NCBI GenBank assembly: GCA_902792895.1
Contig: CADBBK010000004.1
Span: 210,928-274,927, forward strand
Reading direction: 5' to 3'
Length of the DNA stretch: 64,000 nucleotides
Origin: an uncultured Bacteroidales bacterium
GTDB taxonomy: Bacteria; Bacteroidota; Bacteroidia; Bacteroidales; Muribaculaceae
The first letter of the stretch is position 1; each line of letters begins with the position of its first letter. Made by a program: the position numbers and the translations under genes. The notes beneath the pieces are model-generated. The model saw nothing but the letters and a program-made list of their open reading frames with translations. It did no database searches and was not told the origin of the DNA. Shown here piece by piece: positions 1 through 64,000 of this stretch.

Positions 1-379
1 AAATCGGCAACGATATCAGCCAGCAATTTAGAAATGGAGATTTTTTGACTGTTTTTCTAACAAATTGCTTTGGAAAGGCAAATTTGCAAACAAAAATTTA
101 CTTGACCAAAACTTTAAGCGAAAAAATGAAATCTAATGACCGAAAACGGTAATTTTTTCGCAATTTTTTAATATCAAGAACAGTTTTTTATGGTTTTTAA
201 CATTTGTAATTGTAAAAAAAACGCCTATTTTTTGGCTATTCGAAAAAAAATGTAGAATTTTGCACGTTGTTAAAAAATGATAACCAAAATGGAATATCGG
301 CGCTCGGTGCGTCGATGCGGCAAAAATTAGATAAAAATTAGGATTATCAACTTTAATATTAACAAATTAAAACGTGCTT
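1..379. other. AT-rich upstream region of the first SusC gene
   Basis: No credible gene is seen here. The stretch is strongly AT-rich with many A and T runs, in contrast to the GC-rich coding DNA that follows. I found no exact TAnnTTTG element; the nearest thing is a TTTG at about 259-262 with poor spacing to an upstream TA. It is probably the promoter and long 5' leader of the SusC/SusD operon, but no operator or regulator gene is visible inside the window. Confidence 0.4.
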
Positions 380-3300
380 ATGAAAAAGACATTAGCTCTT
401 TTGGGCGCATTGATCATGCTGTGCGGCTCTGGATACCAGGCCCAAGCAGCCCCTGCGCCCCAGGTGTCGGCTAATTCCGCCACCAGCATTGTGACAGGCC
501 GCGTTGTCGATGAACAGGGTCTACCCGTCATCGGCGCCAGCATTGTCGAGGTTGGAACGACCCGTGGCACATCGACCGATGTGGACGGTAACTTCTCGTT
601 TAAAGCTAGCCCCAACGCTAAGCTTCAGATTTCGTTCATCGGCTACAAGACCGAGACCATGCGTGCCAACAACGGCATGCGCGTCGTGCTCACCGAGGAC
701 AACGCCAAGCTCGATGAGATCGTAGTCGTTGGTTACGGTACGCAGCGCAAGGCCAACCTGACCGGTGCTGTCAGCACCGTGGAAGTGGACAAGGTGCTCG
801 GTTCCAAGTCCGAGACCGATATCCGTAAGTCTCTGCAGGGTAACGTCCCCGGCTTGACCATCCTGAATGCCAACGGTGACATCAGCGCTGATCCCTCGAT
901 TGTAATCCGTGGTATCGGTACGCTGAATGGTAGTGGCGGTGTGCCCCTGTACATCGTTGACGGTGTGCCCGTTGAGAATTTGGGTGACCTGAACGCCGCC
1001 GATATCGAGAACATCAGTGTCCTCAAGGATGCTGCTTCGACCTCGATCTACGGTACCCGTGCAGCCTTCGGTGTTGTTCTGATCACCACCAGGACTGCCC
1101 ACGTCAAGGACAACGTGAAGGTGCAGTACACCAACAACTTCGCTTGGAGCCAGGCTACCACCTTGCCCGACTATCCCAATGTTCCCACTCAGGTGGCCGC
1201 CCTTAACGACGTGAACCACCGCATGGGCGTTGCATCGGAGCTCTTCGGTATGTACATGGACAGCGAGGCTTTCCAGAATGGTATCAACAACTGGGTTAAG
1301 AAGCATGGCGACATCAAGGACAAGTATCGTGAGATGGTCTATGGTGACGACTATGATGAGAACGGTTACTATGCCAACTGGGATGTTCCCGGCATCATGT
1401 TCAACAACCACGCTCCCAGCCAGAGCCACAACCTGAGTGTAACCGGCAACTCGGGCCGCATCAACTTCTACACCTCGGTAGGTTACAACCAGAAGCAGTC
1501 GCTGATGAACTTCAACCCCGACAAGTTCCGCAAGTACAATGCTACGGCCAACGTGTCGGTGCGTGCTACCGACTGGTTGGAGCTGGGTACCCGCGTGAGC
1601 TATGTCGACAGGACCTATAACACCCCCTACAAGCGTGGTGCCGGTACCTATCAGTACCTGTGGCGCTGGGGTTCGTTCTTTGGCCCCTACGGCTACTTTG
1701 TAGATCCTAACGACGGTAAGCAGTATGACGCCCGCACCATGATCGGCGGTCGCAACACCGGTGGTGACTGCTACTACAAGATGAACAACATGAGCCTGGG
1801 CGTGTTCGGCAAGATTGACTTTGGCTATGGCCTGAGCTTCAATGCCGACTACACCTTCATCAAGAGGACCAACAGGTACAAGGGCGTAGGTCTTCCCTCT
1901 ATCGTCTATAACACTTGGGGTCTGAATCCTCAGGGTCCTGTGGACATCACAGGCTCAACCTTTATCGAGACCGAACGCGCTTTCAAGGAGAACCACGTTG
2001 CCAACGGTTACTTTGATTGGAACCGCTCCTTCAAGGATGTCCACAACTTCAACCTGAAGGTGGGTGCCAACGTGGATAAGACTGATTTTGAGAAGCTGTA
2101 CTTTGAGCAGCACGGCATCCAGGATGTCAACCTGCCTGAGCTGGCTCTCACCAATGACTACTACAGCTATGAACACCATCACGAGCATTGGGGTTCTGCA
2201 GGTTTCTTCGGCCGCATCAACTATGACTACAAGGGCATCTATCTGCTCGAGTTGAATGGCCGTTATGACGGTTCGAGCAAGTTCCCCAAGAAGGACCAGT
2301 GGGCATTCTTCCCCTCAGCATCTATCGGTTATCGCATCAGTGAGGAGGCCTTCTGGGCTCCCATCAAGAACACCATCAGCAATGCCAAGATTCGTGCATC
2401 TTATGGTATGATCGGTAACCAAGATGTGGGTGATTACCTGTTCCTTGAGACCATGGCTAAGAACCAGGACTATGGTAAGAACGCCACTAAGGTTAATTGG
2501 TTAAATGGCAATTTGCTCACCGACTTCTTTGGTCTTCCCAAGATGGTTTCGGAATCCCTGACCTGGGAGAAGATTGCTACCCTCAACGTAGGTCTTGACC
2601 TGGCCTTCTTCAATGGTCATCTGAACGTGACCGCCGACTGGTTCCAGCGTGAAAACAGAAATATGATTGCTCCCGGTAAGGCTCTGCCTTCGGTTATCGG
2701 TGCAAGCGCCGCTTGGGAGAACGCAGGTGATATGCGCACCCGTGGTTGGGAAGTCAGCCTTGACTACCGCAACCGCCTTGGCAACGTTGATTTCTATGCC
2801 ACCGCTGTCGTGAGTGACTATAAGACCAAGATCACCAAGTGGGACAGCAACAACATGATCAACACCAACTACTCCGGCAAGGAGTATGGCGAGATCTGGG
2901 GCTTTGAGACCGAGCGCTACTTCGACTTCAACGACTTCAATGCCGACGGCACCTACAAGCAGGGTGTTGCCGACCAGACCAAGCTGCAGTCCAATGGCTT
3001 TGTTTACGGCCCTGGTGACATCAAGTTCAAGGACCTGGACGGTAACGGTGTTATCGACTGGGGTAAGGGTACTCCCGAGGACCATGGTGACCTGAAGCGC
3101 ATCGGTAACAAGACCCCGCGCTATCAGTACTCGCTGCGTCTGGGTGCTGCCTGGATGGGCTTTGACGTTGACTTCTACCTGCAGGGCGTAGCTAAGCGCG
3201 ACATGTGGACCCAGTCTGCATTCGTGATGCCGTTCATGCGTGGTGCCGACGCTATCTACACCAACCAGACTGACTACATCACCGAGGCTGACTATGCCAA

Positions 3301-4228
3301 CGGTATCATCGACCAGGACGCTGCATTCCCCCGCATGTGGGCTGGTGGCGCTGGCCGTGGTAGCGTTTCGAGCGACATCCTTGACCTGGGTAAGTTCAAC
3401 TTCTATCCCCAGACCAAGTATCTGGTGAACATGAGCTACCTGCGCATGAAGAACATCACCGTTGGTTACACGCTGCCGCAGAACTGGACCCGCAAGGCTA
3501 TGATCGAGAAACTGCGCATCTATGCTTCGACCGACAATCTGTTCGACATCATCAACCACAGCAACCACACTGGTCTCGATCCCGAGATCAACACCGGTGT
3601 GGGTTCTTATGGTAACGCTGTTTGGGGCCGTACCGATCCCATCATGCGCACCTACAGTGTAGGTCTGCAACTGACCTTCGGCAGCAGCGGTCACAGTGCA
3701 GTTGCCGCTCCCGTTGACAACAGCGCCTTGAACGCCCAGATCAATGACCTGCGCGCTCAGCTCGCCGATGCTCAGAATGCTGCCAACGCTCGCATCGCTG
3801 ACCTCCAGAACCAGCTCAACGCTGCCAACAACCGCGCTAACCAGCTGCAGAAGGATCTCAACGACTGCCAGAAGAGCAAGGGCAACATGATTGACAAGTC
3901 GCTGCAGTACATGACCATCCTCGTTCACTTCCCCGTGAACAAGACCAACGTTACCGCTGACCAGCAGCCCAACGTGGAGCGCATCGCCGCTTACATGAAG
4001 AGCCATCCTGGTTCCACCTGCACCATCAACGGTTATGCTTCGCCCGAGGGTCCCAAGGACCACAACATCGACCTCGCTAACGGCCGCGCCGCCAGCGTCA
4101 AGGACATGCTCGTGAAGAAATATGGTATCGATGCTAAGCGCATCAACGCACAGGGTCAGGGCATCAGCAACATGTTTGATGAGCTGAGCTGGAACCGCGT
4201 TTCGATCTGCGAAATCATCGTGAAGTAA
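380..4228 (+). CDS. SusC/RagA TonB-linked outer membrane protein with C-terminal OmpA-like domain
   Basis: This is the outer-membrane barrel of a SusC/SusD nutrient importer, 1282 residues. The ATG at 380 is preferred over the in-frame GTG at 374 because it begins a standard signal peptide (MKKTLALLGALIML). After the signal come a carboxypeptidase-regulatory-like domain (about 38-115), a TonB plug (DEIVVVGYGTQRKANLTGAV, about 117-230, including SVLKDAASTSIYGTRAA) and the beta barrel, which ends near residue 1100 at YSVGLQLTFG. Normal SusC proteins stop there. This one continues with a coiled coil of repeated Asn/Ala/Leu/Gln (about 1111-1170) and an OmpA-like domain (about 1175-1282) with GYASPEG and LANGRAASVKDML, the Bacteroidetes form of the peptidoglycan-binding motif. 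It is followed directly by a SusD gene. The substrate cannot be told from sequence, and no glycan-degrading enzymes lie next to it. Confidence 0.93.
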   Translation: MKKTLALLGALIMLCGSGYQAQAAPAPQVSANSATSIVTGRVVDEQGLPVIGASIVEVGTTRGTSTDVDGNFSFKASPNAKLQISFIGYKTETMRANNGMRVVLTEDNAKLDEIVVVGYGTQRKANLTGAVSTVEVDKVLGSKSETDIRKSLQGNVPGLTILNANGDISADPSIVIRGIGTLNGSGGVPLYIVDGVPVENLGDLNAADIENISVLKDAASTSIYGTRAAFGVVLITTRTAHVKDNVKVQYTNNFAWSQATTLPDYPNVPTQVAALNDVNHRMGVASELFGMYMDSEAFQNGINNWVKKHGDIKDKYREMVYGDDYDENGYYANWDVPGIMFNNHAPSQSHNLSVTGNSGRINFYTSVGYNQKQSLMNFNPDKFRKYNATANVSVRATDWLELGTRVSYVDRTYNTPYKRGAGTYQYLWRWGSFFGPYGYFVDPNDGKQYDARTMIGGRNTGGDCYYKMNNMSLGVFGKIDFGYGLSFNADYTFIKRTNRYKGVGLPSIVYNTWGLNPQGPVDITGSTFIETERAFKENHVANGYFDWNRSFKDVHNFNLKVGANVDKTDFEKLYFEQHGIQDVNLPELALTNDYYSYEHHHEHWGSAGFFGRINYDYKGIYLLELNGRYDGSSKFPKKDQWAFFPSASIGYRISEEAFWAPIKNTISNAKIRASYGMIGNQDVGDYLFLETMAKNQDYGKNATKVNWLNGNLLTDFFGLPKMVSESLTWEKIATLNVGLDLAFFNGHLNVTADWFQRENRNMIAPGKALPSVIGASAAWENAGDMRTRGWEVSLDYRNRLGNVDFYATAVVSDYKTKITKWDSNNMINTNYSGKEYGEIWGFETERYFDFNDFNADGTYKQGVADQTKLQSNGFVYGPGDIKFKDLDGNGVIDWGKGTPEDHGDLKRIGNKTPRYQYSLRLGAAWMGFDVDFYLQGVAKRDMWTQSAFVMPFMRGADAIYTNQTDYITEADYANGIIDQDAAFPRMWAGGAGRGSVSSDILDLGKFNFYPQTKYLVNMSYLRMKNITVGYTLPQNWTRKAMIEKLRIYASTDNLFDIINHSNHTGLDPEINTGVGSYGNAVWGRTDPIMRTYSVGLQLTFGSSGHSAVAAPVDNSALNAQINDLRAQLADAQNAANARIADLQNQLNAANNRANQLQKDLNDCQKSKGNMIDKSLQYMTILVHFPVNKTNVTADQQPNVERIAAYMKSHPGSTCTINGYASPEGPKDHNIDLANGRAASVKDMLVKKYGIDAKRINAQGQGISNMFDELSWNRVSICEIIVK

Positions 4229-4260
4229 TGATTATGAACTCAATTAAAACAGATATAATT

Positions 4261-5976
4261 ATGAAATCACTGAAATCAATTATACTGTGTGGACTGGGTG
4301 TTGCCTTGCTGTCGCTGGCTTCTTGCTCGGATGTGCTCGACACCGAGCCCTATGATCAGTTTACCAAGGACAACTATTTTACCAGTGAGACCAACGTCCA
4401 GCTGTTCGCCAACAAATTCTATGACACCTTTACAGGTTATGGCAGCGGCAGTGGTGACTACTACTTCAACACCCTGAACGATGACCAGGCTTCTACCGGT
4501 ATCACCAAGTGGACTTACATGAATGTACCCGGTAGTGCTGGTGCTTGGAGCACTCCCTATACTGAGATTCGTCGTGCCAATATCCTTATTGCCGCTGTGC
4601 CTAACGTTGAATCAATGAACGAAGCAAGGAAGGCCAACTGGCTGGGTATCGGTCGCCTGTACCGTGCATGGCAGCACTATAAGCTCGTTCGCTCCTATGG
4701 TGACTGCTATTGGGTGGACAAGGTGCTTGACCCCAATGACGAAGACATCCTCTACGGTCCCCGTCAGCCCCGCAACGACGTGATGGACAAGGTGCTTGAG
4801 GACCTGAACTTCGCTTGCGCCAACATCACCGACAATGCCAACTCGCGCACCGCTTTCAACAAGTGGGTGGCCCTGGCCATGAAGGCCGAGGTTTGCCTCT
4901 ATGAGGGCGACTACAGCAAGTATGTGACCAAGAACAATGAGCGTGCCAACCGTTACCTGGCCGAGGCCAAGAGCGCTTGTGAGCAGATCATGAGCTCGGG
5001 CAACTTTGCCTTGAACGGCAACTACCAGGCTAACTTCAACTCGCTTGACCTGGCCGGTAACCCCGAGATGATCCTGTACAAGAAGTACATCCAGAGCACC
5101 TTAGCTCATGGTACTATCGACTACACCTGCGGTTCTACCCAGGTGAACGGTATGACCAAGGATGCCTTCGACAGCTACCTGTTCAAGGATGGTAAGCCCC
5201 TGGCTACCACCAGCCTGAACAAGACTGACCACGGTACCATTGTTGTTGTTGACGACAACTCCGGTCTCGGTGAGGCTCCCCACATTGACATCAGCAACGT
5301 GCTCGCTAACCGTGACCCGCGCTTGAGCGCTCAGGTGGACAAGATTCTCCAATTCCCCGGCTGTGGTTATGCTCGCTTTGGCGGTGCTCAGTCCACCGCT
5401 TCGACGGGCTACGGTGTGTTCTTGTTCGATACCAACCTGATCGACAACGTCAACCGTCAGAGCACCTATGGTAACTGGACCGATGCTCCCATCTTCTGGT
5501 ATGCTGAGATCCTGTTGAACTATGCCGAGGCTTGCGCCGAGATGGGTAACATCACCCAGAACGACCTCGACAGGTCCATCAACCTGCTGCGTGACCGCGT
5601 GGGTATGCCCCACCTGCTGACCAGCGTTGAGGCCGATCCCGCCAACAACATGGGCGTGAGCAACATCATCTGGGAGGTTCGCCGTGAGCGCCGCGTCGAG
5701 ATGATGTACTGCATGAACGACCGTTACTTCTCGCTGTTGCGTTGGAACAAGCTCTCACTGCTCGACACCGATAATAATCCCAACCTGAGCCGTGGTGCTT
5801 ATGTTGCAGGATATAATGCAATCAGCCTTGCTGAAGTCGATGTTGACGCCGACGGTTACATCAACTGCTCGAACAACGGTGCTCCCCGCAAGTGGGATGC
5901 CAAGTACAACCTGTTCCCCATTCCCGACGATCAGCGCAACCTGAATCCTCAGATTGGCCAGAACCCCGGTTGGTAA
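4261..5976 (+). CDS. SusD/RagB family outer-membrane lipoprotein
   Basis: This is the surface lid and substrate-binding partner of the SusC gene just upstream, 571 residues. An ATG at 4228 overlaps the SusC stop codon, but the ATG at 4261 starts a clean lipoprotein signal (MKSLKSIILCGLGVALLSLA then SCSD), so I choose it. The mature start DVLDTEPYDQFTKDNYF is the usual SusD N-terminus. The middle carries the family's tetratricopeptide-like helices (GRLYRAWQHYKLVRSYGDCY), and the C-terminal part has IIWEVRRERRVEMMYCMNDRYFSLLRW and a final NLNPQIGQNPGW. Overlap or close spacing with SusC indicates one transcript. A strong hairpin terminator follows at about 6046. Confidence 0.95.
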   Translation: MKSLKSIILCGLGVALLSLASCSDVLDTEPYDQFTKDNYFTSETNVQLFANKFYDTFTGYGSGSGDYYFNTLNDDQASTGITKWTYMNVPGSAGAWSTPYTEIRRANILIAAVPNVESMNEARKANWLGIGRLYRAWQHYKLVRSYGDCYWVDKVLDPNDEDILYGPRQPRNDVMDKVLEDLNFACANITDNANSRTAFNKWVALAMKAEVCLYEGDYSKYVTKNNERANRYLAEAKSACEQIMSSGNFALNGNYQANFNSLDLAGNPEMILYKKYIQSTLAHGTIDYTCGSTQVNGMTKDAFDSYLFKDGKPLATTSLNKTDHGTIVVVDDNSGLGEAPHIDISNVLANRDPRLSAQVDKILQFPGCGYARFGGAQSTASTGYGVFLFDTNLIDNVNRQSTYGNWTDAPIFWYAEILLNYAEACAEMGNITQNDLDRSINLLRDRVGMPHLLTSVEADPANNMGVSNIIWEVRRERRVEMMYCMNDRYFSLLRWNKLSLLDTDNNPNLSRGAYVAGYNAISLAEVDVDADGYINCSNNGAPRKWDAKYNLFPIPDDQRNLNPQIGQNPGW

Positions 5977-5978
5977 TT

Positions 5979-6012
5979 GGCATTAGGCGTTAGGTTTGAG
6001 GCCTTAGGCCAT
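5979..6012. repeat. Short TTAGG-type repeat patch
   Basis: Just after the SusD stop, short units such as CATTAGGCG, TTAGGTTTG and CTTAGGCC occur back to back. They resemble a degraded copy of the heptamer arrays seen elsewhere in the window (for example 41280-41410). Confidence 0.4.
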
Positions 6013-6036
6013 CACCGCCTAACGACTGAGACATCC

Positions 6037-6095
6037 AAAAAAAACGGCTGCCGCCGCGTCACTTACGACACGGCGGTAGCCTATTTTCTTTTCTC
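6037..6095 (+). terminator. Rho-independent terminator of the SusC/SusD operon
   Basis: The arms 6046-6060 (GGCTGCCGCCGCGTC) and 6067-6081 pair over 15 bases with two G-T wobbles and a six-base loop, preceded by an A run and followed by ATTTTCTTTTC. It probably also serves the convergent gene ending at 6123. Confidence 0.85.
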
Positions 6096-6122
6096 TATTA
6101 GTTCTAGATAATCTAGAAAAAC

Positions 6123-6887
6123 TTACTGGTAATCACGGATTCTCACATCGATGCCGCTGCCTTCAAGCAGCTTGACCACTTGCTGGATGTCGGTCTGGCC
6201 GTAGTGGTAGGGGAAAAGCACTGCAGGCTTGATCATCATGGCGGCATGTGAGCACTGCTCGGGCGTCATCGTGTAGGGCAGGTTGCAGGGCAGGAAGGCC
6301 ACGTCGATGTCCTTGATTTCAGCCATCTCAGGGATGTCCTCGGTGTCGCCGGCAATGTAGATGCGCATGCCCTCGATGGTGAGCACAAAGCCGTTGTCAC
6401 GGCCCTTGGGGTGGAATTGCAGTTTTTCGGGCGAGTTGTTGTAGGCCGGCACGGCCTCAACGTGGGTGAATAGCTCATCTGGCAATTCCAGATGATCACC
6501 GTTCTTCATCACCACGCCCTGGCCACCCAACATCTCGTGGCAGCGGGCATTGGTAATCAGCATGGTTCCTTTCTTACTTAACTGATTGATAGCCACCGAG
6601 TCCAGATGGTCAAAGTGCTCGTGCGTCACCAGGATGTAGTCAGCCTTGGGTAGGGTAGAGTAGTCGGTCTCGGGCTTCACGGCAGTCGTCACCGGGTCCA
6701 CATAGATCCACTTGTCGCCCACCTGCATCCTCAAGCTGCCGTGCTTGATGCAGTACATCTTCACTGTCGTGCCGCTCTGGGTCTTGAACACGTCGCATCC
6801 AGGTTCACCATTCTCTCCATTTTGTGCCGTGCAACTGCACATGCCACTAACAATCATCATAGCCATAACTAAAAATTTTACTTTCAT
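6123..6887 (-). CDS. MBL-fold metal-dependent hydrolase, predicted lipoprotein
   Basis: The 254-residue product is a metallo-beta-lactamase-fold hydrolase of the UlaG/YtnP-like class. The metal-binding motif THEHFDHLD (about 92) is intact, and further ligands are likely in AGDTED (about 177) and FPYHYGQTD near the C-terminus. The ATG at 6887 is chosen over an upstream in-frame ATG at 6956 because it starts a lipoprotein signal (MKVKFLVMAMMIVSGMCSC). A TACCTTTG promoter element sits about 33 bases upstream, which would put the longer start before the transcript. The substrate is unknown; relatives cut lactones or phosphodiesters. It is transcribed alone. Confidence 0.85.
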   Translation of the reverse strand: MKVKFLVMAMMIVSGMCSCTAQNGENGEPGCDVFKTQSGTTVKMYCIKHGSLRMQVGDKWIYVDPVTTAVKPETDYSTLPKADYILVTHEHFDHLDSVAINQLSKKGTMLITNARCHEMLGGQGVVMKNGDHLELPDELFTHVEAVPAYNNSPEKLQFHPKGRDNGFVLTIEGMRIYIAGDTEDIPEMAEIKDIDVAFLPCNLPYTMTPEQCSHAAMMIKPAVLFPYHYGQTDIQQVVKLLEGSGIDVRIRDYQ

Positions 6888-6920
6888 TATCGTCAACTGT
6901 TTAAATGGTTTCTTGCCCAC

Positions 6921-6928
6921 CAAAGGTA
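6921..6928 (-). promoter_or_regulatory. -7 promoter element of the MBL hydrolase gene
   Basis: On the minus strand this reads TACCTTTG, an exact match to the Bacteroidetes consensus TAnnTTTG, 33 bases before the chosen start. Confidence 0.6.
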
Positions 6929-7034
6929 AAACAAACCTTTCATTCACTGACAACAAATGAACAAAAAATGATGTTTTCGGCCGTTTTATGAATCATTTGT
7001 CTGCCTAAACTCACCTTTTTCAGGAAAAAAATTA

Positions 7035-7042
7035 TACCTTTG
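7035..7042 (+). promoter_or_regulatory. -7 promoter element of the first nucleoside kinase gene
   Basis: TACCTTTG matches TAnnTTTG exactly and lies 21 bases before the ATG at 7064. Confidence 0.65.
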
Positions 7043-7063
7043 CAGACAAAACTCAGAGCAGCA

Positions 7064-8749
7064 ATGAAAAAGTACGATGAGCTCAAGGTGTTCTGCAAGA
7101 ATACTAACGAGTACATAGACATGGAAGGTGGCGAAACGCTACTCGAGCTCTATGACACGATCAAGGGCCGCCTGGATCTCCAGGGCGAGGCCGTGTGTGT
7201 GCTGGTGAACAACAAGGTTGAGGACTTGCATTACCCCGTCTTTTCCCCCAAGCACATCGAGTTCATCGACATCCGCAGCAATGACGGCTACCGCGTGTTC
7301 ACGCGCTCGCTGTGCATGGTGCTCTACAAGGCCCTCAACGACCTGTATCCCGGCAAACGCCTCTGCATCCAGCACAGCATCAGCAACGGACATTACTGCC
7401 AAATCAAGCATGAAGAGCATTTCCTGACACCCGGCATCATCGAACACCTCAAGAAGCGCATGGTCGAGATTATCGACGCCGACCTGCCGTTCATTCGCCG
7501 TGAACGGCTCACCGCCGATGTCATCGAGATGTTCCGCAAGCAGGGGCTCAAGGACAAGGTGCGGCTGCTGGAGAGCGTCAACCAGCTCTACACGATCTAC
7601 TACAAGCTCGACAACATCATCGACAGTTTCTACGGTCCGCTGGTGCCCTCAACGGGCATGCTCAAACTCTTTGACCTGGTGCCCTACGAGAAAGGCATGC
7701 TGCTGCTCGGGCCCAACCGCAAGAAGATTGACGAGGTAGCACAATGGGAACCTCAACCCAAACTCTTCCAGGCGTTTACCGACTATATCAACTTCAACAA
7801 GATTATCAGGCTGGGCGACGTGGGTGAACTCAACCGCGCCATCAGGGCGGGCTATGCTCCGCTGCTGATCAACGTGGTCGAGGCCCTGCACAACAAGCAC
7901 TTTATCCAGATTGCCGACGAGATTACCCGACGCTACCACGAGGGCGGTGCCCGCGTGGTCCTCATCGCCGGACCGTCGTCAAGCGGCAAGACCACATCGT
8001 CCAAGCGGTTGGCTATCCAACTGATTACCAACTGCATTGTCCCCAAGGTGATAGAGCTTGACAACTACTTCGTCAACCGCACTAACACCCCGCGCGACGA
8101 GAAGGGGGACTACGACTACGAGTCGCTGTATGCCCTCGACCTGGAGCAGTTCAACAAGGACGTCACCGACCTGCTGGCCGGCAAGGAGGTGGCCATGCCC
8201 ACCTACAACTTCAAGACCGGCGAGCGGGAGTACCTGGGCAACACCCTCAAGCTCGGGAAGGGCGACATCCTGCTCATGGAAGGCATCCATGGCCTGAATA
8301 CCGAGCTCACGCGCAACATACCTGAGAGCCAGAAGTTCCGCATCTTTGTGTCGGCACTCACGACGCTCAACATCGACGACCACAACTGGATAGGCACCCA
8401 CGACAACCGCTTGCTGCGCCGCATCATCCGCGACCACAAGTACCGCGGCTGCGCAGCCTTGGACACCATCCAGCGATGGCCCAGCGTGCGCCGCGGCGAG
8501 GATAAGTGGATCATGCCGTTCCACGAGAACGCCGACGCCATGTTCAACTCATCATTGCTGTTTGAACTGGCAGTAATGAAGAACTACGCGCTGCCGATAC
8601 TGCAACAGGTTCCCAGCAGCACGCCAGAGTATGCCGAGGCAACACGACTGATAAAATTCCTCAATTACTTTGAGCCGCTGGACGAGAAAGACATTCCCAG
8701 CACGAGCCTGCTGCGCGAATTCCTGGGAGGAAGCAGCTTCCACTACTAA
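7064..8749 (+). CDS. Uridine-kinase-like nucleoside kinase with N-terminal TGS/ThrRS-like region
   Basis: The 561-residue product belongs to the long nucleoside kinases of Bacteroidetes. The first 60 or so residues resemble a TGS (ubiquitin-like) domain, and the next section (GYRVFTRSLCMVLYKALNDL, HSISNGHYCQI) resembles the second additional domain of threonyl-tRNA synthetase. The kinase part starts near residue 285, with P-loop GPSSSGKTTSS at about 302, ELDNYFVNRTNTPRDEKGDYDYES, and LLMEGIHGLN. It probably phosphorylates uridine/cytidine or a related nucleoside with ATP or GTP, but the N-terminal domains suggest a different or regulated substrate. The ATG at 7064 is used because an in-frame TTG at 7040 lies inside the promoter element. 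A shorter paralogue follows at 8848. Confidence 0.9.
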   Translation: MKKYDELKVFCKNTNEYIDMEGGETLLELYDTIKGRLDLQGEAVCVLVNNKVEDLHYPVFSPKHIEFIDIRSNDGYRVFTRSLCMVLYKALNDLYPGKRLCIQHSISNGHYCQIKHEEHFLTPGIIEHLKKRMVEIIDADLPFIRRERLTADVIEMFRKQGLKDKVRLLESVNQLYTIYYKLDNIIDSFYGPLVPSTGMLKLFDLVPYEKGMLLLGPNRKKIDEVAQWEPQPKLFQAFTDYINFNKIIRLGDVGELNRAIRAGYAPLLINVVEALHNKHFIQIADEITRRYHEGGARVVLIAGPSSSGKTTSSKRLAIQLITNCIVPKVIELDNYFVNRTNTPRDEKGDYDYESLYALDLEQFNKDVTDLLAGKEVAMPTYNFKTGEREYLGNTLKLGKGDILLMEGIHGLNTELTRNIPESQKFRIFVSALTTLNIDDHNWIGTHDNRLLRRIIRDHKYRGCAALDTIQRWPSVRRGEDKWIMPFHENADAMFNSSLLFELAVMKNYALPILQQVPSSTPEYAEATRLIKFLNYFEPLDEKDIPSTSLLREFLGGSSFHY

Positions 8750-8756
8750 CCTAACG

Positions 8757-8802
8757 AACTGGGCCCTATTGTGTTGCGCAATAGGGCCCAGCGGTTTTTA
8801 TA
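8757..8802 (+). terminator. Terminator between the two nucleoside kinase genes
   Basis: CTGGGCCCTATTG and CGCAATAGGGCCCAG pair almost perfectly around a short TGTTG loop and are followed by GGTTTTTATAAT. The second kinase gene therefore probably needs its own promoter or depends on readthrough. Confidence 0.8.
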
Positions 8803-8847
8803 ATAGAGCATAACAACAAAAAACATATAGAACATATAGATACATCC

Positions 8848-9894
8848 ATGACTGATAACATCGTAATTGGAAAACAAGAACCCCAAGCCGAGCGCCCGCC
8901 CCGCATGACGCTGGAGGAATTCTGTGGCAACGTGCGGCGCATGGAGTCACAGGGCCAGGACGGTGTCTCACTGTTCAACGAGGTCATCTCCAACGGGTAT
9001 GCGCCCGAACTCATTGCCGAGGATGAGTTCCAGCACAGCCGGCGCTTGGAACGCATCACCACCGAGATTACTCGGCGCTTCAGACAGGAAGGACTGCGCC
9101 TGGTGCTCGTGGCCGGTCCCTCATGCTCGGGCAAGACCACCACGTCGCGCTTTCTCACGCACATGTTGCGCGACAACGGCATCCAGCCCTGTGTTGTTTC
9201 ACTTGACAACTATTTCCTGAACCTCGACCAGCGACCCCTCGACATCAACGGCAACATCGACTATGAGTCATTCTACGGACTGGACCTCAAGCAATTGGGA
9301 CGTGACGTGGCAAGTCTGCTTGCTGGCGACCAGGTGTCAATGCCCACCTATGACTACGTCAAGGGCGAACGTGCCTACCACGGCAACACCCTCAAACTCG
9401 AGAACAACAGCCTGCTCTTCCTCGAGGGACTCCATGCCCTCAACCCGCAGTTGGTGCCCAACATCGACGAGGACGTGAAATTCAGCCTCTTCATCACCGC
9501 TCAAGCCACCATCTACTATGGCGAGAAAGTAGGACTCAGTGAACACGACAACCGTCTGCTGCGACGCATCTACCGTGATTACAACAGCCGCGGTGCCAGC
9601 GCCTTGCAGACACTGCAGTGGTGGCCCGGCGTGCTGCGTGGCGAGCACATGTGGATTTTGCCATTCGCCAGCCATGCCGATGCCTGGTTCAACACGTCGA
9701 TGGTGTTTGAGTTCTCGGCCATCAAGCCCCGCGTGGCACAGTTGCTGCACGAGGTACCCGAGAGCGAACCCGCTGAGTACCAGGTTGCCCAGCGCCTGAG
9801 TGCCGTCCTCGATCGTATCGCTCCGCTGACGCACGACGACTTTGTCGCCATCGCTCCCAAGCGCAAGTTCCTGCTCAGCAACGAGGGCAAGTAA
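8848..9894 (+). CDS. Second uridine-kinase-like nucleoside kinase (short form)
   Basis: The 348-residue product is a paralogue of the C-terminal two-thirds of the kinase at 7064-8749. It shares the P-loop (AGPSCSGKTTTS, about residue 88), SLDNYFLNLDQRPLDINGNIDYES, and FLEGLHALNPQLVPNI, but lacks the TGS and ThrRS-like N-terminal region. About 85 residues precede the P-loop and align with the linker helix region of the larger protein (ELIAEDEFQHSRRLERITTEI). Tandem position and shared motifs point to gene duplication followed by domain loss. The substrate may differ from that of its neighbour. A shared bidirectional terminator follows. Confidence 0.88.
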   Translation: MTDNIVIGKQEPQAERPPRMTLEEFCGNVRRMESQGQDGVSLFNEVISNGYAPELIAEDEFQHSRRLERITTEITRRFRQEGLRLVLVAGPSCSGKTTTSRFLTHMLRDNGIQPCVVSLDNYFLNLDQRPLDINGNIDYESFYGLDLKQLGRDVASLLAGDQVSMPTYDYVKGERAYHGNTLKLENNSLLFLEGLHALNPQLVPNIDEDVKFSLFITAQATIYYGEKVGLSEHDNRLLRRIYRDYNSRGASALQTLQWWPGVLRGEHMWILPFASHADAWFNTSMVFEFSAIKPRVAQLLHEVPESEPAEYQVAQRLSAVLDRIAPLTHDDFVAIAPKRKFLLSNEGK

Positions 9895-9930
9895 AGCATC
9901 ACACTCTAGAAAGATATATAGATTATCTAG

Positions 9931-9962
9931 CAACAAAAAAGCGGCTTTCGCCGCTTTTTTTA
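9931..9962. terminator. Bidirectional terminator between the second kinase gene and obgE
   Basis: AAAAAAGCGG CTTTC-GCCGCTTTTTTT forms a GC stem flanked by A and T runs, so it can end transcripts from both sides. The obgE stop codon lies within its T run. Confidence 0.85.
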
Positions 9963-11183
9963 TTCGTCATCGGGGTCGCTGACCACCTGGAAGTCTTTGT
10001 TCTCGTCCTCGTAGTCGCTCTCCCAGTATTCCTCGCTCCATTGCTGGCCGCCCGAGTCCACCATCTTGCCGCCTGCATTGGGTGCCTCGTCCTCCTCGTC
10101 ATCGGCTCCAAAGATGAAGTCGTCCTCGGCCTGCTCACGGTGGCGTGCATCGAGGTCACGGTGGGTAGGCGTCTCGGGGATGCGGTTGCGCTCATCATTG
10201 ATGGTGCGCCACAGCAGGTCCTTCAGTTCGGTCAGTCCCATCTGGGCTACGCTCGAGATAAACACGGCAGGGATGTCATCAGGCAATTCAGGACGCATCT
10301 GCTCGATGAGTTCCTCATCCAGCATGTCACATTTGGTGATGGCCAGCACGCGCGGTTTCTCCACCAGGTCGGGATTGAAGGTTTCCAACTCACGGCACAG
10401 GATGCCATATTCCTTGCGGATGTCATTGCTGTCGGCCGGCACCATGAACAGCAGCACGGCATTGCGCTCGATGTGTCGCAGGAACCTCAGGCCCAAGCCA
10501 CGACCCTCGCTGGCGCCCTCGATGATACCGGGGATATCGGCCATGACAAACGACTGTTGCCCGCGGTAGGACACAATGCCCAGGTTAGGCTCCAGCGTCG
10601 TGAAGGGGTAGTTGGCAATCTTGGGTTTTGCCGCACTGATGACGCTCAGCAGGGTAGATTTGCCCGCATTGGGGAATCCCACCAGACCCACGTCGGCCAG
10701 CAGTTTCAGTTCCAGGATCACGCTCTTTTCAACGCCTTTCTCGCCTGGCTGGGCAAAACGGGGCGTCTGGCGCGTCGCCGTCTTGAAGTGCTGGTTGCCC
10801 AGGCCACCACGGCCGCCGCGCAGCAGGCGCACGACCTGGCCGTCCTCGGTCACGTCACACAGGAACTGTCCCGTCTCGGCGTCATAAACCGCCGTGCCGC
10901 AAGGCACCTCGATGGTGCGGTCCTCGCCATCCTTGCCCGTACACTGGTTCTCACCGCCCGACTGGCCGTCGGTGGCAAACACGTGGCGCTGATATTTCAG
11001 GTGTATCAAGGTCCACAGGTTGCGGTTTCCCTTCAGGTAGATGTGGCCGCCGCGACCGCCGTCGCCGCCGTCAGGACCGCCCTTGGGGACATACTTGGCG
11101 CGGTGCAGGTGGGCCGATCCAGCCCCTCCCTTGCCACTGCGGCACAATATCTTCACATAATCGATAAAATTACTCTCTGCCAT
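9960..11183 (-). CDS. obgE: GTPase ObgE/CgtA
   Basis: Essential ribosome-associated GTPase of 50S assembly and stress control, 407 residues. The glycine-rich Obg domain is at the N-terminus ([48 protein letters not shown]). The G domain has G1 GFPNAGKST at about 167, G2/G3 [11 protein letters not shown] and [20 protein letters not shown], and NKxD as [10 protein letters not shown]. An acidic C-terminal extension (about the last 50 residues, many Asp and Glu) replaces the OCT domain of some Obg proteins. The ATG at 11183 is chosen over an ORF start at 11243 because the promoter element lies between the two and [12 protein letters not shown] is the normal family start. Confidence 0.97.
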
Positions 11184-11203
11184 AACTGTCTGTATTTTGT
11201 TTG

Positions 11204-11211
11204 CAAAGATA
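11204..11211 (-). promoter_or_regulatory. -7 promoter element of obgE
   Basis: Reads TATCTTTG on the minus strand, an exact TAnnTTTG match, 20 bases before the obgE ATG. Confidence 0.65.
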
Positions 11212-11330
11212 GTGAATTTTTTTGAATAACCCGCCTTACACATCCCCCAAACAACCCCCTGTCAACGTACTCCAAGCCTCAGGCTCGGAAAAACACTCTG
11301 CCAAAGCAAACAACTAAAAACTATTTTCAC

Positions 11331-11338
11331 TACCTTTG
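11331..11338 (+). promoter_or_regulatory. -7 promoter element of lgt
   Basis: TACCTTTG, an exact TAnnTTTG match, ends 33 bases before the lgt ATG at 11372. Confidence 0.65.
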
Positions 11339-11371
11339 CTACCGCAAAACAAGAAATCAACAGCAGACACG

Positions 11372-12262
11372 ATGATACTGGATTCCATTACTTGGACCGC
11401 GAGTCCTGAGTTTTTCAGCATAGGGCACATGACCGTGCGATGGTACGGGCTGATGTTTGCCATCGGCTTCCTGGTAGGCTATGAGATAGTTTACCGCATC
11501 TTCCGCCATGAGGGAGCCCGCGAGAGTTGGGTGGGCACTCTGTTCATCTATGTAGTCGTAGCCACCATACTGGGAGCCAGGCTGGGGCACGTCTTCTTCT
11601 ATGACTGGGGGTACTACTCACAGCATCTTGGAGACATCCCCAAGATTTGGGAAGGTGGACTGGCAAGCCACGGCGGCACCTTGGGCATTATGCTCGCCAT
11701 CTGGCTGTACAGCCGCTACGTGACACGCAAGCCCATGCTGTGGACCTTCGACCGCCTGATAGTGCCTGTGGGCCTTGTCGCTGCACTCATCCGCATCGGC
11801 AACCTGATGAACCACGAGATTTACGGTGGTGAGACCACCATGCCCTGGGGATTCCGTTTCATCGACAACGTGGGCCAGTGGATGCAGGGCGCCGAGCCCG
11901 TCTTCACGGCACCGTGCCACCCGACACAGATCTATGAGGCCGCCTTCTACCTGTTGACGTTCATCGTGTGCATGTTCATGTACTGGCGATGGCGCGCCCA
12001 GGAACGTGAGGGACTCCTCTTCGGCGTGTTCATGCTGGGCATCTTTGTGCCCCGCTTCTTCATTGAGTTCATCAAGAATGTGCAGGAACCGTGGGAAATC
12101 GCCATGCGTGCCAGCATCGGGCTGGATCAGGGCCAGTTGTTGAGTATTCCGTTCATCGTGCTGGGCATCTGGCTCATCGTCAGGGCTATGCGGCGACCGC
12201 GCGTCCCGCTGGAGTACCCCAACCGCTTTGCTGACGAGGAAACCGGCAAAAAGAAGAAATAA
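11372..12262 (+). CDS. lgt: Prolipoprotein diacylglyceryl transferase
   Basis: Inner-membrane enzyme that adds diacylglycerol from phosphatidylglycerol to the lipobox cysteine of prelipoproteins, 296 residues. Family signatures are GLASHGGTLGIMLAIWLYSR and RIGNLMNHEIYG followed by TTMPWGF, HPTQIYEA, and several hydrophobic segments. The ATG at 11372 is used because an in-frame TTG at 11336 overlaps the promoter element. It is 20 bases upstream of a lipoprotein gene and likely cotranscribed with it. Several lipoproteins in this window would be its substrates. Confidence 0.97.
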   Translation: MILDSITWTASPEFFSIGHMTVRWYGLMFAIGFLVGYEIVYRIFRHEGARESWVGTLFIYVVVATILGARLGHVFFYDWGYYSQHLGDIPKIWEGGLASHGGTLGIMLAIWLYSRYVTRKPMLWTFDRLIVPVGLVAALIRIGNLMNHEIYGGETTMPWGFRFIDNVGQWMQGAEPVFTAPCHPTQIYEAAFYLLTFIVCMFMYWRWRAQEREGLLFGVFMLGIFVPRFFIEFIKNVQEPWEIAMRASIGLDQGQLLSIPFIVLGIWLIVRAMRRPRVPLEYPNRFADEETGKKKK

Positions 12263-12282
12263 AGCGCTATTTTTAACTGAAT

Positions 12283-13032
12283 ATGAAACATCTCCACTAT
12301 TTCATACCGCTGCTGGCAGTGCTCGTGCTGGCTACCGGCTGCAAAAAGACCAAATCCGCAATGGACAACACCGCCACCCCAATGGAAGGCGCACCCGTGA
12401 TGATTGACGACACCACGGTCCAGGGCCTCAGAGTCTATTATCCCCAATTCAGCCACATCGACCTCGTCTGCGAGAAAATGCCCTCCAAGCAGGACACCAA
12501 CGTCATCTTCTGTGCCGAGGCTGCCTTTACCCACGAATTGCTCGACGAGTTTGCACACAGCAACATCGACGGCGACCATGTGAGCGGCGGCAAGCGTTAC
12601 AAGGGGGCCAAGTGCCACGACAACAGCGGTGCATTCGCTTGGTTCAGCGACACGACATGGGAGTTTGTCCACGGCGAGTATAGCGAATTGCTCGACAGTG
12701 TGGCCGAAGCCGGCGGAATGGGGTTCGGCCAGGCAATCATCATCTACAACGACGAGAGCATACGCCCGCTGTGGCGCGACGGCGTCAACCAGTACCGCGC
12801 CCTGTGTGAGAAGAACGGCCGCCTGTGCATCGTCGATAGCCGCAAGAAAGTTGAATACGAGAAGTTTGTAGAAATGCTCGAGGCGTTCGCACCGCGTTAC
12901 GCCCTCTACATGGACATGGGTGCCGGCTGGAACCACTCCTGGTGGCGAGACAGCCGCGGCAAGGTCCACGAAATCCACCCCATCGACAAGAAGTCCCGCT
13001 ATTGCACCAACTGGATCACCTTCTACAAGTGA
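12283..13032 (+). CDS. Lipoprotein of a conserved Bacteroidales family, possibly phosphodiester-glycosidase-like
   Basis: The 249-residue product has a lipoprotein signal (MKHLHYFIPLLAVLVLATGC). The body has conserved-looking blocks: VILCAEAA-like VIFCAEAAFTHELLDEF, HVSGGKRYKGAKCHDNSGAF, GGMGFGQAIIIYND and ALYMDMGAGWNHSWWRDSRG, ending CTNWITFYK. The GGMGFGQ and MDMGAGWN blocks remind me of Bacteroides proteins named as phosphodiester glycosidase (NAGPA-like) relatives, but I hold this weakly. The short gap to lgt (20 bases) suggests cotranscription. No terminator is obvious after it. Confidence 0.6.
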   Translation: MKHLHYFIPLLAVLVLATGCKKTKSAMDNTATPMEGAPVMIDDTTVQGLRVYYPQFSHIDLVCEKMPSKQDTNVIFCAEAAFTHELLDEFAHSNIDGDHVSGGKRYKGAKCHDNSGAFAWFSDTTWEFVHGEYSELLDSVAEAGGMGFGQAIIIYNDESIRPLWRDGVNQYRALCEKNGRLCIVDSRKKVEYEKFVEMLEAFAPRYALYMDMGAGWNHSWWRDSRGKVHEIHPIDKKSRYCTNWITFYK

Positions 13033-13179
13033 GCGAGGCATCCTTGACGTACTGATGCTCACGGCCACGCCAAGGCGAGGCCCTACAATGGTGGTTCCTA
13101 AAAAAGTCGTTGCTTATGTTGTTCCACGTTGTGCGCGTTGTTTGATAAACAATGCGGCTTAGCGTGGGGAAGGAGTGTG

Positions 13180-15543
13180 TCACTCCTGCGGAGCGGGAGC
13201 CGTGCGGATGTGCAGGTCGGCCTGCGGGAAGGGAATCTCGATGCCGTTTTCATTCAAGACACTGTAGATGTTCTCCTTAATCAAGGCGACATCGGCAACC
13301 TGTGAGGATACGCGCACCCACACGACGACCAGCAGGTCCACACTGCTCTCACCGAAGTTCTGGAACAGCACCTGTACACCCTTGCCTGGGTCATAGCAGT
13401 CAAGCTTGCTGATGCGCTCTATAATCATCTCGCGCACCGCGTCAATCTTGCTGCCGTAGGCCACACCCACCGTAATCTTGGCCATCTCGTAGCCGTGGTT
13501 ACGCGTCATGTTCTTGAAATTCTTGGTAAACAGCTGACTGTTGAGGAACGCGATGACCGAGCCGTCGATGGTCTCGACCAATGTGCTCTGGTAGTTGATG
13601 TTCTTGACCTTGCCGCGCACGCCGTCACACTCGATGACATCACCTATCTTGACACGGCCGTTCATCAGCGACAGGCCGTAGAAGAGGTTCTCGAGCGTGT
13701 CCTTCATGGCAAAACCGATACCAGTCGAGAGACCGGTGAGGATGAAGGTGATGCCCGTGCGGTTGACGTGCAGGGTTACCAGCACGATGTAGACGTAGAT
13801 GCCCCAGCCGATGTACTTGATGATGTTCATCGACAACGTCACGGCCTTGTTCTCGCTGCCGGTCTTATAGACCTTCCACAGCTGATAGCCCTGAATGAAC
13901 AGGTAGATGATGTAGTGGAACACAAAGGCAGCGGCCACGCAGAACAGCAGACGGTCCAGCGAGAGCACAATGAGTCCGGGCTGGTCCACAAACTTGTAGC
14001 GGAAGATGCGCTCACACCACTGTGTGAGGTCAAACACCTGAGCTGCCCAATAAATCGACAGCGCCACGCTGAGGGTAGCAGCGATGGGAACAACCATCTT
14101 ATAGACCGCATCATAGAACCATGTACGTCTCACGTCGGCATCTTCAGGAATGCGCCTGCGCTCGTAATTGTGCAGCAGGTCATAGACAACCGTGATGGTC
14201 TGGATGAGCGTCAGCTGCATGATCCACCAGATGAGCACCTGCACGCTCATCAACGTGTAACCCATCCATGCCATGACTGTGGACACGGCCATCACGGTGA
14301 ACGAGATCCATGAGTAGAACATGTCGCTGCGCGGCACATCAGCATTGTGGCGCCTGTTGACAATCAACTGCCACACGGTGAACACCAGCAGCAGGGGAGG
14401 GAAGACCAGATTGACCATGGTGCTGGGCAGGAAGACGATGCGGAAAAAGAACACCACAAATCCCACCAGCAGCACGGGCACATAGAGCTTGATGCCGCTC
14501 TTGACCGCACTGCTGTCCAAGCGGATGATGATAGACAACGTGATGACGGCAATCAGCCAAGCATACTCGCTCAGCAGTGTTGTGGCCATGGACATGAAGT
14601 TCTGATCAACGACACTGGAGATGATGAATGTGGCAATGCCAAACACCGCAGCCGCTACACAGATGACGATGCATGACCGTTTCTCGAGGAAGGTCTTGTA
14701 GGATGCGCGGGTAAGAAAACGCTTGGGTACCAGGAAACGCAGGATGAGCCAGCTCAGGACCAATGCACCGATGACATACACGGCCATGAAGATGAACAGG
14801 AAGCCGATGTATTCTCCACGCCATTCACTGCGCGTCTTGCGCGTAGGAGTATATTTCTCGGAGATGTCATCCCTACTGTTTTTCCAGTTGTAGTTAAACC
14901 GCTTAAGTATCTGGAAATAGTTCTGCCCGCCGTTGACAAACACGTTCTCGCGGATGCGTTCATACATCTCCATGGCATAGTCATTGAGTTTCTTGGCCTT
15001 CTTGGCCACCCACTGGCGCTGCTCATGATTGCCCTTCATGGTTTCACGGGTCTTGCGGATATCACTCTCGATGAACTTGGCCAGGAAGATGCAACTGTCA
15101 CGGGTGGCACGCATTGCCGGAGTCTTGAGCTGATAGTCAGGGATGTTGTTCAATGCCTGTACCAGGCTCTCATACTGCGCTATCTGCTCGTCCTGCTGCT
15201 GTTCAAACTGCTTGAACGAACGCGTGCGCGACACCCGGTTGTAGAGCGATGTAGCCTGGCCGCAGGCATAGGCCAGGTCAAACACGTTGGCCTCCTTCTG
15301 GCTATAGAGCATCAGTTCGATGTTGTTGCACAATTCCAGGTCACGCCCGATGCTGCGCTGGAACTGCTTGTTGCGTTGCTCAAAGCGCTTGGCACGCTCC
15401 TTCTGCTCCTGATGCGTCTCGCTCAGTTCCTCACACAACACGCTCAGCGTCTGCGCCATATTCTCCTCCTTGAGCACTGCACTTGCCGGCAGCATTGTCG
15501 CCAGCACCAGCAGTACCAGTAATAGTTGTCTCTTCATCATCAT
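13180..15543 (-). CDS. MscS-family mechanosensitive channel with large periplasmic N-terminal region
   Basis: The 787-residue product has a signal peptide (RQLLLVLLVLATMLPASA), a helical, charged periplasmic region (about 25-230; ETHQEQKERAKRFEQRNKQF), a series of hydrophobic segments between about 240 and 560, and a C-terminal MscS pore and beta domain. The pore and beta-domain block is GLSTGIGFAMKDTLENLFYG followed by SLMNGRVKIGDVIECDG. This build resembles the large MscK/MscM-type channels that release solutes on osmotic downshift. The start at 15543 (three ATGs follow one another at 15543, 15540 and 15537) gives a proper signal; an ORF start at 15612 would lie beyond the promoter. Confidence 0.92.
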   Translation of the reverse strand: MMMKRQLLLVLLVLATMLPASAVLKEENMAQTLSVLCEELSETHQEQKERAKRFEQRNKQFQRSIGRDLELCNNIELMLYSQKEANVFDLAYACGQATSLYNRVSRTRSFKQFEQQQDEQIAQYESLVQALNNIPDYQLKTPAMRATRDSCIFLAKFIESDIRKTRETMKGNHEQRQWVAKKAKKLNDYAMEMYERIRENVFVNGGQNYFQILKRFNYNWKNSRDDISEKYTPTRKTRSEWRGEYIGFLFIFMAVYVIGALVLSWLILRFLVPKRFLTRASYKTFLEKRSCIVICVAAAVFGIATFIISSVVDQNFMSMATTLLSEYAWLIAVITLSIIIRLDSSAVKSGIKLYVPVLLVGFVVFFFRIVFLPSTMVNLVFPPLLLVFTVWQLIVNRRHNADVPRSDMFYSWISFTVMAVSTVMAWMGYTLMSVQVLIWWIMQLTLIQTITVVYDLLHNYERRRIPEDADVRRTWFYDAVYKMVVPIAATLSVALSIYWAAQVFDLTQWCERIFRYKFVDQPGLIVLSLDRLLFCVAAAFVFHYIIYLFIQGYQLWKVYKTGSENKAVTLSMNIIKYIGWGIYVYIVLVTLHVNRTGITFILTGLSTGIGFAMKDTLENLFYGLSLMNGRVKIGDVIECDGVRGKVKNINYQSTLVETIDGSVIAFLNSQLFTKNFKNMTRNHGYEMAKITVGVAYGSKIDAVREMIIERISKLDCYDPGKGVQVLFQNFGESSVDLLVVVWVRVSSQVADVALIKENIYSVLNENGIEIPFPQADLHIRTAPAPQE

Positions 15544-15565
15544 CTTGTTCTCAAAATTGTGGCCG

Positions 15566-15573
15566 CAAAGATA
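15566..15573 (-). promoter_or_regulatory. -7 promoter element of the MscS-type channel gene
   Basis: Reads TATCTTTG on the minus strand, an exact TAnnTTTG match, 22 bases before the start codon. Confidence 0.65.
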
Positions 15574-15597
15574 ACATTTTCCACCAAATCCCGCAAC

Positions 15598-15655
15598 AAT
15601 TCCATCCGTCACCCACTATCATTCAAAATTCCATCCGTCACCCACTATCATTCAA
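15598..15655. repeat. Two perfect 29-bp tandem repeats
   Basis: The unit begins AATTCCATCCGTCACCCACT and is repeated exactly at 15598-15626 and 15627-15655. It lies just upstream of the MscS-type channel promoter (about 25 bases before the -7 element), so it could carry a protein-binding site or be a neutral duplication. Confidence 0.85.
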
Positions 15656-15686
15656 CTTGTGGGCTAATCATCACCATACCAGAAAC

Positions 15687-15720
15687 AACAGGGGATGTGC
15701 CGGCTGGCACACCCCCTGTT
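15687..15720 (-). terminator. Hairpin terminator of the second SusC/SusD operon
   Basis: AACAGGGGATGTGCC and GGCACACCCCCTGTT form a long stem around GGCT, 30 bases past the SusD stop. The T run on the minus strand is short (TGTTTCT), so termination efficiency is uncertain. Confidence 0.65.
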
Positions 15721-15749
15721 GGATATAGCGTTATAATCTATTTCAAAGA

Positions 15750-17405
15750 TTACTCAGCGGTGGGATCATTGATGCTCTTGTAACCACCGTTATAGTCGGT
15801 CTCCTTCAAGGGAACCTCCCATACCCAGTTGTTCACTGCATCGGGTGCGATCGTAACAGCAACAGCAGTGTGGGCATTGCCACCCTGAGCAAAGCTGTGA
15901 CGTACAACGGGCAGTTTCCAACGCTTCAGGTCACTCCACTGGAAGCCTTCGCCCCAGAGCTCAAGTGCACGGTAGTCGGCGATCTCGTTGAAGAGGTCCT
16001 GACCAGTCTTGCTGCAGGTGTAACCGGGGTTGCGGCCCGAACCAGCGTTCAAGCGAACGAGGGCATCCTGTGCATTGGCAGGCTGGTTCATGAAGTAGTA
16101 GCACTCAGCCTCGATAAGGAGCATCTCACTGGTGCGGATGTAGGGCAGATAACCAACGCCCGGGGTATCAAACACGTAGAACTTCAAGTGTCCACCCAGG
16201 TGATATACACCATAAGCGTAGGGCTCACTCAGACCGGGAGCTGCATGCTCCTGCACGTAGTTGTAAGCCTTCATGTAAGCATCCATGCTCGAGAATGCCA
16301 AACCGGCGGTCAGACCAATGTAACCGTAGGTCTGGTCAACCTGTGCGGGATCACTGCCATCGATGCCCAGACCACTCTCGGTGAGGAACAGCGACTTGCG
16401 GAAGTCCTCATCGGGGATGCGGTTGATGAGCTCACGGCCGATGCTACCAGCACCGTTCTGGGTGTTGGAAGCATAGTAACCGTTGCAGCTGTACTGGGTA
16501 CCATAGCTCCAGTACCAGTTGTTCTCATCGGCACTGCCATAGCTACCGAGAATCCACTCACTGGTGGGACGGCAGAAACCAGCACCATAAGCATCATTGC
16601 TCATCAAGGGATAACCATCCTCGGCAAGCTTTGCGTGGCTGAGGGCAGTCTGATAGTCCTCCTTGTAGAGGGCAGCACGGGCATAAACAGCGTGTGCAGC
16701 ATTCACATTAGGAGTCCAGCAATCATTAGCAGGACGGTCAATACCGCTCTCGTTGAACAGCGTGATGGCCTCGTCCAGATCCTTGTAAATCTGGGCATAA
16801 ACCTCGGCCATGCTCGACGGAGCAAGGTCACCGGTCGACTCATCAAGACGCAGAGGGAGACCCTGAGCAGAACCATTGTTGGAGTCTTTCCAGCGCTGGC
16901 AGTAGTAATGGATCAACTTCTCATAGCCATAGGCACGGAAGGTCAGGGCCGAGCCCTTGATGAACTTCTTGTCGGCATCACTACCCTCGGCATCGTCAAT
17001 GCGATTGATAATCACATTAGCCTGGGTAATCATCTGATAGTAGTAGTACCAAGCATAGTGGTTGTAAATGCTGGTCTTATTGGTGTGATAGGTCTGGTTG
17101 TGGATAGGAGCCCAACCCGAAGCATACTGGTTGTAGTTGTAGTCCTGGGAGGGATAGTTCTCATACAGACGCATGATGGCATTCTCACCACAGAAACCCT
17201 GTGAATAGTTACCATGCTGGATGGTCATCGTCTTGGCCACACCGTTCAGTGCCTTGTAGGCATTGTCAACGGTTGCGATGGCCGAAACATCGCTAATCGA
17301 TTCGGTGGGTTTTGTCTCGAGATAATCCTCACCACAAGAGGTGGTAGCCAATGCAGCACCGATCAGCAGACCGCTCAATAAAAATCTATTTATATACTTT
17401 TTCAT
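15750..17405 (-). CDS. SusD/RagB family outer-membrane lipoprotein
   Basis: Substrate-capturing partner of the SusC gene just upstream (35-base gap), 551 residues. The ATG at 17405 starts a lipoprotein signal (MKKYINRFLLSGLLIGAALA then TTSCG); an ATG four codons upstream is less likely. Mature start EDYLETKPTESISDVSAIATV and the TPR-like block SALTFRAYGYEKLIHYYCQRW are typical, as are YIRTSEMLLIEAECYYFMNQ and LWGEGFQWSDLKRWKLP near the C-terminus. It is quite diverged from the SusD at 4261, so the two systems probably import different substrates. Confidence 0.95.
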   Translation of the reverse strand: MKKYINRFLLSGLLIGAALATTSCGEDYLETKPTESISDVSAIATVDNAYKALNGVAKTMTIQHGNYSQGFCGENAIMRLYENYPSQDYNYNQYASGWAPIHNQTYHTNKTSIYNHYAWYYYYQMITQANVIINRIDDAEGSDADKKFIKGSALTFRAYGYEKLIHYYCQRWKDSNNGSAQGLPLRLDESTGDLAPSSMAEVYAQIYKDLDEAITLFNESGIDRPANDCWTPNVNAAHAVYARAALYKEDYQTALSHAKLAEDGYPLMSNDAYGAGFCRPTSEWILGSYGSADENNWYWSYGTQYSCNGYYASNTQNGAGSIGRELINRIPDEDFRKSLFLTESGLGIDGSDPAQVDQTYGYIGLTAGLAFSSMDAYMKAYNYVQEHAAPGLSEPYAYGVYHLGGHLKFYVFDTPGVGYLPYIRTSEMLLIEAECYYFMNQPANAQDALVRLNAGSGRNPGYTCSKTGQDLFNEIADYRALELWGEGFQWSDLKRWKLPVVRHSFAQGGNAHTAVAVTIAPDAVNNWVWEVPLKETDYNGGYKSINDPTAE

Positions 17406-17452
17406 AATGATTGTCATTTAGAAAATACTTTGTTAATTGATCATCTGATTCA

Positions 17453-20400
17453 TCAGAACTGGAACTGAAGACCGAAGTTAAACACGCGAGCGGTAACATA
17501 GGTGTTATCAGAACCACCGCTGAAACTGTACTGGGGATTCACACCCTTGCGGGAAGTGAACGTAGCCAGGTTCTCAACACCAGCAGTGAGGGTGAGACCC
17601 TGCATACCAATCTTGTTCATCAACAGTCTGGGCACTGAGTAGCTCAAGGTGATGTTCTTTACTACGAAGTAGGAAGCACTGGTCAACCAGCGGTCACTGG
17701 TAGCGTTATTGTAAGTGCTGTTCTCGAAGTCGAGCTGAGGAATACCCTTAGGATCAATGCGGTTGGGAGAGTTCTCGGTCATGCCGGCGGGAACACCATT
17801 CCAGCTCTTGGCCAGGTCAACGTGGTTAGCAGCAGCCGAAGATGCCGAGTTGGTCGACATCAGGGTCTGATAAGCCGAGTCATAAACCTTGCCACCCAGG
17901 CTATAGGTGAACAGAGCGTTCAGAGCAAAGCCCTTGAAATTCAGAATCGAGTTCAACGAACCGAAGAACCAGGGGTGAGCAGTACCTGCCCAGTCACGCT
18001 TGCCATAGGAGCCAGGCATGGTGGTGTAGGTCTCGTCACCGATGGTAACGGTCTGGCCAGCAGCCTCAGCGCGCTCAGCCATATCAGGATCCAGGGTGTA
18101 CAGCGAGCGACCGGTCATCTGGTCAACGCCGACAAAGTGATAGGTGTAGAACTCGTAGGGGTCATGACCCTCGGAGTAGTTCTGCTGACCATGCAGGATG
18201 TCCTTTCCGTCGGGGAGCTTCTTGATCTTGCTCTTCATGAAGGTACCCTCGGTTGACAGCGTCCAGTTGAAGTCACGGCCGCGAATAACGTCAGCGCTCA
18301 ACGATATTTCGATACCGCGGTTAGAAATGGTACCGATGTTCTTGTAGATGCTCATGTTGTAGTCATCACCCCAAACAAACGAACCAGCCGACAGGGGCAG
18401 AGGAACAGCGAACAACAGGTCCTTGTTGCGCTTGTCAAACAGAACGAAGTTGAAGTTCAGACGGTCAAATACGCGACCCTCAATACCGAAGTCGATATTC
18501 TGACAGGTCTCCCACTTGATGTCGTTGGCGGCAAGGCTCTGCTTCATGAAGGCAGCGCTACCGGCGTTCTTCTCGATGTAATACAGTGCCTGGTAAGCAT
18601 AGAGGCTAACGCCCATGTTGTTACCGGTCTCACCATAAGAAGCGCGAACGCGCAGCTGGTCGAGCCAGTTTACATCCTGCAGGAAGTTCTCCTTCTTGAT
18701 GTTCCAGTTCAAACCGAACGAGAAGAAGTTACCCCAACGGTTATCCTTGGCAAAACGCGAAGAACCGTCGCGGCGGAACGAGAAGTCAGCGAAGTACTTC
18801 TCATAGTAGTTGTAGCGTGCACGACCCAGGTAGGACTCGGTCTTGTCCTCGTCATCCGAACCCTGGAAATAGGAGTTGGTCTGGAAGTTACCGGGGGTGT
18901 AGATACCATCGGCAGCCGAGCCAGTGTTCATACCGTAAGCCGAACGGCTGTTGTACTCATAGTTCTCATGAGCAAGCATCACGTCAACATGGTGACGATC
19001 AAAGTCACGGGCCCAGTTCAGGATTTCCTGAGCAGTGCGGGTGTTGTACTCATAAGCATAGCTGGTCAGACGACCATTGTTGGTAGAACCATCACCAATG
19101 AACGGGTTGTTGTAACGACGGCGATTGGTGTTGGAGTGCATGAAGTCAGCCTTCAACGTTACCGAGAAGCCGAAGGGCAGAGTGAAGGTACCATAGGCCA
19201 TACCCTCAACAACGGCGCGACGACGACGGTCGAAGTCCTTGCGCAACTCAAAGGCGATGTTGCGGTTGTCCAGATAAGAGGACTTGGTATCATACTGCTT
19301 CTCACCATTCTCGTCCAGCAGGAAGCTGCCGTCGGGGTTGTGCAGGAACAGAGGATAAACAGGAGCCATGTAGCGAGCTACATAGAAGGGGTTAGCATAG
19401 TAGTTACCAGTTGCATTGTCATTGAAGTTGCGGGTAGCATAGGTACCACTCAGGTTGATACCAGCCTTGAACCAGTCACTGGGAGTGAAGTTGGTGTTGA
19501 TACGGCCAGTGAAACGCTCATAGGCGCTAGCGTAGATATAACCTTTCTCGTTGGTGTAACCAGCCGAAGCATACATGTTATACTTCTCGCTACCAGCGGT
19601 GCCCGAAAGGCTGTAGTCCTGGCGATAGCCAGTGCGCTCAACGTCCTTTTCCCAATCCAGGTCGGTGTAACCGGGAAGAATCTGGGCAATCAGCTTACCG
19701 TTGGCATCAAACAGCTTATCATCGGGAGCATTGTAGATGTTCTTGCGTGCATAGTCACCAATCAGGTGCTGGGTAGCATACTGGCTTGCAGTAGCCTGAT
19801 CCAGACCCATGCTACCGTTCATGGCGTAGTTCCTCATGGCAAGCCAAGAAGCCTCCATCCACTGGTCGGCACCCATGCGGTCGTACTCAGCGATACCGCG
19901 CTTGTACAGACCCTGATTGATGCGCAGGGTTACATTGGGCTTAGATGCATAGTTACCCTTCTTGGTAGTAATCAGCACAACACCGTTAGCAGCACGGTTA
20001 CCATACAGGGCAGCCGATGCAGCGTCCTTCAACACGCTCATGCTCTCGATATCCACGGGATTGATCTCGGCAATGTTACCGTCAAATGCAACACCGTCAA
20101 CTACATACAGAGGAGCACTTGAACCGGTGATACTACCGATACCACGGATGCGGATGTTGGGAGCAGCACCAGGCTCACCATAGGTGTTGTTCACCTGGAT
20201 ACCGGGGGTGCTACCCTCGAGCGCTGCGGTAACCGAAGAACCGATGCGGTCTTTGATTTTCTTCTCGTCAACAACCGAGATTGAACCGGTAATTGACTGG
20301 CGCTTTGCACTACCGTAAGCAACAACCACAACCTCATCAAGGCTTTGGCCAGAGTCGGTCAGCTTTACAACCATGTTGGGAGTAACCTCTACCTGACGGG

Positions 20401-20635
20401 TAGCGTAGCCAATGTAAGATACGTTGACAAACTTCACATGGTCGGGTAATACCAGCGTGAAATGACCATTAACATCAGTTGCAGTGCCATGGTTGACACC
20501 CTCACCTTGGATTGTAGCACCAATCAGAGGATCACCAGTAGCTGCATCCAGTACTTGCCCGCTGATTGTGCGGTCGGCATACGCCGAGAGTGCCATGAAG
20601 CACATCGCAAACATTAACAGAAATAGCTTCTTCAT
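17453..20635 (-). CDS. SusC/RagA TonB-linked outer membrane protein
   Basis: The 1060-residue product has the standard SusC build. It has a signal peptide (MKKLFLLMFAMCFMALSAYA), a carboxypeptidase-regulatory-like domain (RTISGQVLDAATGDPLIGAT), a TonB box and plug (LDEVVVVAYGSAKRQSITGS, then SVLKDAASAALYGNRAANGV) and a barrel that ends in an aromatic strand (VFNFGLQFQF). Unlike the SusC at 380 it stops at the barrel and has no OmpA-like extension. It forms an operon with the SusD gene downstream. No regulator or hydrolase genes adjoin it. Confidence 0.95.
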   Translation of the reverse strand: MKKLFLLMFAMCFMALSAYADRTISGQVLDAATGDPLIGATIQGEGVNHGTATDVNGHFTLVLPDHVKFVNVSYIGYATRQVEVTPNMVVKLTDSGQSLDEVVVVAYGSAKRQSITGSISVVDEKKIKDRIGSSVTAALEGSTPGIQVNNTYGEPGAAPNIRIRGIGSITGSSAPLYVVDGVAFDGNIAEINPVDIESMSVLKDAASAALYGNRAANGVVLITTKKGNYASKPNVTLRINQGLYKRGIAEYDRMGADQWMEASWLAMRNYAMNGSMGLDQATASQYATQHLIGDYARKNIYNAPDDKLFDANGKLIAQILPGYTDLDWEKDVERTGYRQDYSLSGTAGSEKYNMYASAGYTNEKGYIYASAYERFTGRINTNFTPSDWFKAGINLSGTYATRNFNDNATGNYYANPFYVARYMAPVYPLFLHNPDGSFLLDENGEKQYDTKSSYLDNRNIAFELRKDFDRRRRAVVEGMAYGTFTLPFGFSVTLKADFMHSNTNRRRYNNPFIGDGSTNNGRLTSYAYEYNTRTAQEILNWARDFDRHHVDVMLAHENYEYNSRSAYGMNTGSAADGIYTPGNFQTNSYFQGSDDEDKTESYLGRARYNYYEKYFADFSFRRDGSSRFAKDNRWGNFFSFGLNWNIKKENFLQDVNWLDQLRVRASYGETGNNMGVSLYAYQALYYIEKNAGSAAFMKQSLAANDIKWETCQNIDFGIEGRVFDRLNFNFVLFDKRNKDLLFAVPLPLSAGSFVWGDDYNMSIYKNIGTISNRGIEISLSADVIRGRDFNWTLSTEGTFMKSKIKKLPDGKDILHGQQNYSEGHDPYEFYTYHFVGVDQMTGRSLYTLDPDMAERAEAAGQTVTIGDETYTTMPGSYGKRDWAGTAHPWFFGSLNSILNFKGFALNALFTYSLGGKVYDSAYQTLMSTNSASSAAANHVDLAKSWNGVPAGMTENSPNRIDPKGIPQLDFENSTYNNATSDRWLTSASYFVVKNITLSYSVPRLLMNKIGMQGLTLTAGVENLATFTSRKGVNPQYSFSGGSDNTYVTARVFNFGLQFQF

Positions 20636-21073
20636 AAATAGTGATGTTTAAATTAATAAATAGTAATATAATTGTTTCAATTAATGAGTTTACATGTAAT
20701 GTCTAAATGGTACTATAAACACAGCCGCATCATTAGATTTACAAGTTTGCAAAACTAGTAAAAAAATATAAAATATGCCCTAAAAATGGGGGGTTTTAAC
20801 TAATTGCCTGTGTTTTCTATCTTTTGACTCGGTGAATATTGAAAATAAAAATAAAAAGGAACTAATTTTTCATTTTATAACTAATTAATTGAATTACAAC
20901 CAAATAATCAAATATTACCGCTACAGTGGACAAAAAAGCGAGGGATTAAATCAAAATGTTAAAATAAACCCCCTTTAACATTTATAAATTAACTATATTT
21001 TGTGGCTTTTGTCTTGTTTTCGGCCCATTTTACGGCACTTTGGCAGCTATTCACAGCCTGTTAATAACTTTTT
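20636..21073. other. AT-rich intergenic region upstream of the second SusC gene
   Basis: No gene is seen. It contains the SusC promoter element near its left side and A/T-rich stretches throughout (for example 20756-20780 and 20840-20900). The far end carries the 3' side of the methyltransferase gene at 21074; no strong hairpin terminator is visible there. Confidence 0.5.
20750..20757 (-). promoter_or_regulatory. -7 promoter element of the second SusC/SusD operon
   Basis: Reads TAGTTTTG on the minus strand, an exact TAnnTTTG match, leaving a 5' leader of about 110 bases before the SusC ATG. Confidence 0.55.
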
Positions 21074-21616
21074 TTACTGCTTTTCAAGGCCTGATTTTTC
21101 AAAGCAATGCCACATCAAGATAGCGGCGCAACACGATATATTTAATGAGTGTTTAGTACCATATTGCGGAATTTCTACACACACGTCACTGACATCAACC
21201 ACCTCTTGGGACACCCCCTTGACTTCATTGCCCAGCACAATGGCCACACGCTGTCCCTTGTCAACAACAAATTGATCCAGACTCACACTGTTGTGCACCT
21301 GCTCAATCGAGCAGATGAGATAGCCTTCTTGCTTGAGCTGCTCCACGGCGGCAAGTGTGGTAGGATAGTATTGCCAGGCAACCGACTCCTCGGCTCCGAG
21401 GGCTGTCTTGTGAATCTCGGCTTTTGGCGGTTGCGGTGTAATGCCGCACAGGCAGATGCGCTCGATGAGGAAGGCGTCGGCTGTGCGAAATACCGAACCC
21501 ACATTCATCTCGCTGCGCACATTATCAAGCACCACAGTGACTGACAGCTTTTTCACCTCTTTATATTCGTCCACACCCACGCGGTGCAGTTCCAGCATCG
21601 ATTTCTTCTTTGCCAT
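21074..21616 (-). CDS. TrmH/SpoU-family RNA 2'-O-methyltransferase
   Basis: The 180-residue product is a SPOUT-fold methyltransferase using S-adenosylmethionine to methylate a ribose in tRNA or rRNA. The three family motifs are present: DNVRSEMNVGSVFRTADAF (motif 1, about 32-50), VAIVLGNEVKGVSQEVVD (motif 2, about 124-141) and IPQYGTKHSLNISCCAAI (motif 3, about 149-166). It lacks the N-terminal substrate-binding extension of RlmB-type enzymes, so the target cannot be assigned. It is transcribed alone. Confidence 0.92.
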   Translation of the reverse strand: MAKKKSMLELHRVGVDEYKEVKKLSVTVVLDNVRSEMNVGSVFRTADAFLIERICLCGITPQPPKAEIHKTALGAEESVAWQYYPTTLAAVEQLKQEGYLICSIEQVHNSVSLDQFVVDKGQRVAIVLGNEVKGVSQEVVDVSDVCVEIPQYGTKHSLNISCCAAILMWHCFEKSGLEKQ

Positions 21617-21643
21617 GAATTAAATTATGTGTCATTGTTTTCA

Positions 21644-21651
21644 CAAAGGTA
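21644..21651 (-). promoter_or_regulatory. -7 promoter element of the SpoU methyltransferase gene
   Basis: Reads TACCTTTG on the minus strand, an exact match, 27 bases before the ATG at 21616. Confidence 0.65.
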
Positions 21652-21925
21652 CAATTAATTTGCCGGACTTGGCGCATCATCCCGCTAGATATTCTTGAAT
21701 ATCTAGTGACATCCATTGTCAATTGCCACTATTATTGATGTCAAAAACCCTGTTAACTGCTGTTGAAAACTATTTGAAAAAAATCAATAAAAAACTCTTG
21801 ACAAATTCAAACTACTTCGGCTTATCAATCTTTTTCAGCCCGCCAAAAAAGTTAGCACAAAAATTTTATTCCTCTTTAAACACGGTTTTCATCACCTTTT
21901 GTACCAAAAATCGATAAGATTTTAT
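21652..21925. other. AT-rich spacer between the methyltransferase gene and nadA
   Basis: This divergent spacer carries no convincing gene; a 64-codon ORF at 21723-21917 is low-complexity and ends at the nadA promoter. AT content is high throughout. Confidence 0.45.
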
Positions 21926-21933
21926 TAACTTTG
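21926..21933 (+). promoter_or_regulatory. -7 promoter element of nadA
   Basis: TAACTTTG, an exact TAnnTTTG match. It lies about 208 bases before the nadA ATG, which implies an unusually long 5' leader. Confidence 0.6.
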
Positions 21934-21935
21934 CA

Positions 21936-22141
21936 GGTTGTTTACACCCTGTTAATAAACAACCGAAGTTGCTATGATACAGGACTTAGTCATGTTGATA
22001 AACTATCAATAATCTAATAGCACGAGTTGATAACTGCACAGCACGTTTGTGCGACGAAAAGTTATCTACACAATTAACAGGCATAATAGTTGTAGTTAAA
22101 TTTAAAGTTTTAAAAAATTAAAAAACAAAATAATATATAAT
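21936..22141 (+). promoter_or_regulatory. Long, hairpin-rich 5' leader of nadA
   Basis: Three stems can be read by eye. Stem 1: 21936-21944 with 21956-21964 (GGTTGTTTA / TAAACAACC, 9 perfect pairs). Stem 2: 21995-22000 with 22004-22009 (TTGATA / TATCAA). Stem 3: 22029-22035 with 22060-22066 (GATAACT / AGTTATC) stacked on 22036-22040 with 22048-22052 (GCACA / TGTGC), with a seven-base bulge GACGAAA. The last 50 bases before the ATG are nearly pure A and T. A regulatory role, such as NAD-responsive control, is inference; I do not recognise a known riboswitch class. Confidence 0.5.
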
Positions 22142-23128
22142 ATGAATGTTGAAAAAGGCTTTGTCGATGAACCCATCGAGGAGGGCATCGACCTGAGAGA
22201 GGAAATCCTGCGCCTGAAGCGGGAACGCAACGCCGTCATCATGGCACATTATTATCAGCGTGAGGAAATCCAGCAGCTGGCCGATTATATAGGCGACAGT
22301 CTGGCTCTGGCTCAGCTGGCAGCCAAGACCGATGCGCCGGTCATCGTGCTGTGTGGTGTACATTTCATGGGTGAGACGGCCAAGATCCTGTGCCCCGACA
22401 AGACGGTCATCGTGCCCGACCTGAGTGCCGGTTGCTCGCTGGCCGACAGTTGCCCTGCCGACGAGTTTGAGCGCTTTGTCAAGGATCATCCCGGTCACAC
22501 GGTGGTGAGCTATGTCAACACCAGTGCTGCTGTCAAGGCTGTGACCGACGTGGTAGTGACTTCGTCCAATGCCAAGGAGATTGTGGGCAGTCTGCCCGAG
22601 GATGAGAAAATCATCTTTGGCCCTGACCGCAACCTGGGCAACTACATCAACAGCATCACTGGCCGCGAGATGCTGCTCTGGGACGGCGCCTGCCATGTGC
22701 ATGAGAAATTCAGCGTAGAAAAACTGCTTGCCCTCAAGCAGGAGCATCCCGGTGCTCGAGTGCTGGTTCATCCCGAGTGTCCCAAGCCCGTGCGCATCCT
22801 GGCCGATAAGGTGGGTTCTACCCAAGCCCTGCTCAACTATGCTGTTGACAATGAGAGTCAGGAATTCATCGTTTGCACCGAGAGCGGCATTCTCTTCGAG
22901 ATGCAGCGTCGTTGCCCTGAGAAGACTTTCATTCCTGCTCCGCCCGAGGATGGCACCTGTGCCTGCAACGAGTGTGAGTATATGAAGCTGATTACGCTCG
23001 AGAAACTGTACAACTCGCTCAAGTTCATGGCTCCGACCATCGAGGTAGACAAGGACATCGCCGAGCGTGCCGTGCGCCCCATCCAGCGCATGCTGGACAT
23101 CTCTCGTGAGTTGGGTATCATCAAGTGA
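22142..23128 (+). CDS. nadA: Quinolinate synthase A
   Basis: Iron-sulfur enzyme that condenses iminoaspartate with dihydroxyacetone phosphate to quinolinate in de novo NAD synthesis, 328 residues. Diagnostic blocks are VIMAHYYQREEIQQLADYIG, CGVHFMGETAKIL, VPDLSAGCSLADSC, LVHPECPKPV and CACNECEYMKL. These include the three cysteines expected to hold the [4Fe-4S] cluster. nadB and nadC are not nearby, so the gene is not in a classical nad operon here. It has its own promoter and the long structured leader described above. A glutathione peroxidase gene follows 30 bases later. Confidence 0.97.
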   Translation: MNVEKGFVDEPIEEGIDLREEILRLKRERNAVIMAHYYQREEIQQLADYIGDSLALAQLAAKTDAPVIVLCGVHFMGETAKILCPDKTVIVPDLSAGCSLADSCPADEFERFVKDHPGHTVVSYVNTSAAVKAVTDVVVTSSNAKEIVGSLPEDEKIIFGPDRNLGNYINSITGREMLLWDGACHVHEKFSVEKLLALKQEHPGARVLVHPECPKPVRILADKVGSTQALLNYAVDNESQEFIVCTESGILFEMQRRCPEKTFIPAPPEDGTCACNECEYMKLITLEKLYNSLKFMAPTIEVDKDIAERAVRPIQRMLDISRELGIIK

Positions 23129-23158
23129 TTCGTAAAATGGACAAAATTCAAGGTATAT

Positions 23159-23764
23159 ATGAACAAGATTAGATTATTATCACTCTTTATTATATTTAAT
23201 GTATTTAGCATCATGGCACAGAATGTTTATGATTTCACCGTTAAGGATCGTCGTGGCAACGACGTGTCGTTAACCGAGTATAAGGGCAAAGTGCTGCTCA
23301 TCGTCAACACCGCTACCCGCTGCGGATTCACTCCGCAATACGAGGAGCTGGAGGCACTTTACAAGAACTACCGTGAGCAGGGCCTCGAGATTCTCGATTT
23401 CCCTTGCAACCAGTTTGGCGAGCAGGCTCCCGGCACCGAGGAGGAAATCCATGAGTTCTGCACCATCAACTTCGGCACCGAGTTTCCGCAGTTCAAGAAA
23501 ATTGAGGTCAACGGTGAAAATGAGTCCCCGCTGTTCACCTATCTGAAGGCACAACAGGGCTTCAAGGGCTTTGACCTTGAGAACAAAATCGGTAAACTGC
23601 TGCACGAGATGATGTCCAAGGCCGATCCCGACTATGCCAGCAAGCCTGACATCAAGTGGAATTTCACCAAATTCCTTGTTGATCGCGAGGGCAACGTCGT
23701 GCAACGCTACGAGCCCACCACCGACTGCAAGGTCATTGAGGAAGACATCAAGAAACTTCTTTAA
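23159..23764 (+). CDS. Glutathione-peroxidase-family thiol peroxidase, secreted
   Basis: The 201-residue product starts with a signal peptide (NKIRLLSLFIIFNVFSIMA then Q), so it acts outside the cytoplasm. The GPx fold motifs are present: VNTATRCGFTPQYEELEAL with a catalytic cysteine instead of selenocysteine, LDFPCNQFGEQAPGT with the Gln and likely resolving region, and WNFTKFLVDREGNVV with the Trp and Asn of the active site. It reduces hydroperoxides, probably with thioredoxin-type partners rather than glutathione. It lies close behind nadA and may be cotranscribed. Confidence 0.93.
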   Translation: MNKIRLLSLFIIFNVFSIMAQNVYDFTVKDRRGNDVSLTEYKGKVLLIVNTATRCGFTPQYEELEALYKNYREQGLEILDFPCNQFGEQAPGTEEEIHEFCTINFGTEFPQFKKIEVNGENESPLFTYLKAQQGFKGFDLENKIGKLLHEMMSKADPDYASKPDIKWNFTKFLVDREGNVVQRYEPTTDCKVIEEDIKKLL

Positions 23765-23814
23765 AATGCGATAAAAGGGACAATTATCCTGTCCAATAAT
23801 AAAAACTATAAATA

Positions 23815-26586
23815 ATGGATTACAATTATAAAGAGATAGAGAAAAAGTGGCAACAGTATTGGCGTGACCACCACACCTACAAGTGCGATATTGACAACAG
23901 CCGTCCTAAGTTTTATGTGCTCGACATGTTCCCCTATCCTTCGGGAGCAGGCTTGCATGTGGGACATCCGCTGGGCTATATTGCCAGCGACATCTATGCC
24001 CGCTACAAGCGTTTGAAGGGTTTCAACGTACTGCATCCCATGGGCTATGATGCCTATGGTCTGCCTGCCGAGCAGTATGCCATCCAGACGGGACAGCATC
24101 CCGAAATCACCACTACCCAGAACATCGCCCGCTATCGTGAGCAGTTGGACAAAATAGGTTTCTGCTACGATTGGGACCGCGAGGTGCGCACCTGTGACCC
24201 CGCCTATTATAAGTGGACGCAGTGGGCTTTCCTGCAGATGTTCAAGAGCTATTACAACACTCTGCTCGACAAGGCCCGTCCCATCGAGGAACTGGTAGCC
24301 CATTTCGAAAAAAACGGTACTAAAGATTGCAATGCCCATACCAACAGCACCGACGAGTTTACTGCTGACGAGTGGAATGCAATGACTCAGGTGCAGCGCA
24401 ACAACGTGCTCATGAACTACCGCATTGCCTATCTGGGCAACACGATGGTGAACTGGTGTCCCAAGTTGGGTACCGTGTTGGCCAACGACGAGGTGAGCGA
24501 GGGTGTGTCGGTGCGTGGCGGTTTCCCCGTGGAACAGAAGATGATGAGCCAGTGGTGCTTGCGTGTTTCGGCCTATGCCGGTCGTCTCTTGCGCGATCTC
24601 GATACCATCGAATGGACCGAGTCAATCAAGGAGACACAGCGCAACTGGATCGGCTACAGCGAGGGTGCCGAGATGACTTTCCCCGTTGCCGACAGTGATA
24701 AGAGCCTGTTGATTTTCACCACCAGGGCCGATACCATCTTTGGTGTCACCTTTATGGTGCTGGCTCCCGAGAGCATCTATGTCGATGAGGTAGTGACGCC
24801 TGATCAGCGTGCCGCTGTCGATGCCTATCTCGATGAGGTGAAGCACAAGACCGAACGTGAGCGCATGATTGAGAAGAAGGTGAGTGGTGTGTTTACCGGC
24901 AGCTATGCTGTGAATCCCATCACAGGCAAGAACATACCCATTTATATCAGTGATTATGTACTTGCTGGTTATGGTACTGGTGCCATCATGGCAGTGCCGG
25001 CCCACGACAGCCGCGACTATGCTTTTGCCAAGCACTTTGACCTGCCCATCATCCCGTTGATTGAGGGTGCCGATGTGAGCGAGGAGAGCTTCGATGCCAA
25101 GGAAGGCATCATGACCAACTCATCCAGCGAGCGTCTGCAGCTCAACGGCTTGTCTGTCAAGGAGGCTATTGCCCGCACCAAGCAGTACATCGAGGAGACG
25201 GGTATCGGCCACGTCAAGGTAAACTACCGTCTGCGTGATGCCATCTTCAGCCGCCAACGCTACTGGGGTGAGCCGTTCCCCATCTACTACGATGAGAACA
25301 ACCAGCCACAGGCCCTCGACGAAAGTCTGTTGCCGTTGCAGCTCCCCGAAGTGGACAAATTCCTGCCTACCGAAACGGGTGAGCCACCCCTGGGCCGTGC
25401 CAAGAATTGGGTTACTGCCGACGGTTATCCGCTGGAGCTGAACACCATGCCGGGCTTTGCCGGTTCGTCAGCCTATTACTTGCGTTACATGGATCCGCTC
25501 AATGACAAGGAACTTGTATCGCACGAGGCCAATGAATATTGGCGCCAGGTAGATCTCTATGTAGGTGGTACCGAGCATGCTACGGGACACTTGATTTACA
25601 GCCGTTTCTGGAACAAGTTCCTCTATGATTACGGTTATGTGTGCGAGGCCGAGCCATTCCGCAAACTGGTGAATCAGGGCATGATTCAGGGCCGCAGCAA
25701 CTTTGTTTACCGCATCAAGGACACCAACACGTTTGTTTCGCTCAATCTCAAGGATAAATATGATGTGACGCCCATCCATGTGGATGTGAACATCGTTCAC
25801 ACCGATGCTCTCGACATTGATAAATTCCGTGAGTGGCGCCCCGAGTTCAAGGATGCCGAGTTCATTCTCGAGAATGGCAAGTACATCTGCGGTTGGTCCA
25901 TCGAGAAGATGTCCAAGTCGATGTTCAACGTGGTCAATCCCGATGACATCGTGGAACGCTACGGTGCCGACACGTTGCGTCTGTACGAGATGTTCCTGGG
26001 TCCTGTCGAGGCCAGCAAGCCGTGGGATACCAATGGCATCGATGGTGTGAACCGCTTCCTCAAGCGTCTGTGGGCCTTGTTCTTCAAGGGCGACAACATG
26101 CAGCTTACCGACGAGAAACCCAGTGCCGAGGCGCTGAAGTCGGTACACAAACTCATCAAGAAGGTGAGCGGCGACATCGAGTCGTTCAGTTACAATACGT
26201 CGGTGGCCGCATTCATGATCTGTGTCAACGAGTTGACGAGCATGAAGTGTCGTTCCCGCGAGGTCTATGAACCACTCGTGATCTTACTCGCACCCTTTGC
26301 ACCGCACATCGCCGAAGAATTGTGGCATGTCCTCGGTCATGACACCACCGTGTGCGACGCCCAGTGGCCCACGTGGAACGAGGAATATCTCAAGGAGTCG
26401 ATGGTGAAGTACACCGTTTTGTTCAACGGCAAGCCCCGTTACAACATCGAGGTGCCTGCCGGAACGGCTCAGGACGAGGTGCAGCGCATCGCTTTGAGTG
26501 ACGCCGGTGCCGAGCGTTGGCTCGACGGCAAGCAGCCCAAGAAGGTGATTGTCGTTCCCAACAAGATTGTCAACGTCGTCGTGTAA
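23815..26586 (+). CDS. leuS: Leucyl-tRNA synthetase
   Basis: Class I aminoacyl-tRNA synthetase charging tRNA-Leu, 923 residues, full length for the family. The HIGH-type motif is [16 protein letters not shown] (about 42-57), the editing domain contains [18 protein letters not shown], and the KMSKS loop is [16 protein letters not shown] (about 698). The start at 23815 gives the usual [17 protein letters not shown] small hairpin (GGACA/TGTCC, 23777-23794) lies in its leader; I see no T-box. A tRNA-Leu gene occurs at 54438 in the same window but is not linked to it. Confidence 0.98.
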
Positions 26587-26592
26587 ACCATT

Positions 26593-26661
26593 AACCACGA
26601 ATTACGCGGATTCAACGAATTTTTCGCAAGATTGTTTGTTTAATTCGCGTGATTCGTGGTT
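26593..26661. repeat. Palindromic intergenic element between leuS and rdgB
   Basis: The arms 26593-26608 (AACCACGAATTACGCG) and 26646-26661 (CGCGTGATTCGTGGTT) pair over 16 bases with one mismatch around a 37-base AT-rich middle. The CACGAATT / AATTCG words recur in the palindrome at 51910-52110. It may be a small non-autonomous repeat that also serves as a leuS terminator. Confidence 0.7.
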
Positions 26662-26679
26662 TCATTATATCCATGAATC

Positions 26680-27264
26680 ATGAAGAAGATTGTCTTTGCA
26701 ACCAACAATGAGCACAAGTTGCAGGAACTGCGGCAGATGCTGGGTGACCGTTACGAGATACTCGGTCTTGCCGACATAGGGTGTCATGAAGATATCCCCG
26801 AAACCGCCGATGTCATTGAGGGAAATGCACAGATGAAGGCTCGTTATGTCAAGGAGCACTACGGCTATGACTGCTTCAGCGACGATACGGGCCTGGAAAT
26901 CGATGCCTTAGGCGGCGAACCTGGCGTGTACTCGGCGCGTTATGCCGGCCCTGGTCACGACAGCGAGGCCAACATCGACAAGGTGCTCGACAAGTTGCAG
27001 GGAGTGACCGAGCGCACGGCACGTTTCCGCACCGCTATTGCTCTGCTGCAGGGCGATGAGATGCACATGTTCGAGGGCCAGGTCGAGGGTATTATCCTCA
27101 CCGAGCGCCACGGCACGGGAGGTTTCGGCTATGACAGCATCTTCCAGCCCGTGGAAGGGGACGGCAGCACTTTTGCCCAGATGTCCCCTCAGGACAAGAA
27201 TCGCATCAGCCACCGAGGTCGCGCCGTTGCCCGACTGGTGGAATTTCTGAATAGTCAGGACTGA
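26680..27264 (+). CDS. rdgB: XTP/dITP diphosphatase (Ham1/RdgB family)
   Basis: House-cleaning pyrophosphatase that removes ITP, dITP and XTP from the nucleotide pool, 194 residues. It has the family start KKIVFATNNEHKLQELRQML, the catalytic block CFSDDTGLEIDALGGEPG, then SARYAG, GFGYDSIF near 147 and the C-terminal SHRGRAVARL. The menF gene begins 15 bases after it, so it is likely the first gene of the men transcription unit or is read through into it. Confidence 0.96.
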   Translation: MKKIVFATNNEHKLQELRQMLGDRYEILGLADIGCHEDIPETADVIEGNAQMKARYVKEHYGYDCFSDDTGLEIDALGGEPGVYSARYAGPGHDSEANIDKVLDKLQGVTERTARFRTAIALLQGDEMHMFEGQVEGIILTERHGTGGFGYDSIFQPVEGDGSTFAQMSPQDKNRISHRGRAVARLVEFLNSQD

Positions 27265-27279
27265 GCAAACTGAGTGGGC

Positions 27280-28314
27280 ATGGATGCTTTTGCCATATAT
27301 CGGTTGCCGCATGCCAGCCAATGCACATTGGTGGGACAACATGGCGTGCCCGATGGCTTGAAGTCATTGTCATCACTGAAACAGGATAGCAGTGGCTTTG
27401 TCATTGCACCGTTTTCCCCCGATGACTGCTCGCCCATCTTGTTGCTGCGTCCCGACGTGGTGCGTCAATACACCCTCGACGAGGTTCCCGCAATTGATGA
27501 TTTGCCCTATTATCTCGACGGGGGCAATAACCCTGCGCAGCCATCGTCTAGAGAGTCCTATAACAGTGATTTTGCACGGTTTCATCGAACTTTTTCGGCA
27601 TTTGGCTACCGAAAACTGGTATTGGCCCGCAATGCCGATGTGCCACATTCGGGAACGCATCCGGTTACACTTTTCAAGCGCGCCTGTGAGCACTACCCTG
27701 AGGCATGCGTGACCTTGTTTTCGGCGCCGCAGTGTGGCACATGGCTCATGGCGACTCCCGAGGTACTGCTCGAGCGTGGTACCGATGATATATGGCACAC
27801 AATGGCCCTGGCGGGCACGATGCGCTATGCCGAACAGCTGCCGCCCTGGAGCGACAAGAATGTCCATGAGCAGGATTTTGTCGCCCAATATATCAAGGCT
27901 TGCTTGGAGCAATTCACCGATGAGATAACTGTCACAGGCCCCTATACCACCCGTGCTGGCTCTCTGGTGCATCTTCGCACCGATTTCAACTTCACCCTGT
28001 CGTCAGATGCCGGTGTGGGCGAGGTACTCGATGCCCTGCATCCCACGCCTGCCGTGTGCGGCCTTCCCAAGGACGATGCGCTCCGTTTCATTATCAATAA
28101 CGAGACTTGTAATCGCAGTTATTATAGCGGTTTCTCGGGCCCGTTGAATGTCGATGGCACCACGGCGATGTATGTGTCGTTGCGTTGCATGCGCATTCTG
28201 GCCGACCGCTATCGTCTCTATGCCGGCGGTGGCATTTTGCCGCAGAGTGTTGAGTCGCAGGAGTGGGACGAAATCTCGGCCAAGATGCAGTCCATGCTTA
28301 CGTTAATTCAATAG
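27280..28314 (+). CDS. menF: Isochorismate synthase (chorismate-binding family)
   Basis: First enzyme of menaquinone synthesis, converting chorismate to isochorismate, 344 residues. The chorismate-binding C-terminal domain is clear: TWLMATPEVLLER, MALAGTMRYAEQ, CGLPKDDALRFIINNE, RSYYSGFSGPLN and LYAGGGILPQSVESQEWDE. The ATG at 27280 is preferred to a GTG at 27274. It sits 15 bases after rdgB and 6 bases before menD, which supports MenF rather than an anthranilate or salicylate branch enzyme. Confidence 0.92.
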   Translation: MDAFAIYRLPHASQCTLVGQHGVPDGLKSLSSLKQDSSGFVIAPFSPDDCSPILLLRPDVVRQYTLDEVPAIDDLPYYLDGGNNPAQPSSRESYNSDFARFHRTFSAFGYRKLVLARNADVPHSGTHPVTLFKRACEHYPEACVTLFSAPQCGTWLMATPEVLLERGTDDIWHTMALAGTMRYAEQLPPWSDKNVHEQDFVAQYIKACLEQFTDEITVTGPYTTRAGSLVHLRTDFNFTLSSDAGVGEVLDALHPTPAVCGLPKDDALRFIINNETCNRSYYSGFSGPLNVDGTTAMYVSLRCMRILADRYRLYAGGGILPQSVESQEWDEISAKMQSMLTLIQ

Positions 28315-28320
28315 ACAGCA

Positions 28321-30027
28321 ATGAGTTACAGTGACAAGGAAAATATCAATATCTTGTGCGCAGTCATGCTAGGGCATGGCATTGGTCATGCTGTGGTGTG
28401 CCCGGGATCACGCAATGCCCCCATTGTCCACAACTTGAACGAGTGCCCGCAAGTCAAGTGCTACCCTGTGACTGACGAGCGCAGTGCGGGATTTTTCGCA
28501 TTGGGCATGGCCGAGCAATTGAATGAGCCCGTGGCGGTCTGCGTCACGTCGGGAACGGCTTTGCTCGACCTGGCTCCCGCTGTGGCTGAGGCACGGCACC
28601 GCCACTTGCCGTTGCTGGTCATCAGTGCCGACCGTCCCATGGCGCACATCGGCCAGCAGATGGGGCAGACTATCGACCAACCGGGTGCATTGTCACGTTT
28701 CACGCTCATGGATGTCAACTTGGTCGAGCCGCATGACGACCTCACCCGTTGGCACTGCAACCGTATGGCCAACGAGGCAATGTTGGCCGTTCGGCGTGGC
28801 GGACCGGTGCACATCAATGTCCCATACGACGAGCCGCTATTCAACTTCACGGTGGACGTGTTGCCGCAGGAGCGCATCATCCGCTCGATACCGATTTCGG
28901 CCGATGAAAACGCGGTTTTTGAGGCATTGAAGTCTTTAAAATCGGCCCAAAAGCCCATGCTGGTTATCGGCCAGATGCCGCAGGGCGTAGTCACTCGTGA
29001 AATGCTCGACAAACTCGCACCTCACATGGCCGTGCTGGTCGAGGTACTCGGATCTGATGGTGGGGGAGAGCCGTTTGACGAGCTGTTGCCTATCATCGGG
29101 GATAATCCCGATTTTGAGCCCGATAGCGTCATCTATATGGGTGGCACACTCGTGTGCAAGCGCATCAAGGCTTATTTGCGCCGTCTCAATGACGTGCCCA
29201 TGGTGCAGGTGAGCGAGGATGGAGAGATACATGATACTTTCGGTCACTTGACGCAACTCATCCACTGCGCACCTCAACAGGCCATGAAGGCATTGTCACA
29301 TTTGTTTGATGACAAGGATAGCAACCCGTTTGCACGCCTCTGGAACGAGCGGCTCAACCAAGTAAAGCAGTACTTCGACAACCTGCGTCCCGGTTTTTCC
29401 CAGATGCTGGCGGTGAAGTTGGCGCTGCAGTCGGCCAGGGAGTCGGGTGAGCGGTTTGTGCTCCATGCTGCCAACAGCCAGCCCGTGCGCTTGGCCAACC
29501 TGTTTGCACGTCAGCACGTCCGTTGTAACCGTGGCGTGAACGGCATCGAGGGAACGACGTCGGCTGCCGTTGGCTGTGCTGCAGTGACCGATGACCGCGT
29601 GCTGTGTGTGACAGGCGACCTCAGTTTCTTCTATGACCAGAATGCCCTATGGAACAGTAATTTGCGTGGCAACCTGCGCATCTTGCTGCTCAACAACGGC
29701 GGTGGCGGCATCTTCACCCAACTGCCGGGGCTCGAGGCCTCACCGGCCCGTGACACCATGATTGCGGCAGGCCACACCACCCATGCCCAAGGTTGCTGCA
29801 GTCAGCATGGCGTGGACTACCGCGCCGCCTACGGCAGTGAAGACCTCTACAGCGGCATCACCTGGCTTGTCCAGGACGGCAGCGACCATCCCCGCCTGCT
29901 CGAGGTGGTCACCGACACCTCCCACGACCAAGCCATCCTCACCTCCTCCAAACTAACGAAGGTTTCCGAAATCTCGGAGTTCTCCGAGATCTCCGAGACC
30001 TCCGAGAAAAAAACTCCTAACTCCTAA
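28321..30027 (+). CDS. menD: SEPHCHC synthase MenD, with low-complexity C-terminal tail
   Basis: Thiamine-diphosphate enzyme that joins isochorismate and 2-oxoglutarate, 568 residues. Family blocks are VVCPGSRNAPI, DERSAGFFALGMA, CVTSGTALLDLAPAVAEA and, for cofactor binding, GDLSFFYDQNALWN with LLNNGGGGIF. The last 25 or so residues (SEISEFSEISETSEKK) do not look like MenD. They are encoded by a repeat of CTCCGAGAT-type units at about 29955-30005 that runs into the heptamer array, and the stop codon lies inside that array. Active-site regions are unaffected. It is part of menFDBCE. Confidence 0.96.
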   Translation: MSYSDKENINILCAVMLGHGIGHAVVCPGSRNAPIVHNLNECPQVKCYPVTDERSAGFFALGMAEQLNEPVAVCVTSGTALLDLAPAVAEARHRHLPLLVISADRPMAHIGQQMGQTIDQPGALSRFTLMDVNLVEPHDDLTRWHCNRMANEAMLAVRRGGPVHINVPYDEPLFNFTVDVLPQERIIRSIPISADENAVFEALKSLKSAQKPMLVIGQMPQGVVTREMLDKLAPHMAVLVEVLGSDGGGEPFDELLPIIGDNPDFEPDSVIYMGGTLVCKRIKAYLRRLNDVPMVQVSEDGEIHDTFGHLTQLIHCAPQQAMKALSHLFDDKDSNPFARLWNERLNQVKQYFDNLRPGFSQMLAVKLALQSARESGERFVLHAANSQPVRLANLFARQHVRCNRGVNGIEGTTSAAVGCAAVTDDRVLCVTGDLSFFYDQNALWNSNLRGNLRILLLNNGGGGIFTQLPGLEASPARDTMIAAGHTTHAQGCCSQHGVDYRAAYGSEDLYSGITWLVQDGSDHPRLLEVVTDTSHDQAILTSSKLTKVSEISEFSEISETSEKKTPNS

Positions 30028-30043
30028 CCCCTAACTCCTAACT
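30008..30043. repeat. (CTCCTAA)n heptamer array across the menD stop and menB leader
   Basis: About four units (ACTCCTA ACTCCTA ACCCCTA ACTCCTA) end five bases before the menB ATG. The menD stop codon is within a unit. Confidence 0.85.
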
Positions 30044-30047
30044 GAAT

Positions 30048-30869
30048 ATGAGAGAATGGAAAAAAATAGAAGGATTTGACTTCAAGGAAATTCTGTTTGA
30101 GAAATATGACCGCATCGCCAAGATTACCATCAATCGTGAGCGTTACCGCAATGCCTTCACGCCGTTGACGACGTTGGAGATGTCCCAGGCTTTCAACCAT
30201 TGCCGTGAGGCTGCCGACATCCGCGTGGTGCTGCTCACGGGTGCCGGTGACAAGGCTTTCTGTGCCGGCGGTGACATGCACGTCAAGGGACGTGGCGGCT
30301 ATGTGGACAGTGAGGGCGTGCCCCGCTTGAGCGTGCTCGACGTGCAGATGCAGATACGCCGTCTGCCCAAGCCGGTCATCGCCATGGTCAACGGCTATGC
30401 CATCGGTGGCGGTCATGTGTTGCACGTGGTGTGTGATCTGACGATTGCCAGCGAGAATGCCATCTTTGGCCAGACGGGGCCCAAGGTGGGCTCGTTTGAC
30501 GCAGGTTTCGGCTCATCCTATCTCGCCCGCATCGTTGGGCAGAAAAAGGCGCGTGAAATCTGGTTCCTCTGCCGTCAGTATACCGCCCGTGAGGCTGAGC
30601 AGATGGGCATGGTCAACAAGGTGGTGCCTCTGGAGCGTCTCGAGGACGAGTGCGTCGAGTGGGCTCAGACAATGATGGAACGCTCACCGCTGGCCCTGCG
30701 CATGATCAAGATGGGTCTCAATGCCGAACTCGACGGCCAGGCAGGTATCCAGCAGCTGGCTGGTGACTGTACCATGCTCTATTACTGCATGGACGAGGCG
30801 CAGGAGGGTGGCAAAGCCTTCCTTGAGAAGCGCAAACCCGACTTCGACCAGTATCCCTATCTCCCCTGA
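30048..30869 (+). CDS. menB: 1,4-dihydroxy-2-naphthoyl-CoA synthase
   Basis: Crotonase-fold enzyme that cyclises o-succinylbenzoyl-CoA, 273 residues. Family blocks are [36 protein letters not shown] (oxyanion-hole strand), [20 protein letters not shown] and [20 protein letters not shown], with the C-terminal [16 protein letters not shown]. Its TGA stop overlaps the menC ATG, which is strong evidence of translational coupling. Confidence 0.97.
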
Positions 30870-31912
30870 TGGGCCGCTACCACATCGACATCACTACCCG
30901 CACCTTCCACTTCAAGGAGCCGGCGGGAACTTCGCGCGGCGTGTATCGCACGCGCGTGAGCCGCTTTGTCCATCTCACTTGTGACGACATGCCAGGTATC
31001 GTCGGGGTAGGAGAGTGCGCCCCGCTGCCGCAGTTGAGTTGCGATGACCTACCCGACTATGATACGGTGCTGAGGCGTCATTGCGATGACGTGTGTGCCC
31101 GTGGCGCTATCGATGTAGATGCCCTGCGCGATGTGCCGTCGATGCTCTTCGGCCTTGAAATCGCTTGGCGGCAACTGCACCTCGGAGGCAGCACAGCGTT
31201 GTCCGACACGCCTTTTGCCCGCGGTGAGGAGGGCATTCCCATCAACGGATTGGTGTGGATGGGCGACTTTGAGACAATGGCAGCACGCCTAGAGCAGAAA
31301 CTTGCCCAAGGCTTTTCGTGCGTGAAGATTAAGATTGGTGCGATAGATTTTTCCGATGAAATCGCGTTAATTCGGCGTCTACGGGACCGCTATGGCAGCG
31401 ACCGCATCGAGTTGCGTGTCGATGCCAACGGTGCCTTCTCACCCAGTGAGGCGATGGATCGCTTGCAGCAGTTGGCACAGCATGAAATCCACTCCATCGA
31501 GCAACCCATCATGGCAGGCCAGTGGCAGGAGATGGCCCGCCTGTGCGAGTCATCCCCCTTACCCATCGCCCTCGACGAGGAACTCATCGGCGTGAATATG
31601 CCCGATGACAAACGTCGCCTGCTCGATACCATCTGCCCCCGTTACATCATCCTCAAGCCCTCGCTTCACGGTGGTGTGGCAGGCTGCAAGGAGTGGATTG
31701 ACCTGGCACGGGAACGCGGCATCGGCTCGTGGATTACCAGTGCCCTCGAGAGCAACGTGGGGCTCAACGCCATCGCCCATCTGGCGGCAGCAGTTTATGG
31801 CCCCCACATCACCATGCCGCAAGGTCTGGGGACGGGCCAACTGTTTACCGACAACATCGATACGGTGCCCATCGCCATCCGTGGAGACAGATTGTGGTAT
31901 TTACCAAATTAA
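30869..31912 (+). CDS. menC: o-Succinylbenzoate synthase
   Basis: Enolase-superfamily dehydratase making o-succinylbenzoate, 347 residues. The catalytic lysine pair lies in CVKIKIGAIDF, the metal ligands in LRVDANGAF, SIEQPI and IALDEELIG, and the second-side lysine in YIILKPSLHGG. The N-terminal capping domain starts GRYHIDITTRTFHF. The start codon overlaps the menB stop (ATGA-type overlap). A long heptamer array follows before menE. Confidence 0.95.
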   Translation: MGRYHIDITTRTFHFKEPAGTSRGVYRTRVSRFVHLTCDDMPGIVGVGECAPLPQLSCDDLPDYDTVLRRHCDDVCARGAIDVDALRDVPSMLFGLEIAWRQLHLGGSTALSDTPFARGEEGIPINGLVWMGDFETMAARLEQKLAQGFSCVKIKIGAIDFSDEIALIRRLRDRYGSDRIELRVDANGAFSPSEAMDRLQQLAQHEIHSIEQPIMAGQWQEMARLCESSPLPIALDEELIGVNMPDDKRRLLDTICPRYIILKPSLHGGVAGCKEWIDLARERGIGSWITSALESNVGLNAIAHLAAAVYGPHITMPQGLGTGQLFTDNIDTVPIAIRGDRLWYLPN

Positions 31913-31929
31913 CCATATAGTATGCGGAT

Positions 31930-31999
31930 CGGATGCCAACTCCTAACTCCTAACTCCTAACTCCTAACTCCTAACCCCTAACTCTTAACACTCCTAACT
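31930..31999. repeat. (CTCCTAA)n heptamer array upstream of menE
   Basis: After CGGATGCCAAC come about five exact CTCCTAA units, one CCCCTAA, one CTCTTAA and a further CTCCTAA, ending five bases before the menE ATG. The leading CGGATGCCAACTCCT also occurs at 60349-60363 next to another array. No gene is seen in this spacer. Confidence 0.9.
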
Positions 32000-32003
32000 G
32001 AAA

Positions 32004-33005
32004 ATGACTGTTGACGAGTTCATCAAGCAGTGGCGTGACGCCAGCCCCACCATCGAGGTGCATACCAGCGGCTCGACAGGCGACCCCAAGGTGATGCGTG
32101 TCGAGAAACGGCGCATGCTCGCCAGCGCCAGGGCCACCTGTGATTTCCTAGGGCTCCAGGAAGGCGACACAGCGCTGCTGTGCATGAGCGTGGACTACAT
32201 TGCAGGCAAGATGATGGTCGTGCGGGCTATCGAGCGCGGGCTGCAGTTGCTGACCGTTGAGCCTTCGAGCCATCCGCTTGCAGCATCCGTTTTTGTCGAT
32301 GAAATCGGCCAAAAATTGGATTTTGCGGCTATGGTGCCGATGCAAGTCTATTGCTCATTGCAGGTGCCGCGAGAGCGGGAACTGCTGGGTCAGATTGGCC
32401 ACGTTATTATCGGGGGCGGCCCGTTGGATGAGGCGTTGGAGCAGGAGCTGAAAGGGATGGCTAACGCCATCTGGCACAGTTACGGCATGACCGAGACGCT
32501 CTCTCACGTCGCCCTGCGCCGCGTGAGCGGCAGCGAGGCCTCGCCCTGGTTTACGCCTATGCTAGGCGTCACGTTATCGGTCGATGAGAACCAATGCCTG
32601 GTTATCGATGCACCGCACCTGTGCCCTGAGCGCCTCGTGACGCGTGACGTGGTGGAGATGGAACAGGGCTCACAGCGCTTCAAGGTGCTGGGGCGCATCG
32701 ACAATGTCATCAACACGGGGGGCATCAAACTTCACATCGAGCAGGTGGAGCGGCAGCTGGCGGGGCATATCGCCCGGCCGTTCCTTATCACGAAACGCCC
32801 AGATGCTCAATTCGGCGAAATGGTCGTCATGCTCCTGCAAGGCACCGATGAAGACATCCCTGCCGCCAGGGCCGCCAGTGAGGAGTTTCTCGACAAGTAT
32901 GCCCGCCCCAAGCGCATCATCGCCGTCCCTGAACTGCCCATGACACCCAACGCCAAACCCGACCGTCGCCAAGCCGAAACCCTCGCCCAGCAACTTCTTT
33001 CCTAA
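32004..33005 (+). CDS. menE: o-Succinylbenzoate-CoA ligase, short form
   Basis: Acyl-adenylating enzyme that activates o-succinylbenzoate with ATP and CoA, 333 residues. Present are the P-loop TSGSTGDPKVM (about 20), SYGMTETLSHV (about 165), and GRIDNVINTGGIKLH (about 231), followed by the C-terminal lid ending MTPNAKPDRRQ. Longer MenE proteins have about 100 more N-terminal residues; here the protein begins almost at the P-loop. I take this as the compact Bacteroidetes form, not a broken gene, since the start is followed by an intact frame. It is last in the men cluster. menA and menH are not in the window. Confidence 0.9.
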   Translation: MTVDEFIKQWRDASPTIEVHTSGSTGDPKVMRVEKRRMLASARATCDFLGLQEGDTALLCMSVDYIAGKMMVVRAIERGLQLLTVEPSSHPLAASVFVDEIGQKLDFAAMVPMQVYCSLQVPRERELLGQIGHVIIGGGPLDEALEQELKGMANAIWHSYGMTETLSHVALRRVSGSEASPWFTPMLGVTLSVDENQCLVIDAPHLCPERLVTRDVVEMEQGSQRFKVLGRIDNVINTGGIKLHIEQVERQLAGHIARPFLITKRPDAQFGEMVVMLLQGTDEDIPAARAASEEFLDKYARPKRIIAVPELPMTPNAKPDRRQAETLAQQLLS

Positions 33006-33025
33006 AAAAACTTCATCGTAGGATT

Positions 33026-33125
33026 ACGCCAAGGCGGTGCCGAAATATTCAGCAAGAAAACAAGAAATACAATAAGTACAAATCACTGGAAACCAATCCA
33101 TTGTACTTATTGTGATGCTTGTTTT
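33026..33125. repeat. Dispersed hairpin element, copy A
   Basis: ACGCCAAGGC (33026-33035) precedes an inverted repeat: 33057-33081 and 33101-33125 pair over 25 bases with three mismatches and a 19-base loop. A related copy is at 62172-62280. It lies between menE and the convergent LtaS-like gene and could act as a terminator for both. Confidence 0.8.
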
Positions 33126-33173
33126 CCTTTTATGATCGATGAAAAACTGTCTATTGTTTTCTAATGTTCAAAC

Positions 33174-35150
33174 TCAATGAGAGGACACAGTGAGGCGGTT
33201 CTCGTTCATGCGTGACATGTATTGCTGGATCAAGGCCTTGAGGAACAGTTCCATTTCTTGCTGCTCAGGCAGGCGGCCCACGAGGTTTTCCTTCAGCAGG
33301 GAGTCGGTCTTGAAACGATAGACGGCGGTGGTCTTGGTGCCGTCAAATTGCAGCAGGAAATCACCACGGACAAGCTGATAAATGCCGGCGTTGTAGTTGA
33401 ATGCCCACGTCTTCTTCACGTCATCTCCATCATAACCCAGCAGATCTTCACCGAAGGCGAGGTAGGGCTTGTTGTAGCCTAACAGGTGCAACAGGGTGGG
33501 GGTGATATCAGTCTGCTGGGCGATGACTGCCTCGTCATGCAGGGGCAGCAGGCTGCCGTCGGGCGTGAAGAAGATGATAGGGATGCTGTAAAGCCCCAGA
33601 TCAGTCTTATAGACATCGTGACTGCTCTGGTTGGTGTGGTCGGCCACGAGGACAAAGATGGTGTTGTTATACCACGGCTCATGGCTGGCACGCTCAAAGA
33701 AACGACGCAGGGCCATGTCGGTGTAGCGCACGCACTTGTGGATGGGCTGACCGCCCTCATCCACGAGAGAGTCGCGATATTGCTCGGGCACGTTATAGGG
33801 ATGATGCGACGAGGCGGTAAACACGGTGGCGAGGAAGGGCTGCTTCATCTCCCCGATATTGTCCAGGGTGAATTGCAGGAACGGCTCGTCCCAGATGGCC
33901 CACTTGCCGTCGAAGTCGTCCATGCCGCCGTATTTGGGCGACTGGCAATACTCGTCAAGGCCGTAATATTGCTTATAGCCGATGCTGTGGGCATAGGCAC
34001 TGAAACCCATCGAGATGTTGTGCCCGCCGTGGAAAAAGGCGGTGCTGTAGCCCTCACGGTCGAGGATGGACGAGATGCCGTCCACATCGTTGAGCGAAGC
34101 CGGAGTGAGAAAAATTGACTCTACCATCATGGGCAGGCCAGACAAAATCGAGGGCATGGCATCCATGCTGATGCGTCCGTTGGCAAAACTGTATTCAAAG
34201 CTCAATGACTTGTGCAGCAGGCTGTCGATGAAGGGCATATAGCCCTTATAGTTCCACGGCCCACCTTCCAGATTGGGGTTAAGCGACCCGATGTACTCCT
34301 TGCCCATGCTCTCGACTATCAAGATAACCACGTTCTTGCCGGGGGTGCCTCCATCCACATGAGGATGCGCATGGACGGGCGTGTAGATGGCCTCCATCTG
34401 CTCACGGGACATATAGTCGGGGGTGACAAAGGCCTTCTTGCCGATGCTGCGTATCATCGAGAAGGGCGTGTTCAGCACCACCGATGACTCGACAGGGCGG
34501 TTGACAAATTGGTTGGCATTGCTGATGGTGATGGGCCGTGTGCCAGCTGTGACACTGCCGCGGATGCCGATAATGGCCAGCGGTATCATCACCACCAGGG
34601 CAATCAGTTGGGAGATATAGTAATAGTGCCCGAAGCGGTATACTTCCAGCCGCGGCTTGGTATAGCACCGCCACAGGATGAACACCAGCGCCACAAAGGC
34701 CACCACCAGGTACCAGTGGTGTACAAATTCGGTCAAGATGATGGACGTGATGTTGCCCTCGTTGGCAAACTCAGTGAAGACCGACACCGTTGAGCGTCGC
34801 CCTGTGTACTGGAAATAGACCGAGTCCATCAGGTTCATCGCCACGGCTATGGCATTGGTGACCACAAACAGCCATTTCAGCCCCTTGTGGAAACCTGGAC
34901 GCTCCTTGAGGTGCAGCGGCAGCAGCATGAGCACCAGGTACAGCGCATTGACATACAGCAGCGCCGACGTGTCAAACACCAGCGCCCCGTGCCACATGCT
35001 CTTGAACAGCGACCACGACATGTAGGGGGCAAACGTGGACCAGTTCTCGGCAAAGAAAGCGACGCGTGAGAGCATCCACACGAGATAGGCCACCGCCATG
35101 TTCAGCACGGCGGCCCCGATATTGCTATGAATAAGTTTCTTGAACCTCAT
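33174..35150 (-). CDS. LtaS-like membrane phosphotransferase/sulfatase-fold enzyme
   Basis: The 658-residue product has about five N-terminal transmembrane segments (to about residue 215) and a C-terminal alkaline-phosphatase/sulfatase-fold domain. Metal and active-site blocks are VVILIVESMGKEYIG (Glu ligand), FANGRISMDAMPSILSGLP (nucleophile region) and VLVADHTNQSSHDVY (Asp and His ligands). The nucleophile appears to be Ser in GRISMDA; classical LtaS uses Thr. Relatives transfer glycerol phosphate or phosphoethanolamine to surface glycans or lipids. Gram-negative cells lack lipoteichoic acid, so the acceptor is unknown. It follows a GH3-type gene with a 45-base gap, probably in one operon. 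Confidence 0.88.
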   Translation of the reverse strand: MRFKKLIHSNIGAAVLNMAVAYLVWMLSRVAFFAENWSTFAPYMSWSLFKSMWHGALVFDTSALLYVNALYLVLMLLPLHLKERPGFHKGLKWLFVVTNAIAVAMNLMDSVYFQYTGRRSTVSVFTEFANEGNITSIILTEFVHHWYLVVAFVALVFILWRCYTKPRLEVYRFGHYYYISQLIALVVMIPLAIIGIRGSVTAGTRPITISNANQFVNRPVESSVVLNTPFSMIRSIGKKAFVTPDYMSREQMEAIYTPVHAHPHVDGGTPGKNVVILIVESMGKEYIGSLNPNLEGGPWNYKGYMPFIDSLLHKSLSFEYSFANGRISMDAMPSILSGLPMMVESIFLTPASLNDVDGISSILDREGYSTAFFHGGHNISMGFSAYAHSIGYKQYYGLDEYCQSPKYGGMDDFDGKWAIWDEPFLQFTLDNIGEMKQPFLATVFTASSHHPYNVPEQYRDSLVDEGGQPIHKCVRYTDMALRRFFERASHEPWYNNTIFVLVADHTNQSSHDVYKTDLGLYSIPIIFFTPDGSLLPLHDEAVIAQQTDITPTLLHLLGYNKPYLAFGEDLLGYDGDDVKKTWAFNYNAGIYQLVRGDFLLQFDGTKTTAVYRFKTDSLLKENLVGRLPEQQEMELFLKALIQQYMSRMNENRLTVSSH

Positions 35151-35195
35151 CTTACCTGCATTTATTCCTCATTCAATAGGCTGTTATACTGAGCC

Positions 35196-36710
35196 TTAGT
35201 TTATCATGGACAGCATTTGCTCAATCAGGTCGCGGTTGTTGCTCAGGCGGGGCACCTTGCGTTGGCCGCCCAGCTTGCCGGTTGAGCCCAACCAGCGGTC
35301 GAACAGCCCCGAGGGAGCCACCACCAGCGATGGCATGGCCAGAAAGATGTCGCCCGTGCGCTTGGCGTCATAGTCGCTGTTGACCTCGCGCAGGTGCTGG
35401 TCCAGCAGTTGCATGAAGCGGGTCTTGTCCTCGGGCTCGCGGGCAAATTCGATGAGCCACTGGTGGTGGCCTTTCTGCCCGCTGATGGAGTACACGGGGG
35501 CGGCGGTGTAGTTGAGTACCTCGGCTCCGGTCTCCTGTGCGGCAAGGGTGATGGCATGGTCGGCATTGTGAACCATCAGCTCCTCGCCGAAGGCATTGAT
35601 AAAACTCCGAGTGCGCCCGGCGATGGTGATTTTCACGGGGTTGAGCTGCTCGATGGTCACCGTATCGCCCAGGCGGTAGCGCCACAGGCCGTTGGCGGCC
35701 GTGATGATGAGTTCGTAGGTACGCCCCTGCTCGATTTCCCAGATGGGATAGACCTCGGGCGTCTCGCTGTTGCTCTCCTCGATGGGCAGGAACTCATAGA
35801 ACACGCCCACGTCGAGCAGCAACAGCATGGCCTGGCTCTCCCAGTCGCTCTGCACGGCAAAAAAGCCCTCGCTGGCATTGTATGTTTCCAGGAAATGCAT
35901 CCGCTCCATGTCGCAGATTTCCTCATACTGCTTCCTGTAAGGCTTAAAGGCGATACCGCCGTGGAAGAACACTTCGAGATGAGGCCATACCTCGTGGATG
36001 CAGGTCTTGCCCGCCTTCTTCAGCACCTCGCGCAGCACCGTCAGGAACCACGACGGCACACCGCTCAGGTTAGTCACGTCCTGACCGATGGCGGCATCGA
36101 CCAGCAGGGGCAGTTTCTTGCTCCAGTCCTCCATGAGCGCCACCCGCCGTTCGGGGATGCGCACCAGATTGGCCAGGGGATTCATGTTCTCGATGAGCGA
36201 GGCGCTCAGGTCGCCCACCCTCACCCCGCGCTGCAGCTTCAGGTTGTTGGCAAAGCTGCCTCCCAGGATGAATGCCTTGCCCGAGAAGATGCGGCTCGAG
36301 GGATTCAGGTTCAGGTAATGCGACACCACGTCGCTGCTGCCCTGGTAATGGTTCCATTGCAGCGACTCGCGCGTGATGGGGATGTACTTGCTGCGTCCGT
36401 CGCTCGTGCCCGACGATTGGGCGAAGTTCATGCAACGTCCGGGCCACAGCACATCCTTCTCGCCGTTGACCATTCGCATAATCTGCGGACGCAGGTCCTC
36501 GTAGCTGTACAGCGGCAACGTCGAGGCAAATTGACGATAGGTGCGGATCGACGAGAAGTCATACTTGCGCCCGAAACGCGTCAGCGAGGCCTTCTCAATC
36601 AGGCGCACCAGCTCACCCTGCTGAACGGCATCGGCATGGTCGATGTAGCGCACCTGCTGTTGAAGGCGCGACAGGAAATGGCTACGGAACAGTGGTGTTA
36701 AGTTGATCAT
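35196..36710 (-). CDS. GH3 auxin-responsive-promoter family protein (adenylate-forming)
   Basis: The 504-residue product belongs to the bacterial branch of the GH3 family, which activates carboxylic acids with ATP and may join them to amines. Blocks seen are SSGTSDGRSKYIPITRES (ATP-binding, about 118), TYNASEGFFAVQ (about 280), and LWRYRLGDTVTIEQL (about 350). Its substrate is unknown. The start at 36710 (MINLTPLFRSHF) is chosen over 36743 because the promoter element lies only five bases upstream of it, making a leaderless transcript likely. The LtaS-like gene downstream is probably cotranscribed. Confidence 0.85.
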   Translation of the reverse strand: MINLTPLFRSHFLSRLQQQVRYIDHADAVQQGELVRLIEKASLTRFGRKYDFSSIRTYRQFASTLPLYSYEDLRPQIMRMVNGEKDVLWPGRCMNFAQSSGTSDGRSKYIPITRESLQWNHYQGSSDVVSHYLNLNPSSRIFSGKAFILGGSFANNLKLQRGVRVGDLSASLIENMNPLANLVRIPERRVALMEDWSKKLPLLVDAAIGQDVTNLSGVPSWFLTVLREVLKKAGKTCIHEVWPHLEVFFHGGIAFKPYRKQYEEICDMERMHFLETYNASEGFFAVQSDWESQAMLLLLDVGVFYEFLPIEESNSETPEVYPIWEIEQGRTYELIITAANGLWRYRLGDTVTIEQLNPVKITIAGRTRSFINAFGEELMVHNADHAITLAAQETGAEVLNYTAAPVYSISGQKGHHQWLIEFAREPEDKTRFMQLLDQHLREVNSDYDAKRTGDIFLAMPSLVVAPSGLFDRWLGSTGKLGGQRKVPRLSNNRDLIEQMLSMIN

Positions 36711-36715
36711 CACCG

Positions 36716-36723
36716 CAAAAGTA
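36716..36723 (-). promoter_or_regulatory. -7 promoter element of the GH3-type gene
   Basis: Reads TACTTTTG on the minus strand, an exact match, just five bases before the ATG. The transcript would start at or within a few bases of the start codon. Confidence 0.6.
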
Positions 36724-36981
36724 CAAATAAACCCCGAAAACACAGGTAACCGGCCACCTAAAAAATCGGCAGAACAGGCCTCCTGGTCGATGAAAAGCGA
36801 TGATTGGGGCCTCCTGTGGCCGTCAGCGGCTTACAGGAGCCGGGAATGGCACACGATATGCAGCTATATGTGTGATTAGTCGATTATTTATGAATGTTTG
36901 TCTAAAATATTTGCAGTAATTCATGATTAAGACTAATTTTGGGGCAACAAACATTTAGTAACCCATTAAAACATACGCACT

Positions 36982-37581
36982 ATGAAACGCTTTATCTTAA
37001 CAATGGTGGCAGTGCTGACCCTCGGGGCAGCCGCCAACGCGATGAGTTACAAGTCAGCCCGCGATCAGGCCTTCTTCCTGACCGACAAGATGGCCTACGA
37101 GTTGGGACTGAGCGATGACCAGTACAATGCGGTGTATGAGATCAATATCGACTACATCATGTGTGTCGACACCTACGATGACCTGTTCGGCACGTTCTGG
37201 ACCCGTCGCAACAATGAGCTCAGGTATGTGCTCTCTCCCGCACAGTACCAGTACTACATGCAGCTCGAGTACTTCTACCGCCCCATTTCATGGGATAACA
37301 GGAAGTTTGTGTTCTCTATCTATACCCGCTATCCTAAGGACCGCTTCTACCGCGCAGCTCCTCCTGGATACCAGGTGTACAAGGGTTCCAACCGCTACTT
37401 TGACCATAGCGCTTACAACGGCCGCACCTTCGGTGCCCCCGACAGCAAGTCGCAACCCAAGCCCAGCATGGGCGGGTCAAAGAGCCAGCCCGGCAGCAAG
37501 TCTCAGCCTAAGCCCAGCATGACCAAGCGTCAGGCCGTCAACCAGGGCAAGCGCCAGATGAGCCAGCCGCCCCGCCGCTAA
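36982..37581 (+). CDS. Secreted protein of unknown function with Ser/Lys/Gln/Pro-rich tail
   Basis: I do not recognise the family. The 199-residue product has a signal peptide (KRFILTMVAVLTLGAAANA). The middle (about 22-130) is rich in Tyr, Arg and Asp (YQYYMQLEYFYRPISWDNRKF), with helices like those of periplasmic stress proteins of the Spy type (LSDDQYNAVYEINIDYI, LSPAQYQYYM). The tail repeats SKSQPKPSM twice and ends KRQMSQPPRR, strongly basic. The tail could bind a polyanion such as lipopolysaccharide or nucleic acid; this is inference. A perfect 16-bp terminator stem follows. Confidence 0.75.
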   Translation: MKRFILTMVAVLTLGAAANAMSYKSARDQAFFLTDKMAYELGLSDDQYNAVYEINIDYIMCVDTYDDLFGTFWTRRNNELRYVLSPAQYQYYMQLEYFYRPISWDNRKFVFSIYTRYPKDRFYRAAPPGYQVYKGSNRYFDHSAYNGRTFGAPDSKSQPKPSMGGSKSQPGSKSQPKPSMTKRQAVNQGKRQMSQPPRR

Positions 37582-37614
37582 CAGCCGAGTGACGGTTCAT
37601 TCATAACTAAAAAT

Positions 37615-37654
37615 CACAAGTTCCCGAGGCATTCAACCGCCTCGGGAACTTGTG
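37615..37654. terminator. Bidirectional terminator, perfect 16-bp stem
   Basis: CACAAGTTCCCGAGGC (37615-37630) and its exact complement (37639-37654) surround an eight-base loop, between two convergent genes. Confidence 0.9.
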
Positions 37655-37680
37655 TGTATAGGGGCTACATGGGCCGACGG

Positions 37681-38298
37681 TCACTTCTTGACCTCAAAGC
37701 CCACCATCACGTCGTCGTAGTACTCGAGCAGCGTCGACAGTGCCTTCATCGTTGAGCTGTCGCTGAAGCTGCCGGCCAGCGAGAACAGTTTCAGCAGCTT
37801 GTCGGCGTCAAAGGTGATGTGCAGCTTCTTCTTGCCGTCACGCCGCAGCTGTGCCGTCAAGGGGATGCCGTGCCACTTGAAGGTGACCTTCTTGGTGTCG
37901 GGGTTGTAGTTGTAACTGCCATTGAGGCTCTTGCCCAGGATCTTGATGGCGCAGGTGCCGTCTTCGTTGAAGATGAACTGCGGCTTCGCCTTGTTGAGAC
38001 CGATTTTCTTGTAGGCGTTCTTCAGTTTCTTCTTTAGTTTGCCCTTGGCAAAGGGCTTGCCGATGCCCGCCAGCAGGTTCTTGCCGCTCACGTCAACGCT
38101 CGGGCCGCTATAGGTCCACTCGCCCTTGATGGTCGAGTTCACCTGGCGCGTCTCGCGGGCGATATCCTCCTCGGTAATGGTGAACACCTTGTCGGGGTGC
38201 AGCCGCTCCGAGCCGTTAGTCGCATGAGATGCCGACTTGCACGAGGCACCCGCCAGGGCCAGCATCACGATACAGGAAATGGTTGCAAATCGCTTCAT
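37681..38298 (-). CDS. DUF4923-family lipoprotein
   Basis: The 205-residue product has a lipoprotein signal (MKRFATISCIVMLALAGASC). The body shows the DUF4923 pattern: GEWTYSGPSVDVSGKNLLAGIG, FIFNEDGTCAIKILGKSLNG, YNYNPDTKKVTFKWHGIPLT and a C-terminal helix. It is a paralogue of the product of 48132-48818, which shares GSYAYDPSTGT and KNLLKVLQVA. The function is unknown; these are predicted periplasmic or outer-membrane lipid-anchored proteins with lipocalin-like strands. It is transcribed alone. Confidence 0.8.
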   Translation of the reverse strand: MKRFATISCIVMLALAGASCKSASHATNGSERLHPDKVFTITEEDIARETRQVNSTIKGEWTYSGPSVDVSGKNLLAGIGKPFAKGKLKKKLKNAYKKIGLNKAKPQFIFNEDGTCAIKILGKSLNGSYNYNPDTKKVTFKWHGIPLTAQLRRDGKKKLHITFDADKLLKLFSLAGSFSDSSTMKALSTLLEYYDDVMVGFEVKK

Positions 38299-38327
38299 AG
38301 TCATGAATGTATTTCTGTTTTTCCAGG

Positions 38328-38335
38328 CAAAGTTA
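38328..38335 (-). promoter_or_regulatory. -7 promoter element of the first DUF4923 gene
   Basis: Reads TAACTTTG on the minus strand, an exact match, about 30 bases before the start. Confidence 0.6.
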
Positions 38336-38387
38336 ACTCAAATCGAGAAAATCTCGGCAAAAGAAGCCCTATAAAAGAAAAAAATTG

Positions 38388-38395
38388 TAACTTTG
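38388..38395 (+). promoter_or_regulatory. -7 promoter element of the glycosyltransferase gene
   Basis: TAACTTTG, an exact TAnnTTTG match, about 65 bases before the ATG at 38461. Confidence 0.65.
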
Positions 38396-38460
38396 CACGT
38401 TTTAAACAACACATGACCTTTATTTTCAACAGCAACCAACAAATAAACACAGTATAGATT

Positions 38461-39603
38461 ATGGTAGTAGGTTACGGTGGCCGCAATATCATCATGCAGA
38501 ATAACGATACGTCCTATTACGGGCGCATCCTTATCAAGGCACTTGCCACATATTATCCCGACAACTATTATATCCTGTATTCTCCTCAGAACCAGTCCAA
38601 CAAGCGACTCACGGCGATTTTCAACGAGGAAAGCGTCCGTGTGAAGTTCCCGCGCAACCACATCCACAACAAGGAGCGCTGGTACACCGGCAACGGCATC
38701 GTTCGTTCGGCCAAGGCCCACGGCGTCAACACCTTCCATGGCATCGACGACGGCCTGGCATCAGGATTCAACGGCAGCAATTTCCCCACGGTATTCACCA
38801 TGACCGACCCGCTCTACCGCTGCCAGAACGGCTGGATTCAGCGCATGCTCATGCAGCGTCGCGCCCGCAAGGCCTGCAAGTTTGCCAAGCGCGTGATTGC
38901 CCTCAGCGAGGTCGACCGCCAGGTCATCATCGACCACTACCACGTCAACCCCGACAACGTCGATGTCGTGTACCCCTGCTTCTACGACGGCTGTGACGAT
39001 GCCGTGCCCGAGAACATGTACGACATCCTGCGCGAGAAATACCACCTGCCCGAGCGCTTCGTGCTCTACAAGGGGCGTTTCGAGAAAGAGGACAACATCA
39101 CCGAGGCCATGAAGCTCATCCACGAGCTGCGCAACCGCAACATCTCGATCGTGCTGCTCGGTTACCGCACCGACCACTTCGACAACGTCATCAAGGAGCA
39201 GGCCCACGACCTGCACATCTTCCACCGCTTCAAGCAGGTGGACAAGGTGCACCATGCCGACCTCACCGCCGTGTGCCGCATGGCCAAGGCCGTCATCATC
39301 CCCAACACCGACCGCATGCGCGACCTGTGCAAGATCATTAATGCCCAGCGCAGCGGCGCCCTCGTCATCTGCAAGGATTCGGCCAAGGCACGCGAGTTTG
39401 GCGGCGACGGAGCCATCTACTTCGATAACCATGAGGATGGAGCCGATAAGCTCAGCGACGTGCTGGAGAACGAAGCCTTGAAGGCCGACCTGATGGCCAA
39501 GTCACGCGCCAACACCGAGCGCTTTACTGGCCAGATCCTCGCCGACAACATGATCCACATCTACCGTTCGGTACTCACCCACCGTCGCCTCTTCCAGGAG
39601 TAA
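38461..39603 (+). CDS. Glycosyltransferase family 4 (GT-B fold)
   Basis: The 380-residue product transfers a sugar from a nucleotide donor to a surface or lipid-linked glycan. The N-terminal half has GGRNIIMQNNDTSYYGRILI and HGIDDGLASG, and the donor-binding half has FVLYKGRFEKEDNITEAM (about 197), VLLGYRTDHFDNVI and VIIPNTDRMRDLCKIINAQR, with an acidic switch late in the domain. The acceptor cannot be told. It stands alone with its own promoter, not in a polysaccharide cluster. The DNA just after it is a degraded patch and not a second glycan gene. Confidence 0.88.
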   Translation: MVVGYGGRNIIMQNNDTSYYGRILIKALATYYPDNYYILYSPQNQSNKRLTAIFNEESVRVKFPRNHIHNKERWYTGNGIVRSAKAHGVNTFHGIDDGLASGFNGSNFPTVFTMTDPLYRCQNGWIQRMLMQRRARKACKFAKRVIALSEVDRQVIIDHYHVNPDNVDVVYPCFYDGCDDAVPENMYDILREKYHLPERFVLYKGRFEKEDNITEAMKLIHELRNRNISIVLLGYRTDHFDNVIKEQAHDLHIFHRFKQVDKVHHADLTAVCRMAKAVIIPNTDRMRDLCKIINAQRSGALVICKDSAKAREFGGDGAIYFDNHEDGADKLSDVLENEALKADLMAKSRANTERFTGQILADNMIHIYRSVLTHRRLFQE

Positions 39604-39616
39604 ACCCCACCCCTGT

Positions 39617-39819
39617 ATGGAGCTAGGGCACCATAAATTGGCTGCCGACGGCCGCAAGTTGCGGGTGAAATACCTGCTGCGCAATATCGGTGTACTCGAT
39701 CAGGGCGGCATCAACGGACTAGGAGGCACTACCAACTACTGGGAAAAATATTGGAGATTATCTTAATGAGTTTATCGATGATGAGTTCGGTATTGATGAT
39801 GGCGTTATAAAAAGTTGGT
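39617..39819 (+). pseudogene. Probable remnant of an Rhs/YD-repeat protein with toxin-type C-terminal tail
   Basis: A 49-codon frame from ATG 39617 to TAA 39766 encodes HHKLAADGRKLRVKYLLRN, close to the ADGxKLRVKY pattern of Bacteroidetes Rhs repeats. A second frame, entered at about 39740 and ending at TAA near 39819, encodes GKNIGDYLNEFIDDEFGIDD and reads like a real protein end. The two frames do not join, so this looks like a frameshifted, truncated Rhs/toxin tail followed directly by the putative immunity gene at 39825. The AT content rises sharply across it. Assignment rests on a short match and is tentative. Confidence 0.4.
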
Positions 39820-39824
39820 AAGCT

Positions 39825-40259
39825 ATGATGAAAGAATTGTTTTATTTCATGTTTTCCGTATACAAGCGGTCTAAAGAAGAAGATTCGTTAGCTTATGACT
39901 CAGCCATATTGTGCTTGACCGTGATAAGGTTTGGACTATTTACGCCATTGTTGTTCTTTTTTCTGGATTTAACAATTCCTGATGATTTAGTCCCTGCTGT
40001 TTTTATAATCTATGGAATATCATGTTGGTTTTATTCAAAGAAAAAAGCACCTCCAGTGCAGAGTTGCCTTTCTAAATATAAAAAGAAATATAACAAGGTG
40101 CGACACCCAAAACTATTAATGTATCTTATTCTGGTAGTGTTTATTATTGGTGGAGCCTTTGGGGGGGCTTTTGTTTCTGCTGACATAGTTGCTCGTTATG
40201 GATTGAAAGGATGGTTGCTTCAATTCTTACCACATATCAACTGGCCACATATCAATTAG
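39825..40259 (+). CDS. Small AT-rich membrane protein, possible immunity protein
   Basis: The 144-residue product has hydrophobic segments at about 29-47, 51-70 and 97-118, a basic linker (SKKKAPPVQ, KYKKKYNKVRHPK), and an aromatic C-terminus (LPHINWPHIN). I do not recognise a family. Its codon use is much more AT-rich than that of all neighbours, which suggests transfer. It directly follows the Rhs-like remnant, which is where immunity genes sit. An alternative is an orphan integral membrane protein of no defence role. Confidence 0.55.
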   Translation: MMKELFYFMFSVYKRSKEEDSLAYDSAILCLTVIRFGLFTPLLFFFLDLTIPDDLVPAVFIIYGISCWFYSKKKAPPVQSCLSKYKKKYNKVRHPKLLMYLILVVFIIGGAFGGAFVSADIVARYGLKGWLLQFLPHINWPHIN

Positions 40260-40344
40260 CCTCATAATCCCCTCAACGTGAGCACTTCAGAGCGGGATTG
40301 CATCACCGCCTGCCGGATTTCCTAGTAAGATAATAACCATAGCA

Positions 40345-40392
40345 GACAGTTGGCTGCCGACGAAGCTGAAACGACGTCGGCAGCCAACTGTC
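40345..40392. terminator. Perfect 18-bp hairpin at the end of nadK
   Basis: GACAGTTGGCTGCCGACG (40345-40362) and its exact complement (40375-40392) surround a 12-base loop, 18 bases past the nadK stop. The inner 13 bases TTGGCTGCCGACG recur at 39638-39650, inside the Rhs-like patch. Confidence 0.8.
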
Positions 40393-40410
40393 TTGTTGAT
40401 GATAGAGATG

Positions 40411-41277
40411 TTACCTGTTGACGCCCCAGAGGAGTTTCTGGCGCAGGGTGCTGGCAAAGTTGTTGCTCTGGCGCTGGACGACGCGGGCGCAGTAGGGGGC
40501 GCGGGCGATGGTCAGTGTCGAGCCTGTGGGGCAGAGCGTCACCTCGCCGTCGATACTCACCTCGTAGTGGTCGGCGCGGGAGTGGGTGCGCACCACGATT
40601 TCGCTGTCGTCGCGCACCACCAGTGGGCGCATCGTCAGCGAGTGGGGCGAGATGGGCGAGAGCACCAGGCATGACGTGGTGGGTTCCAGGACAGGACCGC
40701 CGACGCTCAGGTTATAGGCTGTGGAGCCTGTGGGTGTGCTCACGATGAGTCCGTCACCGCGGTAGGTGGTCAGTTCATGGCTGCGCAGCCGCGTCTGCAT
40801 GTCGAGCATCGACGAGGTGTCATGCCTCAGGATGGCCACCTCGTTCAAGGCCCAGGGGTGGGAGATCTCCACCTGGTCACACGTCACCTGCAGCATGGTG
40901 CGTTCCTCGATGCGGTAGCGCCCCTCCAGCACGTCGTCGATGATCTGGCTGGCTTCGTCCACTCGTCCGGCGGTGAGGTAGCCCAGGTGGCCCATGTTGA
41001 TGCCCAGGATGGGCATTCCCTGCCGTGACACCCACATCACAGCCTCGAGGAAGGTGCCATCGCCGCCCAGCGAGAGCGCCATGTCGGCATGGGGGACCTC
41101 CTCGGGGGCAAACGACTTCCACCCACTATTGTTGCCCTGGCCATGAGTCAGGTAATCCAGGTAATCGCGCTCAACGGCCACTTTCACTCCCTTGCTGCGC
41201 AGGTACTCCAGCAGGGCAATCACCTGCTGGACTCCGTCGTGCTGATAAGCATTCCCAAAGATGATAATCTCATTCAT
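40411..41277 (-). CDS. nadK: NAD kinase
   Basis: ATP-dependent kinase that makes NADP from NAD, 288 residues. Diagnostic blocks are SLGGDGTFLEAVMWV (about 69-83, the GGDGT motif), GINMGHLGYL, STPTGSTAYNLSVGGP (about 181) and ARAPYCARV near the C-terminus. It starts at 41277 (MNEIIIFGNAYQHDGVQQV). The region upstream is occupied by a long heptamer array and no exact -7 element is visible, so its promoter is unclear. Together with nadA at 22142 it covers two steps of NAD(P) metabolism in this window. Confidence 0.96.
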   Translation of the reverse strand: MNEIIIFGNAYQHDGVQQVIALLEYLRSKGVKVAVERDYLDYLTHGQGNNSGWKSFAPEEVPHADMALSLGGDGTFLEAVMWVSRQGMPILGINMGHLGYLTAGRVDEASQIIDDVLEGRYRIEERTMLQVTCDQVEISHPWALNEVAILRHDTSSMLDMQTRLRSHELTTYRGDGLIVSTPTGSTAYNLSVGGPVLEPTTSCLVLSPISPHSLTMRPLVVRDDSEIVVRTHSRADHYEVSIDGEVTLCPTGSTLTIARAPYCARVVQRQSNNFASTLRQKLLWGVNR

Positions 41278-41280
41278 TTT

Positions 41281-41412
41281 TTTAGGCTTTAGCTCTTAGG
41301 CTTTAGGTGTTAGGCTTTAGGCTTTAGGTGTTAGGTTTTAGGCTTTTTCACTCCTAACTCCTAACTCCTCACTCCTAACTCCTAACTTCTAACTCCTCAC
41401 TCACAATAACTC
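41281..41412. repeat. Longest heptamer-type array, TTAGG(N) units then CTCCTAA units
   Basis: 41281-41345 holds TTTAGGC/TTAGGTGT-type units on the plus strand, and 41350-41410 holds about eight ACTCCTA/ACTCCTC units. The two halves are loosely complementary and could fold on each other. It separates nadK from the dockerin gene ending at 41418, both on the minus strand, so it is in the nadK upstream region. Confidence 0.85.
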
Positions 41413-41417
41413 CTCAC

Positions 41418-42770
41418 TCAATAACTGATAAAGAACACTCGCTCATCCTCGTCGTTGAGGGTGGTGTAGCCGTCGGCGACTGTGAGCGTGCCTTCCACGT
41501 CAAGGGCTTTGCCCTCGGTGGCGCAGCTGTAGAACGAGCCGCCCTGGATGGTGCAGTCGCTGTCGCATTTCACACCCTTGGGGGTGACCATGTCCTTCTT
41601 GCCGGTGCACACCACGTTGAGTTCGCCGCCGGTGAACAGCAGCGGCTGGGCCACATTGATGCCCTTGGCGTCGTTGCCGGTGCACTTGATGTTGAGCGTG
41701 CCGCCCGTCATGGTCATGTTGTAGTCCGACTTCACGCCGGCAGCGCTCGTCGTGACGATGTTCCCCAGCGAGTCGGTCTCCTCCCTGTAGGTGCCCGAGT
41801 TGATGATGGTGGTGCGTCCGCCGGTGATGTATACCAGGCTGTCACAGTTGATGCCCTTGGAGCCGTTGGAGGCAATCTCCATGTTGATGACGCCACCCTT
41901 GATGTGGACATAGTCCTTGCCCTTGATGCCGTGGCCGCTGGTGCTGTTCAGGTAGAGCTGGCTGCCGGGGCGCACCATCACATAGTCGTCACTGGCCAGG
42001 CAGTGCTTGCCGGTGCTGTAGATGTTGAGTCGGCCCTTGCCGCTCACCAGTATCTGTCCCTCGCTGAAGACGGCCCCCTTCTGGTCCTCGTCTCCCTCCA
42101 TGGTGTAGGTTTCGCCGTCGCGCAGGGTGTTCTCGGTGCCCTCGTTGAGCACCAGGTAGAGCGACTTGCCGCACTGGTTGTTGATGGCGGCACCGTTGGG
42201 GTTGGTGATGTCCACACCGTCGAGCTGGACTTGGAATTTCTTGTCGCTGTAGAACTTGAGCGAGCCGTTGGCGGTCGAGCCTGTCACGATGTAGCGCACG
42301 CGCTTGGCGGCACTGGTAAACGTGAGATGGGCGCCGTCGATGTTCACGATGACCGAGCTGGGGTTGCCCGTCACCGTGGCGGTCTCGCCGTCGAAGGTGA
42401 TTCGCACTGTCGTGGACCAGGTGGTGTTCTCGACATAGTCGCCGTAGTCGGGCGCGTCCTCGTCGTCGGGAATGAGTTCCGAGGGCTCGTCCAGGGCGCT
42501 GAAGTCGAGTTCTATCTCCTTGGGCGTGAGCTCATCGTCGTCGCTGCCGTAGATGATGATGTTGATGATGAAATTGACGTCGCCCACCGTGATCTCGCCG
42601 TCACCGTTCACGTCGGCAGCGCTGTTGCTCGAACTGCCCAAGATGACCTCGATCACGGCATTGATGTCGCTCACCGTCACCTCGCCGTCACCGTTCACGT
42701 CGCCGTTGAGGGCCGATGCCTGCAGTGTCATGGCGCTGATAAAGGCCGCTAGCAGTAATATTCTCTTCAT
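41418..42770 (-). CDS. Cthe_2159-like carbohydrate-binding beta-helix protein with N-terminal dockerin pair
   Basis: The 450-residue secreted product has a signal peptide (KRILLLAAFISAMTLQASA), then two dockerin-type calcium repeats: GDVNGDGEVTVSDINAVIEV (about 23-43) and ADVNGDGEITVGDVNFIINI. The rest resembles the Cthe_2159/DUF4353 right-handed beta-helix, with repeated rungs such as GAAINNQCGKSLYLVL, VRPGSQLYLNSTSGHGIKGK, GSKGINCDSLVYITGG and TPKGVKCDSDCTIQGG. Characterised relatives bind acidic polysaccharide and calcium. It is a diverged paralogue of the next gene upstream and has its own promoter element. No cohesin partner is seen. Confidence 0.82.
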   Translation of the reverse strand: MKRILLLAAFISAMTLQASALNGDVNGDGEVTVSDINAVIEVILGSSSNSAADVNGDGEITVGDVNFIINIIIYGSDDDELTPKEIELDFSALDEPSELIPDDEDAPDYGDYVENTTWSTTVRITFDGETATVTGNPSSVIVNIDGAHLTFTSAAKRVRYIVTGSTANGSLKFYSDKKFQVQLDGVDITNPNGAAINNQCGKSLYLVLNEGTENTLRDGETYTMEGDEDQKGAVFSEGQILVSGKGRLNIYSTGKHCLASDDYVMVRPGSQLYLNSTSGHGIKGKDYVHIKGGVINMEIASNGSKGINCDSLVYITGGRTTIINSGTYREETDSLGNIVTTSAAGVKSDYNMTMTGGTLNIKCTGNDAKGINVAQPLLFTGGELNVVCTGKKDMVTPKGVKCDSDCTIQGGSFYSCATEGKALDVEGTLTVADGYTTLNDEDERVFFISY

Positions 42771-42870
42771 GTCGATGATGATGTTATTATTGTTATTTCT
42801 GGAACGATATAGAAGTTGATTCTTTTACCCCGTGAAGCCAATTTCACAAACAAAAGTCGTATTTAATAAG

Positions 42871-42878
42871 CAAAATTA
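42871..42878 (-). promoter_or_regulatory. -7 promoter element of the dockerin/Cthe_2159-like gene
   Basis: Reads TAATTTTG on the minus strand, an exact match, about 100 bases before the start. Confidence 0.5.
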
Positions 42879-42922
42879 GTAAAATTCGCATTAGCCCCGC
42901 AGGGAGAGCATTGCAGTTGTTT

Positions 42923-44137
42923 CTAATAGGCTATCGTCACCACGCGCGGCCCCGATTCCCATGTCGTGTAACCTGGGGCGACCGTGGTGTTGCCGTTCAC
43001 GTCGAGCGGGTCGTTGCGGCGGCTGTAGGTGTAGAAATACCCGCCGCTGATGCTGAAGTTGCCGTCAACATTCACCCCCTTGGGCTTTTTTAATTCCTTG
43101 GTGCCTGTCGCTACGGCCTGGAAACGGCCTCCGCCGATGGCCACGTCTTGCTTGGCGTTCAGGCCCTTGCCACCGTCACCGGTCGCCTTGAGCTGGATGA
43201 TGCCGGCATTGACGGTCACGAGCGTGTCGCAGTATAGGGCCGCACATGCCGTGGTATCGTTGATGCCATCGACGGTCTCGATGCGCGTGTCGCCGCTGCT
43301 GATGGCCACCAGGCGCCCGCCGTTGACACGCATCACGCCGCCGCTGCGCACGCCCTTGGCGCCAGCGCCCGTCGTCTCGACATTGATCATGCCGCCGTCG
43401 AGGATGATGCCGTCGTTGGCACGCAGGCCGTCAAGCGCCGTACTGTTGACATATAGTTGCACGCCGGGGCGCACGCGGATGTAGTCGTCGCTGCGCACAC
43501 CACCGCGGCCCACGGCATAGACGTTGAGCCGTCCCGTGCCGCTGAAGATAATCTGTCCCTCGCTGAATAGGGCCGCTTTCTCGTCCTCTTCCTCGTCGAT
43601 GATTGTGTAGGTGCTGCCGTCCTGCAGACGGTTGGTCGTGCCGTCGGCCAGGACCACATAGAGCGTCTTGCCGCCCTGGTTGTTGATGGCGGCACCATGG
43701 GGATTGGTGATATCGGCCCCGTTGAGCAGCAACTGGAAGCGCTTGTCACCGTAGAACTTCAACGAGCCGTTGGCGGTCGTGCCGCTCACGACAAACTTGA
43801 CGGGTCCCGACAGGTTGGTCACGGTGAGGTGGGCGCCCTCACGCACTACGGCCACGCCGCTCACGCTGCCGGTGACCGTGGCATTCTCGCCGTCGAAGTG
43901 GATGGAAATCTCCTTGGACCACGGGCTGTTCTCGACATAGTCGTTGTAGCTGGGGTCGTCCTCGTCGGTGACGGGCACGTCAGGGGCCTCGCTCAGGGGG
44001 CTGAAGTCCAGCTCGATTTCCACGGGCTGCACCATGTATTGGGCGATGATGTCGTCCATGTCGGTATCATCCTTCTGGCATGACGCCAAGGCCATGCCCA
44101 AGGTCAGCAGCAACACACTGTAGTATATCTTTTTCAT
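42923..44137 (-). CDS. Cthe_2159-like carbohydrate-binding lipoprotein
   Basis: The 404-residue product has a lipoprotein signal (KKIYYSVLLLTLGMALASC). The remainder matches the protein at 41418 along its length: an acidic linker (EIELDFSPLSEAPDVPV against EIELDFSALDEPSELIP), NDYVENSPWS, the conserved KFYGDKRFQLLLNGADIT and NPHGAAINNQGGKTLYV blocks, and the beta-helix rungs. It lacks the dockerin pair and is instead anchored by lipid. It probably binds anionic glycan at the surface. It follows the DUF2490 gene with a 15-base gap. Confidence 0.85.
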   Translation of the reverse strand: MKKIYYSVLLLTLGMALASCQKDDTDMDDIIAQYMVQPVEIELDFSPLSEAPDVPVTDEDDPSYNDYVENSPWSKEISIHFDGENATVTGSVSGVAVVREGAHLTVTNLSGPVKFVVSGTTANGSLKFYGDKRFQLLLNGADITNPHGAAINNQGGKTLYVVLADGTTNRLQDGSTYTIIDEEEDEKAALFSEGQIIFSGTGRLNVYAVGRGGVRSDDYIRVRPGVQLYVNSTALDGLRANDGIILDGGMINVETTGAGAKGVRSGGVMRVNGGRLVAISSGDTRIETVDGINDTTACAALYCDTLVTVNAGIIQLKATGDGGKGLNAKQDVAIGGGRFQAVATGTKELKKPKGVNVDGNFSISGGYFYTYSRRNDPLDVNGNTTVAPGYTTWESGPRVVTIAY

Positions 44138-44152
44138 CTTGCGTTAATGCCT

Positions 44153-44911
44153 TTAGAACTTGTAAGTGTATCCCAGGCCCAGCATGTGGATGTTGGGCTC
44201 ATCGCTGTCGCCCCTCGTGAGCTGGTAGCGGTAATAGAGCTTGAACTCGTGGGTCTTCTTGATGGTGTAGGCAGTGCCGATAATGAAGCGCGTCTTCTCG
44301 AGCTCGCGCGCCATGTGCAGCTCGACGCTGGCAAACGGGTCGAACTTGCTCCGCGGGATGGACCACTCCGCCTGCAGGCGGCTGCGCAGCATGTTCTTGC
44401 CCTTGCCCTTCACCTCGTGGTCCTCCCACTCGCCCTCGTCAAAGTCGAAGTTGTCGATGATCTTCGAGGGACGGTAGGTGTACTGCCAGCGTTCACGCAG
44501 GCTCAGTTCCACTCGCTTGATCTTGTAGCTCGCCGTGAGCGACACGTTGAAGCGGTGACGCAGGCCCCAGTAGCTGGGGCGCCAGTTGTTGTAGCTCACG
44601 CCATCGTCCTGATAGGTGAGTTTTTCCTGATTGTTGCTGATGAGCAGGTTGTAGCCGGCACTGGCCTTGAGCCAGGGCAGCAACTTGTAGCTGATGCTCG
44701 CACCCAGGCTCACGCGGTCGGCGGTGCGGAAGTCGTTGCGTGAGCGGAACTCGGCCTCAAAGCCGGCGTTCAGCCCCTTTTTGATCTTGCGTGTGGCCTC
44801 TACACTGAGCAACAACCCGGCATCGTCGGCGAGCGACGGTGTCGGGAACAGTGTGGCACACAGCATGAGCAGCAGCACTGCCGTCAGTTGTTTTCTTTTA
44901 CATCTTGCCAT
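44153..44911 (-). CDS. DUF2490-family outer-membrane beta-barrel protein
   Basis: The 252-residue product has a signal peptide (QLTAVLLLMLCATLFPTPSLA) and alternating strands with many aromatic and Arg residues (FEAEFRSRNDFRTADRVSLG, YNNWRPSYWGLRHRFNVSL, LSLRERWQYTYRPSK). It ends with a typical barrel strand, MLGLGYTYKF. DUF2490 proteins are predicted small outer-membrane barrels of unknown function. The start codon overlaps the end of the DUF4956 gene by 28 bases, and the Cthe_2159-like gene follows 15 bases on, so the locus is one operon. Confidence 0.82.
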   Translation of the reverse strand: MARCKRKQLTAVLLLMLCATLFPTPSLADDAGLLLSVEATRKIKKGLNAGFEAEFRSRNDFRTADRVSLGASISYKLLPWLKASAGYNLLISNNQEKLTYQDDGVSYNNWRPSYWGLRHRFNVSLTASYKIKRVELSLRERWQYTYRPSKIIDNFDFDEGEWEDHEVKGKGKNMLRSRLQAEWSIPRSKFDPFASVELHMARELEKTRFIIGTAYTIKKTHEFKLYYRYQLTRGDSDEPNIHMLGLGYTYKF

Positions 44912-45624
44912 TCGTCCTTGTGAATTTTTAACGTGCTATTGACTTGCCTCTCGTTATCACCATTGCTCTCGTATTCTATCTTGAGGATGGCCGTGTCCTT
45001 CAGGAAGTCGATGGAGCCCACATTGACCTTGGTAATGTTCAGGCCGGTGCGCTTCTTCAGGTCCTCCAGGAGTTCCTCGCGCCGCTCGGGTGAGATGAGT
45101 TCGATGCGGTCATACAGTATCAGCTTGCTGGACAGGTTGGCCGGCAGCACCAGGGCCTCAAACAGCCATATCAGCACCGCGATGGCCACATTGGGGACCA
45201 GCAGCTCGATTACGCTCAGCGAGTCGGCCAGCGCATTGATGACCGACAGACTGATGACGCCGAACATGTAGGACATCTCGCGCACGGGTATTGTCTCGGT
45301 GCGGTAGCGCAGCACGCCGAAGATGGCGAACAGTCCCAGGGCGAAGCCGATTTTCACCTTCACGCTGCCCAGCAGGTAGATGAGGAAGAAGATGCTCACG
45401 CTCAGCAGTACAAGCGTGAAGAAATAGTCGCGGCGGTGAGTTTTGCGGTAATAGAGAAAGTAAACGATGAAGAACAGCACCAGCAGGAAGAATCCGAAGC
45501 GTATCAGCATCTCGGACACTCCGGCAGCGTCAAACCAGCGGACGTCTGATGCAGCAATATTGATAGCGTCCTGCAAGGTCTCAGTGCCTTCATCTAGGGA
45601 TGATAAATCCTGTAATAGTCTCAT
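44884..45624 (-). CDS. DUF4956 integral membrane protein
   Basis: The 246-residue product has four transmembrane segments (about 40-60, 72-90, 95-112 and 125-165), with the family signature AIFGVLRYRTETIPVREMSY. A soluble C-terminal domain follows (LISPERREELLEDLKKRTG). The function is unknown. The family is often found beside VTC-domain polyphosphate-polymerase-like proteins, as here. Gap to the VTC gene is 48 bases. Confidence 0.85.
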   Translation of the reverse strand: MRLLQDLSSLDEGTETLQDAINIAASDVRWFDAAGVSEMLIRFGFFLLVLFFIVYFLYYRKTHRRDYFFTLVLLSVSIFFLIYLLGSVKVKIGFALGLFAIFGVLRYRTETIPVREMSYMFGVISLSVINALADSLSVIELLVPNVAIAVLIWLFEALVLPANLSSKLILYDRIELISPERREELLEDLKKRTGLNITKVNVGSIDFLKDTAILKIEYESNGDNERQVNSTLKIHKDEWQDVKENN

Positions 45625-45672
45625 AAATCGTGTTTTTTATATCTTTCGTTGGCAGTTGATGTTGTTGATACA

Positions 45673-46470
45673 CTAGACGGCTCTTTCACTCGACAGCAGG
45701 CGGTCAATCAGGCGGAGCCGTTCCTTGAAGTTGTTGCGCTTCAGGCTGGGGTTGGTCAGCGCCGAGCCCATGCAGTACTTGCTGAAACCGCATGGCTTGA
45801 TGCGCAGCTCGCGCAGCATCCCCAAGATGGGCGACGGCTGCAGGCCGTCGCGTTTCAGTTCGATGATGGCCAGTCCCGTGAGGTCGGCTCTGCGGTCGGT
45901 CATCAGGTTGTGGAACCGCAGGTTGGTGTCGATGGTCAGGCGCTCGGTCTTGGCCTTGTTCACCAGCGTGATGCGGTTGAAGTTATTTTCCAGATGCTCG
46001 GTCAGGATGGTCGGGTCGTAGCGCAGGTGCTTGCGCAGGAACTGGTCATAGGCCACGAACTGACTGTCCTGGCGCTGGAAGCAGATGCCGTGGTCGGGAT
46101 TCGACGGGTCGAAGCCCACCATATCCACGCGCTTCTTCTTAGTGCGCCCGTGGTTGTTCTTGGTCTTCACTTCCAGGAAGTTGAGCCCGGTGTCCATGTA
46201 GGAACGGATGCGCAGTTTCTGGCGCCCGGCGTGGCCGTTCTGGTGAACGATGTACATGTTGTTGTCAGGCGTGTCGAAGTAAGCCGTGTAGTAGCTCGCA
46301 ATGCGCATCCCGTCGATGTCCTGGGCGCGGTAGTCGTCGTAGGCGAGCGCCAACAGGAGTTTAAGCCGGCTGACCGTCGTGACAAACTTGGTGTCGGTGC
46401 GGTTCATCAGCTTAATGCCACTCATCTCATCGAGAGTGATAGGGTGATATGTCCTGATGATGTCGTCCAT
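45673..46470 (-). CDS. VTC-domain (polyphosphate polymerase-like) triphosphate tunnel protein
   Basis: The 265-residue product has the basic and acidic tunnel motifs of the VTC/TTM fold. These are LMNRTDTKFV (about 20), YFDTPDN, KLRIRSYMD, LNFLEVKTKNNHGRTKKKRV, ERLTIDTNLRF, LAIIELKRDG and GFSKYCMG. In yeast VTC4 such a domain makes polyphosphate from ATP. Whether this bacterial form makes polyphosphate, or transfers phosphate to something else, is not settled by sequence. It is the first gene of the DUF4956/DUF2490/Cthe_2159 operon. The start codon lies eight bases from the promoter element, suggesting a leaderless mRNA. Confidence 0.87.
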   Translation of the reverse strand: MDDIIRTYHPITLDEMSGIKLMNRTDTKFVTTVSRLKLLLALAYDDYRAQDIDGMRIASYYTAYFDTPDNNMYIVHQNGHAGRQKLRIRSYMDTGLNFLEVKTKNNHGRTKKKRVDMVGFDPSNPDHGICFQRQDSQFVAYDQFLRKHLRYDPTILTEHLENNFNRITLVNKAKTERLTIDTNLRFHNLMTDRRADLTGLAIIELKRDGLQPSPILGMLRELRIKPCGFSKYCMGSALTNPSLKRNNFKERLRLIDRLLSSERAV

Positions 46471-46478
46471 CGGGAGCG

Positions 46479-46486
46479 CAAAGATA
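46479..46486 (-). promoter_or_regulatory. -7 promoter element of the VTC-domain operon
   Basis: Reads TATCTTTG on the minus strand, an exact match, eight bases before the ATG. Confidence 0.65.
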
Positions 46487-46643
46487 TATCAAAAAACGCA
46501 GAATTAAACCATGAATTGTGATTTCTCGCATGAAAATCAGTTAAATAGTGATTTTCATCAGCCAAAAATCAAACGAAGGCCCACCAGTAATAGCGTTGCC
46601 AAAACACAATATCGGATTCACCGTCAGGCCACATTTGGCAATA

Positions 46644-48122
46644 TCATCTGATGGCCACTCGCTTGCCCTGATGGATGTAGATGCCGGGTGTGGTGGGGCG
46701 TTCCTTGCCCACCGATTGCCCCATCATGTTGTAGTACAGCGGGTCAAGTGATGCTTGGACGGGTTCTGCCAGCACGGTGTTGACGGCATCGGCTGACTTG
46801 AGGTGGGCGGTGAAGAAGTTCTTGTAATCCTTTTGCCAGTTGCTGGTGGGGGAGTGTCCCTTGGTGGGATTGACGGTATAGCACTTCTCGCCCGAGGCGA
46901 GGTTGTTGTAGGCGGCCCAGTTGGTGTGCGGCGGGCAGGTGTTGTCTTGCAGGCTGAAGTTCATGTATACGGGGCAGGTCACGAGGGTGGCCAGGTTCTT
47001 GATGTCGAAGTAGGACAGCACCCGGTACATCTCGGCTTCGCTCATGCCCAACTCTTGACGCTTGTCGTTGATGGTATTGCCGGGCCACGGAGCAATCTCG
47101 AAATAATCGGGGAAGTCACCCAGGAACGGAATGGCGATGGCGATGGCGTTGAGGCGTCCGCTGGCCAGCGCCGCTGCTGCCACGGTAAAGGCACCACCCT
47201 GGCTGGCTCCCTGGGCAAAGATGTTGTTCTGCTGCACTTTTTCGCGGGAGCACAGGAAGTCGATGGCGCGCACGCAGTCCATGTAGGCCCCGCGGTAGTA
47301 GTAATGCTCCTCGCTGTCCAGGCCATAGGTGAGCCAGGTGCCGTAAGGGTTGACATACGGCGGCCGGTTGTTGATCTGCTGTCCCCTGTTCGAGAGGAAG
47401 ATCTCGGCCCACTCCGGGTTGTCGTCTCCACTCATGCACTTCGGGGTGTCGGTGCCGCCGTCATAGGCATTGTACTTGATCAGGGCAGGGTAGGTGCCGG
47501 GTGCCATAGGCTCGGCATAGTAGGCTCGCGCGATGACGTCGCCGGTCTGGTCGGGCAGGGAGTGCATCTCCACCAGATAGACTTTGCGCTTGGCGGTGCT
47601 CTTTTCCGGGATTTCGGTCATGGTGTACTGTCCGTCGACCTTCCCCAGCGCCTCGATGGTCTCAGCCCAGTAGCTCTGGAAGTCGGGCTGGTAATCGGGG
47701 GGCGAGGAGATGTCCTGCGGGTCCACGCCGAACACAAACGAGGTGGCCTCCTCATGATTGAGCAGGACCGTACAAATGTAGAAGCCCGGCTCGAGGTCCA
47801 GGTCGAAGTCGATGTGGGCAGTCATGCCGCCGGCCACCGTCTGCCGCTTGGTCTGCGTGGAATGAAACTGCCGCTTATCGGTCTTGATGAGCAGTTGTAT
47901 AGATGCCTCTGCGGCATCTAGGCTCGGGTTGGAGATGTCGATGGTGATTGTGGGCTTGTCGGGCGATATCCACAGCCAGTCATGGGTGACAGGCACCTCG
48001 GCGACAAGCTTTGAAAACTCATCGTCGTTGTTGCCGTCATTGCTCGCGGCAATGGCAGCCGTTGTCGCGCCCAGCAAGAGCGCAACGGTGAAAACGATGG
48101 ACTGTATCCAGTTCCAGCGCAT
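46644..48122 (-). CDS. Secreted acetyl-xylan-esterase-like hydrolase with type IX-type sorting tail
   Basis: The 492-residue product has a signal peptide (QSIVFTVALLLGATTAAIA), a beta-sandwich-like N-terminal region (about 40-140) and an alpha/beta-hydrolase domain of the AXE1/cephalosporin-C-deacetylase kind. The nucleophile elbow is FAQGASQGGAFT (about 300), with likely acid SLQDNTCPPH and histidine TKGHSP. The last 30 residues (YYNMMGQSVG then PGIYIHQGKRVAIR) match the degenerate type IX secretion C-terminal tail pattern, so export to the cell surface is likely. It follows the second DUF4923 gene by nine bases. Confidence 0.87.
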   Translation of the reverse strand: MRWNWIQSIVFTVALLLGATTAAIAASNDGNNDDEFSKLVAEVPVTHDWLWISPDKPTITIDISNPSLDAAEASIQLLIKTDKRQFHSTQTKRQTVAGGMTAHIDFDLDLEPGFYICTVLLNHEEATSFVFGVDPQDISSPPDYQPDFQSYWAETIEALGKVDGQYTMTEIPEKSTAKRKVYLVEMHSLPDQTGDVIARAYYAEPMAPGTYPALIKYNAYDGGTDTPKCMSGDDNPEWAEIFLSNRGQQINNRPPYVNPYGTWLTYGLDSEEHYYYRGAYMDCVRAIDFLCSREKVQQNNIFAQGASQGGAFTVAAAALASGRLNAIAIAIPFLGDFPDYFEIAPWPGNTINDKRQELGMSEAEMYRVLSYFDIKNLATLVTCPVYMNFSLQDNTCPPHTNWAAYNNLASGEKCYTVNPTKGHSPTSNWQKDYKNFFTAHLKSADAVNTVLAEPVQASLDPLYYNMMGQSVGKERPTTPGIYIHQGKRVAIR

Positions 48123-48131
48123 GAGGGGACT

Positions 48132-48818
48132 TTACCTGGCGGGGGAGATGTCAAAGCCCAGGCGAACGCCGTCAAACTGCTTGCTCAGGTCGCCTACCGT
48201 CTGCAGCGTGCTGTTGCCGCTCATGGCTGCAGCCACCTGCAACACCTTGAGCAGGTTCTTGCTCTCGAAGGTAAGGCCCAGGCCCTTGGTAGTGCGGGTG
48301 ATATAGGCATTGGTCGAGAAGAGCATCGTCTGCAGCCTGATGGTGCCGGTCGACGGGTCATAGGCATAGCTGCCGCTCAAGGGAATCCCCTTGACGCGGG
48401 CGGCGAACTGGTGGTCCTGGGTGAACTGGAACTGGGTGTTCTGTCCACTGATGCCCACCGAGTTATACACGGGCAGCAGTTTGTCCTTGCAGGTCTCGGC
48501 GGCAACAGCGCCACCAGCCTTAGCCAGCAGGTTCTCGCTCGTGAAGGCACAAGCGGGTTCGGTATAGTACCAGCTGCCGTACAGCTCACTCTCCTGAATC
48601 TTGATGCTGCCGATGACCAGGCCCAGCAGGCCGTCGATGGTGTTCTGTGAGCCCAGGCCGCCCAGCACACCGCCTAGCACGCCACCCAGCACGTCGCCCA
48701 GGGTGCCGTTGCCCGACTCGTTGCCCGTGCCTGCGCCCATGCCCATATTCCCGAGCATCGAGCAACCCGTTCCCAACAGCAGTACCGCTGCCAGCAAGGT
48801 CGTGTAAATCTTCTTCAT
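48132..48818 (-). CDS. DUF4923-family lipoprotein (second copy)
   Basis: The 228-residue product has a lipoprotein signal (KKIYTTLLAAVLLLGTGC). A Gly-rich linker follows, with repeated GGVLGGVLGG (about 45-60), then the DUF4923 core (ESELYGSWYYTEPACAFTSE, FQFTQDHQFAARVKGIPLSG, SYAYDPSTGTIRLQTMLFS, LTFESKNLLKVLQVAAAM). It is related to the product of 37681-38298. It heads a two-gene operon with the esterase. The function is unknown. Confidence 0.8.
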   Translation of the reverse strand: MKKIYTTLLAAVLLLGTGCSMLGNMGMGAGTGNESGNGTLGDVLGGVLGGVLGGLGSQNTIDGLLGLVIGSIKIQESELYGSWYYTEPACAFTSENLLAKAGGAVAAETCKDKLLPVYNSVGISGQNTQFQFTQDHQFAARVKGIPLSGSYAYDPSTGTIRLQTMLFSTNAYITRTTKGLGLTFESKNLLKVLQVAAAMSGNSTLQTVGDLSKQFDGVRLGFDISPAR

Positions 48819-48863
48819 GATTGTCAGTATCTGGTTTTGTTAAATAATATTTGATATGGGTGG

Positions 48864-48871
48864 CAAATATA
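48864..48871 (-). promoter_or_regulatory. -7 promoter element of the DUF4923/esterase operon
   Basis: Reads TATATTTG on the minus strand, an exact match, about 46 bases before the ATG. Confidence 0.55.
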
Positions 48872-48977
48872 GTAAAAAGTAAACGTCTTGGCATAAAAAT
48901 CACTCGTTTTTTTGTTTTTTGTTCAGTGAGTTTCCAAAAAATAAGGGTAAGTTGTGGCGGACTTGTACAATAATTAA

Positions 48978-48985
48978 TAAATTTG
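48978..48985 (+). promoter_or_regulatory. -7 promoter element of the M6 peptidase gene
   Basis: TAAATTTG, an exact match, about 50 bases before the ATG at 49035. Confidence 0.55.
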
Positions 48986-49034
48986 CACCTCAATCAAATT
49001 TCAAGTTCAATCTATTAATCAACAGTTAACCAAA

Positions 49035-51878
49035 ATGAGAAAAACAATCTTGACCTTAATGATGCTGATGTGCTGTGGCATCGCAGCAGTGGCGATGCCC
49101 GCCAAGCCAGGCTGGCACACTATCAGTCAGAGTGACGGCACCACCTTGCAGGTGCGGGGTGCGGGCAATGCCTTCAACAGCGCCATCCTCACCCGTGACG
49201 GGCTGACGGTGGCCCGTGGCAGTGACGGCGACTTCTACTACACCTCGTCGTTGACGGGCTTGACCGCCATGCGCGCCCATGAAGTGGGCCAGCGTACCCC
49301 GGCCGAGGAGGCTTTCATCGGTGCACAGCGCGGAAACCTGGTGATGTCCCGCAATCCCTACAAGATGAGGACGGGCAGTCACGGTAAGCTGGGTGTGGGC
49401 GGCAGCAATGCCGAATCGGGCGTTCCCGCCTATGGGCAGCGCCGCATCCCCATCATCCTGGTAGAGTTTAAGGACAAGAAATTCGGCAACACCCGTCAGG
49501 ACATCATCGATGCCATGCTCACGGGCGACTCGAGTGTGGGACAGTACTTCCGTGACCAGTCCAACGGGATTTACCAACCCGATTTTGAAGTCTTCGGTAT
49601 CTACACGCTGAGCCAGAACCGTGTGTATTACGGTGGTCATCAGGGTGATAACAACGACAAGGGCTTGGGTTACATGGTGACCGAGGCAGTCCAGCTGGCG
49701 GCAGCCGACGGTGTCTCGTTCAAGCCCTACGATACCAACAATGACGACTACTGCGACGTGGTTATCGTCATCTATGCCGGCGTGGGCGAGGCTCAGGCCT
49801 ATTATGAGCACCCCGAGGCCATCTGGCCCTGCAACTGGAACCTCGGCTCGGCTGCTTACTACGGCACGGGTGGCAACGGTGCTTTCCGTCCCAACAGCGG
49901 CGACCCGCTGGTTGACACGTTTGCCGTGTTCAACGAGCTGCATGGCAGCAATGACAATACCACGACCATCGACGGCATCGGCACCTTTGCCCACGAGTTC
50001 GGCCATTGCCTGGGCTTGCCCGACTTCTATGACACGGGCGACAGCGAACACTACGGCATGGGCGACTGGGATATCATGTGCATGGGCTGTTACAACAACG
50101 ATGGCTACACGCCCGCTGGCTATACGGCCTATGAGAAGAATTTCATGGGGTGGATTGACTTTATCACCCCGCGTGCCGGCACCTATTACACGCTGCCCGT
50201 GTTCAACCAGAAGCAGGCTGCTACCGACAAGGCCGTGTGCATCACCAGCCCCCTGAACGAGAACGAATACTTCATCCTGGAGAACCGCAAGAAGCAGGGC
50301 TGGGACCGCTATGCACCCGGCGAGGGAATCATGATTACCCATGTGACCTATAATGCCGACCGCTGGTGGTCCGACTCCCCCAACAACGAGGATATCCAGC
50401 TGATGACCTTGATGAACGCCGACAATTCCTGGTCCTATTATGATGAGCATACCGACCTGTGGCCGCAGAACGGCAAGACGGAGTTCACCGACAATTCGAT
50501 ACCTGCCGCCCGGCTCAACATGAAGGCCAACGGCGGCATCACGGGCAATGCCGGCTACCTGGGCCAGCCCGTCACCGAGATGGTCATCAATGCCGACGGC
50601 ACGGCCAGCTTCTGGTACATGAAGGGGGCTTCGACGACCCCGGTGGTGTCGGTTTCGACCGATGCCATCGACTTTGGCGGTGTGATGATGAACAATGCTG
50701 GAACCCGCATCCTCAAGGTGATTGGTGGCGCATTGGCAGGTGATGTGACGTTGACGGTCAATGATGCCAACGGGGTATTCTCCGTTGAGCCTGCCGTGCT
50801 CAGTGCTGCCGATGCCGCCAATGGTGTGGACGTGAACGTCACGTTCGCGCCGGCTGCCATTACAGATTACAACGCGACGTTGACCATCAGCAGCAATGGC
50901 GCCGAGGATGTGGTGGTGAGCCTCACGGGCCACGGCTTGATCGAGGGCTATACCCCCGTGATGCAGCCTGCCGACGAGAGCGCCATCAACCTGACCAAAT
51001 TCCGTGCTGACTGGACCGACCAGTCACCTGCCCAGAATGTGTCCAGCTACACCCTCGAGGTGATGCCCAAACCTGAGTTTGTACTGCTGGAAACGGCCGA
51101 CTTCAGCGATGTGCCCGACGCCCTGACCGAGGACGGCCAGGGGCTGGCCGATATCTCGGGCAACTATGCCGACTACCTGCCTGACGGTTGGTCGGGAACC
51201 TCCTATCTGGGCGCCTACGGCAATGCGCTGATTCTCGCCTATGAGGGAACCCTGCGCTCACCATTCTACAACCTCACGGGCTACAACAAAGTGACCGTGG
51301 TGGTCAAGGCGCAAGCCTATTACTATGACAGCGCTGCCATCAGCGTGTCCACCAGTTTGGGTTCGCAGGAGCTCGTCCTTGACGAGTCGATGCGTGAGTA
51401 CACCGTGGTGCTCGACTGTGCCGATGTTGATGCTGTAATTTTGACCTCGCTGGAGAACTATGCCAGCGTTCGCCAGGTGGTGATTTATGCCGGCGAGCAG
51501 GTGGCCAAGCTCCGTGCCACCGAACAGGGAGATGCCGTCTATCGACTGATTACGGGTATCACGGGCAAGTCCTACACCGTGACCGGCCTCGAGGCTGGCG
51601 GTACCTACATCTACAAGGTGAAGGCGCTGTTTGCCGACGGCACCGAGAGTCCCTGGAGCAACATCGAGCAGGTGACCTTGTTCGAGAACGGCCACGGATT
51701 CGCGTTGGGCGACGTGGACCATGACGGTGAGGTGGCTATCAACGATGTGAGTCGGCTCATCGACATGCTGATGGGCAATGACGCTGGCTGTTGCAGCATC
51801 TGTGCCGACATCGATGAGGACGGCGAGGTTTCCATCGCCGACGTGAGCCTTCTCATCGACATGCTGCTCACCAACTAA
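49035..51878 (+). CDS. M6-family metallopeptidase with C-terminal dockerin
   Basis: The 947-residue secreted product has a signal peptide (RKTILTLMMLMCCGIAAVA) and an M6 (immune-inhibitor-A-like) catalytic domain with the zinc motif AHEFGHCLGLPDFYD (about 320). Beta-sandwich modules follow, including VVSVSTDAIDFGGVMMNNAG (a choice-of-anchor or ASPM-type repeat) and a fibronectin-like segment. A C-terminal dockerin has two calcium loops: GDVDHDGEVAINDVSRLIDM and ADIDEDGEVSIADVSLLIDM. The dockerin may tether the enzyme or act as a sorting or stability module. It has its own promoter. The sequence does not say what it cuts. Confidence 0.9.
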   Translation: MRKTILTLMMLMCCGIAAVAMPAKPGWHTISQSDGTTLQVRGAGNAFNSAILTRDGLTVARGSDGDFYYTSSLTGLTAMRAHEVGQRTPAEEAFIGAQRGNLVMSRNPYKMRTGSHGKLGVGGSNAESGVPAYGQRRIPIILVEFKDKKFGNTRQDIIDAMLTGDSSVGQYFRDQSNGIYQPDFEVFGIYTLSQNRVYYGGHQGDNNDKGLGYMVTEAVQLAAADGVSFKPYDTNNDDYCDVVIVIYAGVGEAQAYYEHPEAIWPCNWNLGSAAYYGTGGNGAFRPNSGDPLVDTFAVFNELHGSNDNTTTIDGIGTFAHEFGHCLGLPDFYDTGDSEHYGMGDWDIMCMGCYNNDGYTPAGYTAYEKNFMGWIDFITPRAGTYYTLPVFNQKQAATDKAVCITSPLNENEYFILENRKKQGWDRYAPGEGIMITHVTYNADRWWSDSPNNEDIQLMTLMNADNSWSYYDEHTDLWPQNGKTEFTDNSIPAARLNMKANGGITGNAGYLGQPVTEMVINADGTASFWYMKGASTTPVVSVSTDAIDFGGVMMNNAGTRILKVIGGALAGDVTLTVNDANGVFSVEPAVLSAADAANGVDVNVTFAPAAITDYNATLTISSNGAEDVVVSLTGHGLIEGYTPVMQPADESAINLTKFRADWTDQSPAQNVSSYTLEVMPKPEFVLLETADFSDVPDALTEDGQGLADISGNYADYLPDGWSGTSYLGAYGNALILAYEGTLRSPFYNLTGYNKVTVVVKAQAYYYDSAAISVSTSLGSQELVLDESMREYTVVLDCADVDAVILTSLENYASVRQVVIYAGEQVAKLRATEQGDAVYRLITGITGKSYTVTGLEAGGTYIYKVKALFADGTESPWSNIEQVTLFENGHGFALGDVDHDGEVAINDVSRLIDMLMGNDAGCCSICADIDEDGEVSIADVSLLIDMLLTN

Positions 51879-52158
51879 GATACCCAAGGCTTAAAAGGCC
51901 GATACCGTTGTGCCAAAATCCTTGCCTGAAACGATGGCTCAGACCCTGCGGGGCTAATGCGAATCTCACGAATTATATTAAATACAAATCTATGGTTTAG
52001 TCTTTTTCGTGAAATTTGTCTCATTAGCGAAATTGGCTTCGCCGAGCTAAAGGTTCGCGTTAAAATACTTTCAAGGTCAACTGCTATTTCGTTCCTCGGG
52101 ATTTTGGCACAGCGGCATTTAACCGCCGCCCGAAAACCGACAACTGAAAACTTTGTTG
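51879..52158. repeat. Nested palindromic intergenic element
   Basis: No gene is seen in this spacer. Outer arms 51910-51921 (GTGCCAAAATCC) and 52099-52110 are exact complements. Inside them, 51953-51972 (GCTAATGCGAATCTCACGAA) and 52006-52028 form a second imperfect pair. It shares CACGAATT-type words with the palindrome at 26593-26661. Confidence 0.65.
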
Positions 52159-52166
52159 TACCTTTG
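52159..52166 (+). promoter_or_regulatory. -7 promoter element of the Ig-like lipoprotein gene
   Basis: TACCTTTG, an exact match, ends ten bases before the ATG at 52177, so the leader is very short. Confidence 0.65.
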
Positions 52167-52176
52167 CGGCACGACA

Positions 52177-54279
52177 ATGATAAAAGGACGCTGGACATAT
52201 TGGCTGCTGACTGTCGCCGTGGGCCTGTTGCTCATGGCCTGCGCCAGCATCGGGTCGCCCGAGGGCGGACCGCGGGACTACACGCCGCCGCAGGTCACCA
52301 AGACCTCGCCGGCGCCCGGAACGGTCAACTTCAAGGGCCAGAAGGTGGAAATCTCCTTCGACGAGATTATCAACCTCAAGGACCAGCAGAAGAAGGTCAT
52401 CATCTCGCCAGCCCCCAAGACGCAGCCCACCATCCGCACCGTGGGCCGTAAGGTCACCGTCGAGTTCCGTGAGCCCTTGGAGGAGAACACGACATACGTC
52501 ATCGACTTCTCCAACGCCATCGAGGACAACAACGAGGGCAACCAGCTCGACGGTTATGCCTTTGCCTTCTCGACGGGCGACGAAATCGACACCCTGGCTG
52601 TATCGGGCATCGTGCTCAGGGCCAAGGACCTGGAGCCCATGCAGCACATCATCGTCGGTCTGCACAGCAACCTGGACGACACCGCTTTCACCCACCTGCC
52701 GCTGGAGCGCATCACCCGCACCAACGACCGCGGCAAGTTCACTATCCAGGGCCTCAAGCCGGGCAGTTACCATGTGTTTGCCGTCAATGATATGGACGGT
52801 GATTACCGCATGGCGCGCACCGAGGACATCGCCTTCCTCGACCGCATTGTTGTGCCGTCGACCGGTGAATATACTTCACAGGACACCGTGTTCACTTACG
52901 ACCGCCGCGTCGATACTGTCGTGACGGCCACCCACACCCTGTTCCTGCCCAATGACCTGCTGTTGTGCATGTTCAACGAGGGCTACCGCTCGCATTACCT
53001 GAGGCAGACCAGCCGCCCCGCCGACAATAAGTTGCATGTGCTCTTGAGTGCTCCCTGCGACACGCTGCCCGTGATGCAGGTGCTGCGCCCTGCCGACCAT
53101 GCTGCCGACTGGTGCCGCGTGGAGCGCAATTTGACCAACGACTCGCTTTTCTACTGGCTGACCGACTCGGCGATGATCAAGACCGATACCGTCATCGTGG
53201 CGATGACCTATCTGCGCACCGATACTGCCGAACAGCTGGTGCAGGTGACCGACACCGTGCGTTTCGGCTACCGCAAGTCGGGCGATCAGCTCAAGCAGGA
53301 GCAGAAGAAGGCCCATGAGCGTGAGGAGCGCCAGAAGCGCCTCGCACAGCTGATTGAGAAGCAGGAGAAGGCCGCTGCCCAGGGCAAGGAACTCAGCGAG
53401 GGCGAACTCGAGGAGCTCAAGGAACTGCAACGCATCGACCCCAACGAAATCCAGCACCTGAAGATGGACCTCGTGCGCAGCGGCACCATCGACGTGGGTG
53501 ATTCGATATTGCTCAAGATGGAAACCCCCATTGCCGCCATCGATCCCGGCGGCGTGCACCTCGAGGTGAAGCGCGACACCCTGTGGGTACCCCTCACGGG
53601 CAGCAACCTGCCACGGCTGCAGCCCGCCAACGACTGCAACCCGTTGCGCTACTGGATACCCCTTGACACGCGTCCCGACTCCATCTACCGCCTGACCATC
53701 GACAGTGCTGCCGTGACGTCGGTCTATGGACTGGTCAACGAGCGCATGTCCAAGGAGTTGAAGGTGCGCAGTCTCGAGGAGTATGCCAACCTCTACTTCA
53801 GCGTCAACGTCAAGGACAGCGCTTTTGTCGAGTTGCTGGGCTCCGGTGAGAAGGTCATGCGCACCGTGCCTGTCAACAATGGCACCTTTGAATTTACCAA
53901 CGTGTCGCCCGGTACCTATTTCCTGCGCCTGACCATCGACGCCAACGGCAACGGCAAGTGGGACACCGGCAACTACCAGCAGCACCTGCAGCCCGAGGAG
54001 GTCTATTATTATCCTAAAAAACTGCGCCTGCGCGCCAACTGGGATATGGACGAGAACTGGAACATCTACCAGACAGCACTCGACCTGCAGAAACCTGAAG
54101 AAATCAGGCGCAACAAGCCCGAGGATCCCAAGAACAAGATCGAGAAAAAGCAGCCTAAGGCAGGCGAAGAAGACGAGGAAGAGGACGAGTTCAGCACCGG
54201 CATCTCCCCCAACACCTACACCGGCGACAAGTACAACGACAACCGCAATCGTAACCGCAACCGTCGCCTCAACCGCTAA
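52177..54279 (+). CDS. Ig-like (SbsA-type) domain lipoprotein
   Basis: The 700-residue product has a lipoprotein signal (MIKGRWTYWLLTVAVGLLLMACAS). An Ig-like domain of the SbsA type follows (PPQVTKTSPAPGTVNFKGQK, about 35-135), then a carboxypeptidase-regulatory-like segment (NDRGKFTIQGLKPGSYHVFA). Next come a charged coiled coil (KAHEREERQKRLAQLIEKQE, about 385-410) and a second beta domain (GTFEFTNVSPGTYFLRLTID). The tail is rich in Asp, Glu, Asn and Arg. Relatives are common, uncharacterised Bacteroidetes envelope proteins. The ATG at 52177 is chosen since an ORF start at 52153 lies before the promoter element. Confidence 0.82.
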   Translation: MIKGRWTYWLLTVAVGLLLMACASIGSPEGGPRDYTPPQVTKTSPAPGTVNFKGQKVEISFDEIINLKDQQKKVIISPAPKTQPTIRTVGRKVTVEFREPLEENTTYVIDFSNAIEDNNEGNQLDGYAFAFSTGDEIDTLAVSGIVLRAKDLEPMQHIIVGLHSNLDDTAFTHLPLERITRTNDRGKFTIQGLKPGSYHVFAVNDMDGDYRMARTEDIAFLDRIVVPSTGEYTSQDTVFTYDRRVDTVVTATHTLFLPNDLLLCMFNEGYRSHYLRQTSRPADNKLHVLLSAPCDTLPVMQVLRPADHAADWCRVERNLTNDSLFYWLTDSAMIKTDTVIVAMTYLRTDTAEQLVQVTDTVRFGYRKSGDQLKQEQKKAHEREERQKRLAQLIEKQEKAAAQGKELSEGELEELKELQRIDPNEIQHLKMDLVRSGTIDVGDSILLKMETPIAAIDPGGVHLEVKRDTLWVPLTGSNLPRLQPANDCNPLRYWIPLDTRPDSIYRLTIDSAAVTSVYGLVNERMSKELKVRSLEEYANLYFSVNVKDSAFVELLGSGEKVMRTVPVNNGTFEFTNVSPGTYFLRLTIDANGNGKWDTGNYQQHLQPEEVYYYPKKLRLRANWDMDENWNIYQTALDLQKPEEIRRNKPEDPKNKIEKKQPKAGEEDEEEDEFSTGISPNTYTGDKYNDNRNRNRNRRLNR

Positions 54280-54392
54280 CTCATCCCTCCCTAGAGTCCC
54301 CATCTCCCCCCATTATCCCCCTCGTCCTCCCCAAGAAATCGCAATTTTTTGATTTTTTTTTGCCAAAATGCTTGTATATTAAAAAAAAGTGC

Positions 54393-54400
54393 TACCTTTG
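54393..54400 (+). promoter_or_regulatory. -7 promoter element of tRNA-Leu
   Basis: TACCTTTG, an exact match, about 38 bases before the mature tRNA end, with a TTG near the expected -33 position (54372). Confidence 0.7.
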
Positions 54401-54437
54401 CACCGCTAAACGCAAAACGTCTAGCGCAAAACCACAA

Positions 54438-54522
54438 GCCCAGGTGGCGGAATTGGTAGACGCGCACGTTTCAGGTGCGTGTGCCGCGAGGTGTGCGGGT
54501 TCGAGTCCCGCCCTGGGCACCA
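54438..54522 (+). tRNA. tRNA-Leu (anticodon CAG)
   Basis: The acceptor arms GCCCAGG (54438-54444) and CCTGGGC (54512-54518) pair fully, followed by the discriminator A and an encoded CCA. The D arm, a long variable arm (GCCGCGAGGTG region), and a T arm with GGGTTCGAGTCCC are present, as expected for a class II tRNA. The anticodon loop TTCAGGT gives CAG at 54472-54474, decoding CUG. Confidence 0.96.
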
Positions 54523-54527
54523 ACACG

Positions 54528-54561
54528 AAATCCCTGACAACCATCGGTTGCCGGGGATTTC
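54528..54561 (+). terminator. Terminator after tRNA-Leu
   Basis: AAATCCC and GGGATTT (54528-54534 and 54554-54560) close a stem extended by AACC/GGTT, followed by a T-rich run. Confidence 0.75.
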
Positions 54562-54631
54562 TGTTTTCTGTCTCTTTCTTAGAGGTTAACAACTGATAAT
54601 CAACCTCTCCAACAGAGTACGTTATCATACA

Positions 54632-54670
54632 ATGAACCCCAGGAGTTCGACAAAGAACTACTGGGGTTCA
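54632..54670 (-). terminator. Hairpin terminator of the cstA-type gene
   Basis: TGAACCCCAGGAGTTC and GAACTACTGGGGTTCA pair with one mismatch around GACAAA, about 30 bases past the cstA-type stop codon. Confidence 0.7.
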
Positions 54671-54700
54671 CGCTATTATATCTATATATCTCTGGTGGCT

Positions 54701-56263
54701 TTAACGCTCGCCCAAGCGGCTGTCGCCTGCTTTGCGCACTTTCTTCAGCCACAGTGTGAACCAGATCATGGATACTACTGTCACAGTTGTTACCACCAGC
54801 GGGGCCGAATCGGGATCTCCAATGGCGCTGGGCGAGGCCACCAGGAAGGAGGTGCACACCGACGTCATGAGCAGGGCGGGAAGCAGCGTGATGATGTAGG
54901 CCTTGTGGTTGCGGGCCAGATAGACGGTAATCATCCACAGCGTGAAGACAGACAGCGTCTGGTTGGACCACCCGAAGTATTGCCACAGTACGTTGAAACC
55001 GTTGGGATTCTTCATTTGCCAAATGAGCAACAGCAACGATGCCACAAACAGCGGAATGCTGATGGTCAAGCGGCGCATCATATTCTTCTGCTCAAAATGC
55101 AGTGCCTCGGCAATGATGAGTCGTGCACTGCGGAATGCCGTGTCGCCACTCGTGATGGGGGCTGCCACCACGCCCAGCACGGCCAATGTGCCGCCCACGA
55201 AGCCCAGCCAGCTGCTGCACACCCAGTGCACCAGTTGGGGAGGATTGAAATACTGAATCAGGGTTTGGCCATCGGCCAGATGCACCTGAGCCATGAATTC
55301 GGCCACCTCCTCGGGGCTGACAACCTCTTTCCAGCCGCCATAGTAGAAGAAATAGGACGATACGGTGGCCCAGATGAGTGCTACGATACCCTCGGTAATC
55401 ATCGCACCGTAGAATACGGGCCTGGCGAGGCGCTCGCTCTTCAGGCAGCGCGCCATCAACGGGCTCTGGGTGGCATGGAAGCCACTGATGGCACCACAGG
55501 CGATGGTGATGAACATGCAGGGGAACAAGGGGTTCTTCTGCAGATAACCGGTGATGCCCAGGATGTCCTTGCCGTTATCGGTATGGGTTTGGGTCCATTG
55601 CGACATGTCACCTATGTTCCACAGTTCGGGCAGGTGAGGCATCTTGATGATCAGGCCCACCAGCAGTCCGGCTGCCATGACCAGCAGTGCAATGGCGAAC
55701 AGGGGATAAATCCTGCCGATGATTTTGTCGATGGGCAGCAGCGTGGCGATGATGTAGTAGACGAAGATGATGACAATCCAGATGATGGTTGAGTCACTGC
55801 CTCCCCACATGTCCTGGAGAATCAAGGCGGGGCTATAGACAAACACGGCTCCCACCATCATCAGCAGGAACACGGTGAACACCAGCATCAGGTTGCGCGT
55901 GCCCTTACCCAGATACTTGCCGATGAGCGTCGGCAGGCTGGCACCGTCGTGTCGCAGCGACAGCATGCCGCTCATGAAGTCGTGTACCGCACCGGCAAAG
56001 ATGCAGCCCAGCACAATCCACAAGTAGGATGCGGGGCCGAACCACATGCCCATGATGGCACCGAAGATGGGGCCCGTGCCTGCAATGTTCAGGAACTGGA
56101 TCATGAACACCTTCCACGTGGGCAAGGCCACATAGTCCACGCCGTCGGCCATGCGTATGGCGGGCGTCTCACGGTCATCAGGACGCATGATGCGCTCCAC
56201 GATGGCTCCATATACCAAATAGCCCACCACTAGGGCCACAAGGCTAATAAAAAAACTGATCAT
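54701..56263 (-). CDS. cstA: Carbon starvation protein A (peptide/pyruvate transporter family)
   Basis: The 520-residue product is an inner-membrane transporter with about 13 hydrophobic segments. Family blocks are QFLNIAGTGPIFGAIMGMWF, GCIFAGAVHDFMSGMLSLRH and CGAISGFHATQSPLMARCLK. It is shorter than E. coli CstA (about 700) but similar in build to many Bacteroidetes members. CstA and BtsT relatives take up peptides or pyruvate; which applies is not known. A histidine kinase gene lies 68 bases upstream in the same direction, suggesting that the sensor and transporter are linked. Confidence 0.93.
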   Translation of the reverse strand: MISFFISLVALVVGYLVYGAIVERIMRPDDRETPAIRMADGVDYVALPTWKVFMIQFLNIAGTGPIFGAIMGMWFGPASYLWIVLGCIFAGAVHDFMSGMLSLRHDGASLPTLIGKYLGKGTRNLMLVFTVFLLMMVGAVFVYSPALILQDMWGGSDSTIIWIVIIFVYYIIATLLPIDKIIGRIYPLFAIALLVMAAGLLVGLIIKMPHLPELWNIGDMSQWTQTHTDNGKDILGITGYLQKNPLFPCMFITIACGAISGFHATQSPLMARCLKSERLARPVFYGAMITEGIVALIWATVSSYFFYYGGWKEVVSPEEVAEFMAQVHLADGQTLIQYFNPPQLVHWVCSSWLGFVGGTLAVLGVVAAPITSGDTAFRSARLIIAEALHFEQKNMMRRLTISIPLFVASLLLLIWQMKNPNGFNVLWQYFGWSNQTLSVFTLWMITVYLARNHKAYIITLLPALLMTSVCTSFLVASPSAIGDPDSAPLVVTTVTVVSMIWFTLWLKKVRKAGDSRLGER

Positions 56264-56331
56264 CGTTTATTCTTATTTCGATAATATGCTGTTAATGATT
56301 ATTTTTTTCCGTTAGGCTGGTCGCTGCCGGC

Positions 56332-57570
56332 TCACGACGACTTGACCTTGGGGAGTTCGATGCCGAAGGTCGTGCCCTTGCCCAACTCCGACTCCTTGAT
56401 GTAGATCTGGCCGTTGTGGTACTCCTCGATGATGCGCTTGACCAGCGTCAGTCCCAGGCCCCAGCCGCGCTTCTTGGTGGTGAAGCCGGGATTGAAGACG
56501 TTCTTGAAGTTCTTGCGGGCGATGCCCTTGCCGGTGTCCTTGACCAGGATGACGGCATTGTTGGGGCTGTCCTCGACGGTGATGTCCAGACGCCCCTCGC
56601 CGTCCATGGCATCGACGGCGTTTTTGGTCAGGTTTTCCATCACCCAGGCAAACAGCGTCTGGCTCAGCATCACGCCGTTGTTGGTCTGGTCGTTGGTGTG
56701 GATGTAGAGGCTGACGCGCTTGGGGATGCGGGCACGCATGTATTCCAGGCTGTTGACCACGGCCTCGTTGATGGGGGTGAGTTCCTTGTCAGGCATGGAG
56801 CCGATTTTGGAGAAGCGGTCGGCGATGGTCGACAGACGCTTGACATCCTTGTCCATATCGGTGACGATACTCTTGTCCACGCCCATCGAGTCGAGCAGTT
56901 GCGTCCATGCCATCAGCGACGAGATGGGCGTGCCCAACTGGTGAGCGGTCTCCTTCGACAGTCCCACCCACACCTTGTTCTGCTCGGCGCGCTTGATGCT
57001 CATCAGCGCAAAGTAGGCGATGGCAAAAAACAGGATGAGCACGGCCAACTGGATGTAGGGGAAGTAGGACAGGCGGCGCAGCAGCGTCGAGTCCTCGTAG
57101 TAGAGGTATTGCGTGGTTGCTTCGTCAATCTTGATGTCGATTTTGTTCTCGGTGTTCTTGAGGTGGCGGAGTTTCTTGTTCAGGTACTCCATGTTGGCCG
57201 GCGAGATTTCAAACGACAGGCTGTCCTCGGTCTCGGGCAGGCGGAAGTTGCGGTGCTGCAGGATGTTGTCCTGGTCATCGACGAGCAGCACGGGGATGTT
57301 GTGATTGGCCTCGATGATGTGCAGCAGGAACCCCACGTCGGTCGTGCCGATAGGATTCCCCTCGCTGTCGATATCGTTGCCGCTGCCCATGGTCGCCAGT
57401 TCCCGCGTGGCGTCGGCCCAGATTTCCATGCGTTCACGCTCCTGCTCGGCCAGGTCCTTGACCAGGTTGTTGGAGATGTACAGGAACAGGGCCACGAGCA
57501 CCAGCGAGATGGCGAGGAACACCACCTTCCAGATGCGTCGGGAATCATATATGTTGCGAAGGTTTGCCAT
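56332..57570 (-). CDS. Membrane sensor histidine kinase
   Basis: The 412-residue product has two transmembrane segments (about 14-34 and 170-190) flanking a sensor region of about 130 residues. The dimerisation box carries the phospho-acceptor His in LSKETAHQLGTPISSLMAW (about 213), and the ATP lid has ENLTKNAVDAM, VLVKDTGKGI and GWGLGLTLVKRII. No response regulator lies beside it, so it is an orphan within the window. It precedes the cstA-type transporter, so that gene's substrate may be what it senses (inference). Confidence 0.9.
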   Translation of the reverse strand: MANLRNIYDSRRIWKVVFLAISLVLVALFLYISNNLVKDLAEQERERMEIWADATRELATMGSGNDIDSEGNPIGTTDVGFLLHIIEANHNIPVLLVDDQDNILQHRNFRLPETEDSLSFEISPANMEYLNKKLRHLKNTENKIDIKIDEATTQYLYYEDSTLLRRLSYFPYIQLAVLILFFAIAYFALMSIKRAEQNKVWVGLSKETAHQLGTPISSLMAWTQLLDSMGVDKSIVTDMDKDVKRLSTIADRFSKIGSMPDKELTPINEAVVNSLEYMRARIPKRVSLYIHTNDQTNNGVMLSQTLFAWVMENLTKNAVDAMDGEGRLDITVEDSPNNAVILVKDTGKGIARKNFKNVFNPGFTTKKRGWGLGLTLVKRIIEEYHNGQIYIKESELGKGTTFGIELPKVKSS

Positions 57571-57601
57571 GCAGCTGTGGTCAATTGTCGTTAACGACGG
57601 G

Positions 57602-57609
57602 CAAAGGTA
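57602..57609 (-). promoter_or_regulatory. -7 promoter element of the kinase/transporter unit
   Basis: Reads TACCTTTG on the minus strand, an exact match, 31 bases before the ATG. Confidence 0.65.
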
Positions 57610-57650
57610 TAAAAAAGTTTTCAGTTGTCGCTTGCCTGCTATCAGTTTTT

Positions 57651-57676
57651 CCTAACTCCTAACTCCTAACTTCTAA
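57651..57676. repeat. (CTCCTAA)n patch overlapping the end of the HAD phosphatase gene
   Basis: About three units (CCTAACTCCTAACTCCTAACTT) run across the HAD stop codon at 57659, so the last residues of that protein are encoded by repeat sequence. Confidence 0.8.
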
Positions 57677-58510
57677 CTCCCTCTCAATCCAACGGGCCAC
57701 GCTGTCCTCGGTGTTGGGGCCGATGACCTCGCTGGCGATGGCCTTGACCTCGTCAAAGGCATTGCCCACGGCCACACTGTGGTCGGCCGCCTGCATCATG
57801 GCGATATCGTTGCGGTTGTCGCCGAACACCACGACACGCTCGGCGCCCACCTCACGGGCTGCCTCGCGAATGGCGCCCGCCTTGCTGGTCCCGGCGGTGT
57901 AGATTTCCAGGTAGCCGTCGCTCGGGTCAAAGTTGTCGTGATAGACCATCACCGAGCAGGTGGGGACGGTGGCGCGCAGGTCTTCGGCAATGGCCTTGAG
58001 CACTGCATACTTGTTGAGCGAGAAGATGAGCAGGGCCTCGTCGTCGCTGTGGCGGTAGTCGTGGTCATCGAGCAGGAACCGCTTGAGTGGCAGGTGCTGG
58101 CGTTCGGCCACAAAGCGCTCCTCCTGGGGTGACAGTGGGCCGTAGTGGTGGGTGAAAAGCATGCTGCTGCCGTGGCGGCGGTAGATGAAGGGGTGGGCTC
58201 CGTGGCGGGCAAACACGTCGGCAACGGCATCCACCGTCGCGCTTGCGATGCCGCGCGTGTGCTCATAGCAGCCTGTGACGGGGTTCCACATGGCCGAGCC
58301 CCCGATGACGATGAACGGCAACTGGGCCTGAACCTCGCTCATCAGCGGCACCACGGTTGCCGGTGTGCGCGCCGTAGCCACAGTGAACAGTCCGCCCAAC
58401 TCGCCGATGACGCGGTTGAGCGTAGCCACCGTCACGGCCGACAGCCGCGAGTCTTCGCCCAGCAGTGTCCCGTCCAGGTCGCTCACATACAACGTCTTGT
58501 TTGTGTTCAT
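57659..58510 (-). CDS. HAD-superfamily (Cof type) phosphatase
   Basis: The 283-residue product has the four HAD motifs: SDLDGTLLGEDSRL (I, about 9), TVATARTPATVV (II, about 43), the lysine in TSKAGAIREAAREV (III) and RVVVFGDNRNDIAMMQAAD (IV, about 225). A C2-type cap lies between II and III. Such enzymes remove phosphate from small metabolites such as sugar phosphates or flavin precursors. The last codons fall in a heptamer repeat (ERELEVRS then stop). The start lies eight bases from the promoter element. Confidence 0.9.
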   Translation of the reverse strand: MNTNKTLYVSDLDGTLLGEDSRLSAVTVATLNRVIGELGGLFTVATARTPATVVPLMSEVQAQLPFIVIGGSAMWNPVTGCYEHTRGIASATVDAVADVFARHGAHPFIYRRHGSSMLFTHHYGPLSPQEERFVAERQHLPLKRFLLDDHDYRHSDDEALLIFSLNKYAVLKAIAEDLRATVPTCSVMVYHDNFDPSDGYLEIYTAGTSKAGAIREAAREVGAERVVVFGDNRNDIAMMQAADHSVAVGNAFDEVKAIASEVIGPNTEDSVARWIERELEVRS

Positions 58511-58518
58511 AACGGCTG

Positions 58519-58526
58519 CAAAAGTA
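58519..58526 (-). promoter_or_regulatory. -7 promoter element of the HAD phosphatase gene
   Basis: Reads TACTTTTG on the minus strand, an exact match, eight bases before the ATG. Confidence 0.6.
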
Positions 58527-58611
58527 CTTCTTTTTACCCTAACAGCTGTATTGCTGGCTATTTATTTCTTTTTTAAAGCCTGATTTTGATGCTGTTTTGG
58601 ACGATAATGAT

Positions 58612-58619
58612 TAAATTTG
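58612..58619 (+). promoter_or_regulatory. -7 promoter element of the superoxide dismutase gene
   Basis: TAAATTTG, an exact match, about 39 bases before the ATG at 58659; a TTTG at 58585-58588 is near the -33 position. Confidence 0.65.
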
Positions 58620-58658
58620 CCTTCGACAACAGATAGTAATTTTTTAAAACAAAGAACG

Positions 58659-59282
58659 ATGAAAAAGACGATGCCTGTAGATGGAAAATTTGAGTTGATG
58701 AACTTGCCCTATCCGCCCGACGCGCTTGAGCCTGTCATCAGTGCCGACACGCTGGGCTTTCACCACGGCAAGCACTTGGCGGCCTATGTAAACAACCTGA
58801 ATGCTGCTCTGCCCGGCAGTGGTCTCGAGGGTATGCCGCTCGAGGAGGTCGTGTTGAATGCCAAGGGTGGTGTGTTGAACAATGCGGGCCAGATCCTGAA
58901 CCACAACCTGTATTTCTCGCAGTTCAGGGCCCCCAAGGCTGACAATGCCCCCACGGGACGCCTGGCCGAGGCTATCGATGCGGAGTTTGGCTCGTTTGAG
59001 GCCTTCAAGGAGGCTTTTGCCAAGGCTGGGGCTACGTTGTTCGGTTCGGGCTGGGCATGGCTCAGCGTTGACCTTACTGGCAAACTGGTCATCACCCAGG
59101 AGCCCAATGCCTCCAACCCCATCCGTGCCGGCCTGTGCCCGCTGCTGACGATGGATGTGTGGGAGCATGCCTATTACCTCGACTACCAGAACCGCCGTCC
59201 CGACCACTTGGCTGCCCTGTGGCAGATTATCGACTGGGACGTGGTGGCAGAACGCTACGAAATAGGTTTGGCAAGTTGTTAA
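58659..59282 (+). CDS. sodB: Iron/manganese superoxide dismutase
   Basis: The 207-residue product converts superoxide to hydrogen peroxide and oxygen. Metal ligands are in LGFHHGKHLAAYV, LNHNLYFSQF and MDVWEHAYYLDYQNRRPDHL (Asp and His), and the GSGWAWLSV block is present. Whether it uses Fe, Mn or both cannot be told safely. The ATG at 58659 is chosen over 58617 because the latter overlaps the promoter element. No signal peptide is seen, so it is cytoplasmic. A secreted-protein gene follows 15 bases later. Confidence 0.95.
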   Translation: MKKTMPVDGKFELMNLPYPPDALEPVISADTLGFHHGKHLAAYVNNLNAALPGSGLEGMPLEEVVLNAKGGVLNNAGQILNHNLYFSQFRAPKADNAPTGRLAEAIDAEFGSFEAFKEAFAKAGATLFGSGWAWLSVDLTGKLVITQEPNASNPIRAGLCPLLTMDVWEHAYYLDYQNRRPDHLAALWQIIDWDVVAERYEIGLASC

Positions 59283-59297
59283 CTTGCTCACTGGTCA

Positions 59298-60287
59298 ATG
59301 GATAAAGAGAAAATACGGGCCCTTGTTGCGGTACTGGTCGTCCTGCTGCTGGCAGGAAGTGCCCATGGCAAGGACAAGGTGAACTGGAACTGGCAGCACG
59401 CGGTGCTGGCGGCCATTGACTCGTTTCCCGAGCACGGCGGTTACTACACGGGCAGTCGGCCCAACGACCTCTTCCCCAAGACGACCTGGCGCGGCCTGCA
59501 TGAGGCTTTCCAGATGTCGGCTACCGACGAGCGTCCGACGTTCGACCCGATGCTGGCGCAGCCGTCGTTCTGCTCCAGCGCGACCTACGGCGTGCTCATC
59601 AAGGCCTTGCTCATCTGGGACACCCGGCACAAGATTCAGCGCGACGCCTGGCGTAACATGAAACCCCGCGTGGGCATCGCCGACCAATTCAACCCCGATG
59701 GAGTAGGGCAGGACGATGGTGTGGGCTTTTGGGGACGCGCCAACGCCAACGGTCCCGGCCTGGGAGTGCTGGTGCATGAACTGGGCGCGGGCTACAGTTT
59801 CACTGCCTATCGCGGTGCCAAGAGCGAGCGTAACCGCGAGATGCCCGACGAGCGTTATCTTACCGATGCCGAGTGGTGTGCCCTCGACATCTGGCAGCGC
59901 GCCGTGCCTGGCGACCTGATGAAAATCTTCTGGAACCGCAACGAGAGCCGCGGCAGCGACAGCGGTGCCATCATCGGCTGCAACGATGACCGTGATGCCG
60001 ACCAGGAGGCGGGCCACAGCGTCATCTTCATGGGCTGCCTGGGCGACACCGTCACCTATTGGTCCAGCAACGGCCCCGGTCCTCATCCCGAGCAGATGGG
60101 CTACAGCATGGGCCGCTGCCACAAGACCGCCATCCAGCGTGTGGTCTTCACCCGCATCACGCAGCCTGAGCGCTTCAACAATGCACGAAAAATGGCGCCG
60201 ACCGATGTCAACGCCTATCTCAGTGACCTCAACGGCCGTCGTCACAGCACCACCGCCGAGATGCTCCGTCAGCTAGGAAGCCAGTGA
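59298..60287 (+). CDS. Secreted protein of unknown family, possible NlpC/papain-like cysteine hydrolase
   Basis: The 329-residue product has a signal peptide (IRALVAVLVVLLLAGSAHG). Block SFCSSATYGVLIKALLIW (about 92) has a Cys at a helix start, VPGDLMKIFWN (about 200) resembles the GDLVFF strand of NlpC/P60 enzymes, and QEAGHSVIFMGC (about 235) has a His in a strand. Cys, then PGDL, then GH-strand is the order of NlpC/P60 peptidases, so a cell-wall or amidase role is possible. I would not assign it firmly. It follows sodB closely and may be cotranscribed. Confidence 0.6.
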   Translation: MDKEKIRALVAVLVVLLLAGSAHGKDKVNWNWQHAVLAAIDSFPEHGGYYTGSRPNDLFPKTTWRGLHEAFQMSATDERPTFDPMLAQPSFCSSATYGVLIKALLIWDTRHKIQRDAWRNMKPRVGIADQFNPDGVGQDDGVGFWGRANANGPGLGVLVHELGAGYSFTAYRGAKSERNREMPDERYLTDAEWCALDIWQRAVPGDLMKIFWNRNESRGSDSGAIIGCNDDRDADQEAGHSVIFMGCLGDTVTYWSSNGPGPHPEQMGYSMGRCHKTAIQRVVFTRITQPERFNNARKMAPTDVNAYLSDLNGRRHSTTAEMLRQLGSQ

Positions 60288-60297
60288 ACAGTAAACA

Positions 60298-60388
60298 GTT
60301 AGGGGTTAGGGGTTAGGAGTTAGGAGTTAGGGGTTAGGAGTTAGTGCGCGGATGCCAACTCCTCACTTCTCACTCCTAACTCCTCACT
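60298..60388. repeat. G-rich and C-rich inverted heptamer arrays
   Basis: 60298-60344 holds TTAGGGG/TTAGGAG units, and 60360-60388 holds CTCCTAA/CTCACT-type units, separated by GCGGATGCCAA. They can pair into a long hairpin between two convergent genes, which would stop transcripts from both sides. CGGATGCCAACTCCT at 60349-60363 matches 31930-31945. Confidence 0.85.
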
Positions 60389-60399
60389 AGAAAATCAAA

Positions 60400-61170
60400 C
60401 TATTCGTTGATGTGAACCTTGCCGCTGCCGGCGATGTCCTCGTTGTGGTTGGCCACCTTGCCGCGCAAGATGATGTCACCCGAGCCGGCGATTTCGCTCT
60501 TGACGTTCTCCACATTCAGGTTGTTGAGGGTGATATTGCCCGAGCCGGCAATCTCATTGTTGACGTCTTTGCAGGTCAGTCCGGCGATGTCGATGTCACC
60601 CGAGCCGGCAATCTCGTTGGTGACCTTGTTGGCCTGAACGATGCCCAGGGTGATGTCGCCCGAGCCGGCAATCTCGTTACCCAGGTCTTTGCAGGTCAGT
60701 TGGCCCAGCGTGATGTCGCCCGAACCAGCCACTTCAAGGCGGAGGTCATTGAAGTCCAGTGCCTTGGGAGCGGTTAATTTGCCCGAACCTGCGATGCTGA
60801 GGCCATCAACGACCGGTGCGGTCACAAACACCTGCAGCCCGTCGAATGTGCCGCTCGGCTCATTCCTGCGCTGGTCGATGACGAGGCTATTACCCTCTAC
60901 GTAGATGGTCATCTTGCTCAGTTGCTCGGTTGTGCCCTTGACAAGCACGGTGTAGCCCTCACCCTGCTGGTAAATGACGTTGAAGGGGCCTGCCACACCC
61001 ACCTCGTCAAACCTGTTCATCGACGTCGGCTGGTCCACCTGATGCACCTGGGTGGGCGTATTATTCTCGTGGTTGCCGAATCCAAAACCCTTGTCACCAA
61101 TCCTCACGTTGCATGACGTCATCGTCATGACTACCAGAGCCACGAGGCTCATCAACATAATCTTGTTCAT
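60400..61170 (-). CDS. DUF2807 (head-GIN type) beta-helix lipoprotein
   Basis: The 256-residue product has a lipoprotein signal (MNKIMLMSLVALVVMTMTSC). The main part is a DUF2807 domain with repeated rungs: AGSGDITLGQL, EIAGSGDITLGIV, EIAGSGDIDIAGL, EIAGSGNITLNNL, EIAGSGDIILRGK and DIAGSGKVHI. These form about six turns of a predicted right-handed beta-helix. The repeats are also visible in the DNA (CCCGAGCCGGCAATCTC occurs several times). Relatives are called putative auto-transporter adhesins, but the role is unknown. The ATG at 61170 is chosen for the signal peptide. Confidence 0.85.
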   Translation of the reverse strand: MNKIMLMSLVALVVMTMTSCNVRIGDKGFGFGNHENNTPTQVHQVDQPTSMNRFDEVGVAGPFNVIYQQGEGYTVLVKGTTEQLSKMTIYVEGNSLVIDQRRNEPSGTFDGLQVFVTAPVVDGLSIAGSGKLTAPKALDFNDLRLEVAGSGDITLGQLTCKDLGNEIAGSGDITLGIVQANKVTNEIAGSGDIDIAGLTCKDVNNEIAGSGNITLNNLNVENVKSEIAGSGDIILRGKVANHNEDIAGSGKVHINE

Positions 61171-61252
61171 TGCTGTATTCATTTTTCGTTTTTATTGATG
61201 TTCGTTCATACCTTAGACGCATGACACGGCAAAAAAGTTTCAGAATTGCCCA

Positions 61253-61281
61253 AAAAAATCGCCCGGAGGCGACTTTTTTTA
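61253..61281 (-). terminator. Terminator after the VanX-type dipeptidase gene
   Basis: AAATCGCC and GGCGACTTT pair around CGGA, flanked by A and T runs; it overlaps the dipeptidase stop region. Confidence 0.8.
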
Positions 61282-62052
61282 TTTCTTGGGCAGCGTCCGC
61301 ACCGGGAAGTTGAAATAGGTGTCGGGGAAAGGCTCGTTCTTCAGCGTGAAGTGCCACCACTCGTTGTCCAGCGGCTTGAAGCCGTGGCGCAGCATGGCCG
61401 AGCGCAGCACCATGCGGTTGTAGAACTGTTCGCTGGTGAATGTGGGCACCGTCTGCTCAAATTCCAGCGTCTCGGGGTTGCCGCCGCCATAGTCGGGATG
61501 GCTCTCGATGCCGAACCAGTCAAACGTGCCGCCCATGTCAACCTCCTTGCCGGTCTTCATGTCAACGATGGTCAGGTCCACCGTCGAGCCTCGCGAGTGG
61601 CCGCTCTTGGTAGCGACATATTCGCCGTCAAAGACTTCCTTTTTGGTTAAGCGGGGATAGAAATAGGCCTTGGTCACCGTGTCGGCCAGGTCCTGCGACC
61701 AGCGCATGAAGTGGTCCACGCCGCGCTGCGGGCGATAGGCATCGTAAATCTTCAGGCAATAGCCATGGAGCTTCAGGTCGTCGCTCACGGCACGCAGGCT
61801 GTCGGCGGCCTGGCGCGTCATCAGGGCCACCGGCTCCTCATAGCCGTCGATGCGGGCGCCCACGAAGTTGTAGGTGCTGAAGTAACGGATTTCCAGAATC
61901 GCGTCAGGCACTACATCGGTGATGTTGACAAACTGGCTTGAATCCATCGTCGGATCCATGACCTGTGCCGCATTTTGGGCACTTTTGCAGCCCGTCAACA
62001 GGCTTGCTGCCATCAGCAGGCACAATGCGAGCAAGAAATTATACTTTTTCAT
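61279..62052 (-). CDS. D-alanyl-D-alanine dipeptidase (VanX/DdpX type, M15D)
   Basis: The 257-residue product has a lipoprotein signal (KKYNFLLALCLLMAASLLTGC), so it acts in the periplasm or at the surface. The M15D zinc site is intact: SGHSRGSTVDLTIV (His and Asp) and DNEWWHFTL (catalytic Glu and His), with the substrate Arg in IYDAYRPQRG. It probably cleaves D-Ala-D-Ala released from peptidoglycan for reuse. There is no vancomycin-resistance operon around it, so a nutrient or wall-turnover role is more likely. The ATG at 62052 gives the better signal peptide than 62061. Confidence 0.92.
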   Translation of the reverse strand: MKKYNFLLALCLLMAASLLTGCKSAQNAAQVMDPTMDSSQFVNITDVVPDAILEIRYFSTYNFVGARIDGYEEPVALMTRQAADSLRAVSDDLKLHGYCLKIYDAYRPQRGVDHFMRWSQDLADTVTKAYFYPRLTKKEVFDGEYVATKSGHSRGSTVDLTIVDMKTGKEVDMGGTFDWFGIESHPDYGGGNPETLEFEQTVPTFTSEQFYNRMVLRSAMLRHGFKPLDNEWWHFTLKNEPFPDTYFNFPVRTLPKK

Positions 62053-62080
62053 CTGATTCATTTTTAATTCTTTGTCACGG

Positions 62081-62088
62081 CAAAAGTA
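62081..62088 (-). promoter_or_regulatory. -7 promoter element of the dipeptidase gene
   Basis: Reads TACTTTTG on the minus strand, an exact match, about 28 bases before the ATG. Confidence 0.65.
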
Positions 62089-62171
62089 AGCATTTTTTTT
62101 AAGTATTTATTGTTCTAGTCCAATTATCGTTGCCATCGTAGCCCGAATAACGCATTCCAGCCACATCAACC

Positions 62172-62280
62172 ACGCCAAGGCAAGACCTAATCCAGCAACA
62201 GCAAATTTTAAAAACAAGAAATACAACAAATACAATTAACTGATTTACAGCAAGATTGTATTTCTTGTACTTCTTGCTTT
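62172..62280. repeat. Dispersed hairpin element, copy B
   Basis: ACGCCAAGGC (62172-62181) precedes arms 62211-62235 and 62256-62280 that pair over 25 bases with three mismatches. The left arm AAAACAAGAAATACAACAAA is nearly that of copy A at 33057. It lies in a 410-base spacer without a gene. Confidence 0.8.
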
Positions 62281-62346
62281 CTATTTTAAAAAAGTTGTTT
62301 TTAAAAACCTTAGCGTCTTAGCGTGAGGCCAACGGAAGCGGATGCT

Positions 62347-62483
62347 AATTTGATTAATTCGTAGACAGAATAAGCGTGCGGATGCCATCCCAATAATCCG
62401 TCTAATCTGCCGACCATAAGTGTAGCGCGTCAGCAAATTTGATTAATTCGATTAATTCGTAGGCAGAATCAACGTGCGGCTGC
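62347..62483. repeat. Two imperfect ~40-48-bp direct repeats
   Basis: 62347-62386 and 62436-62483 both run AATTTGATTAATTCG, TAG(A/G)CAGAAT, then (A)CGTGCGG(A/C)TGC. The second has an extra ATTAATTCG. They lie just upstream of the type IIG enzyme promoter. No gene is seen between 62089 and 62494. Confidence 0.7.
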
Positions 62484-62494
62484 AGAAAAATCAT

Positions 62495-62502
62495 TACTTT
62501 TG
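62495..62502 (+). promoter_or_regulatory. -7 promoter element of the type IIG enzyme gene
   Basis: TACTTTTG, an exact match, 26 bases before the ATG at 62529. Confidence 0.6.
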
Positions 62503-62528
62503 CCAATTGATAACCATCGCATGGCATC

Positions 62529-64000
62529 ATGAACAAGAGCGAGAAACAGATTTCACAGGCCGCCGAGCGATTTGCTAAACGCTGGGAGGGAAAAGGCTAC
62601 GAGAAGGGCGAGAGTCAGCTCTTCTGGACCGAATTGCTGACCGAGGTCTATGGGGTAGAAAACCCTTCGACAGTCATCTCCTTTGAGGACAAGGTGCAAC
62701 TCGACCACACGTCGTTTATCGATGGCTACATCGACCACACCCACACCATGATTGAGCAGAAGTCGCTGGGCAAGGACCTGCGGGCACCCATCAAGCAGAG
62801 CGATGGCACGTCGCTCACGCCCTTCCGTCAGGCGCAACGCTACAGTGCCGCTCTGCCCTATAGCAAGCGTCCCCGCTGGATTGTGACCTGCAATTTCTCG
62901 ACGTTTCTCGTCTATGACATGGAAAACCCCAACGATGAGCCGTTTGAAATACGTCTTGCCGATTTGGAAAAAGAGCATTACCGCCTGCGCTTCCTCGTTG
63001 AGACGGGCGCCCAGCACCTGGAGCGCGAGATGCAGGTGTCGATGCAGGCCGGTGCCATTGTGGGCAAACTCTATGACGCCCTGCTCAAGGAATACAAGGA
63101 CCCCACCAATCCCGAGTCGCTGCGCTCGTTGAACGTGCTGTGCGTGAGGCTCGTGTTCTGCCTCTACAGCGAGGATGCCGGCATCTTTGGCAAGCACGAC
63201 ATGTTCCATGACTACCTGGTGCGCTACGACACGATGGATATGCGCAACGCCCTCGTCCGCCTGTTCCAGGTGCTCAACACGCCGCTCGACGAGCGTGACC
63301 CCTACCTACAGGATGACCTCGCCGCTTTCCCCTTTGCCAGCGGTGGCCTGTTTGAGGGCGACATCGAGATTCCCCGCATGAACGAGGAAATCCGTGACCT
63401 GCTGTTGCGCCATGCCTCGCTCGACTTTGACTGGAGCCAGATTTCGCCCACCATCTTCGGCGCCGTGTTCGAGAGCACCCTCAACCCCGAGACGCGCCGC
63501 AGCAGCGGCATGCACTACACCAGCGTCGAGAACATCCACAAGGTCATCGACCCGCTTTTCCTTGACGACCTGCGCCACCAACTCGACGACATCCTCGAGG
63601 AAAAAGTCTTGACCAAGCGCCGCAAGCGCCTCTTGGACTTCCAGCAGCATTTGGCAAGCCTTACCTTCCTCGACCCTGCCTGCGGCAGCGGCAATTTCTT
63701 GACGGAGACCTACCTGTCACTGCGACGGCTGGAAAACAGGCTCATCCGTGCGCTCTATGAGGGCGAATCCATGTTTATCGGCGGCGACGACTTTGTCAAC
63801 CCCGTCAAGGTGGACATCCACCAGTTCTACGGCATCGAGATCAACGACTTTGCCGTCACCGTCGCCACCACTGCCCTGTGGATTAGTGAGTCGCAGATGC
63901 TGACCGAGACCGAGCGCATCATCTCGCACGACCTCGAATTCCTGCCCCTCAAGTCCTTCCCCAACATCCATGAGGCCAACGCCCTGCGCACCGACTGGGC
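62529..64000 (+). CDS. Type IIG (MmeI-like) restriction-methylation enzyme, 5' part
   Basis: An open frame runs from ATG 62529 without a stop to the window edge (490 codons). The N-terminal part has a nuclease-like site (QLDHTSFIDGYID then TMIEQKSLGKD; Asp and Glu-x-Lys). A helical spacer follows (FASGGLFEGDIEIPRMNEEI, ISPTIFGAVFESTLNPETRR), then the methyltransferase motif I LTFLDPACGSGNFLTETYL (about 376) and YGIEINDFAVTVATTALWIS. The catalytic NPPY motif and target-recognition domain lie beyond the window. The protein would cut and methylate DNA as one chain. The DNA around its start is repeat-rich. Confidence 0.88.
   Translation, partial: MNKSEKQISQAAERFAKRWEGKGYEKGESQLFWTELLTEVYGVENPSTVISFEDKVQLDHTSFIDGYIDHTHTMIEQKSLGKDLRAPIKQSDGTSLTPFRQAQRYSAALPYSKRPRWIVTCNFSTFLVYDMENPNDEPFEIRLADLEKEHYRLRFLVETGAQHLEREMQVSMQAGAIVGKLYDALLKEYKDPTNPESLRSLNVLCVRLVFCLYSEDAGIFGKHDMFHDYLVRYDTMDMRNALVRLFQVLNTPLDERDPYLQDDLAAFPFASGGLFEGDIEIPRMNEEIRDLLLRHASLDFDWSQISPTIFGAVFESTLNPETRRSSGMHYTSVENIHKVIDPLFLDDLRHQLDDILEEKVLTKRRKRLLDFQQHLASLTFLDPACGSGNFLTETYLSLRRLENRLIRALYEGESMFIGGDDFVNPVKVDIHQFYGIEINDFAVTVATTALWISESQMLTETERIISHDLEFLPLKSFPNIHEANALRTDW

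Follow-up and report, generated by a model that had tools for sequence, protein, structure and literature searches.

A VTC–DUF4956 gene pair with predicted envelope partners in a Muribaculaceae genome

The genes for a VTC-type triphosphate tunnel protein and a DUF4956 membrane protein form one unit. They lie side by side in the window, a 64,000-nt stretch of the Muribaculaceae contig CADBBK010000004.1 (GCA_902792895.1), and in all 27 of the order-level loci that were fetched, in keeping with a first-pass annotation which had noted that the two often occur together. The widespread core is VTC-DUF4956-CotH, and the Cthe_2159 genes found at the window locus are a patchy addition outside it. The position of the pair, in many bacteria, beside kinases that appear to be extracytoplasmic suggests a way to supply phosphate chemistry to the cell surface.

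Table 1. Features of the locus, numbered by position in the window.
Feature	Position	Strand	Basis
VTC-type triphosphate tunnel protein, 265 aa	45673..46470	-	Pfam PF09359, E 5.7e-26
DUF4956 membrane protein, 246 aa	44884..45624	-	Pfam PF16316, E 5.4e-52
DUF2490 predicted outer-membrane beta-barrel, 252 aa	44153..44911	-	Pfam PF10677, E 5e-28
Cthe_2159 beta-helix lipoprotein, 404 aa	42923..44137	-	Pfam PF14262, E 9.2e-41
Second Cthe_2159 beta-helix protein with Dockerin_1, 450 aa	41418..42770	-	PF14262, E 6e-43; PF00404, E 2.8e-10
Intergenic, 5' of the VTC gene; candidate promoter region for the gene set	46471..46643	-	sequence inspection
Intergenic, past the last gene; possible transcript end	41278..41417	-	predicted hairpin

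The locus comprises five genes in the order VTC, DUF4956, DUF2490 and two of Cthe_2159 (Table 1), and Pfam matches place all five on the minus strand, at the positions and in the order that the first-pass annotation had given. The VTC and DUF4956 genes are 48 bp apart, the DUF4956 gene shares a 28-bp overlap with that of DUF2490, and 15 bp separate DUF2490 from the lipoprotein gene. The next gap is 152 bp, so the fifth gene, bearing the dockerin, may have a separate promoter. Near the VTC ATG there is a sequence, TATCTTTG, that we take to resemble a −7 element of the Bacteroidota. Sigma-70-type sites upstream of VTC were no more numerous than in shuffled sequences, and the promoter and terminator scans were both at or under shuffle level. 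The region past the last gene has degenerate short repeats and a strong predicted hairpin, with an RNA folding energy of −44.9 kcal/mol taken without a shuffle control. None of the five further genes scanned with Pfam was named Pel.

We examined co-occurrence in 60 genomes from the order, scoring presence as a match at E ≤ 0.001, and in 148 genomes from the Bacteroidota. In the order sample DUF4956 is present in 28/28 VTC genomes compared with 3/32 of the others (Fisher, p = 4e-14), and DUF2490 in 10/10 Cthe_2159 genomes compared with 15/50 of the others (p = 4e-5), p-values that overstate independence because the sampled genomes are related. All 29 VTC genomes of the phylum sample likewise contain DUF4956. 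The converse does not hold: 16 of the 45 DUF4956 genomes in that sample have no VTC, and no VTC gene was found in eight DUF4956 loci fetched from VTC-less genomes. DUF2490 directly follows VTC-DUF4956 in 13 of 28 loci, that is in 12 of 27 related loci and the window. The coordinated gene set of the first-pass annotation is supported. With the order conserved, the objection it had raised against itself, that gene order might not be conserved, fails. Cthe_2159 is found at the VTC locus in three of the 28 (the window, L051 and L059), and anywhere in the genome in 9/28 VTC genomes of the order sample. Judged by their first 45 residues, other genes occupy the downstream slot in L053, L056, L060 and L047. 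Of the partner genes, c4 (138 aa, secreted as judged by eye) matches no Pfam family, and c5 has Ig/prealbumin-like Pfam matches.

The window VTC protein scores 92 bits against a curated cut-off of 23, and VTC is the only domain detected in it (Pfam, E ≤ 0.01). Within its 265 residues, at the same Pfam threshold, we found neither the SPX domain nor the membrane helices that eukaryotic VTC proteins carry. Thirteen residues (R24, K28, R87, R89, E100, K102, K112, R166, R177, E204, K206, S230 and K231) are invariant in 27/27 aligned VTC sequences, and in a larger set each of these tunnel residues is kept in 84/84, or in 83/84 with one gap. By a hand count on the profile alignment they correspond to R196, K200, R264, R266, E279, K281, K294, R361, R373, E426, K428, S457 and K458 of Vtc4; apart from R264, R266 and E426, we presume that these are important for Vtc4. 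R264, R266 and E426 are the three residues mutated to impair the yeast protein in one account (PMC9911596). The profile matches the yeast Vtc4 structures 3g3q and 8i6v, and its PDB matches, seven sequences up to E 10, are all Vtc4 or Vtc2. As far as sequence can tell, the Vtc4-aligned residues are thus retained, and a second objection of the first-pass annotation, a VTC protein without tunnel residues, does not apply. The protein is probably a cytosolic polyphosphate polymerase domain, and we infer that its product would be polyphosphate. Tunnel enzymes run diverse reactions by a common mechanism (PMC4641920), and a protein without the SPX and membrane portions seen in eukaryotes could instead be a tripolyphosphatase, or a nucleotide triphosphatase or cyclase, that makes no polymer. 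This is very unlikely given that Pfam returns VTC alone and the PDB only Vtc4 and Vtc2.

Synthesis of polyphosphate in bacteria is usually attributed to PPK enzymes. The window genome has no PPK1 match, and VTC might make ordinary storage polyphosphate in its place, with incidental neighbours. Yet the neighbours of VTC are strongly non-random, and by hand count PPK1 is equally frequent with and without VTC (18/28 and 20/32 genomes of the order sample). Storage is therefore rejected as the main reading, and we regard it as highly improbable.

The main lead is CotH. In the Bacteroidota sample CotH is present in 29/29 VTC genomes compared with 31/119 VTC-less genomes (p = 2e-14), and in 42/45 DUF4956 genomes compared with 18/103 others (p = 5e-19). 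In the order sample 24/28 VTC genomes have it and four do not. In the phylum sample 18 of the 60 CotH genomes carry neither VTC nor DUF4956, so CotH does not require the module. Bacteroides ihuae, used as a control, has VTC, DUF4956, Cthe_2159 and DUF2490 and no CotH match, and the genome of L059 also has none. The first-pass annotation had proposed looking for CotH neighbours; these are present beside VTC-DUF4956 in many loci, but there is none at the window locus, where all 14 CotH matches of the genome lie on other contigs.

The many loci with CotH neighbours come from a multi-phylum set chosen by DUF4956, the top 80 among at least 586, of which 70 have a labelled DUF4956 ORF. Counting same-strand genes up to two positions away, CotH is found in 52/70, VTC in 52/70 and both in 40/70, with CotH labels that rest on an iterated profile. 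Pfam (E ≤ 1e-3) confirmed seven of ten such labels scanned, failing for L128, L131 and L120. A PDB search with L128, from SAR11, was empty at E ≤ 0.01, and one with L042 returned the CotH structure 5jd9. The commonest gene order is DUF4956-CotH-VTC (25 loci), an operon met in Bacteroidota, Chloroflexi, Planctomycetota, Verrucomicrobiota, SAR11 and others. By a crude test, a hydrophobic 17-mer lies in the first 90 residues of 62/69 CotH-labelled proteins and 0/59 VTC proteins; CotH is predicted to be outside the membrane and VTC inside. By cluster or position call, HlyD-like adaptor genes are neighbours in L036, L038–L040, L163–L166, L170 and L180; the adaptors put through Pfam (L040, L163, L164, L170 and L180) were mostly under its cut-off. 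One adaptor-like locus also has an OEP-like protein (E = 0.0019). In L083 and L088 the triad adjoins exopolysaccharide genes, MBOAT and AlgX-like. In an apparent VTC fusion in G194 (a 787-aa frame) we read the extra frame as spurious, a product of high G+C content, and the gene order as adaptor-like, VTC, DUF4956 and CotH; the first of these matches HlyD_3 only, at E = 0.042.

DUF4956 is the proposed membrane partner of VTC. It had been described as a four-helix protein, but in our model five helices of membrane length precede a ferredoxin/ACT-like domain at the C-terminus (mean pLDDT 79, pTM 0.63). The membrane part has no solved relative in a PDB fold search at E ≤ 0.001, and the profile gave zero PDB matches up to E 10. 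A channel role is therefore a guess, and the idea that DUF4956 copies a channel of known structure was dropped. In three Chloroflexi loci DUF4956 is fused to an N-terminal 3keto-disac_hyd domain. The MgtC/SapB family (PF02308) is absent from the window protein (Pfam, E ≤ 0.01), and three relatives have weak MgtC matches under the cut-off (E 0.03–0.06). Profile-profile comparison of seven divergent DUF4956 proteins with four MgtC proteins gave a probability of 97.5 over 212 columns, compared with 72 for all 29 DUF4956 proteins and 0.4 for the window type alone. VTC and DUF4956 might thus act like an MgtC-type regulator that responds to ATP, Pi or polyphosphate in the cytosol and governs envelope proteins or the synthesis of exopolysaccharide. 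Weak fold matches of the C-terminal domain to ACT-type proteins such as AcuB point the same way, as do triads adjoining exopolysaccharide genes and pel (PMC7112168). However, the window type by itself reaches an MgtC probability of only 0.4, and adaptor-like neighbours, one with the OEP-like protein, suit transport better. We consider regulation distinctly doubtful.

The remaining three proteins are probable envelope components. The DUF2490 model is a barrel of 13 strands, two short ones forming one hairpin (mean pLDDT 85), with a signal-like helix at the N-terminus. Its top Foldseek match is the porin NanC (2wjq, E = 5.7e-5, TM 0.45/0.53, 13% identity), and other barrels score nearly as well. 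Both Cthe_2159 proteins exceed the PF14262 cut-off (140 and 147 bits against 25.8), and the profile of one of them (A4) matches the beta-helix structure 4peu at E = 5.4e-42. The structures 4peu and 4phb are of Cthe_2159 from Clostridium thermocellum. Binding of calcium, and of acidic sugars or cellulose, characterizes the Cthe_2159 family and is putative for the two window proteins. From its lipid cysteine the window lipoprotein reads C-Q-K-D-D-T. The optimal surface-export signal of Capnocytophaga is C-X-K-(D/E)2-X, and the B. fragilis consensus differs, SDDDD (PMC5080379). The fit to the former makes the surface placement given by the first-pass annotation reasonable for this protein. The second protein has a signal peptide followed by Dockerin_1 at residues 23–72; the dockerin pair reported earlier is thus present, but its place is N-terminal. 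The window genome has three cohesin matches beside the dockerins on Cthe_2159 and CotH, and 8/10 of its scanned CotH proteins carry Dockerin_1. Dockerins are found on other proteins of the genome too.

These properties bear on display of a polymer, a reading near to that of the first-pass annotation. Here VTC and DUF4956 would carry polyphosphate outward, or assist the export of an anionic polysaccharide; the polymer would remain at the surface as a calcium-bridged matrix that Cthe_2159 holds, and CotH would be separate. The export-like signal is consistent with this, as are the acidic-sugar specificity of NanC (with AlgE and KdgM lower in the list), the three VTC loci that have DUF2490 and Cthe_2159 without CotH, and the two genomes with no CotH match at all. 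But the unrelated OmpC, FadL and VDAC match DUF2490 about equally well, and VTC tracks CotH far more than Cthe_2159. We think polymer display unlikely. Given the widespread VTC-DUF4956-CotH core, with CotH predicted outside, extracytoplasmic phosphate transfer is at least as likely.

We favor a joint reading as an envelope module, to which we give somewhat less than an even chance. At the cytosolic face of the inner membrane VTC would polymerize phosphate taken from ATP, giving polyphosphate or a phosphoanhydride chain like it. DUF4956 would dock VTC and form or gate a passage across that membrane. Extracytoplasmic CotH-type kinases and beta-helix proteins would then use or hold the exported phosphate, with CotH encoded in the same operon in many phyla and elsewhere in the window genome, where most of the scanned copies share the dockerin module of the second Cthe_2159 protein. 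DUF2490 may serve as a passage through the outer membrane or as an anchoring site in it, and both Cthe_2159 beta-helices may sit at the surface on anionic glycan or calcium. In a more specific form, which we hold only tentatively and think rather improbable, polyphosphate exported by DUF4956 would feed CotH kinases outside, where ATP is scarce, for modification of surface glycans or proteins. Such a supply line would range from SAR11 to Chloroflexi, with the window as a Bacteroidales form having its own barrel and beta-helix receivers. The reading of the first-pass annotation thus stands in part: the coordinated set, conserved order, tunnel residues and CotH neighbours support it, but Cthe_2159 is not core. 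If the joint reading is true, a VTC polymerase with a membrane partner and kinases outside would be a second polyphosphate route with a surface purpose. The DUF4956-CotH-VTC operon would make it testable how kinases outside the cytoplasm obtain a phosphate donor.

The gene set can be compared with several known systems. The Cthe_2159 protein of Clostridium thermocellum shares the beta-helix, but the window copies are a predicted surface lipoprotein and a dockerin-bearing protein, encoded beside VTC. As in cellulosome-like systems, the window genome has dockerins and cohesins, whose pairing is putative. NanC/KdgM-type porins have 12 strands, compared with the 13 of the DUF2490 model. MgtC/SapB has a similar plan, with helices in the membrane followed by a small domain at the C-terminus, and matches divergent DUF4956 by profile, but window-type DUF4956 is not directly linked to it. 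NELoc-2 of the Gram-positive Clostridium perfringens, described by annotation (PMC2879425), carries VTC, ‘tubulin’, CotH and chitin synthase genes, with two VTC pairs in which VTC is followed by a cytoplasmic-membrane protein of 222–226 aa. The ‘tubulin’ genes match DUF4956 in length and place, and by analogy would be its equivalents. CotH, poly-phosphate polymerase and DUF4956 are already published as accessories to the pel clusters of Gram-positive bacteria (PMC7112168). There too the VTC-type gene, the ‘poly-phosphate polymerase’, pairs with DUF4956, but CotH is contiguous and the set adjoins pel, whereas the window locus carries DUF2490 and a pair of Cthe_2159 genes, with CotH off-locus; the DUF2490/Cthe_2159 form is a variant. 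The yeast VTC complex (PMC9911596) likewise combines a tunnel domain having the aligned catalytic residues with a membrane component. In yeast the Vtc4 tunnel domain is coupled to a membrane channel, whereas the window protein, lacking SPX and helices, has DUF4956 as a separate, proposed membrane partner, with polyphosphate as its putative product.

Pfam analysis of the window bore out the gene order of the first-pass annotation: VTC (PF09359), DUF4956 (PF16316), DUF2490 (PF10677) and two Cthe_2159 genes (PF14262). The set is flanked on the same strand by an AXE1-type esterase upstream and an NAD kinase downstream. The window covers positions 210928-274927 of contig C4, and the assembly of this genome (3.2 Mb, 58 contigs, 96% complete) gave no match to PPK1.

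Coordinates of individual features in the window and at fetched loci (L-numbers)
Location	Strand	Feature
Window 20001-22000		G+C dips to 0.42 (0.50-0.60 in the remaining 2-kb steps of the window)
Window 41278-41417		Gap between last gene of the set and NAD kinase; degenerate short repeats, complementary halves, strong hairpin predicted by RNA folding of the native sequence only
Window 49035-51878	plus	M6-type peptidase with C-terminal dockerin
L167:9419-11868 (genome G108)		After DUF4956, secreted 341-aa CotH-like protein (by eye), then metallophosphatase
L174:3226-9691 (window's genome, contig C9)		Three consecutive CotH genes (outer two Pfam-confirmed, with dockerins; middle one by profile and by eye), then 176-aa cohesin protein
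L175:2627-8001 (window's genome, contig C9)		Two CotH genes, then NAGPA phosphodiester glycosidase (Pfam 1.1e-13)
L175:4112-5611 (window's genome)		Eleventh scanned CotH; no Dockerin_1 at E ≤ 1e-3

Searched against the PDB, a profile of 27 VTC proteins hit Vtc4 and Vtc2 and nothing else (seven sequences with E ≤ 10, the strongest at 4.2e-14). On alignment with 8i6v, counted by hand, conserved residues correspond to Vtc4 R196, K200, R264, R266, E279, K281 and K294, and further ones to R361, R373, E426, K428, S457 and K458. These are invariant in 27/27 proteins, and in a wider set in 84/84, or 83/84 with one gap. Aligned residues of Vtc4 other than R264, R266 and E426 also matter. R264A/R266A/E426N is described in PMC9911596 as a catalytically impaired Vtc4.

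Gene order was compared, as the annotation had proposed, in 60 evenly drawn genomes of the same order, with matches accepted at E ≤ 0.001. VTC, DUF4956 and CotH (a kinase family) were found in 28, 31 and 34 genomes respectively, DUF2490 in 25 (23 above the curated cut-off) and Cthe_2159 in 10. All 28 VTC genomes have DUF4956, and the adjacency of the two genes is kept. By ORF calling they adjoin in 26 of the 27 VTC regions fetched in addition to the window (VTC first in 23, DUF4956 first in 3); in the 27th, from G039, an over-long ORF masks the VTC frame and Pfam coordinates place the two side by side. DUF2490 directly follows DUF4956 in 12/27 regions and the window, and in L062 is placed ahead of VTC. 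A DUF4956-DUF2490 pair of Bacteroides thetaiotaomicron, BT3498-99, is named in PMC10434189. We consider it very likely that VTC, DUF4956 and DUF2490 work together.

Cthe_2159 lies at the VTC locus in 3/28 cases: the window, L051 (like the window, immediately 3' of DUF2490) and L059 (ahead of VTC). Outside VTC loci, it directly adjoins DUF2490 in L069 and is near DUF2490 in L064, there with a LytTR/LytS-type pair; such a pair also follows DUF2490 in L042, L059 and L061 (families confirmed on L061). The sampled genomes are related, so that the p-values overstate independence for each association in this sample: DUF2490 in 10/10 Cthe_2159 genomes versus 15/50 others (p = 4e-5), Cthe_2159 in 9/28 VTC genomes versus 1/32 others (p = 0.004), and CotH in 24/28 VTC genomes versus 10/32 without VTC (p = 2.4e-5). 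On balance we favor the Cthe_2159 genes being functionally part of the set.

CotH neighbors of VTC, which the annotation had suggested looking for, were seen as a Pfam match inside 9/27 fetched VTC regions. A cluster of arylsulfotransferase-like proteins occurs near CotH and VTC in L038, L041, L042 and L061 (family and T9SS tail confirmed on L042 only), placing sulfate-transfer-type beside phosphate-transfer-type enzymes.

The association was also present in a second sample, of 148 Bacteroidota genomes of completeness ≥ 90%, which share only the window's genome with the first sample. VTC, DUF4956 and CotH were found in 29, 45 and 60 genomes respectively. Both DUF4956 and CotH are present in 29/29 VTC genomes, with CotH in 31/119 lacking VTC; CotH occurs in 42/45 DUF4956 genomes versus 18/103 without DUF4956. 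Counting against a linked function are those 18 CotH genomes, which have neither VTC nor DUF4956, the absence of CotH from 4/28 VTC genomes of the order sample, and Bacteroides ihuae, which has VTC, DUF4956, Cthe_2159 and DUF2490 and no CotH match. The last was one of 14 control genomes, among which C. glutamicum and M. acetivorans match VTC, DUF4956 and CotH, and B. subtilis matches CotH and neither VTC nor DUF4956. The CotH of B. subtilis acts in the mother cell.

A search of genome contigs that used seven divergent DUF4956 proteins as queries gave at least 586 loci. The best 80 of these come from Bacteroidota, Chloroflexi, Planctomycetota, Verrucomicrobiota, Myxococcota, SAR11, Nitrospina, Calditrichaeota and others; 10 without a labeled DUF4956 ORF were left out. 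Among the remaining 70, within two genes of DUF4956 on the same strand, CotH was found in 52, VTC in 52 and both in 40, the end of the locus being reached within that distance in 19. The most frequent orders in these 70 were DUF4956-CotH-VTC (25) and CotH-DUF4956-VTC (13). Where the triad is strictly contiguous in the order DUF4956-CotH-VTC (22 cases), its genes overlap or are ≤ 38 bp apart. CotH labels here come from an iterated profile; Pfam at E ≤ 1e-3 confirmed 7 of 10 scanned (L094, L155, L157, two in L108, L105 and L121) and gave no CotH match in L131, L128 and L120. Four of the ten (L094, L155, L157 and one in L108) have a right-handed Beta_helix match after the kinase domain, two below the Pfam cut-off. 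Cthe_2159 shares this general fold. A beta-helix is thus a repeated feature, joined to CotH at some of the loci and present as stand-alone proteins in the window.

A hydrophobic 17-mer within residues 1-90 is present in 62/69 CotH-labeled proteins versus 0/59 VTC proteins, and CotH is therefore probably outside the membrane and VTC inside, judged from sequence. In three Chloroflexi loci (L105, L113 and L121, the last presumably of this phylum) DUF4956 carries an N-terminal 3keto-disac_hyd domain and a signal peptide (by eye), which would place its N-terminus outside.

Export-type genes are found nearby. One cluster of adaptor-like proteins adjoins VTC in L036, L038, L039 and L040; the only member run on Pfam, from L040, matched HlyD_D23 at 4.7e-5, below the cut-off. 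DUF4956 occurs without VTC in 16 genomes of the phylum sample, and loci were fetched from eight. In one family (L163-L166) it is followed by two genes of ~330 and ~410 aa, matching HlyD_D23 (1.4e-6) and OEP (0.0019) in L163 and HlyD_D23 (1.2e-5) in L164, where OEP was not found. In L170, CotH and DUF4956 are accompanied by a Biotin_lipoyl/HlyD-like protein and by a protein of 416 aa that has no Pfam match. The 341-aa protein of L167 has no CotH match in Pfam up to E = 1. At the fetched loci L168 and L169 there was no labeled VTC or CotH near DUF4956 and no recognizable partner gene. Their DUF4956 proteins (genomes G076 and G084) are short, 185-186 aa, each with a convergent gene of 625-631 aa alongside.

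Polysaccharide genes are also seen: the triads of L083 and L088 have MBOAT and AlgX-like genes as direct neighbors, MBOAT lies within L095 and L103 apart from the triad, and sugar-nucleotide or glycosyltransferase genes occur at L108, L120 and L155. This context is not universal, since the SAR11 triad (L128) sits among amino-acid biosynthesis genes.

The window's genome has 14 CotH matches, on contigs C9, C12, C15, C23 and C51, and three cohesin matches, one of them in the gene that ends the CotH run of L174. Pfam found the CotH domain in 11/11 proteins scanned, and in one scan set 8/10 bear Dockerin_1, as does the last gene of the window set, a Cthe_2159. On contig C7 another Cthe_2159 gene adjoins a dockerin protein on the opposite strand. 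Other proteins of this genome, such as the window peptidase, bear dockerins too, so the link between the window Cthe_2159 and CotH is suggestive only. The NAGPA gene beside CotH hints at phosphodiester-linked sugars as the target.

The DUF4956 model (mean pLDDT 79, pTM 0.63) has five membrane-length helices, then a C-terminal strand-helix-strand-strand domain. Foldseek gave no match at E ≤ 0.001; weak matches include ACT-type proteins such as AcuB. Profile-profile comparison with MgtC, represented by four Bacteroidales proteins, gave a probability of 97.5 over 212 columns for the divergent DUF4956 group, 72 for all 29 and 0.4 for the window type alone. Kinship with MgtC is taken here as a lead. 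DUF2490 is modeled as a barrel (mean pLDDT 85); NanC is its top PDB match, with AlgE and KdgM lower and the unrelated VDAC, OmpC and FadL interspersed.

We put forward tentatively, and with some doubt, a full chain in which VTC would make polyphosphate in the cytosol, DUF4956 would pass it outward, and surface kinases and beta-helix proteins would use it.

According to PMC7112168, pel clusters have accessory genes in a contiguous run, namely CotH, poly-phosphate polymerase, DUF4956 and DUF4832, and a regulatory kinase is proposed there; PMC2879425 lists VTC and CotH within one locus. In the open-access literature searched we found no paper linking CotH with polyphosphate export. The apparently new elements are the wide occurrence of the triad, the division between inside and outside, the recurring beta-helix, and the form seen in Bacteroidales, which includes DUF2490 and Cthe_2159.
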